DNA of 37,084 bases. Origin: Anaerolineae bacterium. Lineage in GTDB: Bacteria > Chloroflexota > Anaerolineae > B4-G1. The number at the start of each line of letters is the position of its first letter. Position 1 is the first letter of the stretch. Shown piece by piece: positions 1 through 37,084 of the stretch. The notes beneath the pieces are model-generated. The model ran no database searches, had not been told where the DNA came from, and saw nothing but the letters and a program-made list of their open reading frames with translations. The stretch covers positions 1 through 37,084 of the forward strand of contig JAOAAG010000217.1 in the NCBI GenBank assembly GCA_026418995.1, written 5' to 3'. A program made the position numbers and the translations under genes.

Positions 1-1202
1 TGGGCGACCAGGTGGAGAAAGGCCAGGTACTGGCCCGGCTGGGGAGGGATGCCCTGAAAATGGCCGTGGATGAGGCCGACATTAACCTGCGCCTGGCCCA
101 ACTGGACCTAGCTGACATTACAGAGGGGCCGTCAGCGAGCGAATTGGTCGCCGCGCGGGCCAACGTGCAAAACGCCAGAGCCGCTTTGCTCGCCGCGCAA
201 TACAATTACAGCACTACTCTGAACTCTTCGCTCGACTCCGCTGCACGTGCCCGTCAGATCGAGTTCCAGTGGTATGTTGACCACTACTGGAAACTTAAAG
301 AAGGTGGCGCTAACCAGCAGGACCTGGAAGCCGCGTGGAACGATTGGGTGATGGCAGAGTATCGGTTTAACCAGGCCGTGCAACAGGCGAAGATGGAAGA
401 GCTCGACGCCACAAACCAATTGGACCAGGCACGCAACCAGCTCTACCAGGCGCAGGAACAGTTGCGGCTGTTACAGAGTGGCCCCACCACAACCACGGTC
501 ATTCAGGCTGAGCAGAAAGTGGAGCGGGCGAGGTTGGCGCTGGAAGACGCCCGCGCGGACCTGGAAGCCGCCGAGTTGCGTGCCCCCTTCGACGGCACGG
601 TCGTGGCTGTGACGGCGCTCCCAGGCCAGTACGTAGGGACAGCACCCATTATCACACTGGCTGACCTTTCGCGGCCATTTCTCAAGTTCTGGGTGGAGGA
701 ATCGGACATGAGCGGCGTGGCGGCGGGGTATCGCGTTGCGATTACCTTCGAGGCATTTCCCGATGAGACGTTCACTGGCACGGTGGTGCGGGTAGAGCCA
801 GCGCTGGTGACGGTGGGAAACACGCGGGCTGTCCAGGCATGGGCCAGTATAGATCTGCCCCCGGGTCGGACGCTGTTCGGTGGCATGAATGCTGAGGTCG
901 AAATCATCTCTGCTGAGGCTCCGGATGTGCTGGTCGTGCCGCTCACGGCACTGCGTGAGCTGGGAGCTGGGCAATACGCCGTCTTCGTCGTGCAGCCGGA
1001 TGGCACGCTGGCGTTGCGACCGGTCGAGGTTGGATTAAAGGACCTGGTCAATGCCGAGATTCGTTCAGGTCTCGCGGAAGGCGAGATTGTCAGCCTGGGA
1101 GAGCAGGAGAGTACGGAGATAAGCGTCCCGGAGGGGCAGATGAGGCCGCCGGAGGGCCCCGTGTTTGGGCCGCCCGGAGGTGGCCCCATGATCTTCAGGT
1201 GA
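1..1202 (+). CDS. HlyD/MacA-type periplasmic adaptor of an ABC exporter (5' truncated)
   Basis: The reading frame is open from the first bases (frame beginning at position 3), so the N-terminus, with its expected membrane anchor, lies outside the window. The first visible residues, GDQVEKGQVLARL, are the first half of a lipoyl-like barrel-sandwich motif. A long Ala/Gln/Glu-rich region follows (about residues 15-185), as expected for the coiled-coil hairpin. The second half-motif LRAPFDGTVVAV and a beta-barrel segment come next, and the protein ends in a Pro/Gly-rich tail. Known family role: HlyD/MacA adaptors couple a MacB-type ABC transporter to export or to cell-envelope steps. The ATPase and permease follow at once in the same direction, giving a MacA-LolD-MacB style operon. 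The substrate cannot be told. The GTG at position 12 is internal and not a real start. Confidence 0.9.
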   Translation, partial: GDQVEKGQVLARLGRDALKMAVDEADINLRLAQLDLADITEGPSASELVAARANVQNARAALLAAQYNYSTTLNSSLDSAARARQIEFQWYVDHYWKLKEGGANQQDLEAAWNDWVMAEYRFNQAVQQAKMEELDATNQLDQARNQLYQAQEQLRLLQSGPTTTTVIQAEQKVERARLALEDARADLEAAELRAPFDGTVVAVTALPGQYVGTAPIITLADLSRPFLKFWVEESDMSGVAAGYRVAITFEAFPDETFTGTVVRVEPALVTVGNTRAVQAWASIDLPPGRTLFGGMNAEVEIISAEAPDVLVVPLTALRELGAGQYAVFVVQPDGTLALRPVEVGLKDLVNAEIRSGLAEGEIVSLGEQESTEISVPEGQMRPPEGPVFGPPGGGPMIFR

Positions 1203-1204
1203 CA

Positions 1205-1219
1205 AAGTGACAGTCACTT
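1205..1219. repeat. Short palindrome AAGTGAC-A-GTCACTT between adaptor and ATPase genes
   Basis: A 7-bp perfect inverted repeat around one base, directly after the adaptor stop codon and just before the ATPase ribosome binding site. It resembles the core of two longer palindromes in this window (4033-4064 and 14421-14453), which share GACGGTCACT/AGTGACCGTC. It could be a degenerate member of the same small repeat family or a chance palindrome. Confidence 0.35.
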
Positions 1220-1234
1220 GAGAAGGAGTGAACC

Positions 1235-1948
1235 ATGACCGAGCATCGGATCGCGATCCGCGACCTGACGAGAGTCTACGGCACAGGGGAGACAGCCGTG
1301 CACGCCCTGCGGGGTATCAACCTGACCGTGCGGCCAGGAGAGTTTGTTGCCATCATGGGACCCTCCGGTTCGGGCAAGTCCACGCTTCTGAACATTCTGG
1401 GCTGCCTGGACCGTCCGACGAACGGGACCTATGTGCTGGACGGTGAGGATGTGAGTCGCCTGAGCAGAAATCAACTGGCCCGCGTGCGCAACCGCAAAAT
1501 CGGGTTCGTCTTCCAGTCGTACAACCTGTTGCCACGGCTCACGGCAGTTGGGAACGTGATGCTCCCTCTGCTATATAATACCGAGCAGCGGCTGAGTGAC
1601 GAGGAATGCTATCAGCGTGCAGTGGCTGCGCTTGAGCGGGTAGGGTTGGGCGACCGTCTCCGTCATCGGCCCAATCAACTGTCGGGAGGACAACAGCAGC
1701 GGGTGGCCATGGCGCGCGCGCTGGTCAACAATCCCTCTATCATCCTGGCCGATGAGCCGACGGGTAACCTGGACACACACGCTAGCCGCGAGATTATGCG
1801 GCTGCTGCAGCAATTACACGCGCAGGGGGCTACCATCGTGATGGTGACGCATGAGCCCGACATCGGCGACTATGCGGAGCGCGTGCTTCATCTTCTGGAC
1901 GGGCAGATCGCCTCTGACCGACCTAATGGAGCGAGGAGGAGAGCATGA
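1235..1948 (+). CDS. ABC transporter ATP-binding protein, LolD/MacB type
   Basis: A 237-residue nucleotide-binding protein that powers the adjacent permease from the cytoplasmic side. Visible motifs are Walker [10 protein letters not shown] (42-50), a Q-loop in [10 protein letters not shown] (91-100), the signature LSGGQQQR (149-156), Walker B and D-loop [10 protein letters not shown] (171-180), and the switch His in VTHEPD (H206). The [21 protein letters not shown] stretch and the TGNLD after Walker B are typical of the LolD/FtsE/MacB subfamily. The ATG is preceded by AAGGAG at 1223-1228. The gene overlaps the downstream permease by four bases (ATGA), which suggests translational coupling. 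Confidence 0.95.
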
Positions 1949-3183
1949 GCCTGTGGCGCACGATCAAAGTGGCCTGGGAAGGCCTCATGCTGAACAAAGT
2001 GCGCTCGTTCCTGACGACGCTGGGCGTGATCATTGGGGTGGGAGCGGTGATTGTGATGATGGCCGTCAGCGCAGGAGCTGAGGCCGAGATCGCCGACCAG
2101 ATCAATGCGCTGGGCGCTAACCTGATTATGGTGATGCCCTCGTTCAGCCGGGCTGGTTTTGGGCGTGGGATGAGCATGGGGCCGGGGCGGATGCCTGGCC
2201 TGACCTATGCTGACCTCAACGCCATTGCCCAGAACGTGACGGGTATCAATGGTGTCTCGGCCGAGCGGGTGACGAACCAGACGGTCAGAGCCGGCAACAC
2301 GACACTGGAAGAGGTGCCCATCGTCGGCACGACCTCGGGCTTTCCGCAGGTGCGCGAGTACCGGGTCGCGGTGGGCCGCTTTCTGACCGATGTGGACAAC
2401 GAGCGGGCCGTCAAGGTTGCCGTGCTGGGGTATGATCTCGCGCAGGAACTGTTCGGCGATGCGAGCGCAGCGGTCGGCCAATCCATCAAGATTGGCTCGG
2501 TCAAGTTCACCGTTGTCGGCGTGATGTCGCCCAAAGGCGTGGTCGGTAACACTGACTACGACGGCCGGGTGTACATCCCGATCACCGTTGTCTTCAAAAA
2601 GTTTACCCCGGCCCGTTTCGGCGGTGACAACGTGGGCGTCATATACGTTTCCGCGGCGAGCAAGGAGGGGATGCAGAACGTGATGGAGCAGATCACCAGG
2701 GTGCTGGTGCGCGAGCATGAGGTGGATCCTGCATCGCCCGACTTTAGCCTGATGACCCAGGACAGTATCATCGAGGCACGGGCTTCGACGACGGAGACCT
2801 TCCGCAATCTGCTGGCATGGGTTGCAGGCGTGTCGCTCATCGTGGGCGGCATCGGGATTATGAACATTATGCTTGTCAGCGTGACCGAGCGGACGCGGGA
2901 GATCGGCCTGCGGCAGGCTCTGGGGGCGCGTCCCCGCGATATACGACTCCAGTTTCTGCTGGAAGCAGTGATGTTGAGCCTGGCTGGAGGGCTGGTTGGA
3001 GTGCTGGCAGGTGTAGGTGGCTCGTATCTCTTTAACGTGCTGGGCACGATGCGCACGGCGTTAGTGCCGGCCTCGATCCCGTTGGCCTTTGGGGCGGCGG
3101 CACTGGTGGGCATCTTTTTCGGCTACTACCCGGCAACCCGGGCAGCGCTGTTGGACCCGATCGAGGCATTACGGCGAGAGTAG
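1945..3183 (+). CDS. MacB/FtsX-family ABC permease
   Basis: A 412-residue membrane protein of the MacB/FtsX type. An N-terminal membrane helix (about residues 17-45, VRSFLTTLGVIIGVGAV) precedes a large extracytoplasmic MacB-like domain (about 50-280). Three C-terminal helices follow, with the family motif TRTREIGLRQALGARPRDI-like at about 310-330, and the protein ends in the usual DPIEALRRE. Known role: these permeases transmit ATP-driven movement to the adaptor rather than forming a classical channel. The start overlaps the ATPase stop (ATGA) and has GGAGG seven bases upstream. With its neighbours it forms a complete adaptor-ATPase-permease set. Confidence 0.93.
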   Translation: MSLWRTIKVAWEGLMLNKVRSFLTTLGVIIGVGAVIVMMAVSAGAEAEIADQINALGANLIMVMPSFSRAGFGRGMSMGPGRMPGLTYADLNAIAQNVTGINGVSAERVTNQTVRAGNTTLEEVPIVGTTSGFPQVREYRVAVGRFLTDVDNERAVKVAVLGYDLAQELFGDASAAVGQSIKIGSVKFTVVGVMSPKGVVGNTDYDGRVYIPITVVFKKFTPARFGGDNVGVIYVSAASKEGMQNVMEQITRVLVREHEVDPASPDFSLMTQDSIIEARASTTETFRNLLAWVAGVSLIVGGIGIMNIMLVSVTERTREIGLRQALGARPRDIRLQFLLEAVMLSLAGGLVGVLAGVGGSYLFNVLGTMRTALVPASIPLAFGAAALVGIFFGYYPATRAALLDPIEALRRE

Positions 3184-3229
3184 GGAGATTCAGCGAATCA
3201 ACGGACCGGCGAAAATAGGAGGGAGAGCA

Positions 3230-3958
3230 ATGAGGTACTTGTGTGTGGCATTCACGGCAGTTCTCGTGCTGGGAGGGCTGGCTGGATGCGGAGGACAACA
3301 GGCCACGTCGGGAGGTGAGGCCGCCAGCAGCACATACACCAGCAAGGTGTTGCGTACTGACTATGAAGGAGCACTGGACGCGGGCACTCAGTTGGCGCTG
3401 GGGACGCTCAGGCTGGAGGAGACGGAGGACGCAGTCACCCCGGAGCAGGCGCGGGCGCTCCTCCCACTCTGGCAGGCGCTGCGGGGCGGCATAACGGCGC
3501 AGGCCGAGATCAACGCCGTGCTCGCACAGATTGAGCGGACAATGACCGGCGAACAACTGCAGGCCATCGCCGGGATGCGTCTGACGCGGGATGACCTGCA
3601 GGCCTGGGTTGAGGAGCACGGCGTCCGGCCGGGCGGCATCTTTACCGGGACACTGGAACCGCCTGGCGCGGGGGTAGTGCCGCCGGGGTGGGGCGGCGGA
3701 ACGCCGGAGCCGGGCAGGTTTGGTGGTGGGCTATGGATGGGCGGAACCCCGCCGCCTGAGATGGCGACACGTCGTGCCCAGTTCGAGAATATGAGCGAGG
3801 AGGAGCGCCGGGCCCTACGGGCAACGATAGAGGCAGGCGGGCGGCCGGCCTGGCAGGGTGGCACGCCCTGGCCGGGAATGCGGCGTGGCGGAGGCCAGTT
3901 GATGATACTGCTCCATCCGCTGATCGAGTTGTTGGAGGAACGGGCTGGAGAGGGATGA
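3230..3958 (+). CDS. Gly/Pro-rich lipoprotein of unknown function in the exporter operon
   Basis: A 242-residue protein not recognised as a named family. It starts at an ATG preceded by AGGAGGGA. A longer frame opens upstream inside the permease gene but lacks this signal. The N-terminus MRYLCVAFTAVLVLGGLAGC is a lipoprotein signal with lipobox LAGC (Cys20). A helical middle contains segments such as LPLWQALRGGI and MTGEQLQAIAGMRLT, which recall LTxxQ-type periplasmic chaperone-like proteins, but the likeness is weak. The C-terminal half is rich in Gly, Pro and Trp (PPGWGGGTPEPG, WMGGTPPPEM), broken by a charged helix EEERRALRATIEAGG. It probably sits on the outer face of the membrane as an accessory to, or substrate of, the exporter. 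Confidence 0.75.
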   Translation: MRYLCVAFTAVLVLGGLAGCGGQQATSGGEAASSTYTSKVLRTDYEGALDAGTQLALGTLRLEETEDAVTPEQARALLPLWQALRGGITAQAEINAVLAQIERTMTGEQLQAIAGMRLTRDDLQAWVEEHGVRPGGIFTGTLEPPGAGVVPPGWGGGTPEPGRFGGGLWMGGTPPPEMATRRAQFENMSEEERRALRATIEAGGRPAWQGGTPWPGMRRGGGQLMILLHPLIELLEERAGEG

Positions 3959-3988
3959 GAAGCTCAGAGGCGCCTTCCACATAGATTC

Positions 3989-4009
3989 AGCCCGTTGCTT
4001 CTTCGGGCT
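3989..4009 (+). terminator. Weak hairpin downstream of the exporter operon
   Basis: A 6-bp stem AGCCCG/CGGGCT with a 9-base loop, 30 bases after the lipoprotein stop codon. There is no clear T-run after it, so it may be a weak terminator or an mRNA end structure. Confidence 0.3.
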
Positions 4010-4032
4010 ACTCGCGGCCTGACCAGACTTAG

Positions 4033-4064
4033 GGCGACGGTCACTGCTGGAAGTGACCGTCGCC
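4033..4064 (+). terminator. 13-bp palindrome, terminator-like, related to 14421-14453
   Basis: Perfect 13-bp arms GGCGACGGTCACT and AGTGACCGTCGCC around a 6-base loop, followed by TTTACTT. It sits between the exporter operon and the next promoter, where a transcription terminator is expected. The core GACGGTCACT/AGTGACCGTC recurs in the palindrome between hom and ask, so it may be a dispersed repeat used as a terminator. Confidence 0.55.
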
Positions 4065-4142
4065 TTTACTTCACGCCAAAGTAACCTGCGGGAGGTAGTC
4101 AAACCTGCCACCAGGCCTTTGACCACTACAGCGTGTAGTGTC

Positions 4143-4171
4143 TTGGCAGTCTGGTCATTCGGTGTTAGAAT
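4143..4171 (+). promoter_or_regulatory. Sigma-70-type promoter giving a probable leaderless mRNA
   Basis: A -35 TTGGCA (4143-4148), a 17-base spacer and a -10 TAGAAT (4166-4171). The ATG of the HIT gene begins at 4178, six bases after the -10 box, where transcription would be expected to start. No Shine-Dalgarno sequence precedes that ATG. Together these point to a leaderless transcript. Confidence 0.65.
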
Positions 4172-4177
4172 TACACT

Positions 4178-4687
4178 ATGAATCACCTGTGGACTCCGTG
4201 GCGCATGGCCTATCTGCGCGGCGAGGAACTTCTGCCCGAAGGCTGCTTGTTCTGTCTGAAACCGCAATTGGATGACGCCGAGGCCCACATTGTACACCGC
4301 GGTCCCCTGTGCTATGTCATTCTGAACCGCTTCCCCTACAACAATGGCCACTTGATGGTGGTCCCCTACCTCCACGTTGCCACATTGGAAGAACTGGATG
4401 GAGAAAGCGCTGCTGAGCTGATAGTGCTCACTCAGATCAGCCTTCGGGTATTGCGCGCGGCCTACAATCCTGAGGGGTTTAACTTAGGGATGAATATCGG
4501 AAGCATAGCCGGCGCAGGCGTGGCAGGGCATGTGCATCTCCACATCGTTCCCAGGTGGGGAGGGGACACCAATTACATGACCACGATTGGCGTAACCCGT
4601 GTCATTCCGGAGCTGCTGGAGCAGACCTATGAGCGCTTGAAGCCGCTATTTGCACAGTATGCGGCTCTGAATAAGGATCATCACTGA
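4178..4687 (+). CDS. HIT-family hydrolase / AP4A phosphorylase-like protein
   Basis: A 169-residue cytoplasmic HIT (histidine triad) protein. The triad HVHLHIV lies at 118-122, with H120 the expected nucleophile. An N-terminal CLFC pair (C23, C26) may bind a metal, as in related Fhit/APA1-like bacterial proteins that begin with an LWTPWRMAYL-type segment. Known family role: hydrolysis or phosphorolysis of dinucleoside polyphosphates and other nucleotidyl conjugates. The exact substrate is not predictable. The start has no ribosome binding site but lies at the predicted transcription start. The thiolase gene follows after 10 bases, so the two are probably cotranscribed. A second, shorter HIT protein (HINT type) is encoded at 18626. 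Confidence 0.92.
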   Translation: MNHLWTPWRMAYLRGEELLPEGCLFCLKPQLDDAEAHIVHRGPLCYVILNRFPYNNGHLMVVPYLHVATLEELDGESAAELIVLTQISLRVLRAAYNPEGFNLGMNIGSIAGAGVAGHVHLHIVPRWGGDTNYMTTIGVTRVIPELLEQTYERLKPLFAQYAALNKDHH

Positions 4688-4697
4688 GGAGGAAGTC

Positions 4698-5891
4698 ATG
4701 TCCAGCAATAGCAAGGAAGCCGTCATTGTCTCGGCGGTACGTACCCCGATCGGCAAGTTCCAGGGCACTTTAGCGAGCTTCTCCGCTTCCGACCTGGGGG
4801 CGCTGGTGATCAAAGAAGCCATAGCACGCGCCGGGATTGACCCGGCCTCGGTGGACGAGGTGCTGATGGGGAACGTGGTGTCGGCAGGCCTGGGGCAGGC
4901 CCCGGCCCGTCAGGCAGCGATCAAAGCCGGTCTGCCTCCCACCGTCGGCGCCACGACTATCAATAAAGTCTGCGGCTCCGGGATGAAAACAGTGATGTTG
5001 GCAGCGGCGATGATCGCTGCGGGTGATGGGGAGATTTTCGTCGCCGGCGGAATGGAGAGTATGAATAACGGGCCCTATTTGCTGACCCAGGCTCGCTTCG
5101 GCTATCGCCTGGGCGATGGCAAGCTCGTGGATGGGATGGTGCATGACGGGCTATGGTGTCCCTTTGAGCATCAGCATATGGGCAATGCCGCTGAATGGAT
5201 TGCCCGCGAGTACGGGTTGACGCGGGAGGAGCTGGACGAGTACGCCTATCACAGCCATATGAAGGCTATCGCTGCCATAGATGCAGGTCGCTTTAAGGAA
5301 GAGATTGTGCCTGTGGCGATACCTCAGCGCAAGGGCGAGCCGGTGCTTTTCGACACCGATGAGGTGCCACGACGGGACACCAGCTTAGACGCGCTGGCCC
5401 GCCTTAAGCCGGCTTTCCAGAGCGATGGCATTGTCACTGCTGGCAACTCCCCGGGCATCACCGATGGCGCGGCGGCTGTCGTAGTGATGAGCCGGGCAAA
5501 GGCCGAAGAGCTGGGCATCAGACCGCTGGCCCGCGTTGTGGCGTATGCCCAGGCCGCGGTCGAGCCGCTGCGCATCTTCACCGCCCCGATCTTCGCTGTG
5601 CGCCGCCTGCTTGAGAAGACCAGCACCAGGATAGACGACTACGACCTCTTTGAGGTCAACGAGGCCTTCGCCGCCCAGGCCCTGGCCGACGGCCGGGAGC
5701 TGGGCCTGCCTTGGGAGAGGGTAAATGTTAACGGAGGAGCGATCGCACTGGGCCATCCTATCGGGTGCTCCGGCACACGTGTGCTGGTTACGCTGATCCA
5801 CGCGCTCAAACAAAGGGGGCTTAAGCGTGGCCTGGCTACGCTCTGTCTGGGCGGGGGGGAGGCCGTGGCTATGGCGATCGAAGTGGAATAG
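4698..5891 (+). CDS. Acetyl-CoA C-acetyltransferase (thiolase)
   Basis: A 397-residue biosynthetic-type thiolase, the usual length for the family. It catalyses reversible Claisen condensation of two acetyl-CoA to acetoacetyl-CoA, or thiolysis of 3-ketoacyl-CoA. Visible residues are the acyl-accepting Cys in NKVCGSG (C92), NEAFAAQ, the His in ALGHPIGCSG (H353) and the acid/base Cys in CLGGGEA (C383). All catalytic positions are intact. AGGAGGAAG precedes the ATG closely. No 3-hydroxyacyl-CoA dehydrogenase or CoA-transferase gene adjoins it, so whether it serves fatty-acid breakdown, ketone metabolism or isoprenoid supply is open. Confidence 0.95.
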   Translation: MSSNSKEAVIVSAVRTPIGKFQGTLASFSASDLGALVIKEAIARAGIDPASVDEVLMGNVVSAGLGQAPARQAAIKAGLPPTVGATTINKVCGSGMKTVMLAAAMIAAGDGEIFVAGGMESMNNGPYLLTQARFGYRLGDGKLVDGMVHDGLWCPFEHQHMGNAAEWIAREYGLTREELDEYAYHSHMKAIAAIDAGRFKEEIVPVAIPQRKGEPVLFDTDEVPRRDTSLDALARLKPAFQSDGIVTAGNSPGITDGAAAVVVMSRAKAEELGIRPLARVVAYAQAAVEPLRIFTAPIFAVRRLLEKTSTRIDDYDLFEVNEAFAAQALADGRELGLPWERVNVNGGAIALGHPIGCSGTRVLVTLIHALKQRGLKRGLATLCLGGGEAVAMAIEVE

Positions 5892-6048
5892 CGCGGCAGT
5901 TGTCCACTTCGTGGTGGTGGAGCAGAGCAGCTCTACTGCGATGCTCGTGGCGGGGGGCGCTTACCTCACAGTCAGCCCCGACCGATATACCCTGTAAGCG
6001 ATGTGGAGCTAACTCTAACCTGCTCTCCTGATCGGACCAGTCTCTACT

Positions 6049-7218
6049 ATGCCGTTGACTACTCCGAGACTATTTATGACATTTATGGCCCTATTAGCTG
6101 TGTGGGCTGTTATGACGCTTGCTCCCGTGGTATTCGAGAACAGAACCGGGCGATGGTTTGCCGATTTTTATGACCGCTCTATTTACTTTGAAAGAGGCAA
6201 GTGGTTTACCGAACGTACACCCCCAATCAGCGAATACCCTCAAATCCCCACGTTACTCTTCGGTTTAAATAACATCCCCTTTATGTGGCTCAATGAAAAG
6301 ACGCGTTTTGCGGCATACGTTGTCTTCTTTTCGCTGGAGATGATGCTCGTTCTGTTCCTCACTTACAAAACCCTGCTAAGTTTGCTGCCACCTGCTTTCA
6401 AAAACTATGCCTTCCTCGTGTTTTTGCCCGCGACATTATATTTTACCTATAACCGCTTTGATATCCTGCCTGCGTACTTGTGTCTGGCCGCATATGCTTC
6501 AGCCACAAAGAGGCGGTGGAGGGCAACCTCAATACTCTTAGCCATAGCGACATTCACAAAGTGGTATCCGATTTTACTGTTCCCGGCATTTTTCGTCTAT
6601 GCCGCAAAACGTGAGTCAAGGTTACCATGGACCATGCTGCTATGGTTCGGCGTCATCAGCATTACGCTACTGCTTTTGACCTACTTATGTGGAGGCAGCG
6701 TATCTATCCTGGCACCGTATCAATTCCAACTTGCAAGGGGTATGGAACCGGTAGCCCTACCAACGCAGGTGAGTGAATTGATTCGTAACCTGACGGGCGC
6801 TCGGAGTGACCCACCGTTTCTCTTGCCACTGTTCTTCTTTTTGCAAATCTGGACGCCAATGTTAGTATTTATCGCCAGAATTGAGACCCCTGAGTCTCTT
6901 GTTGATTACTGCATTATAGCCATAGGTATGTTTGTGCTCTTTTCGCGCATATGGTCTCCCCAATGGTTTCTGTGGCTTTTTCCCTTTTTGGTCATTTCGA
7001 TAGGAAGCGCGCGCAAGGCGTTATTGATAGTTTTATGTGATGTGATGACCTATCTCTGTTTCCCCATATTGTTTGACTCTTATGGGCCTTCCAGTCCTCA
7101 ACTGAAAATCACAGGGTTACTAACGCTCTCGATCATCTTGCTGATGGTGCTGGACTCATTCAGGAATCTAGCGACCGCCAGGGGAGATCATCGGCGTTTG
7201 AGCAGCGTCGGGGCCTGA
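6049..7218 (+). CDS. Polytopic membrane glycosyltransferase, GT87/DUF2029-like
   Basis: A 389-residue integral membrane protein with about ten hydrophobic segments. Features like those of GT87 (DUF2029) polyprenyl-phosphate-mannose-dependent glycosyltransferases are an early acidic/aromatic loop with EYPQIPTLLFGLN (about 62-75), TFTKWYPILLFPAF (about 169-182) and IWSPQWFLWLFPF (about 302-314). Such enzymes add mannose or other sugars to lipid or cell-wall glycans on the outer face of the membrane. The assignment rests on these motifs and topology and is moderate. No clear Shine-Dalgarno precedes the ATG, and a downstream Met could be the real start. Base composition is visibly more AT-rich than in the neighbours, which suggests acquisition. 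The gene stands alone and converges on the ABC-2 permease gene. Confidence 0.65.
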   Translation: MPLTTPRLFMTFMALLAVWAVMTLAPVVFENRTGRWFADFYDRSIYFERGKWFTERTPPISEYPQIPTLLFGLNNIPFMWLNEKTRFAAYVVFFSLEMMLVLFLTYKTLLSLLPPAFKNYAFLVFLPATLYFTYNRFDILPAYLCLAAYASATKRRWRATSILLAIATFTKWYPILLFPAFFVYAAKRESRLPWTMLLWFGVISITLLLLTYLCGGSVSILAPYQFQLARGMEPVALPTQVSELIRNLTGARSDPPFLLPLFFFLQIWTPMLVFIARIETPESLVDYCIIAIGMFVLFSRIWSPQWFLWLFPFLVISIGSARKALLIVLCDVMTYLCFPILFDSYGPSSPQLKITGLLTLSIILLMVLDSFRNLATARGDHRRLSSVGA

Positions 7219-7268
7219 TGCCAGAACTTCCCAGAGAGCTACCGCGACACCAATCCCAGGTGGATATC

Positions 7269-8390
7269 TCACTCCAACCGCTTGCGGAAGCGCGTCGCCG
7301 CGAATGCCATAATGACCACTCCAAAGATCACCAGCGCGATGACCTGCTCCGCCAGCACCTCTAGTCCCACTCCCTTGAGGATGATGCCGCGCAGGATAAT
7401 CAGCATGTAGCGCAAGGGGATTGCGTAACTGAGCCATTGCAGCGCACGGGGCATCGCCTCCAAGGGGAAGAAAAAGCCCGCCAGGAAGATCGAGGGCAAC
7501 ACCATCAGCCAGACCAGCAGCATCGCCTCCTGCTGCGTGTTCGCCACCGACGAGACAAAGATGCCGATGCCCAGCGTCGTCATCAGGAAGATGGTGGCCA
7601 GCGCCAGCAACAACCCAACGCTGCCGTGGATCGGCACGCCGAACCAGAAGACGCCGATGGCGAGTACTTCGAGCACATCGAAAAAGGCGACAGCGACGTA
7701 GGGCAGTACCTTGCCCACGACCAGTTCGATGGGACGGATTGGCGTAACCATCAGTTGCTCGATGGTGCCGCGCTCCCGCTCGCGCACGATCGCCAGCGCC
7801 GTCAGCATCGCGGTCAGCAAGAAGAGAATCATCCCGATCAGTCCCGGAATCATAAAGTTGGCGCTCTTCATCTCCGGGTTGTACCAGACGCGGGGACGCA
7901 CCTCCAGCGCGGTCATACGCTCCGCCGAGATGCCCAGCCGTCGCTCGATGAGACGCACGCTCTGTGCCATCCCTACCTGCTGCGAAGCCGCCAGGACAAC
8001 GTTGGCAACGTTAGGGTCGGAGCCATCTATGACGAAGGCAACGCTGGCTATCCGCCCGGCGGCCACGTCAGCACCGAAACCGTCGGGGATCACCAGCCCG
8101 GCGCGTGCCCATCCCCGGTCTATCCAGTGCCCCAATTCCTCCTCGCTTTCGACGAAGGCCACGATGCCAAAGTAATCCGAAGCGCGATAGGCTTCCACCA
8201 GTTCGCGGCTCTGGGGGGTGCGGTCGCAATCGAGCACTACGGTGCGCCCGCGGCGGATGTCGGTCGTTGCCGCATAGCCCATCAGGAACAACTGCACGAC
8301 CGGGATGACGAACATCACCAGTAACGTGCGCCGGTCGCGGACAATGTGCAGCAATTCCTTGCGGGCAATCGTAAGCGTGCGCCTGACCAT
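7269..8390 (-). CDS. ABC-2 type permease (YbhR/YhhJ-like)
   Basis: A 373-residue membrane subunit of an ABC-2 exporter. It has an N-terminal helix after the amphipathic RRTLTIARKELLHIVRDRRT (typical start of the ABC2_membrane_3 family), an extracytoplasmic domain of about 140 residues and five C-terminal helices. The loop RERERGTIEQLMVTPI is the characteristic EERGT-type coupling motif. The ATG at 8390 overlaps the last base of the tetR-like stop (TGATG), which indicates coupling; a GTG three bases upstream is an alternative. The usual partners, an ATPase and an HlyD adaptor, are absent on both sides, so the permease must borrow an ATPase from elsewhere or the operon has been cut down. Drug efflux is a guess based on the regulator. 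Confidence 0.9.
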   Translation of the reverse strand: MVRRTLTIARKELLHIVRDRRTLLVMFVIPVVQLFLMGYAATTDIRRGRTVVLDCDRTPQSRELVEAYRASDYFGIVAFVESEEELGHWIDRGWARAGLVIPDGFGADVAAGRIASVAFVIDGSDPNVANVVLAASQQVGMAQSVRLIERRLGISAERMTALEVRPRVWYNPEMKSANFMIPGLIGMILFLLTAMLTALAIVRERERGTIEQLMVTPIRPIELVVGKVLPYVAVAFFDVLEVLAIGVFWFGVPIHGSVGLLLALATIFLMTTLGIGIFVSSVANTQQEAMLLVWLMVLPSIFLAGFFFPLEAMPRALQWLSYAIPLRYMLIILRGIILKGVGLEVLAEQVIALVIFGVVIMAFAATRFRKRLE

Positions 8391-8998
8391 CACGGTTTCT
8401 CCGGGCGCGGCAGGAGACCGTAGAGATACAGCCGGGTCAACTCCTCCACCAACTCATCGTCGGAAATGCCAGGCAGCAGTTGCTCCGGCATCAGTGCACG
8501 CAGCGCGGAAAGGATAACGATAGAACCCGCCACCGCCGTAACAACAATCTCGACCCGGCAGGGGCGCAGCCGATCGGCAGCGACCTGGGCCTGTAGATAC
8601 TGGGCGCCCGAAGCAAGGACAGGGCCGATGATCTGGGTAAAGAAGCGCTCGCGCAGCTCCCTATCGGTCCAGATCTCGGCGACCAGCGCCTGAAGGAAGG
8701 CCTGATTCTCACGGGCAAAGCGGATACGATCGCGGAGGACCGCAGCGATATACCCTGCGGTATCCTGGGTGGCCTCGGCGAGGGCCTGGTCCACCTGTTG
8801 AGTGATCAGGGCATCGGCAATTGCCAGCAACAACTCGCGCTTGTTCTTGAAGTAGAGGTAAATCGTGCCCGGAGCAATGCCTGCGTGGGCCGCGATCTCC
8901 TTCATTGTCGCCCGCTCGTACCCCTTCTCACCCAGGACCGCAGCCGCGGCCTCGAGGATTTGCGTGCGTCGGTCTTCAGGGAAGCCCGATTGCTCCAT
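8390..8998 (-). CDS. TetR/AcrR-family transcriptional repressor
   Basis: A 202-residue TetR regulator. The N-terminal HTH is clear: RRTQILEAAAAVLGEKGYERATMKEIAAHAGIAPGTIYLYFKNKRELL (shown in parts; about residues 10-57). The C-terminal ligand domain is variable, as usual. The chosen ATG has GGAGGG just upstream. The frame extends 14 codons further, into the operator and promoter, and those codons are unlikely to be translated. A TetR-type palindrome overlaps the expected transcription start, so autorepression together with the coupled ABC-2 permease is likely. The inducer is unknown. Confidence 0.93.
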   Translation of the reverse strand: MEQSGFPEDRRTQILEAAAAVLGEKGYERATMKEIAAHAGIAPGTIYLYFKNKRELLLAIADALITQQVDQALAEATQDTAGYIAAVLRDRIRFARENQAFLQALVAEIWTDRELRERFFTQIIGPVLASGAQYLQAQVAADRLRPCRVEIVVTAVAGSIVILSALRALMPEQLLPGISDDELVEELTRLYLYGLLPRPEKP

Positions 8999-9013
8999 CG
9001 TCCCTCCATAGTT

Positions 9014-9035
9014 TATGAATGAATGTTCATTTATA
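9014..9035. promoter_or_regulatory. TetR-type operator
   Basis: A 22-bp near-palindrome TAT-G-AATGAA-TG-TTCATT-T-ATA with one mismatched pair. The core AATGAATGTTCATT is of the type bound by many TetR/AcrR repressors. It lies between the -10 box and the start codon of the regulator, overlapping the predicted transcription start. Confidence 0.75.
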
Positions 9036-9038
9036 GCC

Positions 9039-9066
9039 ATTGTACCAGGGAGAAGGGGATTGTCAA
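9039..9066 (-). promoter_or_regulatory. Promoter of the TetR/ABC-2 permease operon
   Basis: Read on the minus strand: -35 TTGACA (9061-9066), a 16-base spacer and -10 TACAAT (9039-9044). Transcription would begin at about 9030, inside the palindromic operator. Confidence 0.75.
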
Positions 9067-9359
9067 GACCAGTCCCGATAATTGGGACAAAGCGGTGTGA
9101 CCTGCCTTCCTGTAGCCTGGAGGCAATGTTTCGCTCGGTGAGGCATCACAACACCTCGTGCAGTCCGTGGTAGAACCACTTGCGCACCTGTGAGGGGAAA
9201 GCGGAACCGTTGCGCGGGGCACGCTCAGGAGGAACTGGCAATAGCACTCCGGGGCTTGGCGTGGACGGTATGCCCGGCCCTACGACACAGCGGCCAGCAT
9301 GGGCGCAAGGCTTATCTAGCGCGACATGTGGTCTCGCACGCTCCCCGGCACTCAGGCGG
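9067..9359. other. Intergenic stretch with no recognised gene
   Basis: About 290 bases between the TetR promoter and the thrC stop codon. Several short open frames cross it on both strands, but none has a ribosome binding site or a recognisable product. A small inverted repeat GTCCC/GGGAC sits at 9072-9088, just upstream of the TetR -35 box. I see no clear terminator for the threonine operon here. Confidence 0.5.
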
Positions 9360-10691
<1,332 letters not shown>

Positions 10692-10700
10692 CTCACCCTC

Positions 10701-11831
10701 CTATGCGCCAACTGCATGGGTCTCCGTCCGATGGATCGGTCGGTATCCCTGAGATGCCAGCTCTGGTGGCGGCAGCGAGGCCTCATCCGGCTTGTCCGAA
10801 AGGCCAAAGAGCAGCGCCCCCTGTTGACACCAGGCCTGCGCCAGCTCCCGCACTTCGTGGGTGACCACGATCTCGTCCCGCAACAGTTGCTCCACCGGGG
10901 TGCTATCGTCCAACTGCCCCATCCGCCCGATGGTTGTACGGTATTCGTTGTAACGGAAGGCTTTGAAGGGAGTGGGGTCGCCCTGTTGCACCAGGGCGTA
11001 GATGTCATTGTGGATGGCGCGTAAACTCGCCGGTAGCTCCGCAACGTGGTCATTGACCCAGGCGATAAACTGCTCAAAGCTCCTCATGCGACCGGATTTT
11101 ACATCTTCCACCAGCGACTCTAATGCTAGCAAGCCGCTGCCCAGGATCAGGCAGATGTAGCATAGATAGTCCTGATTGTCCGCAGTAAAGGGATGGAACT
11201 CGGCCCGTTTGAGCCGGTCATAGGCGGTTTGAAAGCGCGCCGGGTCGAATTCTTCTCCCAGGAGATTGCCTATGGTTAGGCGCACGGCCTCGACGCGTGC
11301 CAGGTCAATGACGTGGTCATTGCGCCCGCGCGCTCCTATCGCGGTTTTATCCAGGTCTACCACCACGGCCGTGTGTTCGTCTATTGGGAAATGGTTGGTG
11401 CGACAGAAGCGGTCAAAATCAGCCAACCCTGCCCAGCGGTTGGTCTGGTAAAATGTCTCGCCGCTCTGTTCGTTCACCTCCACACAGGCTGGAGAGTTGT
11501 CCTCTGCACAGATGAAAAGCACACCAGGCCATGCTCCAGCCCGACAGATGTTGATGAAGGCGGTGCCGTCGTTCATGCGAGTGTCGCCCAGGTAGATCAG
11601 GCGTTTCAGCGGGACGCGGGGGGCATCCAGCGCCCGTGCTTCTTTCAACAGGTGGGCGATGACGGAGGCGTATGCCGGCTCGCTCTTGCGCGGGATGACG
11701 CCTTGCGGCAGGCCCAGGCGGGGGGCGATCTCTGCCAGCGACGGCAGGCGTGGGTCGCACGGGACAAGGTTACGGTAGACGATGAAGTCCCCGATGAACG
11801 CGTGTACCGAGGTACGGCCGTATACTCTCAT
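10701..11831 (-). CDS. Unassigned operon protein X with HAD-like motifs in permuted order
   Basis: A 376-residue cytoplasmic protein between asd and thrC that I do not recognise as a named enzyme. Three stretches resemble haloacid-dehalogenase (HAD) phosphotransferase motifs. LIYLGDTRMNDGTAF (78-92) looks like the metal-binding motif IV. VVVDLDKTAIG (156-166) looks like motif I, with D159 as candidate nucleophile and D161 as acid/base. LLFGLSDKPDEA (340-351) looks like motif II (S345). In ordinary HAD proteins motif IV comes last; here it comes first, so the core may be circularly permuted. The region between (about 190-330) is alpha-helical in character. The start has AAGGAG eight bases upstream. 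The position inside a threonine operon that lacks thrB suggests a role in making or recycling phosphohomoserine; that is inference. A phosphatase of unrelated purpose is the main alternative. Confidence 0.8.
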   Translation of the reverse strand: MRVYGRTSVHAFIGDFIVYRNLVPCDPRLPSLAEIAPRLGLPQGVIPRKSEPAYASVIAHLLKEARALDAPRVPLKRLIYLGDTRMNDGTAFINICRAGAWPGVLFICAEDNSPACVEVNEQSGETFYQTNRWAGLADFDRFCRTNHFPIDEHTAVVVDLDKTAIGARGRNDHVIDLARVEAVRLTIGNLLGEEFDPARFQTAYDRLKRAEFHPFTADNQDYLCYICLILGSGLLALESLVEDVKSGRMRSFEQFIAWVNDHVAELPASLRAIHNDIYALVQQGDPTPFKAFRYNEYRTTIGRMGQLDDSTPVEQLLRDEIVVTHEVRELAQAWCQQGALLFGLSDKPDEASLPPPELASQGYRPIHRTETHAVGA

Positions 11832-11843
11832 AGAGACTGCTCC

Positions 11844-12929
11844 TTAAATGTAGCCTTTTGCCTTCAGCAGCTCAGCGCTGAGGATCGCCCCGCCCGCTGC
11901 TCCGCGTACCGTATTGTGCGACAGCGCCACAAAGCGCACGTCCAGCACCGGACACTCGCGCAGCCGCCCGATAGTGATGGCCATGCCGCGCCCGGCATCG
12001 CGGTCCCGGCGTGTCTGGGGCCGGTCAGGCTCATCACGGTAAATGAGCACTGGCTGTGGGGCAAACGGCAACCCCAGCTCCTGCGGCTCGGCCCGGAAGG
12101 TGCGCCAGATACGCACAATCTCGTCCAGCGCTGGCTTCCGTGACCTGAACTTGAGGCTGACGCAGGCCAGGTGACCATCGAGCGCCGGAACACGGTTGCA
12201 GTGGGCCGAGATGTGGATCGAGTGATCAGGCACGATCCGGCCATTCTGGATGAAGCCCAGGATTTTGCGCGGCTCCTGTTCGCTCTTCTCCTCCTCGCCG
12301 GGGATGTAAGGGATGATGTTGTCAATCATGTCAATGGAGGCCGGCCCCGGGTAACCCGCGCCGGAGACCGCCTGCATCGTGACGACCACCATGCTCTCCA
12401 CTTCGTATCCAGCTCTGAGCAGCGCGTAGACCGGCGGCAGGTAACTCTGGAGGCTGCAATTGGGTTTAACCACGATCAGGCCCCTATCCCAGCCCCGGTT
12501 TTGGCGCTGGAAAGGGATGATCTCGGTGTGGTGCGGATTCACCTCTGGGATGAGCACCGGCACATCCTCTGTCCACCGATGGGCCGAGTTGTTGGAGACG
12601 ACGGCCAACCCCTGGGCGGCATAGCGTTCTTCCAGCTCGCGCACTGCTTCCTTGTCCATTTCAACCGCCGAGAACACCAGATCACACTGCCGGCGGGCTG
12701 CGTCCACGTCCCCGGCATCGCCGACGGTCAGGTCAGCCACTGCTGCCGGCACCTCCTCGTCCAGCACCCAGCGTCCGGCTACGGCCTCCATGTATCTTTT
12801 GCCTGCGGAGCGGGGGGAGGCGGCGACGTAGGTGAGCTCAAACCAGGGATGGTTGCTCAGCAGCCGCACATAGTTCTGGCCGACCATGCCGGTCGCGCCG
12901 ATGACGCCCACCCGCACCTTACCCGCCAT
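11844..12929 (-). CDS. asd: Aspartate-semialdehyde dehydrogenase
   Basis: A 361-residue enzyme that reduces aspartyl-4-phosphate to aspartate semialdehyde with NADPH, the second step of the aspartate pathway. The N-terminal Rossmann motif is GVIGATGMVGQNY (8-20). The catalytic Cys is in KPNCSLQSY (C158), and the active-site region AHCNRVPALDGH carries the catalytic-type His. These features fit the archaeal/fungal-like branch of the family rather than the classical enterobacterial one. Its start overlaps the end of the aspartokinase gene by 11 bases, so the two are probably translationally coupled. The next gene is X, 12 bases on. Confidence 0.94.
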   Translation of the reverse strand: MAGKVRVGVIGATGMVGQNYVRLLSNHPWFELTYVAASPRSAGKRYMEAVAGRWVLDEEVPAAVADLTVGDAGDVDAARRQCDLVFSAVEMDKEAVRELEERYAAQGLAVVSNNSAHRWTEDVPVLIPEVNPHHTEIIPFQRQNRGWDRGLIVVKPNCSLQSYLPPVYALLRAGYEVESMVVVTMQAVSGAGYPGPASIDMIDNIIPYIPGEEEKSEQEPRKILGFIQNGRIVPDHSIHISAHCNRVPALDGHLACVSLKFRSRKPALDEIVRIWRTFRAEPQELGLPFAPQPVLIYRDEPDRPQTRRDRDAGRGMAITIGRLRECPVLDVRFVALSHNTVRGAAGGAILSAELLKAKGYI

Positions 12930-14331
12930 TGAGGATCACCTCTTTGTGGATTTGTTGCACGGCGCCGGCGGCATCTTTCGCCTCGACGACCAGCGAGATG
13001 CTGCATTCCGACGACCCCTGGGCGATAGCGATCACATTGATACTGGCCTGCCCCAGCGCACCGAAGAGCCGCGCGGCCACCCCGGGCGTGTTGCGCAGCC
13101 CGGCTCCGACCGCCGTGACGATTACCACATCATCCCACGACCAGACGCGGTCAATGTCCGAACGTGCCAGTTCACGTGCCATCTCCTCCTCAATTGCTCT
13201 CACCACTCGGGACACCGTCTCTGTCGGAATCACGAAGCAAATGGATTGCTCCGAGGAAGCCTGGGAGATCATCAGCACGCTGGCCCCCTGTCTGGCGACG
13301 GCGGAGAAGGTACGGGCGGCGATGCCTGGCACGCCCAGCATCCCGCGCCCCTCGACCGTCACCATGCTCATACCTTTGATCGCCGTGACCGCCTTGATGC
13401 GGCCGCGTTCCTGCTCCGGCTCCCCGGTGATGCAGGTACCCGGACAGGAGGGGTTGAAGGTGTTTTTAACCCAGAGGGGTATGCCACGCTGAACAACCGG
13501 CAGGATTGTCTTGGGGTGCAGGACTTTAGCCCCGAAATAGGCCAGCTCGCTGACCTCGCTGTATGAGAGCGTGGGGATAACGCGGGCGTCCGGCACCAGG
13601 CGTGGATCGGCCGTCATTACCCCGTCCACGTCCGTCCACGTCCAGACCTCAGCGGCGTCAACGCAATCGCCCAGGATGGCGGCGGTGTAATCGCTCCCCC
13701 CGCGCCCCAGCGTCGTGATCACACCCTGTTCCGTAGCCCCGATGAAGCCGGTCACCACGGGGATGACACCGTCATCCAGCAACGGCCTCAGTCGTTCCGA
13801 GACCTTGGCGCGCGTGATCTCCATCAGTGGCGCGGCGTTCTGGAAATTGTCGTCGGTGATGATCAACTGGGTAGCATCCACAGCCTCGCTGCGCAAGCCG
13901 CGCCGGCGTAGCACGGCGGCGAAGATACGGGCGTTGATGCGCTCGCCCAGGGACGAGATCGCGTCGAGCGCACGGGGCGTCAACTCGCCCAGAATGTGGA
14001 CACTGTAACAGAAAGAGGAGAGCTCATCTATCAGGCGGTCCACTGTAGCGAGCAGTTGGACGCGCTCGCCGCCCTGGGTAAGCAACCGGCCTACCACGTC
14101 GTGGTGTCGGCTGCGCAGGTCACCGATGATGGCGCGGTAGGTGGTGTCGTCACCCATCTCGGCTGCTCGGGCGCTGCGGATCAGCGCATCGGTCACGCCG
14201 CTCATCGCCGAGACAACGACCACCATCTTTTGCCAGCGTGCCGCGTACTCCTGCACCAGGTCGGCAGCCTGGGTGATGGCTTCTGCGCTGCCCACCGAGG
14301 TACCGCCAAATTTCATCACGAGTGTGCCCAT
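12919..14331 (-). CDS. Aspartate kinase
   Basis: A 470-residue monofunctional aspartokinase that phosphorylates L-aspartate at the head of the Thr/Met/Lys pathway. Motifs are MKFGGTSVG at the N-terminus, VVVVSAMSGVTDALI, FGGSD-like GRGGSDYTAAILG, WTDVDGVMTADPR and SYSEVSELAYFGAKVLHP. Two C-terminal ACT domains (about 320-470) suggest feedback control, probably by threonine or lysine. The ATG at 14331 has GGAGGT five bases upstream. The longer open frame would read through the palindrome between the genes and is unlikely. The 116-base gap from hom holds a strong 15-bp hairpin. Confidence 0.94.
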   Translation of the reverse strand: MGTLVMKFGGTSVGSAEAITQAADLVQEYAARWQKMVVVVSAMSGVTDALIRSARAAEMGDDTTYRAIIGDLRSRHHDVVGRLLTQGGERVQLLATVDRLIDELSSFCYSVHILGELTPRALDAISSLGERINARIFAAVLRRRGLRSEAVDATQLIITDDNFQNAAPLMEITRAKVSERLRPLLDDGVIPVVTGFIGATEQGVITTLGRGGSDYTAAILGDCVDAAEVWTWTDVDGVMTADPRLVPDARVIPTLSYSEVSELAYFGAKVLHPKTILPVVQRGIPLWVKNTFNPSCPGTCITGEPEQERGRIKAVTAIKGMSMVTVEGRGMLGVPGIAARTFSAVARQGASVLMISQASSEQSICFVIPTETVSRVVRAIEEEMARELARSDIDRVWSWDDVVIVTAVGAGLRNTPGVAARLFGALGQASINVIAIAQGSSECSISLVVEAKDAAGAVQQIHKEVILNGG

Positions 14332-14420
14332 ATGCGACCTCCGCATAGATGTGGGTTTTGCCTGGCGAAACAGGCCTCCAGGCCTGCCCAGATGACTAGA
14401 AAGGGCCGTCCTGCGCGGCG

Positions 14421-14453
14421 AGGTGACGGTCACTTCCCAAGTGACCGTCACCT
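14421..14453. repeat. 15-bp perfect palindrome between hom and ask
   Basis: Arms AGGTGACGGTCACTT and AAGTGACCGTCACCT around the 3-base loop CCC. It covers the last codon and stop codon of hom (14448-14453). As RNA it would form a very stable hairpin, able to segment or attenuate the operon mRNA. A related palindrome lies at 4033-4064. A 15-base part of it (GACGGTCACTTCCCA) recurs at 15075-15089 inside hom. Confidence 0.8.
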
Positions 14454-15518
14454 GATATCGCTCCTCCCCAGTTCGATAATATCTCCGAGGACCCCAGCGG
14501 CCGTCACTTCCCGTCCAGCGCCCGGACCGCAAATGACCAGTGGAATTTCATTATAGCGCGCCGTGTAGAAGGCAAAGTGATTGCCCGGCCCGCGCAGCAT
14601 ACCCAGAGCACTTTCGCGCGGCACCGGCGTCAACCCCACCATTCCTGCCTGTGGCGTCACCCGGGCGACGTAGCGCAGGATATTGCCTTCGTTCCAGGCC
14701 CTGGCCCGACGGGCCGCGTATTCCTCGTCCAGCCGCTCAATGGCAGCGAGGAACTCATCCACCGTGAGCGAGGCCAGTTCTCTGGGATATAGCGATTCGA
14801 CCGCCAGGTTCTCCTGGTCCAGCGGCCAGCCTGCGGTGCGGGCCAGAATGAGCGCCTTGCGTGCCACGTCCATGCCGCTCAGGTCCTCGCGTGGATCCGG
14901 CTCGGTGTAGCCCAGCTCCCGCGCTCTCCGTACAGCGCTCGAGTAGGGCACCTCCTGTTCAAGTTCCGAGCACAGGTAGCCCAGCGTCCCACTCATGCAC
15001 CCCTCGATGGCGGTTATCTGGTCTCCCGTGTCTAGCAGGTAATTCAGCGTAGCAATCACCGGCAGGCCGGCCCCGACGGTCACTTCCCAGCGCACTTTGG
15101 GGTGCTCAAAGAAGATGCGAGCCTCCTCCCAGGGGGCGGCCAGCGGGAGCTTATTGGCAAGCACGAGGCCACAGCCCGCGTCTAACGCCGCCTTCAGTAT
15201 GGGGACAGTGTGTGGAGAAGCGGTCAGGTCGGCCAGAATGACGCCCGGTTGCAAGGCGGACCTGATGGCGTCGAGCGGGAGGACACCTGGCAGGGACTCA
15301 AGCAGGCGACCACTGGCAACCGCTTGCAGCGCAGCGCGCAGCGTCTCTTCAGGTAGACCTTGGGCGTTGTATAACACACCGCTGATATCGGCCAGTGCGA
15401 TCGGCACAATCTGCACCCCCGCACGGCTGGCGACTGTCTCCCGTGTTTCCAGCACCTGACGCAAGAGGGTACTACCGACATTGCCAAAACCCAGGAAGAT
15501 TAACCTGATCTCGTGCAT
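14448..15518 (-). CDS. hom: Homoserine dehydrogenase
   Basis: A 356-residue NAD(P)H enzyme that reduces aspartate semialdehyde to homoserine. The N-terminal nucleotide-binding motif is LIFLGFGNVGSTLL (6-19). Substrate-domain landmarks are GCMSGTLGYL (about 188-197) and EDLSGMDVARKALILAR (about 225-241), which holds the catalytic Asp and Lys. It is a short form without the C-terminal ACT domain seen in many Gram-positive enzymes, so feedback control may rest on the T-box leader and the aspartokinase. AAGGAG lies four bases before the ATG. It is the first gene of the hom-ask-asd-X-thrC operon. Confidence 0.93.
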   Translation of the reverse strand: MHEIRLIFLGFGNVGSTLLRQVLETRETVASRAGVQIVPIALADISGVLYNAQGLPEETLRAALQAVASGRLLESLPGVLPLDAIRSALQPGVILADLTASPHTVPILKAALDAGCGLVLANKLPLAAPWEEARIFFEHPKVRWEVTVGAGLPVIATLNYLLDTGDQITAIEGCMSGTLGYLCSELEQEVPYSSAVRRARELGYTEPDPREDLSGMDVARKALILARTAGWPLDQENLAVESLYPRELASLTVDEFLAAIERLDEEYAARRARAWNEGNILRYVARVTPQAGMVGLTPVPRESALGMLRGPGNHFAFYTARYNEIPLVICGPGAGREVTAAGVLGDIIELGRSDIR

Positions 15519-15540
15519 CTCACTCCTTAAAGGCTAAAAG

Positions 15541-15805
15541 ATACGCAAAAACCCCGCGCCCCTGGGGCGCGGGGTCTCCCACGCGGTTCCACCCAAGTTC
15601 CACACACTCGCGGTGTGGCACTCTAGCGGCGATAACGGGCCAGCCCGGACTCCCATACTCTCGCTGCGCGATTTGAGGGAGTCGCTCACGGGGGGTTTTC
15701 CCAGCCATCCAGCCAGGGAGGCTTCCAGCCTTTGGCCTCCCCTCTCTGAGGCCTTACCGGGTGGTACTCGTCCCGATCAGCGCTTTCTTCAGTCTTAATT
15801 GGCAG
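15541..15805 (-). promoter_or_regulatory. T-box riboswitch leader, probably tRNA-Thr responsive
   Basis: Minus-strand leader of the threonine operon. The T-box sequence TGGGTGGAACCGCGTGG lies at 15579-15595, just before a strong terminator. Stem I is recognisable: an AGTA turn in GGGACGAGTACC near the 5' end, an AGAGA element, a 7-bp distal helix GGGAGGC/GCCTCCC, and on the 3' side GGGAAAACCCCC. The turn partner GAA there is followed by ACC (15694-15696), a threonine codon placed where the specifier is expected. The tRNA-end-binding bulge reads UGGA (15588-15591), predicting a tRNA with U at the discriminator position. Uncharged tRNA would stabilise the antiterminator and switch the operon on. 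Confidence 0.9.
15547..15575 (-). terminator. T-box regulatory terminator
   Basis: An 11-bp GC-rich stem, ACCCCGCGCCC/GGGCGCGGGGT with loop of three, followed on the minus strand by TTTTTGCG. It is the intrinsic terminator alternative to the T-box antiterminator and ends 28 bases before the hom start codon. Confidence 0.9.
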
Positions 15806-15810
15806 CAACT

Positions 15811-15838
15811 ATTATATCAGCTTCCCGCAATTTGGCAA
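15811..15838 (-). promoter_or_regulatory. hom: Promoter of the T-box/threonine operon
   Basis: Minus strand: -35 TTGCCA (15833-15838), a 16-base spacer and a perfect -10 TATAAT (15811-15816). The transcript would begin at about 15804, directly ahead of Stem I of the T-box. Its -35 box overlaps the -35 box of the divergent MFS promoter. Confidence 0.8.
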
Positions 15839-15860
15839 ATAGCTCTGTTTGTGGTAGGAT
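15832..15860 (+). promoter_or_regulatory. Promoter of the MFS-mtaB gene cluster
   Basis: Plus strand: -35 TTGGCA (15832-15837), a 17-base spacer and -10 TAGGAT (15855-15860). It gives a leader of roughly 60 bases before the MFS start codon. The -35 shares five base pairs with the opposite-facing -35 of the threonine operon. Confidence 0.6.
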
Positions 15861-15929
15861 GATGAGAGTTACTACCCTCCCGCAGGTTTTGCACCCGGGG
15901 AGGGCAGGACGGGATGGGGAGTTGCGTCA

Positions 15930-17357
15930 ATGAATGCACTGCGCTGGTATGATTACCTCACCATCAACATCTACTGGCTTGGACTGACAACGGTCTCGCA
16001 GAGCAATGGGTTGATCGTCCCCCTGCTGATCCAGCGCTTTGTCGGCCCTGAACAGCAGGGGGAGGCCTTCGGTCGGCTGCGCCTCTATACCCTGATGGTC
16101 GCTTTGCTGGTCCAGGCACTGGCTGGTCTGCTCTCGGACCGCAGCACTTTGCGCTGGGGACGGCGCCGCCCGTTCATCCTGATCGGCACGCTGCTTAATA
16201 TGGGCTGTCTGCTCGCTATCGGCGCTTCTCCGTCCTACTGGTTTCTCTTCGGCGCGGTGGTATGTTCCCAGATCGCCTCGAACATCGCCCACGGTGCACA
16301 GCAGGGGCTGATCCCCGATCTGGTGCCGGAGGAGCGTCGCGGACGCTTCTCCGGCGTTAAGGCCGTGATGGAGTTGTTGCCGGTGATCATCGTGGCGCTC
16401 ACCGTGGGCAAGCTGATCGCCGGGGGATGGATGTGGGCCGGTATCCTGGTAGCCGTGGCCATACTTGGTGTGACCATGCTCATCACGATGTTGGTGCGAG
16501 AAACGCCGCTCCGGGAGGCGCCGGGGCGGCTGGACTGGCGTCCCTTCGGCAGGCTGGCGGCTATGACGGTCACCTTCCTGGTCATCATCCTGGGAATGGG
16601 GTGGGTGGTGCAGAGCGTAGGCGAGCTGATCTATGACCTGAGTGCCACCATCCCCTCTTTGCTTCCGGTACTGATGGGTGTGGTCGGTCTGCTGGCTATC
16701 GCTATGGCCGTTATTGTGGGAGTGTGGGTCAGCGTGCACATCAGCATAGGAAGGAGTGGCGTGCAGCATCATTCCTCGTTTCCCTGGTGGGTGGTGAACC
16801 GTCTGGCCTTCCTGGTTGGTACCACAAATATTTCCAGCTTTGCCGTGTATTTTCTTCAGGCCAGGCTGGGGATCAAGGGAGATGCGGCGGCCGGGCCGGC
16901 CTCGCAATTGATGATGGCGGTGGGTATCATGATTCTGCTCTGTGCCCTGCCAAGCGGCTGGCTTGCCGACCGTATCGGCCGCAAGAAGTTGCTGGTCGTG
17001 AGTGGCATTGTAGCAGCGTTGGGGACGCTCATCCTCGTGATGGCCCCCAGTATGGGCGTGCTCTACGCAGGGGGATGCCTTATCGGCGCCGCCACAGGCA
17101 TCTTTTTCACCTCCAACTGGGCGCTGGGGACGGATCTGGCGCCGAAGGGAGAGGCCGGACGTTATCTGGGCATCTCCAACCTCGCCGGCGCGGGGGCGGG
17201 CGCGGTAGGGAGTTACATCGGGGGCCCCATAGCCGATTATTTCACCGTCCACATGCCCCACGTGCCGGGGGCAGGGTATAGTTTGATATTTGTTGTCTAT
17301 GCCGGGATGTTTCTCATATCTACGCTGGTGTTAACCAGGGTGCGTGAGGCAAGGTAA
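15930..17357 (+). CDS. Major facilitator superfamily transporter (GPH/sucrose-carrier-like)
   Basis: A 475-residue transporter with about 12 hydrophobic helices. The loop between helices 2 and 3 reads SDRSTLRWGRRRPFILIG, an MFS motif A of the type found in sugar/cation symporters and SLC45/plant sucrose carriers. A second basic motif, ADRIGRKKLLV, lies in the other half. GGGGAG precedes the ATG. It is divergent from the threonine operon and 24 bases ahead of mtaB, with which it is probably cotranscribed. A sugar is the likeliest substrate by motif. An amino acid export role is suggested only by the shared promoter region. Confidence 0.85.
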   Translation: MNALRWYDYLTINIYWLGLTTVSQSNGLIVPLLIQRFVGPEQQGEAFGRLRLYTLMVALLVQALAGLLSDRSTLRWGRRRPFILIGTLLNMGCLLAIGASPSYWFLFGAVVCSQIASNIAHGAQQGLIPDLVPEERRGRFSGVKAVMELLPVIIVALTVGKLIAGGWMWAGILVAVAILGVTMLITMLVRETPLREAPGRLDWRPFGRLAAMTVTFLVIILGMGWVVQSVGELIYDLSATIPSLLPVLMGVVGLLAIAMAVIVGVWVSVHISIGRSGVQHHSSFPWWVVNRLAFLVGTTNISSFAVYFLQARLGIKGDAAAGPASQLMMAVGIMILLCALPSGWLADRIGRKKLLVVSGIVAALGTLILVMAPSMGVLYAGGCLIGAATGIFFTSNWALGTDLAPKGEAGRYLGISNLAGAGAGAVGSYIGGPIADYFTVHMPHVPGAGYSLIFVVYAGMFLISTLVLTRVREAR

Positions 17358-17381
17358 GGCTACCAGCATAAGGCGCGGGTA

Positions 17382-18629
17382 ATGAAAGTCTATCTTCGGA
17401 GTTTGGGCTGCCGTTTGAATCAAAGCGAGATTGAGGCACTGGCACGGCAGTTTATGAGGATAGGCCACACGATTGTGAGCGATCCTGTCCAGGCGGATGT
17501 ATGTGTGGTCAACACCTGTGCTGTTACCGCCGAAGCCGAACGTAAGTCGCGCCACGCGCTGAGTGCGCTGGCGCGGGCCAATCCGCAGGCTCGCATTGCT
17601 GCTATCGGTTGCTACGCCACACTTGCGCCACAGGTGTGTTCCACGTTACCAGGGATCGCCTGGGTGCTCCCCAACGCCGAAAAGGATGGGCTTGCGGAAA
17701 GAATGTCCCTGCCCACCGATGCCACCACCCCGGCCCCGGACAATCGTCTCGCCCGTACCCGTGCCTTTGTTAAAGTACAGGATGGGTGCGATAACCGTTG
17801 TACCTACTGTATCGTCGGGATACTGCGGGGGCCGTCGCGTAGCCGGCCGCTGGGCGAGGTGGTGGAGCAGGTGCGCTCCCTGGTCGAGGCCGGGTATAGA
17901 GAGGTGGTACTGACAGGGGTCAACCTGGGGGCCTACGGACAGGAGCTGGGGATGAATAGTGGCCTGCGTATCCTGCTCGAAACACTGCTGGAGCACACTG
18001 ACGTGCAGCGCCTGCGCCTCTCCTCAGTGGAGCCCTGGGATATAGATGAGCGTTTCTTTGCGCTCTGGGAGGATCCGCGCCTGTGCCGACATCTGCATCT
18101 GCCCCTGCAATCCGGCTGTGACGAGCTTCTGCAGCGTATGGGCAGGCGGCTCACCACGCGGGAGTACGCGCGGCTGGTGGCAACGGCCCGTGCGACGATT
18201 CCGGAGCTGGCCATCACCACGGATATCATCGTGGGCTTCCCCGGCGAGGATGAGGCTGCGTTTCGCGCCAGTTACGAGTTCGTAGCTGAGATGGCCTTCG
18301 CCAGGTTACATGTCTTCCCTTACTCGCCCAGGCCGGGCACGCCAGCGGCTGTGATGCCGGGCCAGGTTGAGCGCTGCGTGATGGCGACCCGGGCAGAAGA
18401 GTTCCGGGCCCTCGGGATGAGGCTGGCCCTCCAATTCCGCCAGCAGTTTGTGGGGAGGACGCTGGAAGTGCTGTGGGAACACCGGCGGGCGGATGGTCTG
18501 TGGAGCGGCCTTACCGACAATTACTTGCGCGTTCTCACCGCAAGCGGACGCGCGCTGCATAACCTCATCACTGCTGTACGCCTGACTGGTGTACAGGACG
18601 GACACTTAACAGGCGAGGTGGTCAGTTGA
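17382..18629 (+). CDS. mtaB: tRNA N6-threonylcarbamoyladenosine(37)-methylthiotransferase, MtaB-like
   Basis: A 415-residue radical-SAM methylthiotransferase that adds the 2-methylthio group to t6A37 in tRNAs reading ANN codons. The UPF0004 N-terminal domain carries the auxiliary-cluster cysteines C10, C46 and C77. The radical-SAM motif is DGCDNRCTYCIV (C136, C140, C143). A C-terminal TRAM-like beta domain spans about 350-415. The opening MKVYLRSLGCRLNQSE, with CRLNQ rather than CQMN, favours MtaB over MiaB and RimO. The last bases overlap the HINT gene (TTGA). Confidence 0.92.
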   Translation: MKVYLRSLGCRLNQSEIEALARQFMRIGHTIVSDPVQADVCVVNTCAVTAEAERKSRHALSALARANPQARIAAIGCYATLAPQVCSTLPGIAWVLPNAEKDGLAERMSLPTDATTPAPDNRLARTRAFVKVQDGCDNRCTYCIVGILRGPSRSRPLGEVVEQVRSLVEAGYREVVLTGVNLGAYGQELGMNSGLRILLETLLEHTDVQRLRLSSVEPWDIDERFFALWEDPRLCRHLHLPLQSGCDELLQRMGRRLTTREYARLVATARATIPELAITTDIIVGFPGEDEAAFRASYEFVAEMAFARLHVFPYSPRPGTPAAVMPGQVERCVMATRAEEFRALGMRLALQFRQQFVGRTLEVLWEHRRADGLWSGLTDNYLRVLTASGRALHNLITAVRLTGVQDGHLTGEVVS

Positions 18630-18967
18630 GTGAGTGCATTTTCTGTCGCATTGTCCAGGGAATGGCGCCGGCCCGCGTTATCTACCGGGACGAGGAGATC
18701 ACTGCGTTCCACGACATCAATCCGCAGGCGCCAGTCCACATCCTGATCATCCCTAATCGCCATATCACCAGTGTCGCCTGCATCGAGCCGGGCGACGCCA
18801 ACACATTAGGCCGGCTATTTCTCGTCGCCCGCCAACTGGCGGAACAGGAGAATATCACGGATGGTTACCGAATAGTGGTCAACAGCGGCCGTATGGCAGG
18901 TCAGTCAGTATATCACCTGCATATGCATCTTTTAGGAGGGCGGCGTCTGAGCTGGCCGCCCGGCTAA
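18626..18967 (+). CDS. HINT-type histidine triad hydrolase
   Basis: A 113-residue HIT protein of the HINT (protein kinase C inhibitor-like) branch. CIFCRIV near the N-terminus is the Zn-type CxxC, and the active site is YHLHMHLLGGR (triad 97-101, H99 the expected nucleophile). HINT proteins act as purine nucleoside phosphoramidases. The start is TTG, overlapping the mtaB stop codon (TTGA); AGGCGAGGTGG lies upstream and serves as ribosome binding site. It ends in WPPG, as most HINT proteins do. Confidence 0.93.
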   Translation: MSECIFCRIVQGMAPARVIYRDEEITAFHDINPQAPVHILIIPNRHITSVACIEPGDANTLGRLFLVARQLAEQENITDGYRIVVNSGRMAGQSVYHLHMHLLGGRRLSWPPG

Positions 18968-18980
18968 AGGAGGTACACCA

Positions 18981-19631
18981 GTGCTTGTTAGAGACCGCAT
19001 GACGCCCAACCCCGTCACTGTGAGGACAGATACCAGCATTAAGGAGGCGCTGGAACTGGTGCGCAGCCAGCCCTTCCGCCACCTGCCGGTGCTGGACGAG
19101 AACGGGAAGCTCGTCGGCATTGTCACCGAAAAGAGCCTGGTCTATGCCTCTCCGACCGCGACCACTACCCTCAGCGTATTCGAGGTGGATTACATTCTCT
19201 CTCGCACCAGGGTGGGGCAAGTGATCCATGGCGAAGTGATCACCGTGGGCCCTGATCTGCCTATCGAGGAGGCGGCGCGGAAGATGATAGACCATCGCAT
19301 CGGTTGCCTGCCGGTAGTCGAGGATGGCAAGCTCATCGGCATCATCAGCGATACGGACATCTTCCGTGTCTTTGTCGAAGGGCTGGGTGGGGGACATCCT
19401 TCGCTGCGGATCACTGTCGTCATTCCAGAAGAGGTAGGCAGTCTGGCCTATATTACAAGCTGCATTGCTGACGCGGGGGCCAACATCCACTCGCTGGGCA
19501 TGTTCTGGGGCGATAGCCCCGCCGACCGGGTGATCGCGTTCCGGCTGGAGCGGGTGGAGCGGGATGCGATTTTAGAAGCACTGGCTATGGCGGGGATCAA
19601 GGTGGTGCATGTCTGGGAACCGCCTGCCTGA
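18981..19631 (+). CDS. CBS-domain pair protein with C-terminal ACT-like domain
   Basis: A 216-residue protein with two CBS motifs (about 1-60 and 74-130; RDRMTPNPVTV and IHGEVITVGPDLPIEEAA), followed by an ACT-like segment (about 140-216; LRITVVIPEEVGSLAYITSCIADAGANI). This layout matches AcuB-like proteins. CBS pairs usually bind adenine nucleotides and ACT domains small ligands, so it is probably a cytoplasmic energy or metabolite sensor. The first CBS carries an insertion (SPTATTTLSVFEVDYILS). GTG start with AAAGGAGGT six bases upstream. It is in line with the mtaB-HINT genes. Confidence 0.88.
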   Translation: MLVRDRMTPNPVTVRTDTSIKEALELVRSQPFRHLPVLDENGKLVGIVTEKSLVYASPTATTTLSVFEVDYILSRTRVGQVIHGEVITVGPDLPIEEAARKMIDHRIGCLPVVEDGKLIGIISDTDIFRVFVEGLGGGHPSLRITVVIPEEVGSLAYITSCIADAGANIHSLGMFWGDSPADRVIAFRLERVERDAILEALAMAGIKVVHVWEPPA

Positions 19632-19670
19632 GCGGATCGGCTCCGCCATAGTGAACGGGGGCAGGCCGCT

Positions 19671-20222
19671 GTGCGCGTGATCGCCGGCAAAGCCAAAGGG
19701 CATCGGCTCAGAGCAGTGCCGGGCGGGGGAACGCGCCCGATCACCGATCGCGCGAAATCGGCCCTCTTCAGCATCATCGGCGACGGTGTTGTCGGCTCCC
19801 GTTTCCTCGATCTGTTTGCAGGAACAGGGCAGGTCGGGATCGAGGCTTTGAGCCGTGGGGCCAGAGAGGTTGTATTTGTGGAGCGAGGGGGTCAAGCGCT
19901 GCGCACCATCCGTGCTAACCTGGCCCATACGCGGCTGGCAGAGCGGGCGCGTGTGGTACGTGCCGATGTGTTCGATTTTCTCTCCAAGGCTATGCCAGGG
20001 GAGGCGTTCAATTACATTTATGTGGCTCCGCCACAGTACAAAGGATTGTGGGCCAGGACGCTGATGTTGCTGGATGCCAGGCCCGGCTGGCTGGCAGCGG
20101 ACGGTTGGGCCATAGCGCAGATTCACCCCCGTGAGTACGAGGCGCTGGCGTTGGAGCACCTGGCCCTGTTTGACCAGCGCGCTTATGGCAGTGTGATGTT
20201 GTGTTTCTATGTGCTCCGGTAG
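19671..20222 (+). CDS. RsmD-like 16S rRNA guanine-N2 methyltransferase
   Basis: A 183-residue SAM methyltransferase of the RsmD (COG0742) family, which methylates G966 (E. coli numbering) of 16S rRNA. The N-terminal signature MRVIAGKAKGHRL and the RPITDRAKSALFSII segment are classical. The SAM-binding motif is FLDLFAGTGQVGIEAL (46-60). The catalytic DPPY/F motif of the family is replaced by VAPPQY (118-123), with Ala at the Asp position. It may still be active, but the change is notable. GTG start with a GGGGGCAGG-like ribosome binding site. Confidence 0.85.
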   Translation: MRVIAGKAKGHRLRAVPGGGTRPITDRAKSALFSIIGDGVVGSRFLDLFAGTGQVGIEALSRGAREVVFVERGGQALRTIRANLAHTRLAERARVVRADVFDFLSKAMPGEAFNYIYVAPPQYKGLWARTLMLLDARPGWLAADGWAIAQIHPREYEALALEHLALFDQRAYGSVMLCFYVLR

Positions 20223-20241
20223 GCGAGTACGGAGGGCGACC

Positions 20242-20568
20242 ATGGGTCTCTTGAAGAAAGTGAGTGAGCTTTTCAAAGGCAGCGGGGAGGAAGAACGTCA
20301 TGTACACTGGGAGTATGTGCGCTGCTCCCGCTGTGGTGAAAAGATCAGAGTGCGTGTTGACCTGGCCAACGAGCTGACTCCCCAGTTGGACGAGGGGGGA
20401 GAGGGGGCCTATTATGTGCGCAAGGGGGTCATCGGCAGCGGCCAGCGACGTTGCTTCCAGTTGATCGAGGTGGAATTGTACTTCGACGCCGACCGTAAGC
20501 TGCTCTCGCGTTACATCACCGGCGGGGCGTTCATCACCCGCGAGGAATTCGAGAAGGTTGAGTCATAG
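20242..20568 (+). CDS. Small conserved-looking protein with CxxC motif, unknown function
   Basis: A 108-residue cytoplasmic protein not recognised as a named family. The first ATG with a ribosome binding site (GGAGGG at 20231) is used; a longer frame overlaps the rsmD-like gene and lacks one. A basic amphipathic start, MGLLKKVSELFKG, is followed by WEYVRCSRCGEKIRVRVDL, a half zinc-ribbon (CxxC at about residues 29-32). The rest is a compact alpha/beta sequence with YVRKGVIGSGQRRCFQLIEVELYFD. One zinc-binding pair only, so dimeric metal binding is possible. It is the last gene of the plus-strand run and converges on the GH43 gene. Confidence 0.8.
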   Translation: MGLLKKVSELFKGSGEEERHVHWEYVRCSRCGEKIRVRVDLANELTPQLDEGGEGAYYVRKGVIGSGQRRCFQLIEVELYFDADRKLLSRYITGGAFITREEFEKVES

Positions 20569-20602
20569 GGACACTGTGCTTTTAGTCCGCGGCTCACCCG
20601 GC

Positions 20603-21643
<1,041 letters not shown>

Positions 21644-21660
21644 TCACGCAGGCGCGCCCG

Positions 21661-23145
21661 TTACAGCTTAAACGTCAGCGCCGCGACGGAGAGCGGCGGC
21701 AATTGCACCGTCGCCCGCCCGTTTTTGCACTGCGCCTCTGCGAAAGGCTGCGCCTGAACCACATTGGGCTGCTCGAACGAGTTGGCCGCCTTGGGGTCGG
21801 GGCCGGTGAGCAATTCGGCGCTTTCCAGCCCGATAATGGCGCAATCGGCCGGTGCGATGTGGACGGTCGCGGCCTCGTCCAGGCTACGGTTGGTCAAAAA
21901 GATGTGAAGGTAACCCTCGCCCAGAATGGCGCTCGTGTCAATGTAGTGGACTGTGCCGTTTGTCTTGCCCACATAAACCGGCCCATCAACCACCGCCCGC
22001 AACGCGACCCCCTTCCGCCGCTTAGCATACATCTCGAAGGGATAGAAGATGGACTGGATCAGCAGCTCGTCGCCGCGCGTGAGGAGTGGGGCGATGACGT
22101 TGACGATCTGCGCCAGGTTGGCGATCTTGACCACATCGGCGTGACGGATGAAGCTGTTGAGGAAGCCCGCCACAACAAGCGCGTCTTCCAGATTGTACAC
22201 CTCCTCGATCAGATGGGGAGCGAACTTGCCCTCGCCGTCCATCTGCATATTCTTGTACCAGACGTTCCACTCGTCAAAACACAGGTACACACGCTTGTTG
22301 CTTCTGCGCCTGGCTTGGACAAAACGGCAGACCGCGTCCATCTCCTCAATCTGGCGGTCTATCGAGTTAGTGATGGCGAGGTAGTCGGGCGTGTCGTTCT
22401 CGCGATTGCCCACGTAACGGTGCAGGCTGACATAGTCGGCCAGGTCGCCGATGTACTCCAGTACCACACGATCCCATTCCATGTACGTGGGCAGGCCCGT
22501 CGTACACGAGCCACAGGCCACCAGTTCGATAGACCGATCTACATCCTTCATCATCTTGGCTGCCTGCTGGGCGCGGATGGCATACTGGTCGGCGGGCACG
22601 TGGCCCAACTGCCAGGGGCCGTCCATCTCGTTGCCCAGGCACCACAGTTTGACCGCATACGGCTCAGGGCTGCCGTTGGCGGCGCGCATATCGGCGTACC
22701 TGGTGCCGGGCGGGCAGTTACAGTACTCCACCCAGTTGCGTGCTTCCTCTGGTGTCCCCGTCCCAAGGTTGACGGTGAGCATCGGTGTCCAGCCCATCTT
22801 GCGGCAGAGCTTGATGTACTCGTCGGTGCCGAAGTGGTTAGGCTCGATGGATTGCCAGGCCAGTTCGCGCACGGTGGGGCGGCTCTCACGGGGGCCAACG
22901 CCGTCCATCCAGTGATAGCCGGAGGCGAAGTTGCCGCCCGGGTAGCGCATCGCGGTCATCTGTAGCCGTGCCAATGCTTCTAGCACGTCGGTGCGGAAGC
23001 CGTCTTCATCAGCATGGGCGCTCTTGGGGTCGTAGACGCCTTCATACACTGCGCGGCCCAGGTGCTCCAGGAAGCCGCCAAAGATGCGCGGGTCTACCTG
23101 GCCGATCTGAAAAGCAGAATGCAGGTGGATTGTTGTGTCTTTCAT
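21661..23145 (-). CDS. Alpha-N-arabinofuranosidase, GH51
   Basis: A 494-residue GH51 enzyme, full length for the family, without signal peptide and so cytoplasmic. It removes terminal alpha-L-arabinofuranosyl units from arabino-oligosaccharides. The start MKDTTIHLHSAFQIGQVDPRIFGGFLEHLG, given here as motif positions 1-30, is typical. The acid/base Glu is in LGNEMDGPW (E173) and the nucleophile in CFDEWNVWY (E292). AAGGAG lies upstream of the ATG. It lies between the permease genes and the GH43 gene, fitting intracellular processing of imported oligomers. Confidence 0.95.
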   Translation of the reverse strand: MKDTTIHLHSAFQIGQVDPRIFGGFLEHLGRAVYEGVYDPKSAHADEDGFRTDVLEALARLQMTAMRYPGGNFASGYHWMDGVGPRESRPTVRELAWQSIEPNHFGTDEYIKLCRKMGWTPMLTVNLGTGTPEEARNWVEYCNCPPGTRYADMRAANGSPEPYAVKLWCLGNEMDGPWQLGHVPADQYAIRAQQAAKMMKDVDRSIELVACGSCTTGLPTYMEWDRVVLEYIGDLADYVSLHRYVGNRENDTPDYLAITNSIDRQIEEMDAVCRFVQARRRSNKRVYLCFDEWNVWYKNMQMDGEGKFAPHLIEEVYNLEDALVVAGFLNSFIRHADVVKIANLAQIVNVIAPLLTRGDELLIQSIFYPFEMYAKRRKGVALRAVVDGPVYVGKTNGTVHYIDTSAILGEGYLHIFLTNRSLDEAATVHIAPADCAIIGLESAELLTGPDPKAANSFEQPNVVQAQPFAEAQCKNGRATVQLPPLSVAALTFKL

Positions 23146-23179
23146 TTCCCTCTTCTCCTTGATGATGGTATCGTGCTGG

Positions 23180-24052
23180 TCATTGACCAGCCAGGCCGGT
23201 CATCGTAATGCCAGCGATGATCCTGCGCTGGAAGAAGGCATAGAACAGGAGAGCTGGCATTGAGGCGATGAAGGCCCCAGCATAGGCGAGTCCGCGCTGG
23301 ATGTAGCTGCCCTGCTGGATGAATACCAGCCCTACCGGTAAAGTATACACCATGCGCTCGCCAAGGACAATCAAGGGCCAGAAGAGGTCGTTCCACAAAC
23401 CCAGGAAAGCGAAGATGGAAAGCGCGACCATCGAGCCGGTCACCATCGGTACGCAAATCTGCCAGTAGATGCGGAAACTACCGGCGCCGTCAATGCGCGC
23501 GGCGTCCTCGATCTCGGAGGGTATCGAGTAGAAGTGCTGGCGCATCAGGAAGATGCCGGTGACCTGTGCGGCAGCGGGCCACCAAATCGCGTGATAGGTG
23601 TTTAACAGCTTCAGATCACGGAGCAGGAGAAACGAAGGGATCAGTGTGATGGCTGCCGGGATCATCAGGCTGAAGATCAGGAGCGAGAACAGGAATCCCT
23701 TGCCGGGGAACTCTAAGCGAGCGAAGGCATAGCCGCTTAACGATGAGAGAAAGACGATCACCCCCGTGCCGCCGAATGAGACGATGAGGCTGTTCAGAAA
23801 CCAGCGTTCGATAGGTAGTGTCTTGTCTACAAAGATGTGTATGAAGTTCGAGAGTGTGATCGGGTTGGGGATCCACTCGATCGGGTAGTTTAATTGCTTT
23901 GACTCCAAGGTGAACGCCATAGTGGTCATGTAAATCAGCGGGACAATCACGGCGGCAATCAGAGGTAGGAAAGCGATCCATAGCAACACCGTTCGCAGCG
24001 CTTTCCTGTAACGGAATCGCCTGATTGGAGCTACGTGGGTTAACTTAGCCAT
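23180..24052 (-). CDS. Carbohydrate ABC transporter permease, MalG/AraQ type
   Basis: A 290-residue inner-membrane permease with six helices. The binding-protein-dependent transport motif [18 protein letters not shown] (about 197-214) is the EAA loop that contacts the ATPase. Arabino-oligosaccharide uptake is inferred from the flanking GH51/GH43 genes. AAAGGAG precedes the ATG. It pairs with the MalF-type permease 13 bases upstream. No ATPase gene is in the locus, so a shared MsmX/MsiK-like ATPase elsewhere is likely. Confidence 0.92.
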
Positions 24053-24065
24053 GCAACCACTCCTT

Positions 24066-24995
24066 TTAGTATTCGGCGCGTTGGCGCATCGTCCTGAACA
24101 TGATAGCCGTGATGATAATCATAATAGCGGCCAGCACGACCGAGATAGAAGAGGCATATCCGAACCGGAAGTATTTCCACGCTGTCTCATAGAGATACAT
24201 AGTGGCCGTGCGTGAGGCGTTGCCCGGCCCTCCGCCGGTGATGATGTAAGGCTGGGCGAAGACCTGCATATGGGCAATGAACTGAGTCGTCGCCACGAAC
24301 AGCATTGTGGGCATCATCAGGGGAAGCGTGATGCGGAAGAATGCCTGCATCGTGCCTGCTCCGTCAATCTTGGCTGCTTCGTACAATGGCTCGGGGATGT
24401 TTTGCAGGCCAGCGATAAATACGAGCATCGGGAAACCAACAGTCCACCACACTGTGGTCAGAGCTAACGTTGGGATCACTAACTGTGGATCACCCAGCCA
24501 CAGGATACGTGGCCCACCGAAGATGTACGAGATGAAGTAGTTCACGATGCCAACCTGCCCACTCCAGATGCGTATGCCGAGGATACCCAATACCGAGACG
24601 GAAAGGATATTCGGGGCATAGAACAGCACGCGCAGAAAGTGGCTGCCGAAGAAGGGGTGTTTCAAAGCAGTAGCTAACAGCAACGCTAGCAGGATGTTCA
24701 GCGCCACGGTGATCAGCGTAAACTCAATGGTGTTGCCCAGCGCCTGCCAGAAGACTTTGTCCTTCACTAAAGCCACGTAGTTCGCCAGCCCGACAAACGG
24801 CTGTTCCTTGAGCATGATTTTCCAGTCATACAGGCTGATCTGGAGACCACGGAAGATGGGATAGAGCAGAAATACCCCAAAGAAAAAGTAATGAGGCAGG
24901 ATGAAGAGATAGTTGGGAAGTTGCTTACGCAACTGTTTCCAGAGCCCGCTGCGGGCTCTCGTAGTATGGACTGCGGGCATCGTGAGTGCAGTCAT
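24066..24995 (-). CDS. Carbohydrate ABC transporter permease, MalF/AraP type
   Basis: An inner-membrane permease of about 309 residues with six helices and the EAA loop [18 protein letters not shown]. It partners the MalG-type protein encoded next. I chose the ATG at 24995 because GGAAAGG lies at a workable distance. The ATG at 25001 (two codons longer, MAMTALT...) directly abuts that sequence and is the alternative. It is separated from the binding-protein gene by about 185 bases that contain a hairpin, a common arrangement that lets the binding protein be made in excess. Confidence 0.92.
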
Positions 24996-25029
24996 AGCCA
25001 TCCTTTCCAGGGTTTATTGCAGCGACCGG

Positions 25030-25078
25030 GGTGGGGGTATGTTGCAGGTAGCGCATTGCCTGTCTACACACCCCCACC
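25030..25078. repeat. Inverted repeat in the binding protein-permease gap
   Basis: Arms GGTGGGGGT (25030-25038) and ACCCCCACC (25070-25078) with a 31-base interval that itself holds a short CAGG/CCTG stem. There is no T-run, so it is better explained as an mRNA-stabilising or segmenting structure downstream of the binding-protein gene than as a full terminator. Confidence 0.5.
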
Positions 25079-25180
25079 TTCACGAGGGCACCTAAGAAGC
25101 CACTGTGAACTCCCGAAGCCACTAATGCCAGTAATGGTCACTCCCCATCTGGGCAGCCGTTATCTGGAGCGAGCTGCAGA

Positions 25181-26638
25181 CTATGGTCGGTCGAGAATAG
25201 CCTGGATCTGGACTGCTCCGTCTTTCAGTGCTTGGTCTACTGGCTCGTCTGGGTTGGCGAGGGCATTGCCGATAGCGGTCTCGTAGGCTGTCTGGAGTTC
25301 GACAAAGGCCTTGTGCGCCATATCTGTGCGACCGATGGCGTTGAATTGCTCGGCTGCGACACGCACCCCCTTGACCGCCTGTACTTCAGGCGACTGTTGT
25401 ACGGACAGCAAAGCGGGCACCTGGCCTGCCTGTGTCCAGTAGGCACCGTTCTGCAGCAAGTAGAGCATCAGTTTCTTGGACTTTTCGATGCCATCCTGAT
25501 CCACGCCTACCGGTATGGAGAAGATGTGTGAGTCGAACTTGACCGCCTGGTGACCATCGGGGGCTAAGGAATTGATCCAGGTTATCTCAGTAACCTCAGC
25601 CAGGTCAGGGTTGTCCCGGAAAAAGCCACCTAGCCAGGTGCCCTCCCACATGAAGACGAGGCGCTGAGGTTTGTAGACATCACCTGACCACGTGGAATAG
25701 GCTTCCCATGGTGCACAGATGTGATACTTGTACATCATATCGTGCCAGTACTGGATGGCAGCAATGGACTGAGGGCTGTCCAGGGTAGCCTTTGTGCCAT
25801 CGTCGCTGATCACGCCACCACGGAATTGCCACATCGTAGTGGGGAAGCTGTAGCGCGTCCACGTGGGATACATGGCCCAGATGTTTACATTGTTCGGGTC
25901 AAAGCCTGCCTCATTCGGGTGCTTGCCATTGACGTCTACGGTGAGCTGCTGTCCCCACTCGATGAACTCGGCACCGTTCTTGGGCAGGCTGGCGGGGTCA
26001 GAAGGCAGGCCGGCCTCTTCCAGCAGCCTCTTGTTGTAATAGAGTACCCACCCGTGGTTGTCGAACGGCACGGCCATTGTTTCCCCGTTGACGGTGATCT
26101 GGTTGATCAGATTAGAGTTGAACTGGTCCTTCGTAAGCGTGCCGTCGAACATGATGTCTTCCATTGAGAGCATGAGCCCCTGCGATGCCATCTGGTTGAC
26201 CTCGGCAGCGTGGAAGATGACCAGGTCGGGTGGTGTGCCAGCGGCCACGGCGGTGGGATATTTCTGGAAGAAGAGGTCCCAGGGGATGCCCTCAGAACGC
26301 AGGCAGACCTCTGGGGTAGCCTCGGCAAACATCGCCAGCATTTCGGCGAAGACCGCGCCGTCAGCGCCGGTCAGGCCGTGCCAGAGGATCAGCGGGTCGC
26401 CGCATTCGCCAAAGGCATTCACGATAGGGGTCGGTTCGACCGGAACTTCCGGGGCCAAGGTCGGGGTGGGCTCTGCGGCAGGCGCTGCGGGTTTCGTGGC
26501 AGTGGCTTCGGCTGGCTGCTGAACGGCCTGGGTCGGTGCGACCGTAGGAGCAGCGCGGCAGGCAGCCAGGGCTGCACTGGCAACGGTGAAAGCCCCCACG
26601 CGCAGGAACTCGCGGCGGCTCAGTGTCTTTTTATCCAT
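25181..26638 (-). CDS. Sugar ABC transporter substrate-binding lipoprotein (Tat signal)
   Basis: A 485-residue family 1 (MalE/UgpB-like) binding protein. The start [15 protein letters not shown] has a twin-arginine motif, followed by a hydrophobic stretch and lipobox LAAC, so it is a Tat-exported lipoprotein. A Thr/Pro/Ala-rich linker (about 35-70) leads to the ligand domain, beginning [13 protein letters not shown]. Motifs of the family include [22 protein letters not shown] and [19 protein letters not shown] precedes this ATG; a longer open frame upstream would read through the leader and is rejected. It probably delivers arabino-oligosaccharides to the two permeases that follow. Confidence 0.93.
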
Positions 26639-26711
26639 GCTTATCCTCCTTGATTTTGTCGGGGAATGTGATAAACTATTTCTTGCGCAGGGTAAACCTG
26701 CACGACACACG

Positions 26712-26751
26712 GCGCAGGCCACTGGCCCGGAGCAGGAATAGTGGCCTGCGC
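26712..26751 (-). promoter_or_regulatory. 12-bp hairpin in the leader of the binding-protein gene
   Basis: Perfect arms GCGCAGGCCACT (26712-26723) and AGTGGCCTGCGC (26740-26751) with a 16-base loop. It lies in the probable 5' untranslated region of the arabinose-polymer operon, about 75 bases before the start codon. It could be a regulator-binding palindrome, an mRNA stabiliser or an attenuator. There is no T-run directly after it in the operon direction. Confidence 0.5.
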
Positions 26752-26827
26752 ATTATTTATCGCTACTTTTATCCAATAACCCTCACCCCCTTTCATCTCA
26801 AGGTCCTCAGACCAACTGCTGATCTTG

Positions 26828-26856
26828 TTGACGGGATTTATGGAATGTGCTATGAT
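26828..26856 (+). promoter_or_regulatory. Promoter of the HTH/receiver regulator gene
   Basis: Plus strand: -35 TTGACG (26828-26833), a 17-base spacer and -10 TATGAT (26851-26856). Transcription would start at about 26863, leaving an 80-base leader. It is divergent from the sugar-transport operon. I could not fix a convincing promoter for that operon in the rest of the 307-base gap. Confidence 0.7.
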
Positions 26857-26945
26857 GGTACGAAAACATACTGCTGTACCGAAATTCATCATACCACATC
26901 ACATGGCCGCTGTCCACATCAGAAACCCTTCGATTTTCCGTCACA

Positions 26946-28214
26946 ATGGGTGAGATCACTTGCGAAGCATTCGAGCTGGAGCTCCGTGAAGCGCTTGCCC
27001 ACCTGTACGATCCCGACTACCAGCCCTCGGTGACGTTCTGCGAGTTGGTCGGCTGCGATCCTCGGGGTGGAGCCTTTGCCGTTCAGGCTGCGATTCTGCG
27101 TGCGATAGGGGAGCTGGAACCGTCGCCTGGCATCCCGCCCACGGCTGAAACCAGGCGTGTGTTCGAGCTGTTGCACAACCGCTTTGTGTTGAAACTTACC
27201 CAGGAGGAGACGGCCGAGCGGTTGCACGTCAGTCTGAGCAGTGTACAACGCGGACAGCGCGAGGCTATCCATGTTTTAGCCAGGACGATCTGGGAGCGTA
27301 GTCAAGCCCAGCGGCGGGCAGCGAGGGAACGTTTGTATGAGGAACAAGCGTCTGTAGAAGAGGCTCACCGCCCCGATTGGCGTTCGCAGGTCAGAGAGGA
27401 GCTGGCATCGCTGCGCTCTGTTGACCCTAACCGCGTGGCCGATGTGGCAGAGATTCTCCACAGTGTGCTGGAGCTAAAGAACGCCCTGATCACGGACCAT
27501 GGAGTTGATCTGGAAATAGGCTATATCCAACCCAATCTGGTTGCAACGACCCACCCTTCAGCGCTGCGTCAGACGTTGATTGCAGCGCTGGGGCGCCTGG
27601 CACGTCGTGCTGCGCCAGGGAAGATCACTATCTTTGCTAGACTCAGAGAGGGCAATGCTGAGATCACTGTGCGGGGCCCTATCGCCAAAGCGCACCAGGT
27701 GACCGGGGAAGAGCTTACCCGCGAGATTCTGGTGCCCGAGGGGACCACGGTAGAGGCCAGCATAGAGGGTGCGTATGCTTTTCTACGGATCAATGCGCCC
27801 TCGCTGGGGCAGATCACGGTGCTGCTCGTGGATGATAACCCCGACATGCTCCAGTTTTGTCGGCGTTGTACCACAGGAACGAGGTACCACATCATCCATG
27901 CCGCAGGGGGGATGGAGGCGCTGGAGAAAATCAAAGCCGCTCCTCCCGATATCGTCGTCCTCGATGTGATGTTGCCCGATGTGGACGGGTGGAAGTTATT
28001 GATGCAGTTGCATGAGGACCCTACGACCCGGCCCATTCCGGTCATCGTCTGTTCGGTTGTCCGAGAGGAAGAACTGGCCTATGCATTGGGAGCAGCTCTG
28101 TACCTGCCTAAGCCGGTAGAGCCACGGCAGTTCGTGAGTGCTCTGGACCAGGTGCGTCCTCCGGAGCCAGCAGGAGTTCAGAAAGTGCCACCGAACAGCG
28201 CAGTAGCCGGTTGA
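26946..28214 (+). CDS. Regulator with sigma-region-4-like HTH, ATPase-like middle and receiver domain
   Basis: A 422-residue cytoplasmic protein of unusual layout. Residues 84-112 (LTQEETAERLHVSLSSVQRGQREA) form an HTH like sigma-70 region 4. Residues about 195-285 (HPSALRQTLIAALGRLARRAAPGKITIFARL) follow the line of a histidine-kinase ATPase domain, but the N-box Asn and glycine boxes are missing. Residues 290-405 are a good receiver: VDDNPD (D296, D297), phosphoacceptor in IVVLDVMLPD (D340), Thr/Ser position CS (370) and K389 in LPKPVEP. It has a sound promoter but no Shine-Dalgarno. It adjoins the sugar locus and overlaps the hybrid kinase gene by 107 bases tail to tail. It is probably the DNA-binding partner that controls arabinan genes. 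Confidence 0.85.
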   Translation: MGEITCEAFELELREALAHLYDPDYQPSVTFCELVGCDPRGGAFAVQAAILRAIGELEPSPGIPPTAETRRVFELLHNRFVLKLTQEETAERLHVSLSSVQRGQREAIHVLARTIWERSQAQRRAARERLYEEQASVEEAHRPDWRSQVREELASLRSVDPNRVADVAEILHSVLELKNALITDHGVDLEIGYIQPNLVATTHPSALRQTLIAALGRLARRAAPGKITIFARLREGNAEITVRGPIAKAHQVTGEELTREILVPEGTTVEASIEGAYAFLRINAPSLGQITVLLVDDNPDMLQFCRRCTTGTRYHIIHAAGGMEALEKIKAAPPDIVVLDVMLPDVDGWKLLMQLHEDPTTRPIPVIVCSVVREEELAYALGAALYLPKPVEPRQFVSALDQVRPPEPAGVQKVPPNSAVAG

Positions 28215-30345
28215 GCGATAATCCCTCGCCCAGCGCAGCGACCAGCAATGGGCTTTCCGGCGGCTGCTCGATGAGGTCCTGCGCTGAGACCAGGAGGACA
28301 GACATTCCTGCCACTCCCTCCTCGCTGCGCAAGCGTTCCAGAACTTGCCACCCATTCATCTTCGGCATAATGACATCCAGCAGTATGAGATCGGGGGGTG
28401 CATCGCGTATCGCCTCCAACGCCTGTTCGCCATCGGAGGCCGTTGCTACAGAGAGGGTGCTGTCGCAGGCACGCAGCATGCGTGTAAAGAGCCGTAGCGC
28501 GTCCGGATCATCATCTACGACAAGCACCTTTCTGACAGGTTTGCCCAGCTTACGAATCGCTTCTTCGAGCTGAGCTCGCGTGACGGGCTTGGTCAAGTAA
28601 CCTACAGCGCCAGCCTCTATGGCCCGGGCTACTGGCTGTGGCACTGAGTATCCCACGATAGGCGTGTCGGGTACCTGCGCTCGCGCCTCCTCTATACGAG
28701 ACCACAGGGTGTCAGGAGTGGCGGCATTGAGCACAAGTGCATGGGCTGGACACTGACGTAATGCTTCCAGTGCCCTGGATAGATCGTTAGCGGCCACGAA
28801 TTCGACCTGATCGGCGTAACCGAAAAGTTGGGAGTAGACGGCCCCCGTTTCGTCGCACACTACGAGACGGGGTTTGGCCGACCCTTCGGCTACACCAGCC
28901 TGGTCTGTTCGGAAGGCACGCTCGCGCAATATCCAGTCCTCCATAATCTGATGCCCTGGCCGGACAGCATGCCCAACCGGTGGCGAGATTGGCAGCTCAA
29001 AGAGGAAGCTGGAGCCAACACCCAGTGTACTTTTAACCCACATACGGCCGCCGTGGAGTTGGACAAACTGTCTGCTGATGGAAAGCCCCAGTCCGGTTCC
29101 TCCCTTGTCGCGCCAGATATCGCGTGAGCCCTGGCAGAACGGTTCAAAGATCATCTCAAGGTCTTCGGGTGGAATACCCGGTCCGGTGTCGGTCACACAG
29201 ACCACGACGTGCTGCTCATCGTGTTCCACCTGTACAGTGATCCCTCCTTGCATCGTGAACCGGGCGGCATTACTGACCAGGTTCAGGATCACCTGCTGGA
29301 TGCGCGTGGCGTCACAGTAGACCTGGGGCAAACCATCGGGGAGTTCGATCCGCAGAAAGAGCCCCTTTTTCTCCACCAGTGGTCGCACCGCTGTTGCAGC
29401 GTTGTCAATGAGTTGCCGCAAGTCCACTCGCTCTCTGTGGAGCACCAGGCGGCCAGCCTCCATCTGCGTCAGGCTCAACACATCATTGATCATGCCAGCA
29501 AGATGCACACAGTTGCGATAGACCACTTCCAGGTCACTGCGCATCTCCGGTGGTAGGACCACGTCGTACATCTCTGGCGTTTCGACCATCAAGCTCACTA
29601 GCCCGATAATCATGTTCAGAGGAGTACGGAACTCATGGCTGACCTTGGCGACGAACATCGTCTTGGCCTTCTGGGCCTCTTCGGCGATGGTGCGCAACGT
29701 TGCCATCCGCTCGCCGGCCAGGGCCAATTGCCGGTTGGCGTTAGCCAGGTCAACCAGTGCCTGCTCCAACTCAGCCTTGCGGTTCCGTGCTTGCTCCAGA
29801 AGTACTTGCGCACGCTCGAAATACGCCTCAGAGTAGCCGATCGTCTGAGATATCGAGTGATGCATAATATAAAAGATGCCCAGCAAAGTAAAGGTCGCTC
29901 CCAGTGTAACGCTGATCGCTTCCCGCTCAGCGGTGGTTCCAGAGCCGTGCCCCCACACTGATATGAGGAGCAGTAGTGCCGCTTCGCCACAAGCAGTGCC
30001 GACAGCGGCAGCGGGGCCCAGGAGAGTCGCACCAAGTATCACGGGGACGCTCAGCCAGGCCAGTGCGCCTGGCAGATGCAGCCAGTAGTGGGCCGCCAGG
30101 ACAAGACCTACCAGAGCGCTGATGATGAACCAGCGTCCCAGGCGAGTATCCCGCTGGTCGAGTGCCCAGGCGAGTGCTGATAATGCCGCGGTGAGCACTG
30201 CTAACACTTCCATCTTAACCCTGAGCGGTTCCGGTAGCGACTGGCTTAAGACAGCCAGCACCCAGCCTAATGCGATCAGCGCCGCGAACACAACCTTGGA
30301 TGAAATGCGTAGCGTGGGATTGAAGCCCGCCGTAAATTCATTCAT
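28108..30345 (-). CDS. Membrane hybrid histidine kinase with two C-terminal receiver-like domains
   Basis: A 745-residue sensor kinase. It has about six N-terminal membrane helices (16-165) with no large extracytoplasmic domain, a coiled coil (about 172-228), the phosphoacceptor His in KVSHEFRTPLN (H237) and an intact ATPase domain: NLVSNAARFT (N359), DTGPGIPPED and GGTGLGLSIS. Receiver 1 (about 493-600) has Asn540 where the phosphorylated Asp is expected, though K586 is kept. Receiver 2 (about 605-720) keeps DDD (611-613) and D657 but lacks a clear Lys-Pro near its end. The 3' end overlaps the convergent regulator gene. A strong own promoter exists, but the Shine-Dalgarno is poor. The signal is unknown; sugar availability is suggested by context. 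Confidence 0.92.
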   Translation of the reverse strand: MNEFTAGFNPTLRISSKVVFAALIALGWVLAVLSQSLPEPLRVKMEVLAVLTAALSALAWALDQRDTRLGRWFIISALVGLVLAAHYWLHLPGALAWLSVPVILGATLLGPAAAVGTACGEAALLLLISVWGHGSGTTAEREAISVTLGATFTLLGIFYIMHHSISQTIGYSEAYFERAQVLLEQARNRKAELEQALVDLANANRQLALAGERMATLRTIAEEAQKAKTMFVAKVSHEFRTPLNMIIGLVSLMVETPEMYDVVLPPEMRSDLEVVYRNCVHLAGMINDVLSLTQMEAGRLVLHRERVDLRQLIDNAATAVRPLVEKKGLFLRIELPDGLPQVYCDATRIQQVILNLVSNAARFTMQGGITVQVEHDEQHVVVCVTDTGPGIPPEDLEMIFEPFCQGSRDIWRDKGGTGLGLSISRQFVQLHGGRMWVKSTLGVGSSFLFELPISPPVGHAVRPGHQIMEDWILRERAFRTDQAGVAEGSAKPRLVVCDETGAVYSQLFGYADQVEFVAANDLSRALEALRQCPAHALVLNAATPDTLWSRIEEARAQVPDTPIVGYSVPQPVARAIEAGAVGYLTKPVTRAQLEEAIRKLGKPVRKVLVVDDDPDALRLFTRMLRACDSTLSVATASDGEQALEAIRDAPPDLILLDVIMPKMNGWQVLERLRSEEGVAGMSVLLVSAQDLIEQPPESPLLVAALGEGLSLNRLLRCSVALSELLLAPEDAPGPEHSRTAVALPA

Positions 30346-30416
30346 CTTATCTGTCCGTTCACTTTCAAGAGTTCGAGCAGCCTGTTGAGCCCAGTTGCTT
30401 TTGTGATCCGACCGTG

Positions 30417-30445
30417 AGTATAGCCTAACCCATCCTGTCTGTCAA
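30417..30445 (-). promoter_or_regulatory. Promoter of the hybrid histidine kinase gene
   Basis: Minus strand: consensus -35 TTGACA (30440-30445), a 17-base spacer and -10 TATACT (30417-30422). The predicted leader is about 65 bases. Confidence 0.8.
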
Positions 30446-30685
30446 AAGGGATGTCTTCCCCGCTTAAAATGTTGCTGAAAGGGGATCGTTTCTCTCGAGA
30501 AAGTTACCGATGTGATATCCTTCCCTCGCTGCATGCCGCCTCTCTTGCTCGGGTTGAAATATCCTGCACCGTTCTGGTGCCTCCGGGCCTTTGGGCTCTC
30601 GCGGTACAATCTGTCTGGCTGAACGGTTATTTCGGGACAGACTCCGAATAAAATAGCGTCGCCGAGCATTATATTTGCGGAAAAG
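30446..30685. other. Intergenic region ahead of the second exporter operon
   Basis: About 240 bases between the kinase promoter and the tandem permease gene. A small palindrome TTTCTC-TC-GAGAAA lies at about 30490-30503. A TACAAT at 30605-30610 and a TAAAAT at 30649-30654 could be -10 boxes for the exporter operon, but neither has a good -35 box. No gene is seen. Confidence 0.4.
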
Positions 30686-32986
30686 ATGATCGAGATCATA
30701 CGCTACCTGACTCGTCACAAGATACGTACAGCACTCACCATCCTGGCTGTGAGCGTCGGTATCTTCGCCGTCACCACGGTCGGGGGCATCGCTGAGAGGA
30801 TGGAGGCCATCATCGGCGATGCCGAGACCGGGGCCTTAAGCCGCATCTACGTCTGGCCCAAGCAGTTCGACCGGCCGTTGACGGAGAATACCCTGCGTCA
30901 GTTGCGCAAGGTGCAGGGTGTTGCCGGCGTCACAGCTACTATTTCGGATAATCTGGAGAAGCCGGAGGAAGGCCAGGTGCAGATTTATTTCAACCCGGCG
31001 ACGTTCTCCGGCACTTACTCCGATATTCCCGGCCTGGAATACGAGCCGGCCGTGAAGGTGGGACTGTGGGCTGGGCGCATCCCTGCCCCCGGCAGCCGTA
31101 CCGAGACGGTGGTCAGTTGGGATATTGCCCAGGAGTACGGCCTTGAAGTAGGCGACGAGTTCGTGATCCGCGACCGGCCGTTTCGTGTCGTCGGTATTTT
31201 TGAACACGTGGCTTCTGTTGCGCTGCGCACTGCTTATATCTCTTACGAGATGGCAGAGCGTCTGGCCACTCCCAACCCCTTCCTTGGCGTGGGTATGGTA
31301 AGCGTTGTGCCCCTGCCGGGGACAGACCTCGAGGAGCTGGCGGCACGTATCGAGCGCGAAGTGATGGGCGTGGAAGCTCAATCGCCCAAAGAGAGTGTGG
31401 AGCAGGCCCGTCAGCAGGTGTTGATCTTTTCCCTCATCCTCGGCGCCAGCGGTGTTATGGCGCTGCTGATCGGGACGTTCACCATCGTCAACACGATGGT
31501 CGTCACTGTCCACGAGCAGCGGCGGGAAATCGGGCTGAAGAAGGCGTTAGGCGCGGCCGATTCCCATATCCTGGCCGAGGTGGTAACACAGGCGGCTTTC
31601 ATAGGAGGGATAGGGGGACTGGTTGGGGTACTGGCCGGTATCGGCGTGACTTATCTGGCCAACCGCATGCTCTTCGAATACGTGGGGATGAATTTGTTCC
31701 TGGTCACGCCGCGCCTGGCCGTCGGCGCGATTGTCTTCACCGTGTTGATGGGCGTCTGCGCCGGCCTCTATCCAGCCTGGCAGGCTGCGCGGCTGGACCC
31801 GGTGGTGGCATTGCGAGGTGGTGGGGGAGTGGTATATGCCGCTCGTGGCCTGTCACGCTTGATCTACCTGGTGCGCCGCAATGCCCGCTCGATCCTCACC
31901 GTCGGCGGCATCGCTATCGGCATATTCGCTCTGGTGGCCCTGGGCAGCCTGGCCGAGTACATCAACTCTTTTATGGAGTCATTCACCGCAAGCAATCGTG
32001 GCAAAGTGCTCTTACAGCCGGAGGACCGGGACGTCCCCTTTGGACGTTCAACCGTTGGCCTTATCCGCCGCATCCCCGGGGTATACGATGTGGTGCTCAG
32101 CAGTGGGAGTGCCACCATCAAAGAAGAAGAAAGCCGCTTCACCCTCCGATCTGAGTTGTTCTATGGCGTCGAAGGGCCACTGGGCGAGTATGGCTTCGAT
32201 ACGCCGGTGAATGCGAATCTGGCAGAGGGACGCCATCTGCAACCGGGCAGTCTGAACGAAGTAGTTATCGGGGCGGAACTGGCCAGGAAGTATCACTTGA
32301 AGGTGGGCGACATATTCACTATCCGTGACCGCGACTTTACGGTGGTCGGCATCTGGGAGCGCGTACCATATGAGATACTCTCCGGCTTCAACCTGCGCGC
32401 CTATGTCAGCCTGGAGGCGATCGCTGCAGCCCTGAAACAACCTCCTTCCATTGCCTCGATCACTGTGCTGGTGGCACCAGGTTATGATGCGCAGTCCCTA
32501 GCGAGCGCCATTGAGGAGGAGTTCCCTGGTATCCGCACGGAGATCGGCGAGGCGGTGGCTGCCGAGGTGCGTCGTGACTTTGTTATCCTGATCGCCGTGA
32601 TGGTCGGCGTCCTCTCCATCGCCGTCTTTGTCGGCGGCATTTCGGTAGTCAACACGATGGTGATCGCAGTGAGCGAACGCATACGGGAAATCGGCCTGAA
32701 AAAGGCGGTCGGTGCAGCGGATGGTGATATTCTGGCCGAGGTGCTCGCCGATGCCGGAAAGCTGGGTGGAATAGGAGGCATTGTAGGCGTGCTGCTGGCC
32801 TGGCCGCTGGTGCTACTGGTCAACTTCATTACCCTGAGAAGCACAGGCTCCACTATTCTGGAAATGACTCCCCGTCTGGTGGTCGGTTCGGTAATCTTCT
32901 GCACCTTTCTGGGCATGGTCGCTGGGCTGTTGCCGGCATGGCGGGCGGCCCGGCTTGATCCTGTAGAAGCATTAAGGACAGAGTGA
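30686..32986 (+). CDS. Tandem-duplicated MacB/FtsX permease
   Basis: A 766-residue membrane protein made of two consecutive MacB/FtsX permease units of about 380 residues. Each unit has an N-terminal helix (LTRHKIRTALTILAVSVGIFAV; YLVRRNARSILTVGGIAIGIFAL), an extracytoplasmic domain and three C-terminal helices. Each also has the coupling motif (EQRREIGLKKALGAADSHILAEV; ERIREIGLKKAVGAADGDILAEV) and the DPVVALRGG / DPVEALRTE ending. The close likeness of the paired motifs shows internal duplication. Ordinary MacB-type permeases work as homodimers; this one carries both halves in one chain. It is the first gene of the permease-adaptor-ATPase operon. The ribosome binding site is weak (GGAAAAG). 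Confidence 0.92.
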   Translation: MIEIIRYLTRHKIRTALTILAVSVGIFAVTTVGGIAERMEAIIGDAETGALSRIYVWPKQFDRPLTENTLRQLRKVQGVAGVTATISDNLEKPEEGQVQIYFNPATFSGTYSDIPGLEYEPAVKVGLWAGRIPAPGSRTETVVSWDIAQEYGLEVGDEFVIRDRPFRVVGIFEHVASVALRTAYISYEMAERLATPNPFLGVGMVSVVPLPGTDLEELAARIEREVMGVEAQSPKESVEQARQQVLIFSLILGASGVMALLIGTFTIVNTMVVTVHEQRREIGLKKALGAADSHILAEVVTQAAFIGGIGGLVGVLAGIGVTYLANRMLFEYVGMNLFLVTPRLAVGAIVFTVLMGVCAGLYPAWQAARLDPVVALRGGGGVVYAARGLSRLIYLVRRNARSILTVGGIAIGIFALVALGSLAEYINSFMESFTASNRGKVLLQPEDRDVPFGRSTVGLIRRIPGVYDVVLSSGSATIKEEESRFTLRSELFYGVEGPLGEYGFDTPVNANLAEGRHLQPGSLNEVVIGAELARKYHLKVGDIFTIRDRDFTVVGIWERVPYEILSGFNLRAYVSLEAIAAALKQPPSIASITVLVAPGYDAQSLASAIEEEFPGIRTEIGEAVAAEVRRDFVILIAVMVGVLSIAVFVGGISVVNTMVIAVSERIREIGLKKAVGAADGDILAEVLADAGKLGGIGGIVGVLLAWPLVLLVNFITLRSTGSTILEMTPRLVVGSVIFCTFLGMVAGLLPAWRAARLDPVEALRTE

Positions 32987-32997
32987 GGAGGTGGGAG

Positions 32998-34188
32998 TTG
33001 AGGCTCAAAAGATTGGCACTCATCATCGGTGGACTGGTCATCTTGGCGGTGATGCTGTGCGTGGGAGGCAGCCTACTTTCTGGCATCGTAGGTGGTATGA
33101 AAGCAGCGCAGCCTACCCCGACAAGCGTTGCCACGCCCGTAGGAATCGCCGTAAGGGCACGGGGCGAGGTCGTGCCAGCCCGTTGGGCGACCCTCTATTT
33201 CGACGCCAGTGGACCGGTGGCCGAGTGGTTTGTTGAGGAAGGGGAGATGGTGAAAGCTGGCACATTGCTGGGGCGGCTGGAAATACCGGATGCCGACGAC
33301 CTAGAGCGTGCGGTGAAGCAGGAGGAACTGCGCTTGGAGCAGGCCAGGTTGCGTCTGGAGCAGTTGCAGCAACCGGCCAAGGAGGCGGAGCTCCGCCAGG
33401 CCGAACACGAGGTCGAGCGGGCAGCCGCTGCACTGGAGATGGCCCGGCTGAATCTGACAACGGTCCAGAACAGCCCGCTGCTTAACGAGACGCTGGAGGA
33501 TGCCCGCAAAGTGCTGCAGGAAGCCGAGAACAGGTACAGGGACCAGCAGGAAAAGTATCAGCGCGGTGAGACCGATTACTGGTTCGTGGATCAGGCCAAG
33601 CAAAACTATGAGAAGGCCCATAAGGAGTGGCTCCGCATCAAACAGCAGGCCGACTTGCAACTTGGCAACGCGCGCAACGAGGTGGAGCAGGCAGAGCGGG
33701 CATATCAGGAAGCTAAGGATCGCCTGGAGCGGCTCTTAAAAGGCGCCGATCCGTATGAGTTGAAAGCAGCGCAGTTGGAAGTCGAGGCCGCGCAACTGGC
33801 ACTCGAACGGGCCCGGAGCGCACTTGAGGCAGCTAAGCTGCTGGCTCCCTTCGATGGCACCATCGTTACCCTCCACCTGCGAGAGGGCGATTGGGCTAAT
33901 GTGGGCGCTCCGGCCGCTACCATCGCTGACCTCTCCTCCCTGCGCGTCGAGACCACTGACCTGGACGAGTGGGGAGCAGCCCGTATCCGCATTGGAGATG
34001 AGGCAACGATTGTTGTCAACGCCTTCGATGACAAGACACTGACCGGCCGGGTGACGGAGATCGGACTGCGGGGTGAGAAGCTGCCCGCCGGCGATGTGGT
34101 CTACCGGGTGGTGATCGAGCTGGACAAACCGGATCCCCAATTGCGCTGGGGCATGACGGTGCGCGTGTCCATCCCTGTGAAAGAGTAG
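32998..34188 (+). CDS. HlyD/MacA-type adaptor of the second exporter
   Basis: A 396-residue membrane-anchored adaptor. An N-terminal anchor helix (LALIIGGLVILAVMLCVGG) is followed by a first lipoyl half (EEGEMVKAGTLLGRLEIPD), a long Glu/Gln/Ala-rich coiled-coil hairpin (about 100-275), the second half LLAPFDGTIVTLHLREGDWANVG and a beta barrel. I chose the TTG at 32998 because AGGAGG lies six bases upstream. A GTG at 32983 (five codons longer, overlapping the permease stop) is possible but would leave that ribosome binding site inside the gene. It works with the tandem permease before and the ATPase after it. Confidence 0.9.
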   Translation: MRLKRLALIIGGLVILAVMLCVGGSLLSGIVGGMKAAQPTPTSVATPVGIAVRARGEVVPARWATLYFDASGPVAEWFVEEGEMVKAGTLLGRLEIPDADDLERAVKQEELRLEQARLRLEQLQQPAKEAELRQAEHEVERAAAALEMARLNLTTVQNSPLLNETLEDARKVLQEAENRYRDQQEKYQRGETDYWFVDQAKQNYEKAHKEWLRIKQQADLQLGNARNEVEQAERAYQEAKDRLERLLKGADPYELKAAQLEVEAAQLALERARSALEAAKLLAPFDGTIVTLHLREGDWANVGAPAATIADLSSLRVETTDLDEWGAARIRIGDEATIVVNAFDDKTLTGRVTEIGLRGEKLPAGDVVYRVVIELDKPDPQLRWGMTVRVSIPVKE

Positions 34189-34202
34189 CGGAGGCAGGTG
34201 GC

Positions 34203-34928
34203 ATGCCTATCGTCGAAGCAAGAGGGCTGGTAAAGATTTACCCGATGGGTAAAACAGAAGTACATGCCTTACGGGGATTGGACCTGACCGTCGAGGCCGG
34301 GGAGTTCATCTCCATCATGGGGCCCTCCGGCAGTGGGAAATCCACGCTGCTGAACCTTATCGGTTGCCTGGACACTCCCACAGAGGGGAGTGTGGTGCTG
34401 GACGGAGTGGAGGTCACACGTCTCTCGCGCTCACGCCTGCCAGCTATCCGCCGCGAGAAGGTCGGCTTTGTGTTTCAACAGTTCAACTTGCTGCACCATC
34501 TCACAGCGCTGGAGAACGTGATGTTGCCGCTGCGTTACAGTGACGTGGGCTGGCGGGAGGCCCGGAAGCGGGCGGAGGCATTGCTCCAGCGTGTTGGCCT
34601 GGGTGACCGTCTGCACCATCGGCCACTTGAGCTGTCCGGTGGCGAGCAGCAGCGAGTAGCGATCGCGCGTGCTCTGGTCAACCGCCCAGCTATCGTCCTG
34701 GCCGATGAGCCTACCGGTAACCTTGACACTGTCGCAGGTAGTGATATTATTGCCCTGTTGCGCACTCTGAACCAGGAGGGTCAGACTTTCATTATTGTTA
34801 CCCATGATCCCTCCGTAGCGGCCCGGACCGACCGCACGGTGTACCTGCGGGATGGGCAGGTGGTGAGGGAAGAGCGGCGGCAGGTCACCGCTGTGAACGG
34901 GGTGGCAGGGGAGCGGCCTGTCCTGTAG
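34203..34928 (+). CDS. ABC transporter ATP-binding protein, LolD/MacB type (second exporter)
   Basis: A 241-residue ATPase closely similar in layout to the one at 1235. Walker A is GPSGSGKST (40-48), the Q-loop [10 protein letters not shown], the signature LSGGEQQR (144-151), Walker B/D-loop [10 protein letters not shown] (166-175) and the switch His in VTHDPS (H201). It ends with a 20-residue basic/hydrophilic tail. It follows the adaptor by 14 bases with a GGAGGCAGGTGG ribosome binding site. Gene order here is permease-adaptor-ATPase, unlike the adaptor-ATPase-permease order of the first system. Confidence 0.95.
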
Positions 34929-35276
34929 AGGGGCGTTGTCTGACGGCACGCGCGTGCTACACATGACGCGCTACCTGTACAAGCGACTGTTTAGGTTCGG
35001 TCATCTGGTTGAGGTCTTATCTACCCGCAGTGCTGGGGAAGGACATCTGCGTCGCCTGATAAGCCAATTCCGGGAAGTGCAGCCGACTGGCCGCGCCACG
35101 CCAGGAGTGACCTGGCGCAGGCCGCCGGTTGATGGGGTGTGGTACACCCAGTTGTGCTTCCATGCGCAACAGTGGGATGAGCACTCACGCCGGTAGATGC
35201 AGAATCCAGGCGTGAGGCAAGACAGCCTGTCCCCAAATACATCCTGTATTTTGCATCTTTGATTCTGGAGGTAAAC
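34929..35276. other. Intergenic region with structured leader
   Basis: About 350 bases between the ATPase and the AIM24-family gene. The 3' third holds several inverted repeats, described separately. The 5' two thirds contain a short open frame (ATG at 34963 to 35196, 77 codons) without a ribosome binding site or known relatives; I do not call it a gene. Confidence 0.4.
35196..35257 (+). promoter_or_regulatory. Candidate structured leader of the AIM24-family gene
   Basis: Arms GATGCAGAATCCAGG (35196-35210) and CCTGTATTTTGCATC (35243-35257) pair over 15 positions with one wobble and one mismatch, and the second is followed by TTT. Competing local stems are AAATACA-TCC-TGTATTT (35235-35251) and CTCACGCC/GGCGTGAG (35184-35191 with 35209-35216). 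A GACAG-C-CTGTC palindrome sits at 35221-35231. The structures end 10 bases before the GGAGGT of the gene, so alternative folds could control translation or termination. Confidence 0.45.
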
Positions 35277-35960
35277 ATGAGATACGAAATTCACGGCACA
35301 GTGATGCAAGCGGTGGATATCTACCTGAATCCAGGCGAAAGAATCTATACCGAGTCGGGCGGGATGGCCTGGATGAAGGGTGATATCGAAATGAAGACCG
35401 AGACCAAGGGTGGGGTGATGGCTAGTCTGGGTCGCAAGTTAGCGGGAGAATCGCTTTTTATGACCACCTACACCTGCCGCAGCGGCACCGGCCTGGTGGT
35501 GTTCACTCCCGAGGCTCCGGGCAAGATCATTGATCTGCGATTGGAGGCCGGGCAGAGCATTATCTGCCAGAAGGATGCCTTTATGTGTGCCGAGGGGTCG
35601 GTCAAGCTGGAGATGCACTTCCACAAGCGGCTGGGAGCCGGCCTCTTCGGCGGCGAGGGCTTCATCCTGCAGAAGCTCACCGGACCGGGCGTGGTCTTCC
35701 TTGAGGTTCCCGGTGAGGTGCGTGAGTATACGCTCGCTGCTGGGGAGGTCATGCAGGTGGACCCCGGTCATATCGCCTTCTTTGAACCGACGGTCAGCTA
35801 CGACATCACCACCGTGAGAGGCGTGATGAATGTGCTGTTCTCCGGAGAAGGACTATTTCTGGCCAAACTGGCCGGCCCGGGGCGCATCTGGCTCCAGACC
35901 CTGCCACTCTCCAACCTGGCACAGACGCTGGCCCGCTATATGCCGACGAAAAGTGGCTAG
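35277..35960 (+). CDS. AIM24/TIGR00266-family protein
   Basis: A 227-residue protein of the AIM24 (TIGR00266) family, a beta-rich fold with internal repeats. Landmarks are LNPGERIYTESGGMAWM (17-33), GGVMASLGRKLAGESLFMTTY, HKRLGAGLFGGEGFILQKLTGPG and the C-terminal GEGLFLAKLAGPGRIWLQTLP. The biochemical role in bacteria is not established; mitochondrial AIM24 affects inner-membrane organisation. There is no signal peptide. The ATG has GGAGGT four bases upstream, so the slightly longer frame is not used. It sits alone behind a structured leader. Confidence 0.88.
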   Translation: MRYEIHGTVMQAVDIYLNPGERIYTESGGMAWMKGDIEMKTETKGGVMASLGRKLAGESLFMTTYTCRSGTGLVVFTPEAPGKIIDLRLEAGQSIICQKDAFMCAEGSVKLEMHFHKRLGAGLFGGEGFILQKLTGPGVVFLEVPGEVREYTLAAGEVMQVDPGHIAFFEPTVSYDITTVRGVMNVLFSGEGLFLAKLAGPGRIWLQTLPLSNLAQTLARYMPTKSG

Positions 35961-35981
35961 AAGGTGGCAGTTACTAAACCG

Positions 35982-35996
35982 TGTTGGGCGGCCTTA
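35982..35996. repeat. Left 15-bp inverted repeat flanking the small lipoprotein gene
   Basis: TGTTGGGCGGCCTTA, the exact reverse complement of 36567-36581. Its GTTGGGC fits the integron R' core consensus GTTRRRY. It ends 24 bases before the lipoprotein start codon. Confidence 0.75.
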
Positions 35997-36020
35997 ACAG
36001 CAGAGCGAGCGGCAAGAAAG

Positions 36021-36536
36021 ATGAAAATCTTTCTTGCCTTGATAGTTGCTCTGCTGGTTGCCTGTGGTGGTGCTGTGACACCTGCCACTCCGACTCCGGC
36101 AGATACTGCAAAAACTGTTTTGGAGAAAGTGGCAGAAATCATATGTTATGATCATCCAAAGACAACTTCTTTCTTTGAGAGAGATACGACATACGGTTTT
36201 TATTGCTCTCCAGCGGCAGGTCACTTCACCATCACAAGTCTGGAGTGGTTCAACACTGAAAGCGACGCACGAGCCGCCTTCGATACCCATAGCGAAGGTC
36301 TCACAGTCGGTGAATTCCACGGGGCTCCGCTTTTGATATGGAGCACAGATCATCCTTCATTTCCGGGCGGAAGGAGTGAGTACCGGACTTGGCTTTGGGT
36401 AATGCAACAATGGTTAATAAGAGTTCAAGCATTCGACGACACTCATTTTACGGTTGCTCCTGATCCAGGGAAAGTCTCTGAAGCCATATATCAAGTCGGA
36501 TTGGAGTATGGCTTATTCACTGTCAACGAGCGGTAA
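36021..36536 (+). CDS. Small lipoprotein of unknown function in an inverted-repeat-bounded segment
   Basis: A 171-residue protein, not recognised. MKIFLALIVALLVACGG is a short lipoprotein signal with lipobox LVAC, followed by a Thr/Pro/Ala linker (TPATPTPAD). The mature part has two Cys (in IICYDHP and FYCSPA) that could form a disulfide, and aromatic-rich segments such as TWLWVMQQWLIRVQ. The longer frame upstream lacks a ribosome binding site and would start inside the left repeat region. The site used has only AAGAAAG. Base composition is more AT-rich than in the neighbours. The segment is bounded by 15-bp inverted repeats and next to a transposase, suggesting a mobile cassette. Confidence 0.75.
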   Translation: MKIFLALIVALLVACGGAVTPATPTPADTAKTVLEKVAEIICYDHPKTTSFFERDTTYGFYCSPAAGHFTITSLEWFNTESDARAAFDTHSEGLTVGEFHGAPLLIWSTDHPSFPGGRSEYRTWLWVMQQWLIRVQAFDDTHFTVAPDPGKVSEAIYQVGLEYGLFTVNER

Positions 36537-36566
36537 ACGTGTAAGTCGATAAATGATCTGGGTCAG

Positions 36567-36581
36567 TAAGGCCGCCCAACA
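36567..36581. repeat. Right 15-bp inverted repeat flanking the small lipoprotein gene
   Basis: TAAGGCCGCCCAACA, the exact reverse complement of 35982-35996, 30 bases after the lipoprotein stop. GCCCAAC fits the integron R'' core consensus RYYYAAC. About 80 bases on, GTTGGGGCGG (from about 36659) nearly complements it, as an attC R' end would. Confidence 0.75.
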
Positions 36582-36826
36582 TCTCGTTCCTTAGAAACTG
36601 CCGCTCCCGGCCAAGGGGAGAAGGGCGAAACCGCAAGGCGACATCGGCGAGAAAGGGCGTTGGGGCGGCGGAAGCGGGGCGTAACTGCGGCACAATGGGC
36701 ATCCGAACCCCTCCGGGTGGCCATGGGGAGCAAAATCACCCGACGCGAATGCATGACCGTCCGCATTGGACGCTCGTGTAGGTGGATGGCATAGGCCAGC
36801 AGACTAAAGCACGCCTCCATAAATTT

Positions 36827-37084
36827 TTAGGGTAAAGCCGCGCCGAACCCTTTGAGCGCGTCCAGGCGCTTCTTGAGGTCCTCGGCGGTGAACTTCCAGG
36901 TGAAAGGCTTGGCGACTTCCTGGTAGTAGTCCTGGAAATTCATCAGGCGGTCTGTCAAGGCCACTTCATCGGCCACATCCAGAGGGGTAAGCACCTTACG
37001 CTGGACAATGGAGAAGTACATCTCGATCTGGTTCAACCAACTGGCGTGCACCGGTAGCATCACGGCCACCGCATTGGGATACAT
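36827..37084 (-). mobile_element. IS630-family transposase, C-terminal part (5' end beyond window)
   Basis: The frame is open to the window edge on the minus strand, so only the last 85 or so residues are visible. HASWLNQIEMYFSIVQRKVLTP is the hallmark of the IS630/Tc1-mariner DDE transposase C-terminus, with the last catalytic acid in NQIE. KPFTWKFTAEDLKKRLDAL closes the protein as in many IS630 members. The Met at the window edge is internal. The right end of the element should lie within the next 100 or so bases (below 36826), where AAATTTTTAGGGTAAAG is a possible terminal sequence, but the other end is not in the window. Confidence 0.85.

Follow-up and report, generated by a model that had tools for sequence, protein, structure and literature searches.

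A gene of the threonine operon hom-ask-asd-X-thrC in an Anaerolineae bacterium, here called X, is proposed to replace homoserine kinase and to make O-phosphohomoserine, likely as a permuted HAD-type phosphotransferase; a probability of roughly 70% is assigned to this reading. Threonine synthase (ThrC) needs O-phosphohomoserine, and X lies between asd and thrC, in an operon apparently under threonyl-tRNA control and in a genome in which no known homoserine kinase was found, so that X most likely makes this compound. On balance, the same data favor X as the first member of a new class of enzymes that phosphorylate homoserine, either a kinase or a phosphotransferase, with a circularly permuted HAD core and possibly with ATP as the donor.

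The threonine operon and its T-box leader

The window, that is, the whole stretch of 37,084 nucleotides that was analyzed, belongs to a genome assembly of 3.85 Mb in 418 contigs that is 96% complete. X is the fourth gene of the operon and encodes 376 amino acids. It is a real gene, with motif residues invariant in 88 of 88 aligned copies and asd directly upstream in 13 of 13 phylum relatives, which is more than expected by chance. The operon genes, all on the minus strand, and the elements upstream of hom are as follows.

9360..10691, minus strand: thrC, threonine synthase (TIGR00260, 217.6 bits, cut-off 167.1)
10701..11831, minus strand: X, candidate homoserine-phosphorylating enzyme, apparently a circularly permuted HAD-type protein (open reading frame, relatives, AlphaFold model)
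11844..12929, minus strand: asd, aspartate-semialdehyde dehydrogenase (TIGR00978, 375 bits, over cut-off)
12919..14340, minus strand: ask, aspartate kinase (PRK06291, 546 bits, over cut-off)
14448..15518, minus strand: hom, homoserine dehydrogenase (best NCBIfam matches to the HSD half of the bifunctional ThrA/MetL models PRK09436/PRK09466, and to PRK06270)
15547..15579, minus strand: intrinsic terminator of the T-box leader (15-pair stem followed by a T run)
15560..15789, minus strand: T-box leader before hom, specifier ACC (Thr) (RF00230, 103.8 bits, gathering threshold 93)
15811..15838, minus strand: promoter-like site, TTGCCA-16-TATAAT, 11/12 (sequence)

From ask to thrC, neighboring genes overlap or are spaced by about a dozen bases, with thrC starting 9 bases downstream of X, and a gap of about a hundred bases lies between hom and ask. 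Since NCBIfam names the neighbors of X, the first-pass annotation was right to read the region as a threonine operon in which every other step is identified. Its observation that X is not a GHMP kinase also held, as no GHMP model was matched in Pfam and NCBIfam searches. More broadly, X gave no significant match to Pfam, NCBIfam or PDB sequences; in the NCBIfam search TIGR00191 and TIGR02535 did not exceed their cut-offs and TIGR02137 was not matched at all. Downstream of thrC, at 7269-9040 on the minus strand, an ABC-2 transporter permease and a TetR regulator are encoded, which by position lie outside the operon.

The leader before hom, which the first-pass annotation had missed together with the motif III lysine K49 described below, has the features of a threonine-type T-box: an RF00230 match over the gathering threshold, a threonine specifier and a terminator. 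The 3′ side of its specifier loop reads GAA-A-ACC-C, and the Rfam consensus GAA-a-uuc-a places the specifier at ACC, which by this positional reading of our own would denote threonine. The T-box sequence is UGGA, which predicts base pairing with a tRNA whose discriminator base is U; no tRNA-Thr gene was present in the loci examined. With such a specifier, uncharged tRNA-Thr is expected to be the signal for the operon, so that a shortage of threonyl-tRNA very probably switches on expression of its genes, X among them. Two other X operons, L040 and L045, have a T-box leader before hom with the same specifier loop, the former found at an E-value threshold (87 bits in Rfam, under gathering, E = 1.4e-17) and the latter by motif. 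None of 19 other X loci has a T-box at the gathering threshold, indicating that this control is not general. T-boxes of Chloroflexi named previously lie upstream of ile tRNA ligase, trpE and trpB-like genes (PMC2494555).

Distribution of X and of known homoserine kinases

A search of the genome for thrB, named in the first-pass annotation as a test that could overturn its proposal, came out in favor of it: in the window's genome TIGR00191 has a single, weak match, a mevalonate kinase, and TIGR00938 and TIGR02137 gave zero matches. Other candidates were rejected. The TIGR02535 match in this genome (159 bits against a cut-off of 446) is a phosphoglycerate mutase, matching PRK04135 at 602 bits, over cut-off. 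A Desulfovibrio-type kinase is likewise not indicated, the single shikimate kinase domain of the genome being located inside a 570-amino-acid open frame that is probably a fusion of shikimate kinase with another shikimate-pathway gene. TIGR02137 does match control genomes, probably owing to SerB; its failure to match the window's genome may mean that the phosphoserine phosphatase is absent or atypical there, which would fit X with phosphoserine as donor.

Relatives of X number in the hundreds, nearly all in Chloroflexota. X is present in 14 of 201 genomes of this phylum, as single-sequence and profile searches agree, and 13 of these first 14 genomes are at least 90% complete with no more than 5% contamination. 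A thrB over cut-off occurs in 140 of the 201 genomes, namely in none of the 14 with X and in 140 of the 187 without it (Fisher p = 1.8e-8, with no correction for kinship, the 14 X genomes representing six families). When TIGR02535 over cut-off, found in 19 of the 201 genomes and never in one with X, is counted as a known alternative, p becomes 9e-11, shared ancestry again being ignored. A scan of an 84,980-species collection yielded 50 further X genomes, one of which has thrB over cut-off, so that 63 of 64 X genomes overall lack it. The strongest sub-cut-off TIGR00191 matches among the 50 (L156-L160) resemble IspE or mevalonate kinase in their first residues. Thus, X and thrB are almost mutually exclusive, which supports X as a candidate for the unrelated solution to the missing step that the first-pass annotation had put forward. 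The exception is G203 (L037, CP070666.1), which has X plus a true thrB. This genome is labelled Gemmatimonadota, its X is 67% identical to that of the window, and no threonine gene was recognized nearby at a stricter threshold; transfer or a chimeric assembly is suggested. Viral contigs contained no X relatives, and retroviral capsid matches of the A3 profile were taken as chance.

The association of X with the threonine pathway extends across its relatives. In 13 of 13 phylum relatives asd lies directly upstream of X, at X protein identities down to 33%. Among a wider set of 79 loci, 71 have threonine-pathway genes in the fetched flanks and 8 have no recognized threonine neighbor. Within 150 bases upstream of X, a pathway gene is found in 52 of the 79 loci (asd in 40, ask in 10, hom and thrC in one each), and thrC lies within 150 bases downstream in 28, in 4 of these on the opposite strand. 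A gene-neighborhood survey of X beside thrC, as proposed at first pass, therefore finds threonine genes to be frequent, the deepest link being to asd and not to thrC. At L048, L049, L053, L055, L056, L057 and L068, thrC is on the opposite strand facing X, with no asd or ask recognized near.

Neither thrB nor TIGR02535 over cut-off nor X is present in about 30 of the 201 phylum genomes (e.g., G034, G043, G070, G078, G102, G110, G128, G166, G168, G192 and G200). The phylum therefore has at least one more route that X leaves unexplained, or includes auxotrophs; these genomes likely either contain another homoserine kinase, possibly the L136 APH-type protein, or are auxotrophic. The APH-type proteins of Chloroflexales and G166 are located as follows.

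L133, 4791-5768: APH-type protein, best NCBIfam match homoserine kinase, sub-cut-off
L134, 4398-5402: APH-type protein, best NCBIfam match homoserine kinase, sub-cut-off
L136, 4589-5623: APH-type protein, best NCBIfam match homoserine kinase, sub-cut-off

Conserved residues and predicted fold

Conservation was counted over 88 aligned X sequences. Invariant in all 88 are R20, R48, K49, G82, D83, T84, D88, W133, D159, D161, K162, G169, R170, R179, T216, D218-D221, T287, P288, F292, R293, E296, S345-P348, E350 and H367. Three motifs recorded at first pass, GDTRMND, DLDKT and GLSDKPDE (343-350), are found in the translation at exactly the residues given. Loss of D159/D161 across homologues, which had been named as grounds for rejecting a HAD assignment, was not seen, both residues being kept in 88 of 88. 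The conserved elements are listed here.

11685..11687, minus strand: K49, candidate motif III lysine (88/88; before the helix preceding the motif IV strand)
11568..11588, minus strand: GDTRMND 82-88, candidate motif IV (G82, D83, T84 and D88 invariant; strand 77-82, then helix)
11343..11357, minus strand: DLDKT 159-163, candidate motif I (D159, D161 and K162 88/88; strand 154-159)
11322..11330, minus strand: RGR 168-170, conserved loop after motif I (G169 and R170 88/88; R168 86/88)
11169..11180, minus strand: DNQD 218-221, invariant in the helical cap, candidate substrate site (alignment; cap helices 172-319)
10953..10979, minus strand: DPTPFKAFR 285-293, nearly invariant in the cap (alignment)
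10782..10799, minus strand: SDKPDE 345-350, candidate motif II (S345, D346, K347, P348 and E350 88/88; strand 340-344)

An AlphaFold model of X (mean pLDDT 95.2, pTM 0.91) places the candidate motifs I to IV in a HAD-like setting. In the N-terminal half, K49 precedes helix 52-69, which lies ahead of strand 77-82, as for a motif III lysine; GDTxxxD follows this strand, as for motif IV, and leads into helix 85-99, strand 103-108, a hairpin and a linker. In the C-terminal half, DxDKT stands at the end of strand 154-159 with short-strand residues following, in agreement with a motif I of the form DxDx[TV] and a squiggle/flap behind it; helices 172-319 come next, then helix 325-336, strand 340-344, ended by S345 as for motif II, and strand 371-375. 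The canonical order I-II-III-IV is absent in X, and the observed order is III-IV-I-II; X is therefore regarded as a protein that works like a HAD enzyme and is probably a permuted relative of the superfamily, not an ordinary member. The predicted order of elements, III-IV-I-cap-II, is what a C1-capped HAD domain would show if its chain were opened between motif II with the third strand and the motif III helix and its original ends were linked.

Profile comparisons are consistent with such an arrangement. When the halves of X were aligned by hhalign to 12 HADs of the window's own genome, motif IV fell in register in 6 of 12 and motif I in 3 of 12, and one of these HADs (L148) aligned with X from K49, which paired with the candidate motif III lysine of L148, through motif IV. 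Summed over six of these HADs, the scores of the two halves exceeded the maxima of 20 column-shuffled controls (85.5 against 81.0 and 104.2 against 96.1). The whole permuted X profile was not significant against HADs by hhalign, fragments performing better, and artificially permuted sequences found only PF00702 in Pfam at a nonsignificant E of 0.24. In a Foldseek search of PDB and BFVD, the full model had no significant match in chain order; fragment 150-376 retrieved the HADs 1swv, 4knv, 8wbn and 7qnm, all as weak matches, of which 1swv (phosphonoacetaldehyde hydrolase) had the top TM-score among the 50 matches listed, at 0.31. Of the permuted-HAD reading offered at first pass, the motif order thus gained support from the order of secondary-structure elements and from in-register profiles, but not from the fold search, which gave no significant HAD. 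A chain-order search cannot confirm a permutation, and X is accordingly described as a probable, not an established, permuted HAD.

Proposed reaction, alternatives and known systems

Homoserine, the product of hom, would be converted by X to O-phosphohomoserine and passed to ThrC. In the proposed active site, residues ~40-110 would supply motifs III (K49) and IV (GDTxxxD), 154-163 motif I, 172-320 the cap and 340-350 motif II (S345). Mg2+ would be held by D159, the backbone of D161 and D83/D88; D159 would act as the nucleophile that takes phosphate from the donor, with D161 as acid/base, and homoserine, bound under the cap by residues of DNQD, TPFxxFR and RGR, would accept the phosphate from phospho-Asp159. 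As to the donor, phosphoserine, as in ThrH, is our first guess, followed by ATP or another phosphate compound. To our knowledge, ATP-dependent small-molecule kinases of the HAD type have not been established. We infer the permuted fold of X, its reaction and its donor from the data above.

Homoserine might instead be phosphorylated by an unrecognized kinase, such as a relative of the APH-type ThrB2, leaving X a regulatory or phosphatase role in aspartate-family metabolism. This is unlikely, even though the Chloroflexales genomes with X and the X-less G166 carry an APH-type protein (87-121 bits against the PRK05231 homoserine kinase model, cut-off 271), a rival to X in Chloroflexales, and X is linked most deeply to asd: TIGR00938 finds nothing in the window's genome or in those of its class relatives G136 and G184, no threonine gene is evident next to the APH-type genes at the loci listed, and the near-complete exclusion of thrB from X genomes would have no explanation if another kinase did the work. 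The same exclusion bears on the option, raised at first pass, that X is a HAD phosphatase hydrolyzing phosphohomoserine or another phosphate ester and so tuning the pathway. The operon position of X allows such a role, and a DxD motif I with a second aspartate is typical of HAD phosphatases; a phosphatase, however, is not expected almost only where thrB is absent. Because it would also leave the organism without a homoserine kinase, this option is very unlikely. As for an ordinary operon whose thrB was lost through incomplete assembly, the 418 contigs and 96% completeness of the window's genome give some room for it, but with thrB lacking over cut-off in 63 of 64 X genomes, and 13 of the first 14 being at least 90% complete, its probability is close to negligible.

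It is quite unlikely that the motifs are coincidental and that X is a non-HAD kinase or transferase of new fold. Such an origin would account for the lack of significant Foldseek, Pfam and PDB sequence matches and for the E of 0.24 to PF00702 after permutation, yet it would leave to chance that the model contains K-helix-strand-GDTxxxD, strand-DxDKT-cap and helix-strand-S with invariant residues, that HADs from the window's genome fall in register with X at motifs III/IV and I and that both halves score above all 20 shuffles. The preferred reading remains that X is a permuted HAD-type phosphotransferase in place of homoserine kinase.

The need for unknown homoserine kinases has been stated previously (PMC5764234, PMC7311316), and X is a specific, testable candidate, and the best one, for a replacement in part of Chloroflexota, a phylum in which many bacteria produce threonine yet do not have the usual homoserine kinase. 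No description of the X family or of a circularly permuted HAD was found in the literature searched, mostly hit lists. If true, the permutation would be the first described for a HAD enzyme within that literature, and would account for the failure of sequence and fold searches to annotate the X family. We infer that X combines HAD-type chemistry for a known reaction with an unusual topology in an undescribed family.

Several known systems are comparable to X. With ThrH of Pseudomonas, a HAD enzyme, phosphoserine serves as the phosphate donor to homoserine and ATP is not needed (PMC1079889). Both proteins have HAD-type motifs, and the phospho-enzyme intermediate and the product O-phosphohomoserine of ThrH are also proposed for X; in contrast, the ThrH model TIGR02137 has 203 positions, and X matches no NCBIfam model. 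The TIGR02137 family has the canonical HAD motif order. C1-capped HAD phosphatases (PF00702) resemble X in motif residues and, according to the model, in the order of strands and motifs within each half, but run I-II-III-IV where X runs III-IV-I-II, and X has no Pfam match over cut-off. The GHMP homoserine kinase ThrB (TIGR00191) and the APH-type ThrB2 (TIGR00938) share only the pathway position of X, the former differing in fold and motifs and the latter having a protein-kinase-like fold. The TIGR02535 protein of Bacteroides and others, a non-GHMP protein encoded beside threonine genes in genomes without thrB, has been proposed as a homoserine kinase acting by phosphate transfer (PMC7311316); it is a phosphoglycerate mutase relative, unrelated to X in sequence. 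One member, BT2402, did not complement an E. coli delta-thrB strain (PMC7311316). Likewise, DvMF_0971 of Desulfovibrio, a shikimate-kinase-like homoserine kinase that complements E. coli thrB (PMC5764234), is a precedent for a nonorthologous homoserine kinase, although it is related to shikimate kinase. Should X prove to be a new class, it would add a further unrelated solution beside the GHMP, APH-type, shikimate-kinase-like and phosphoglycerate-mutase-like enzymes.
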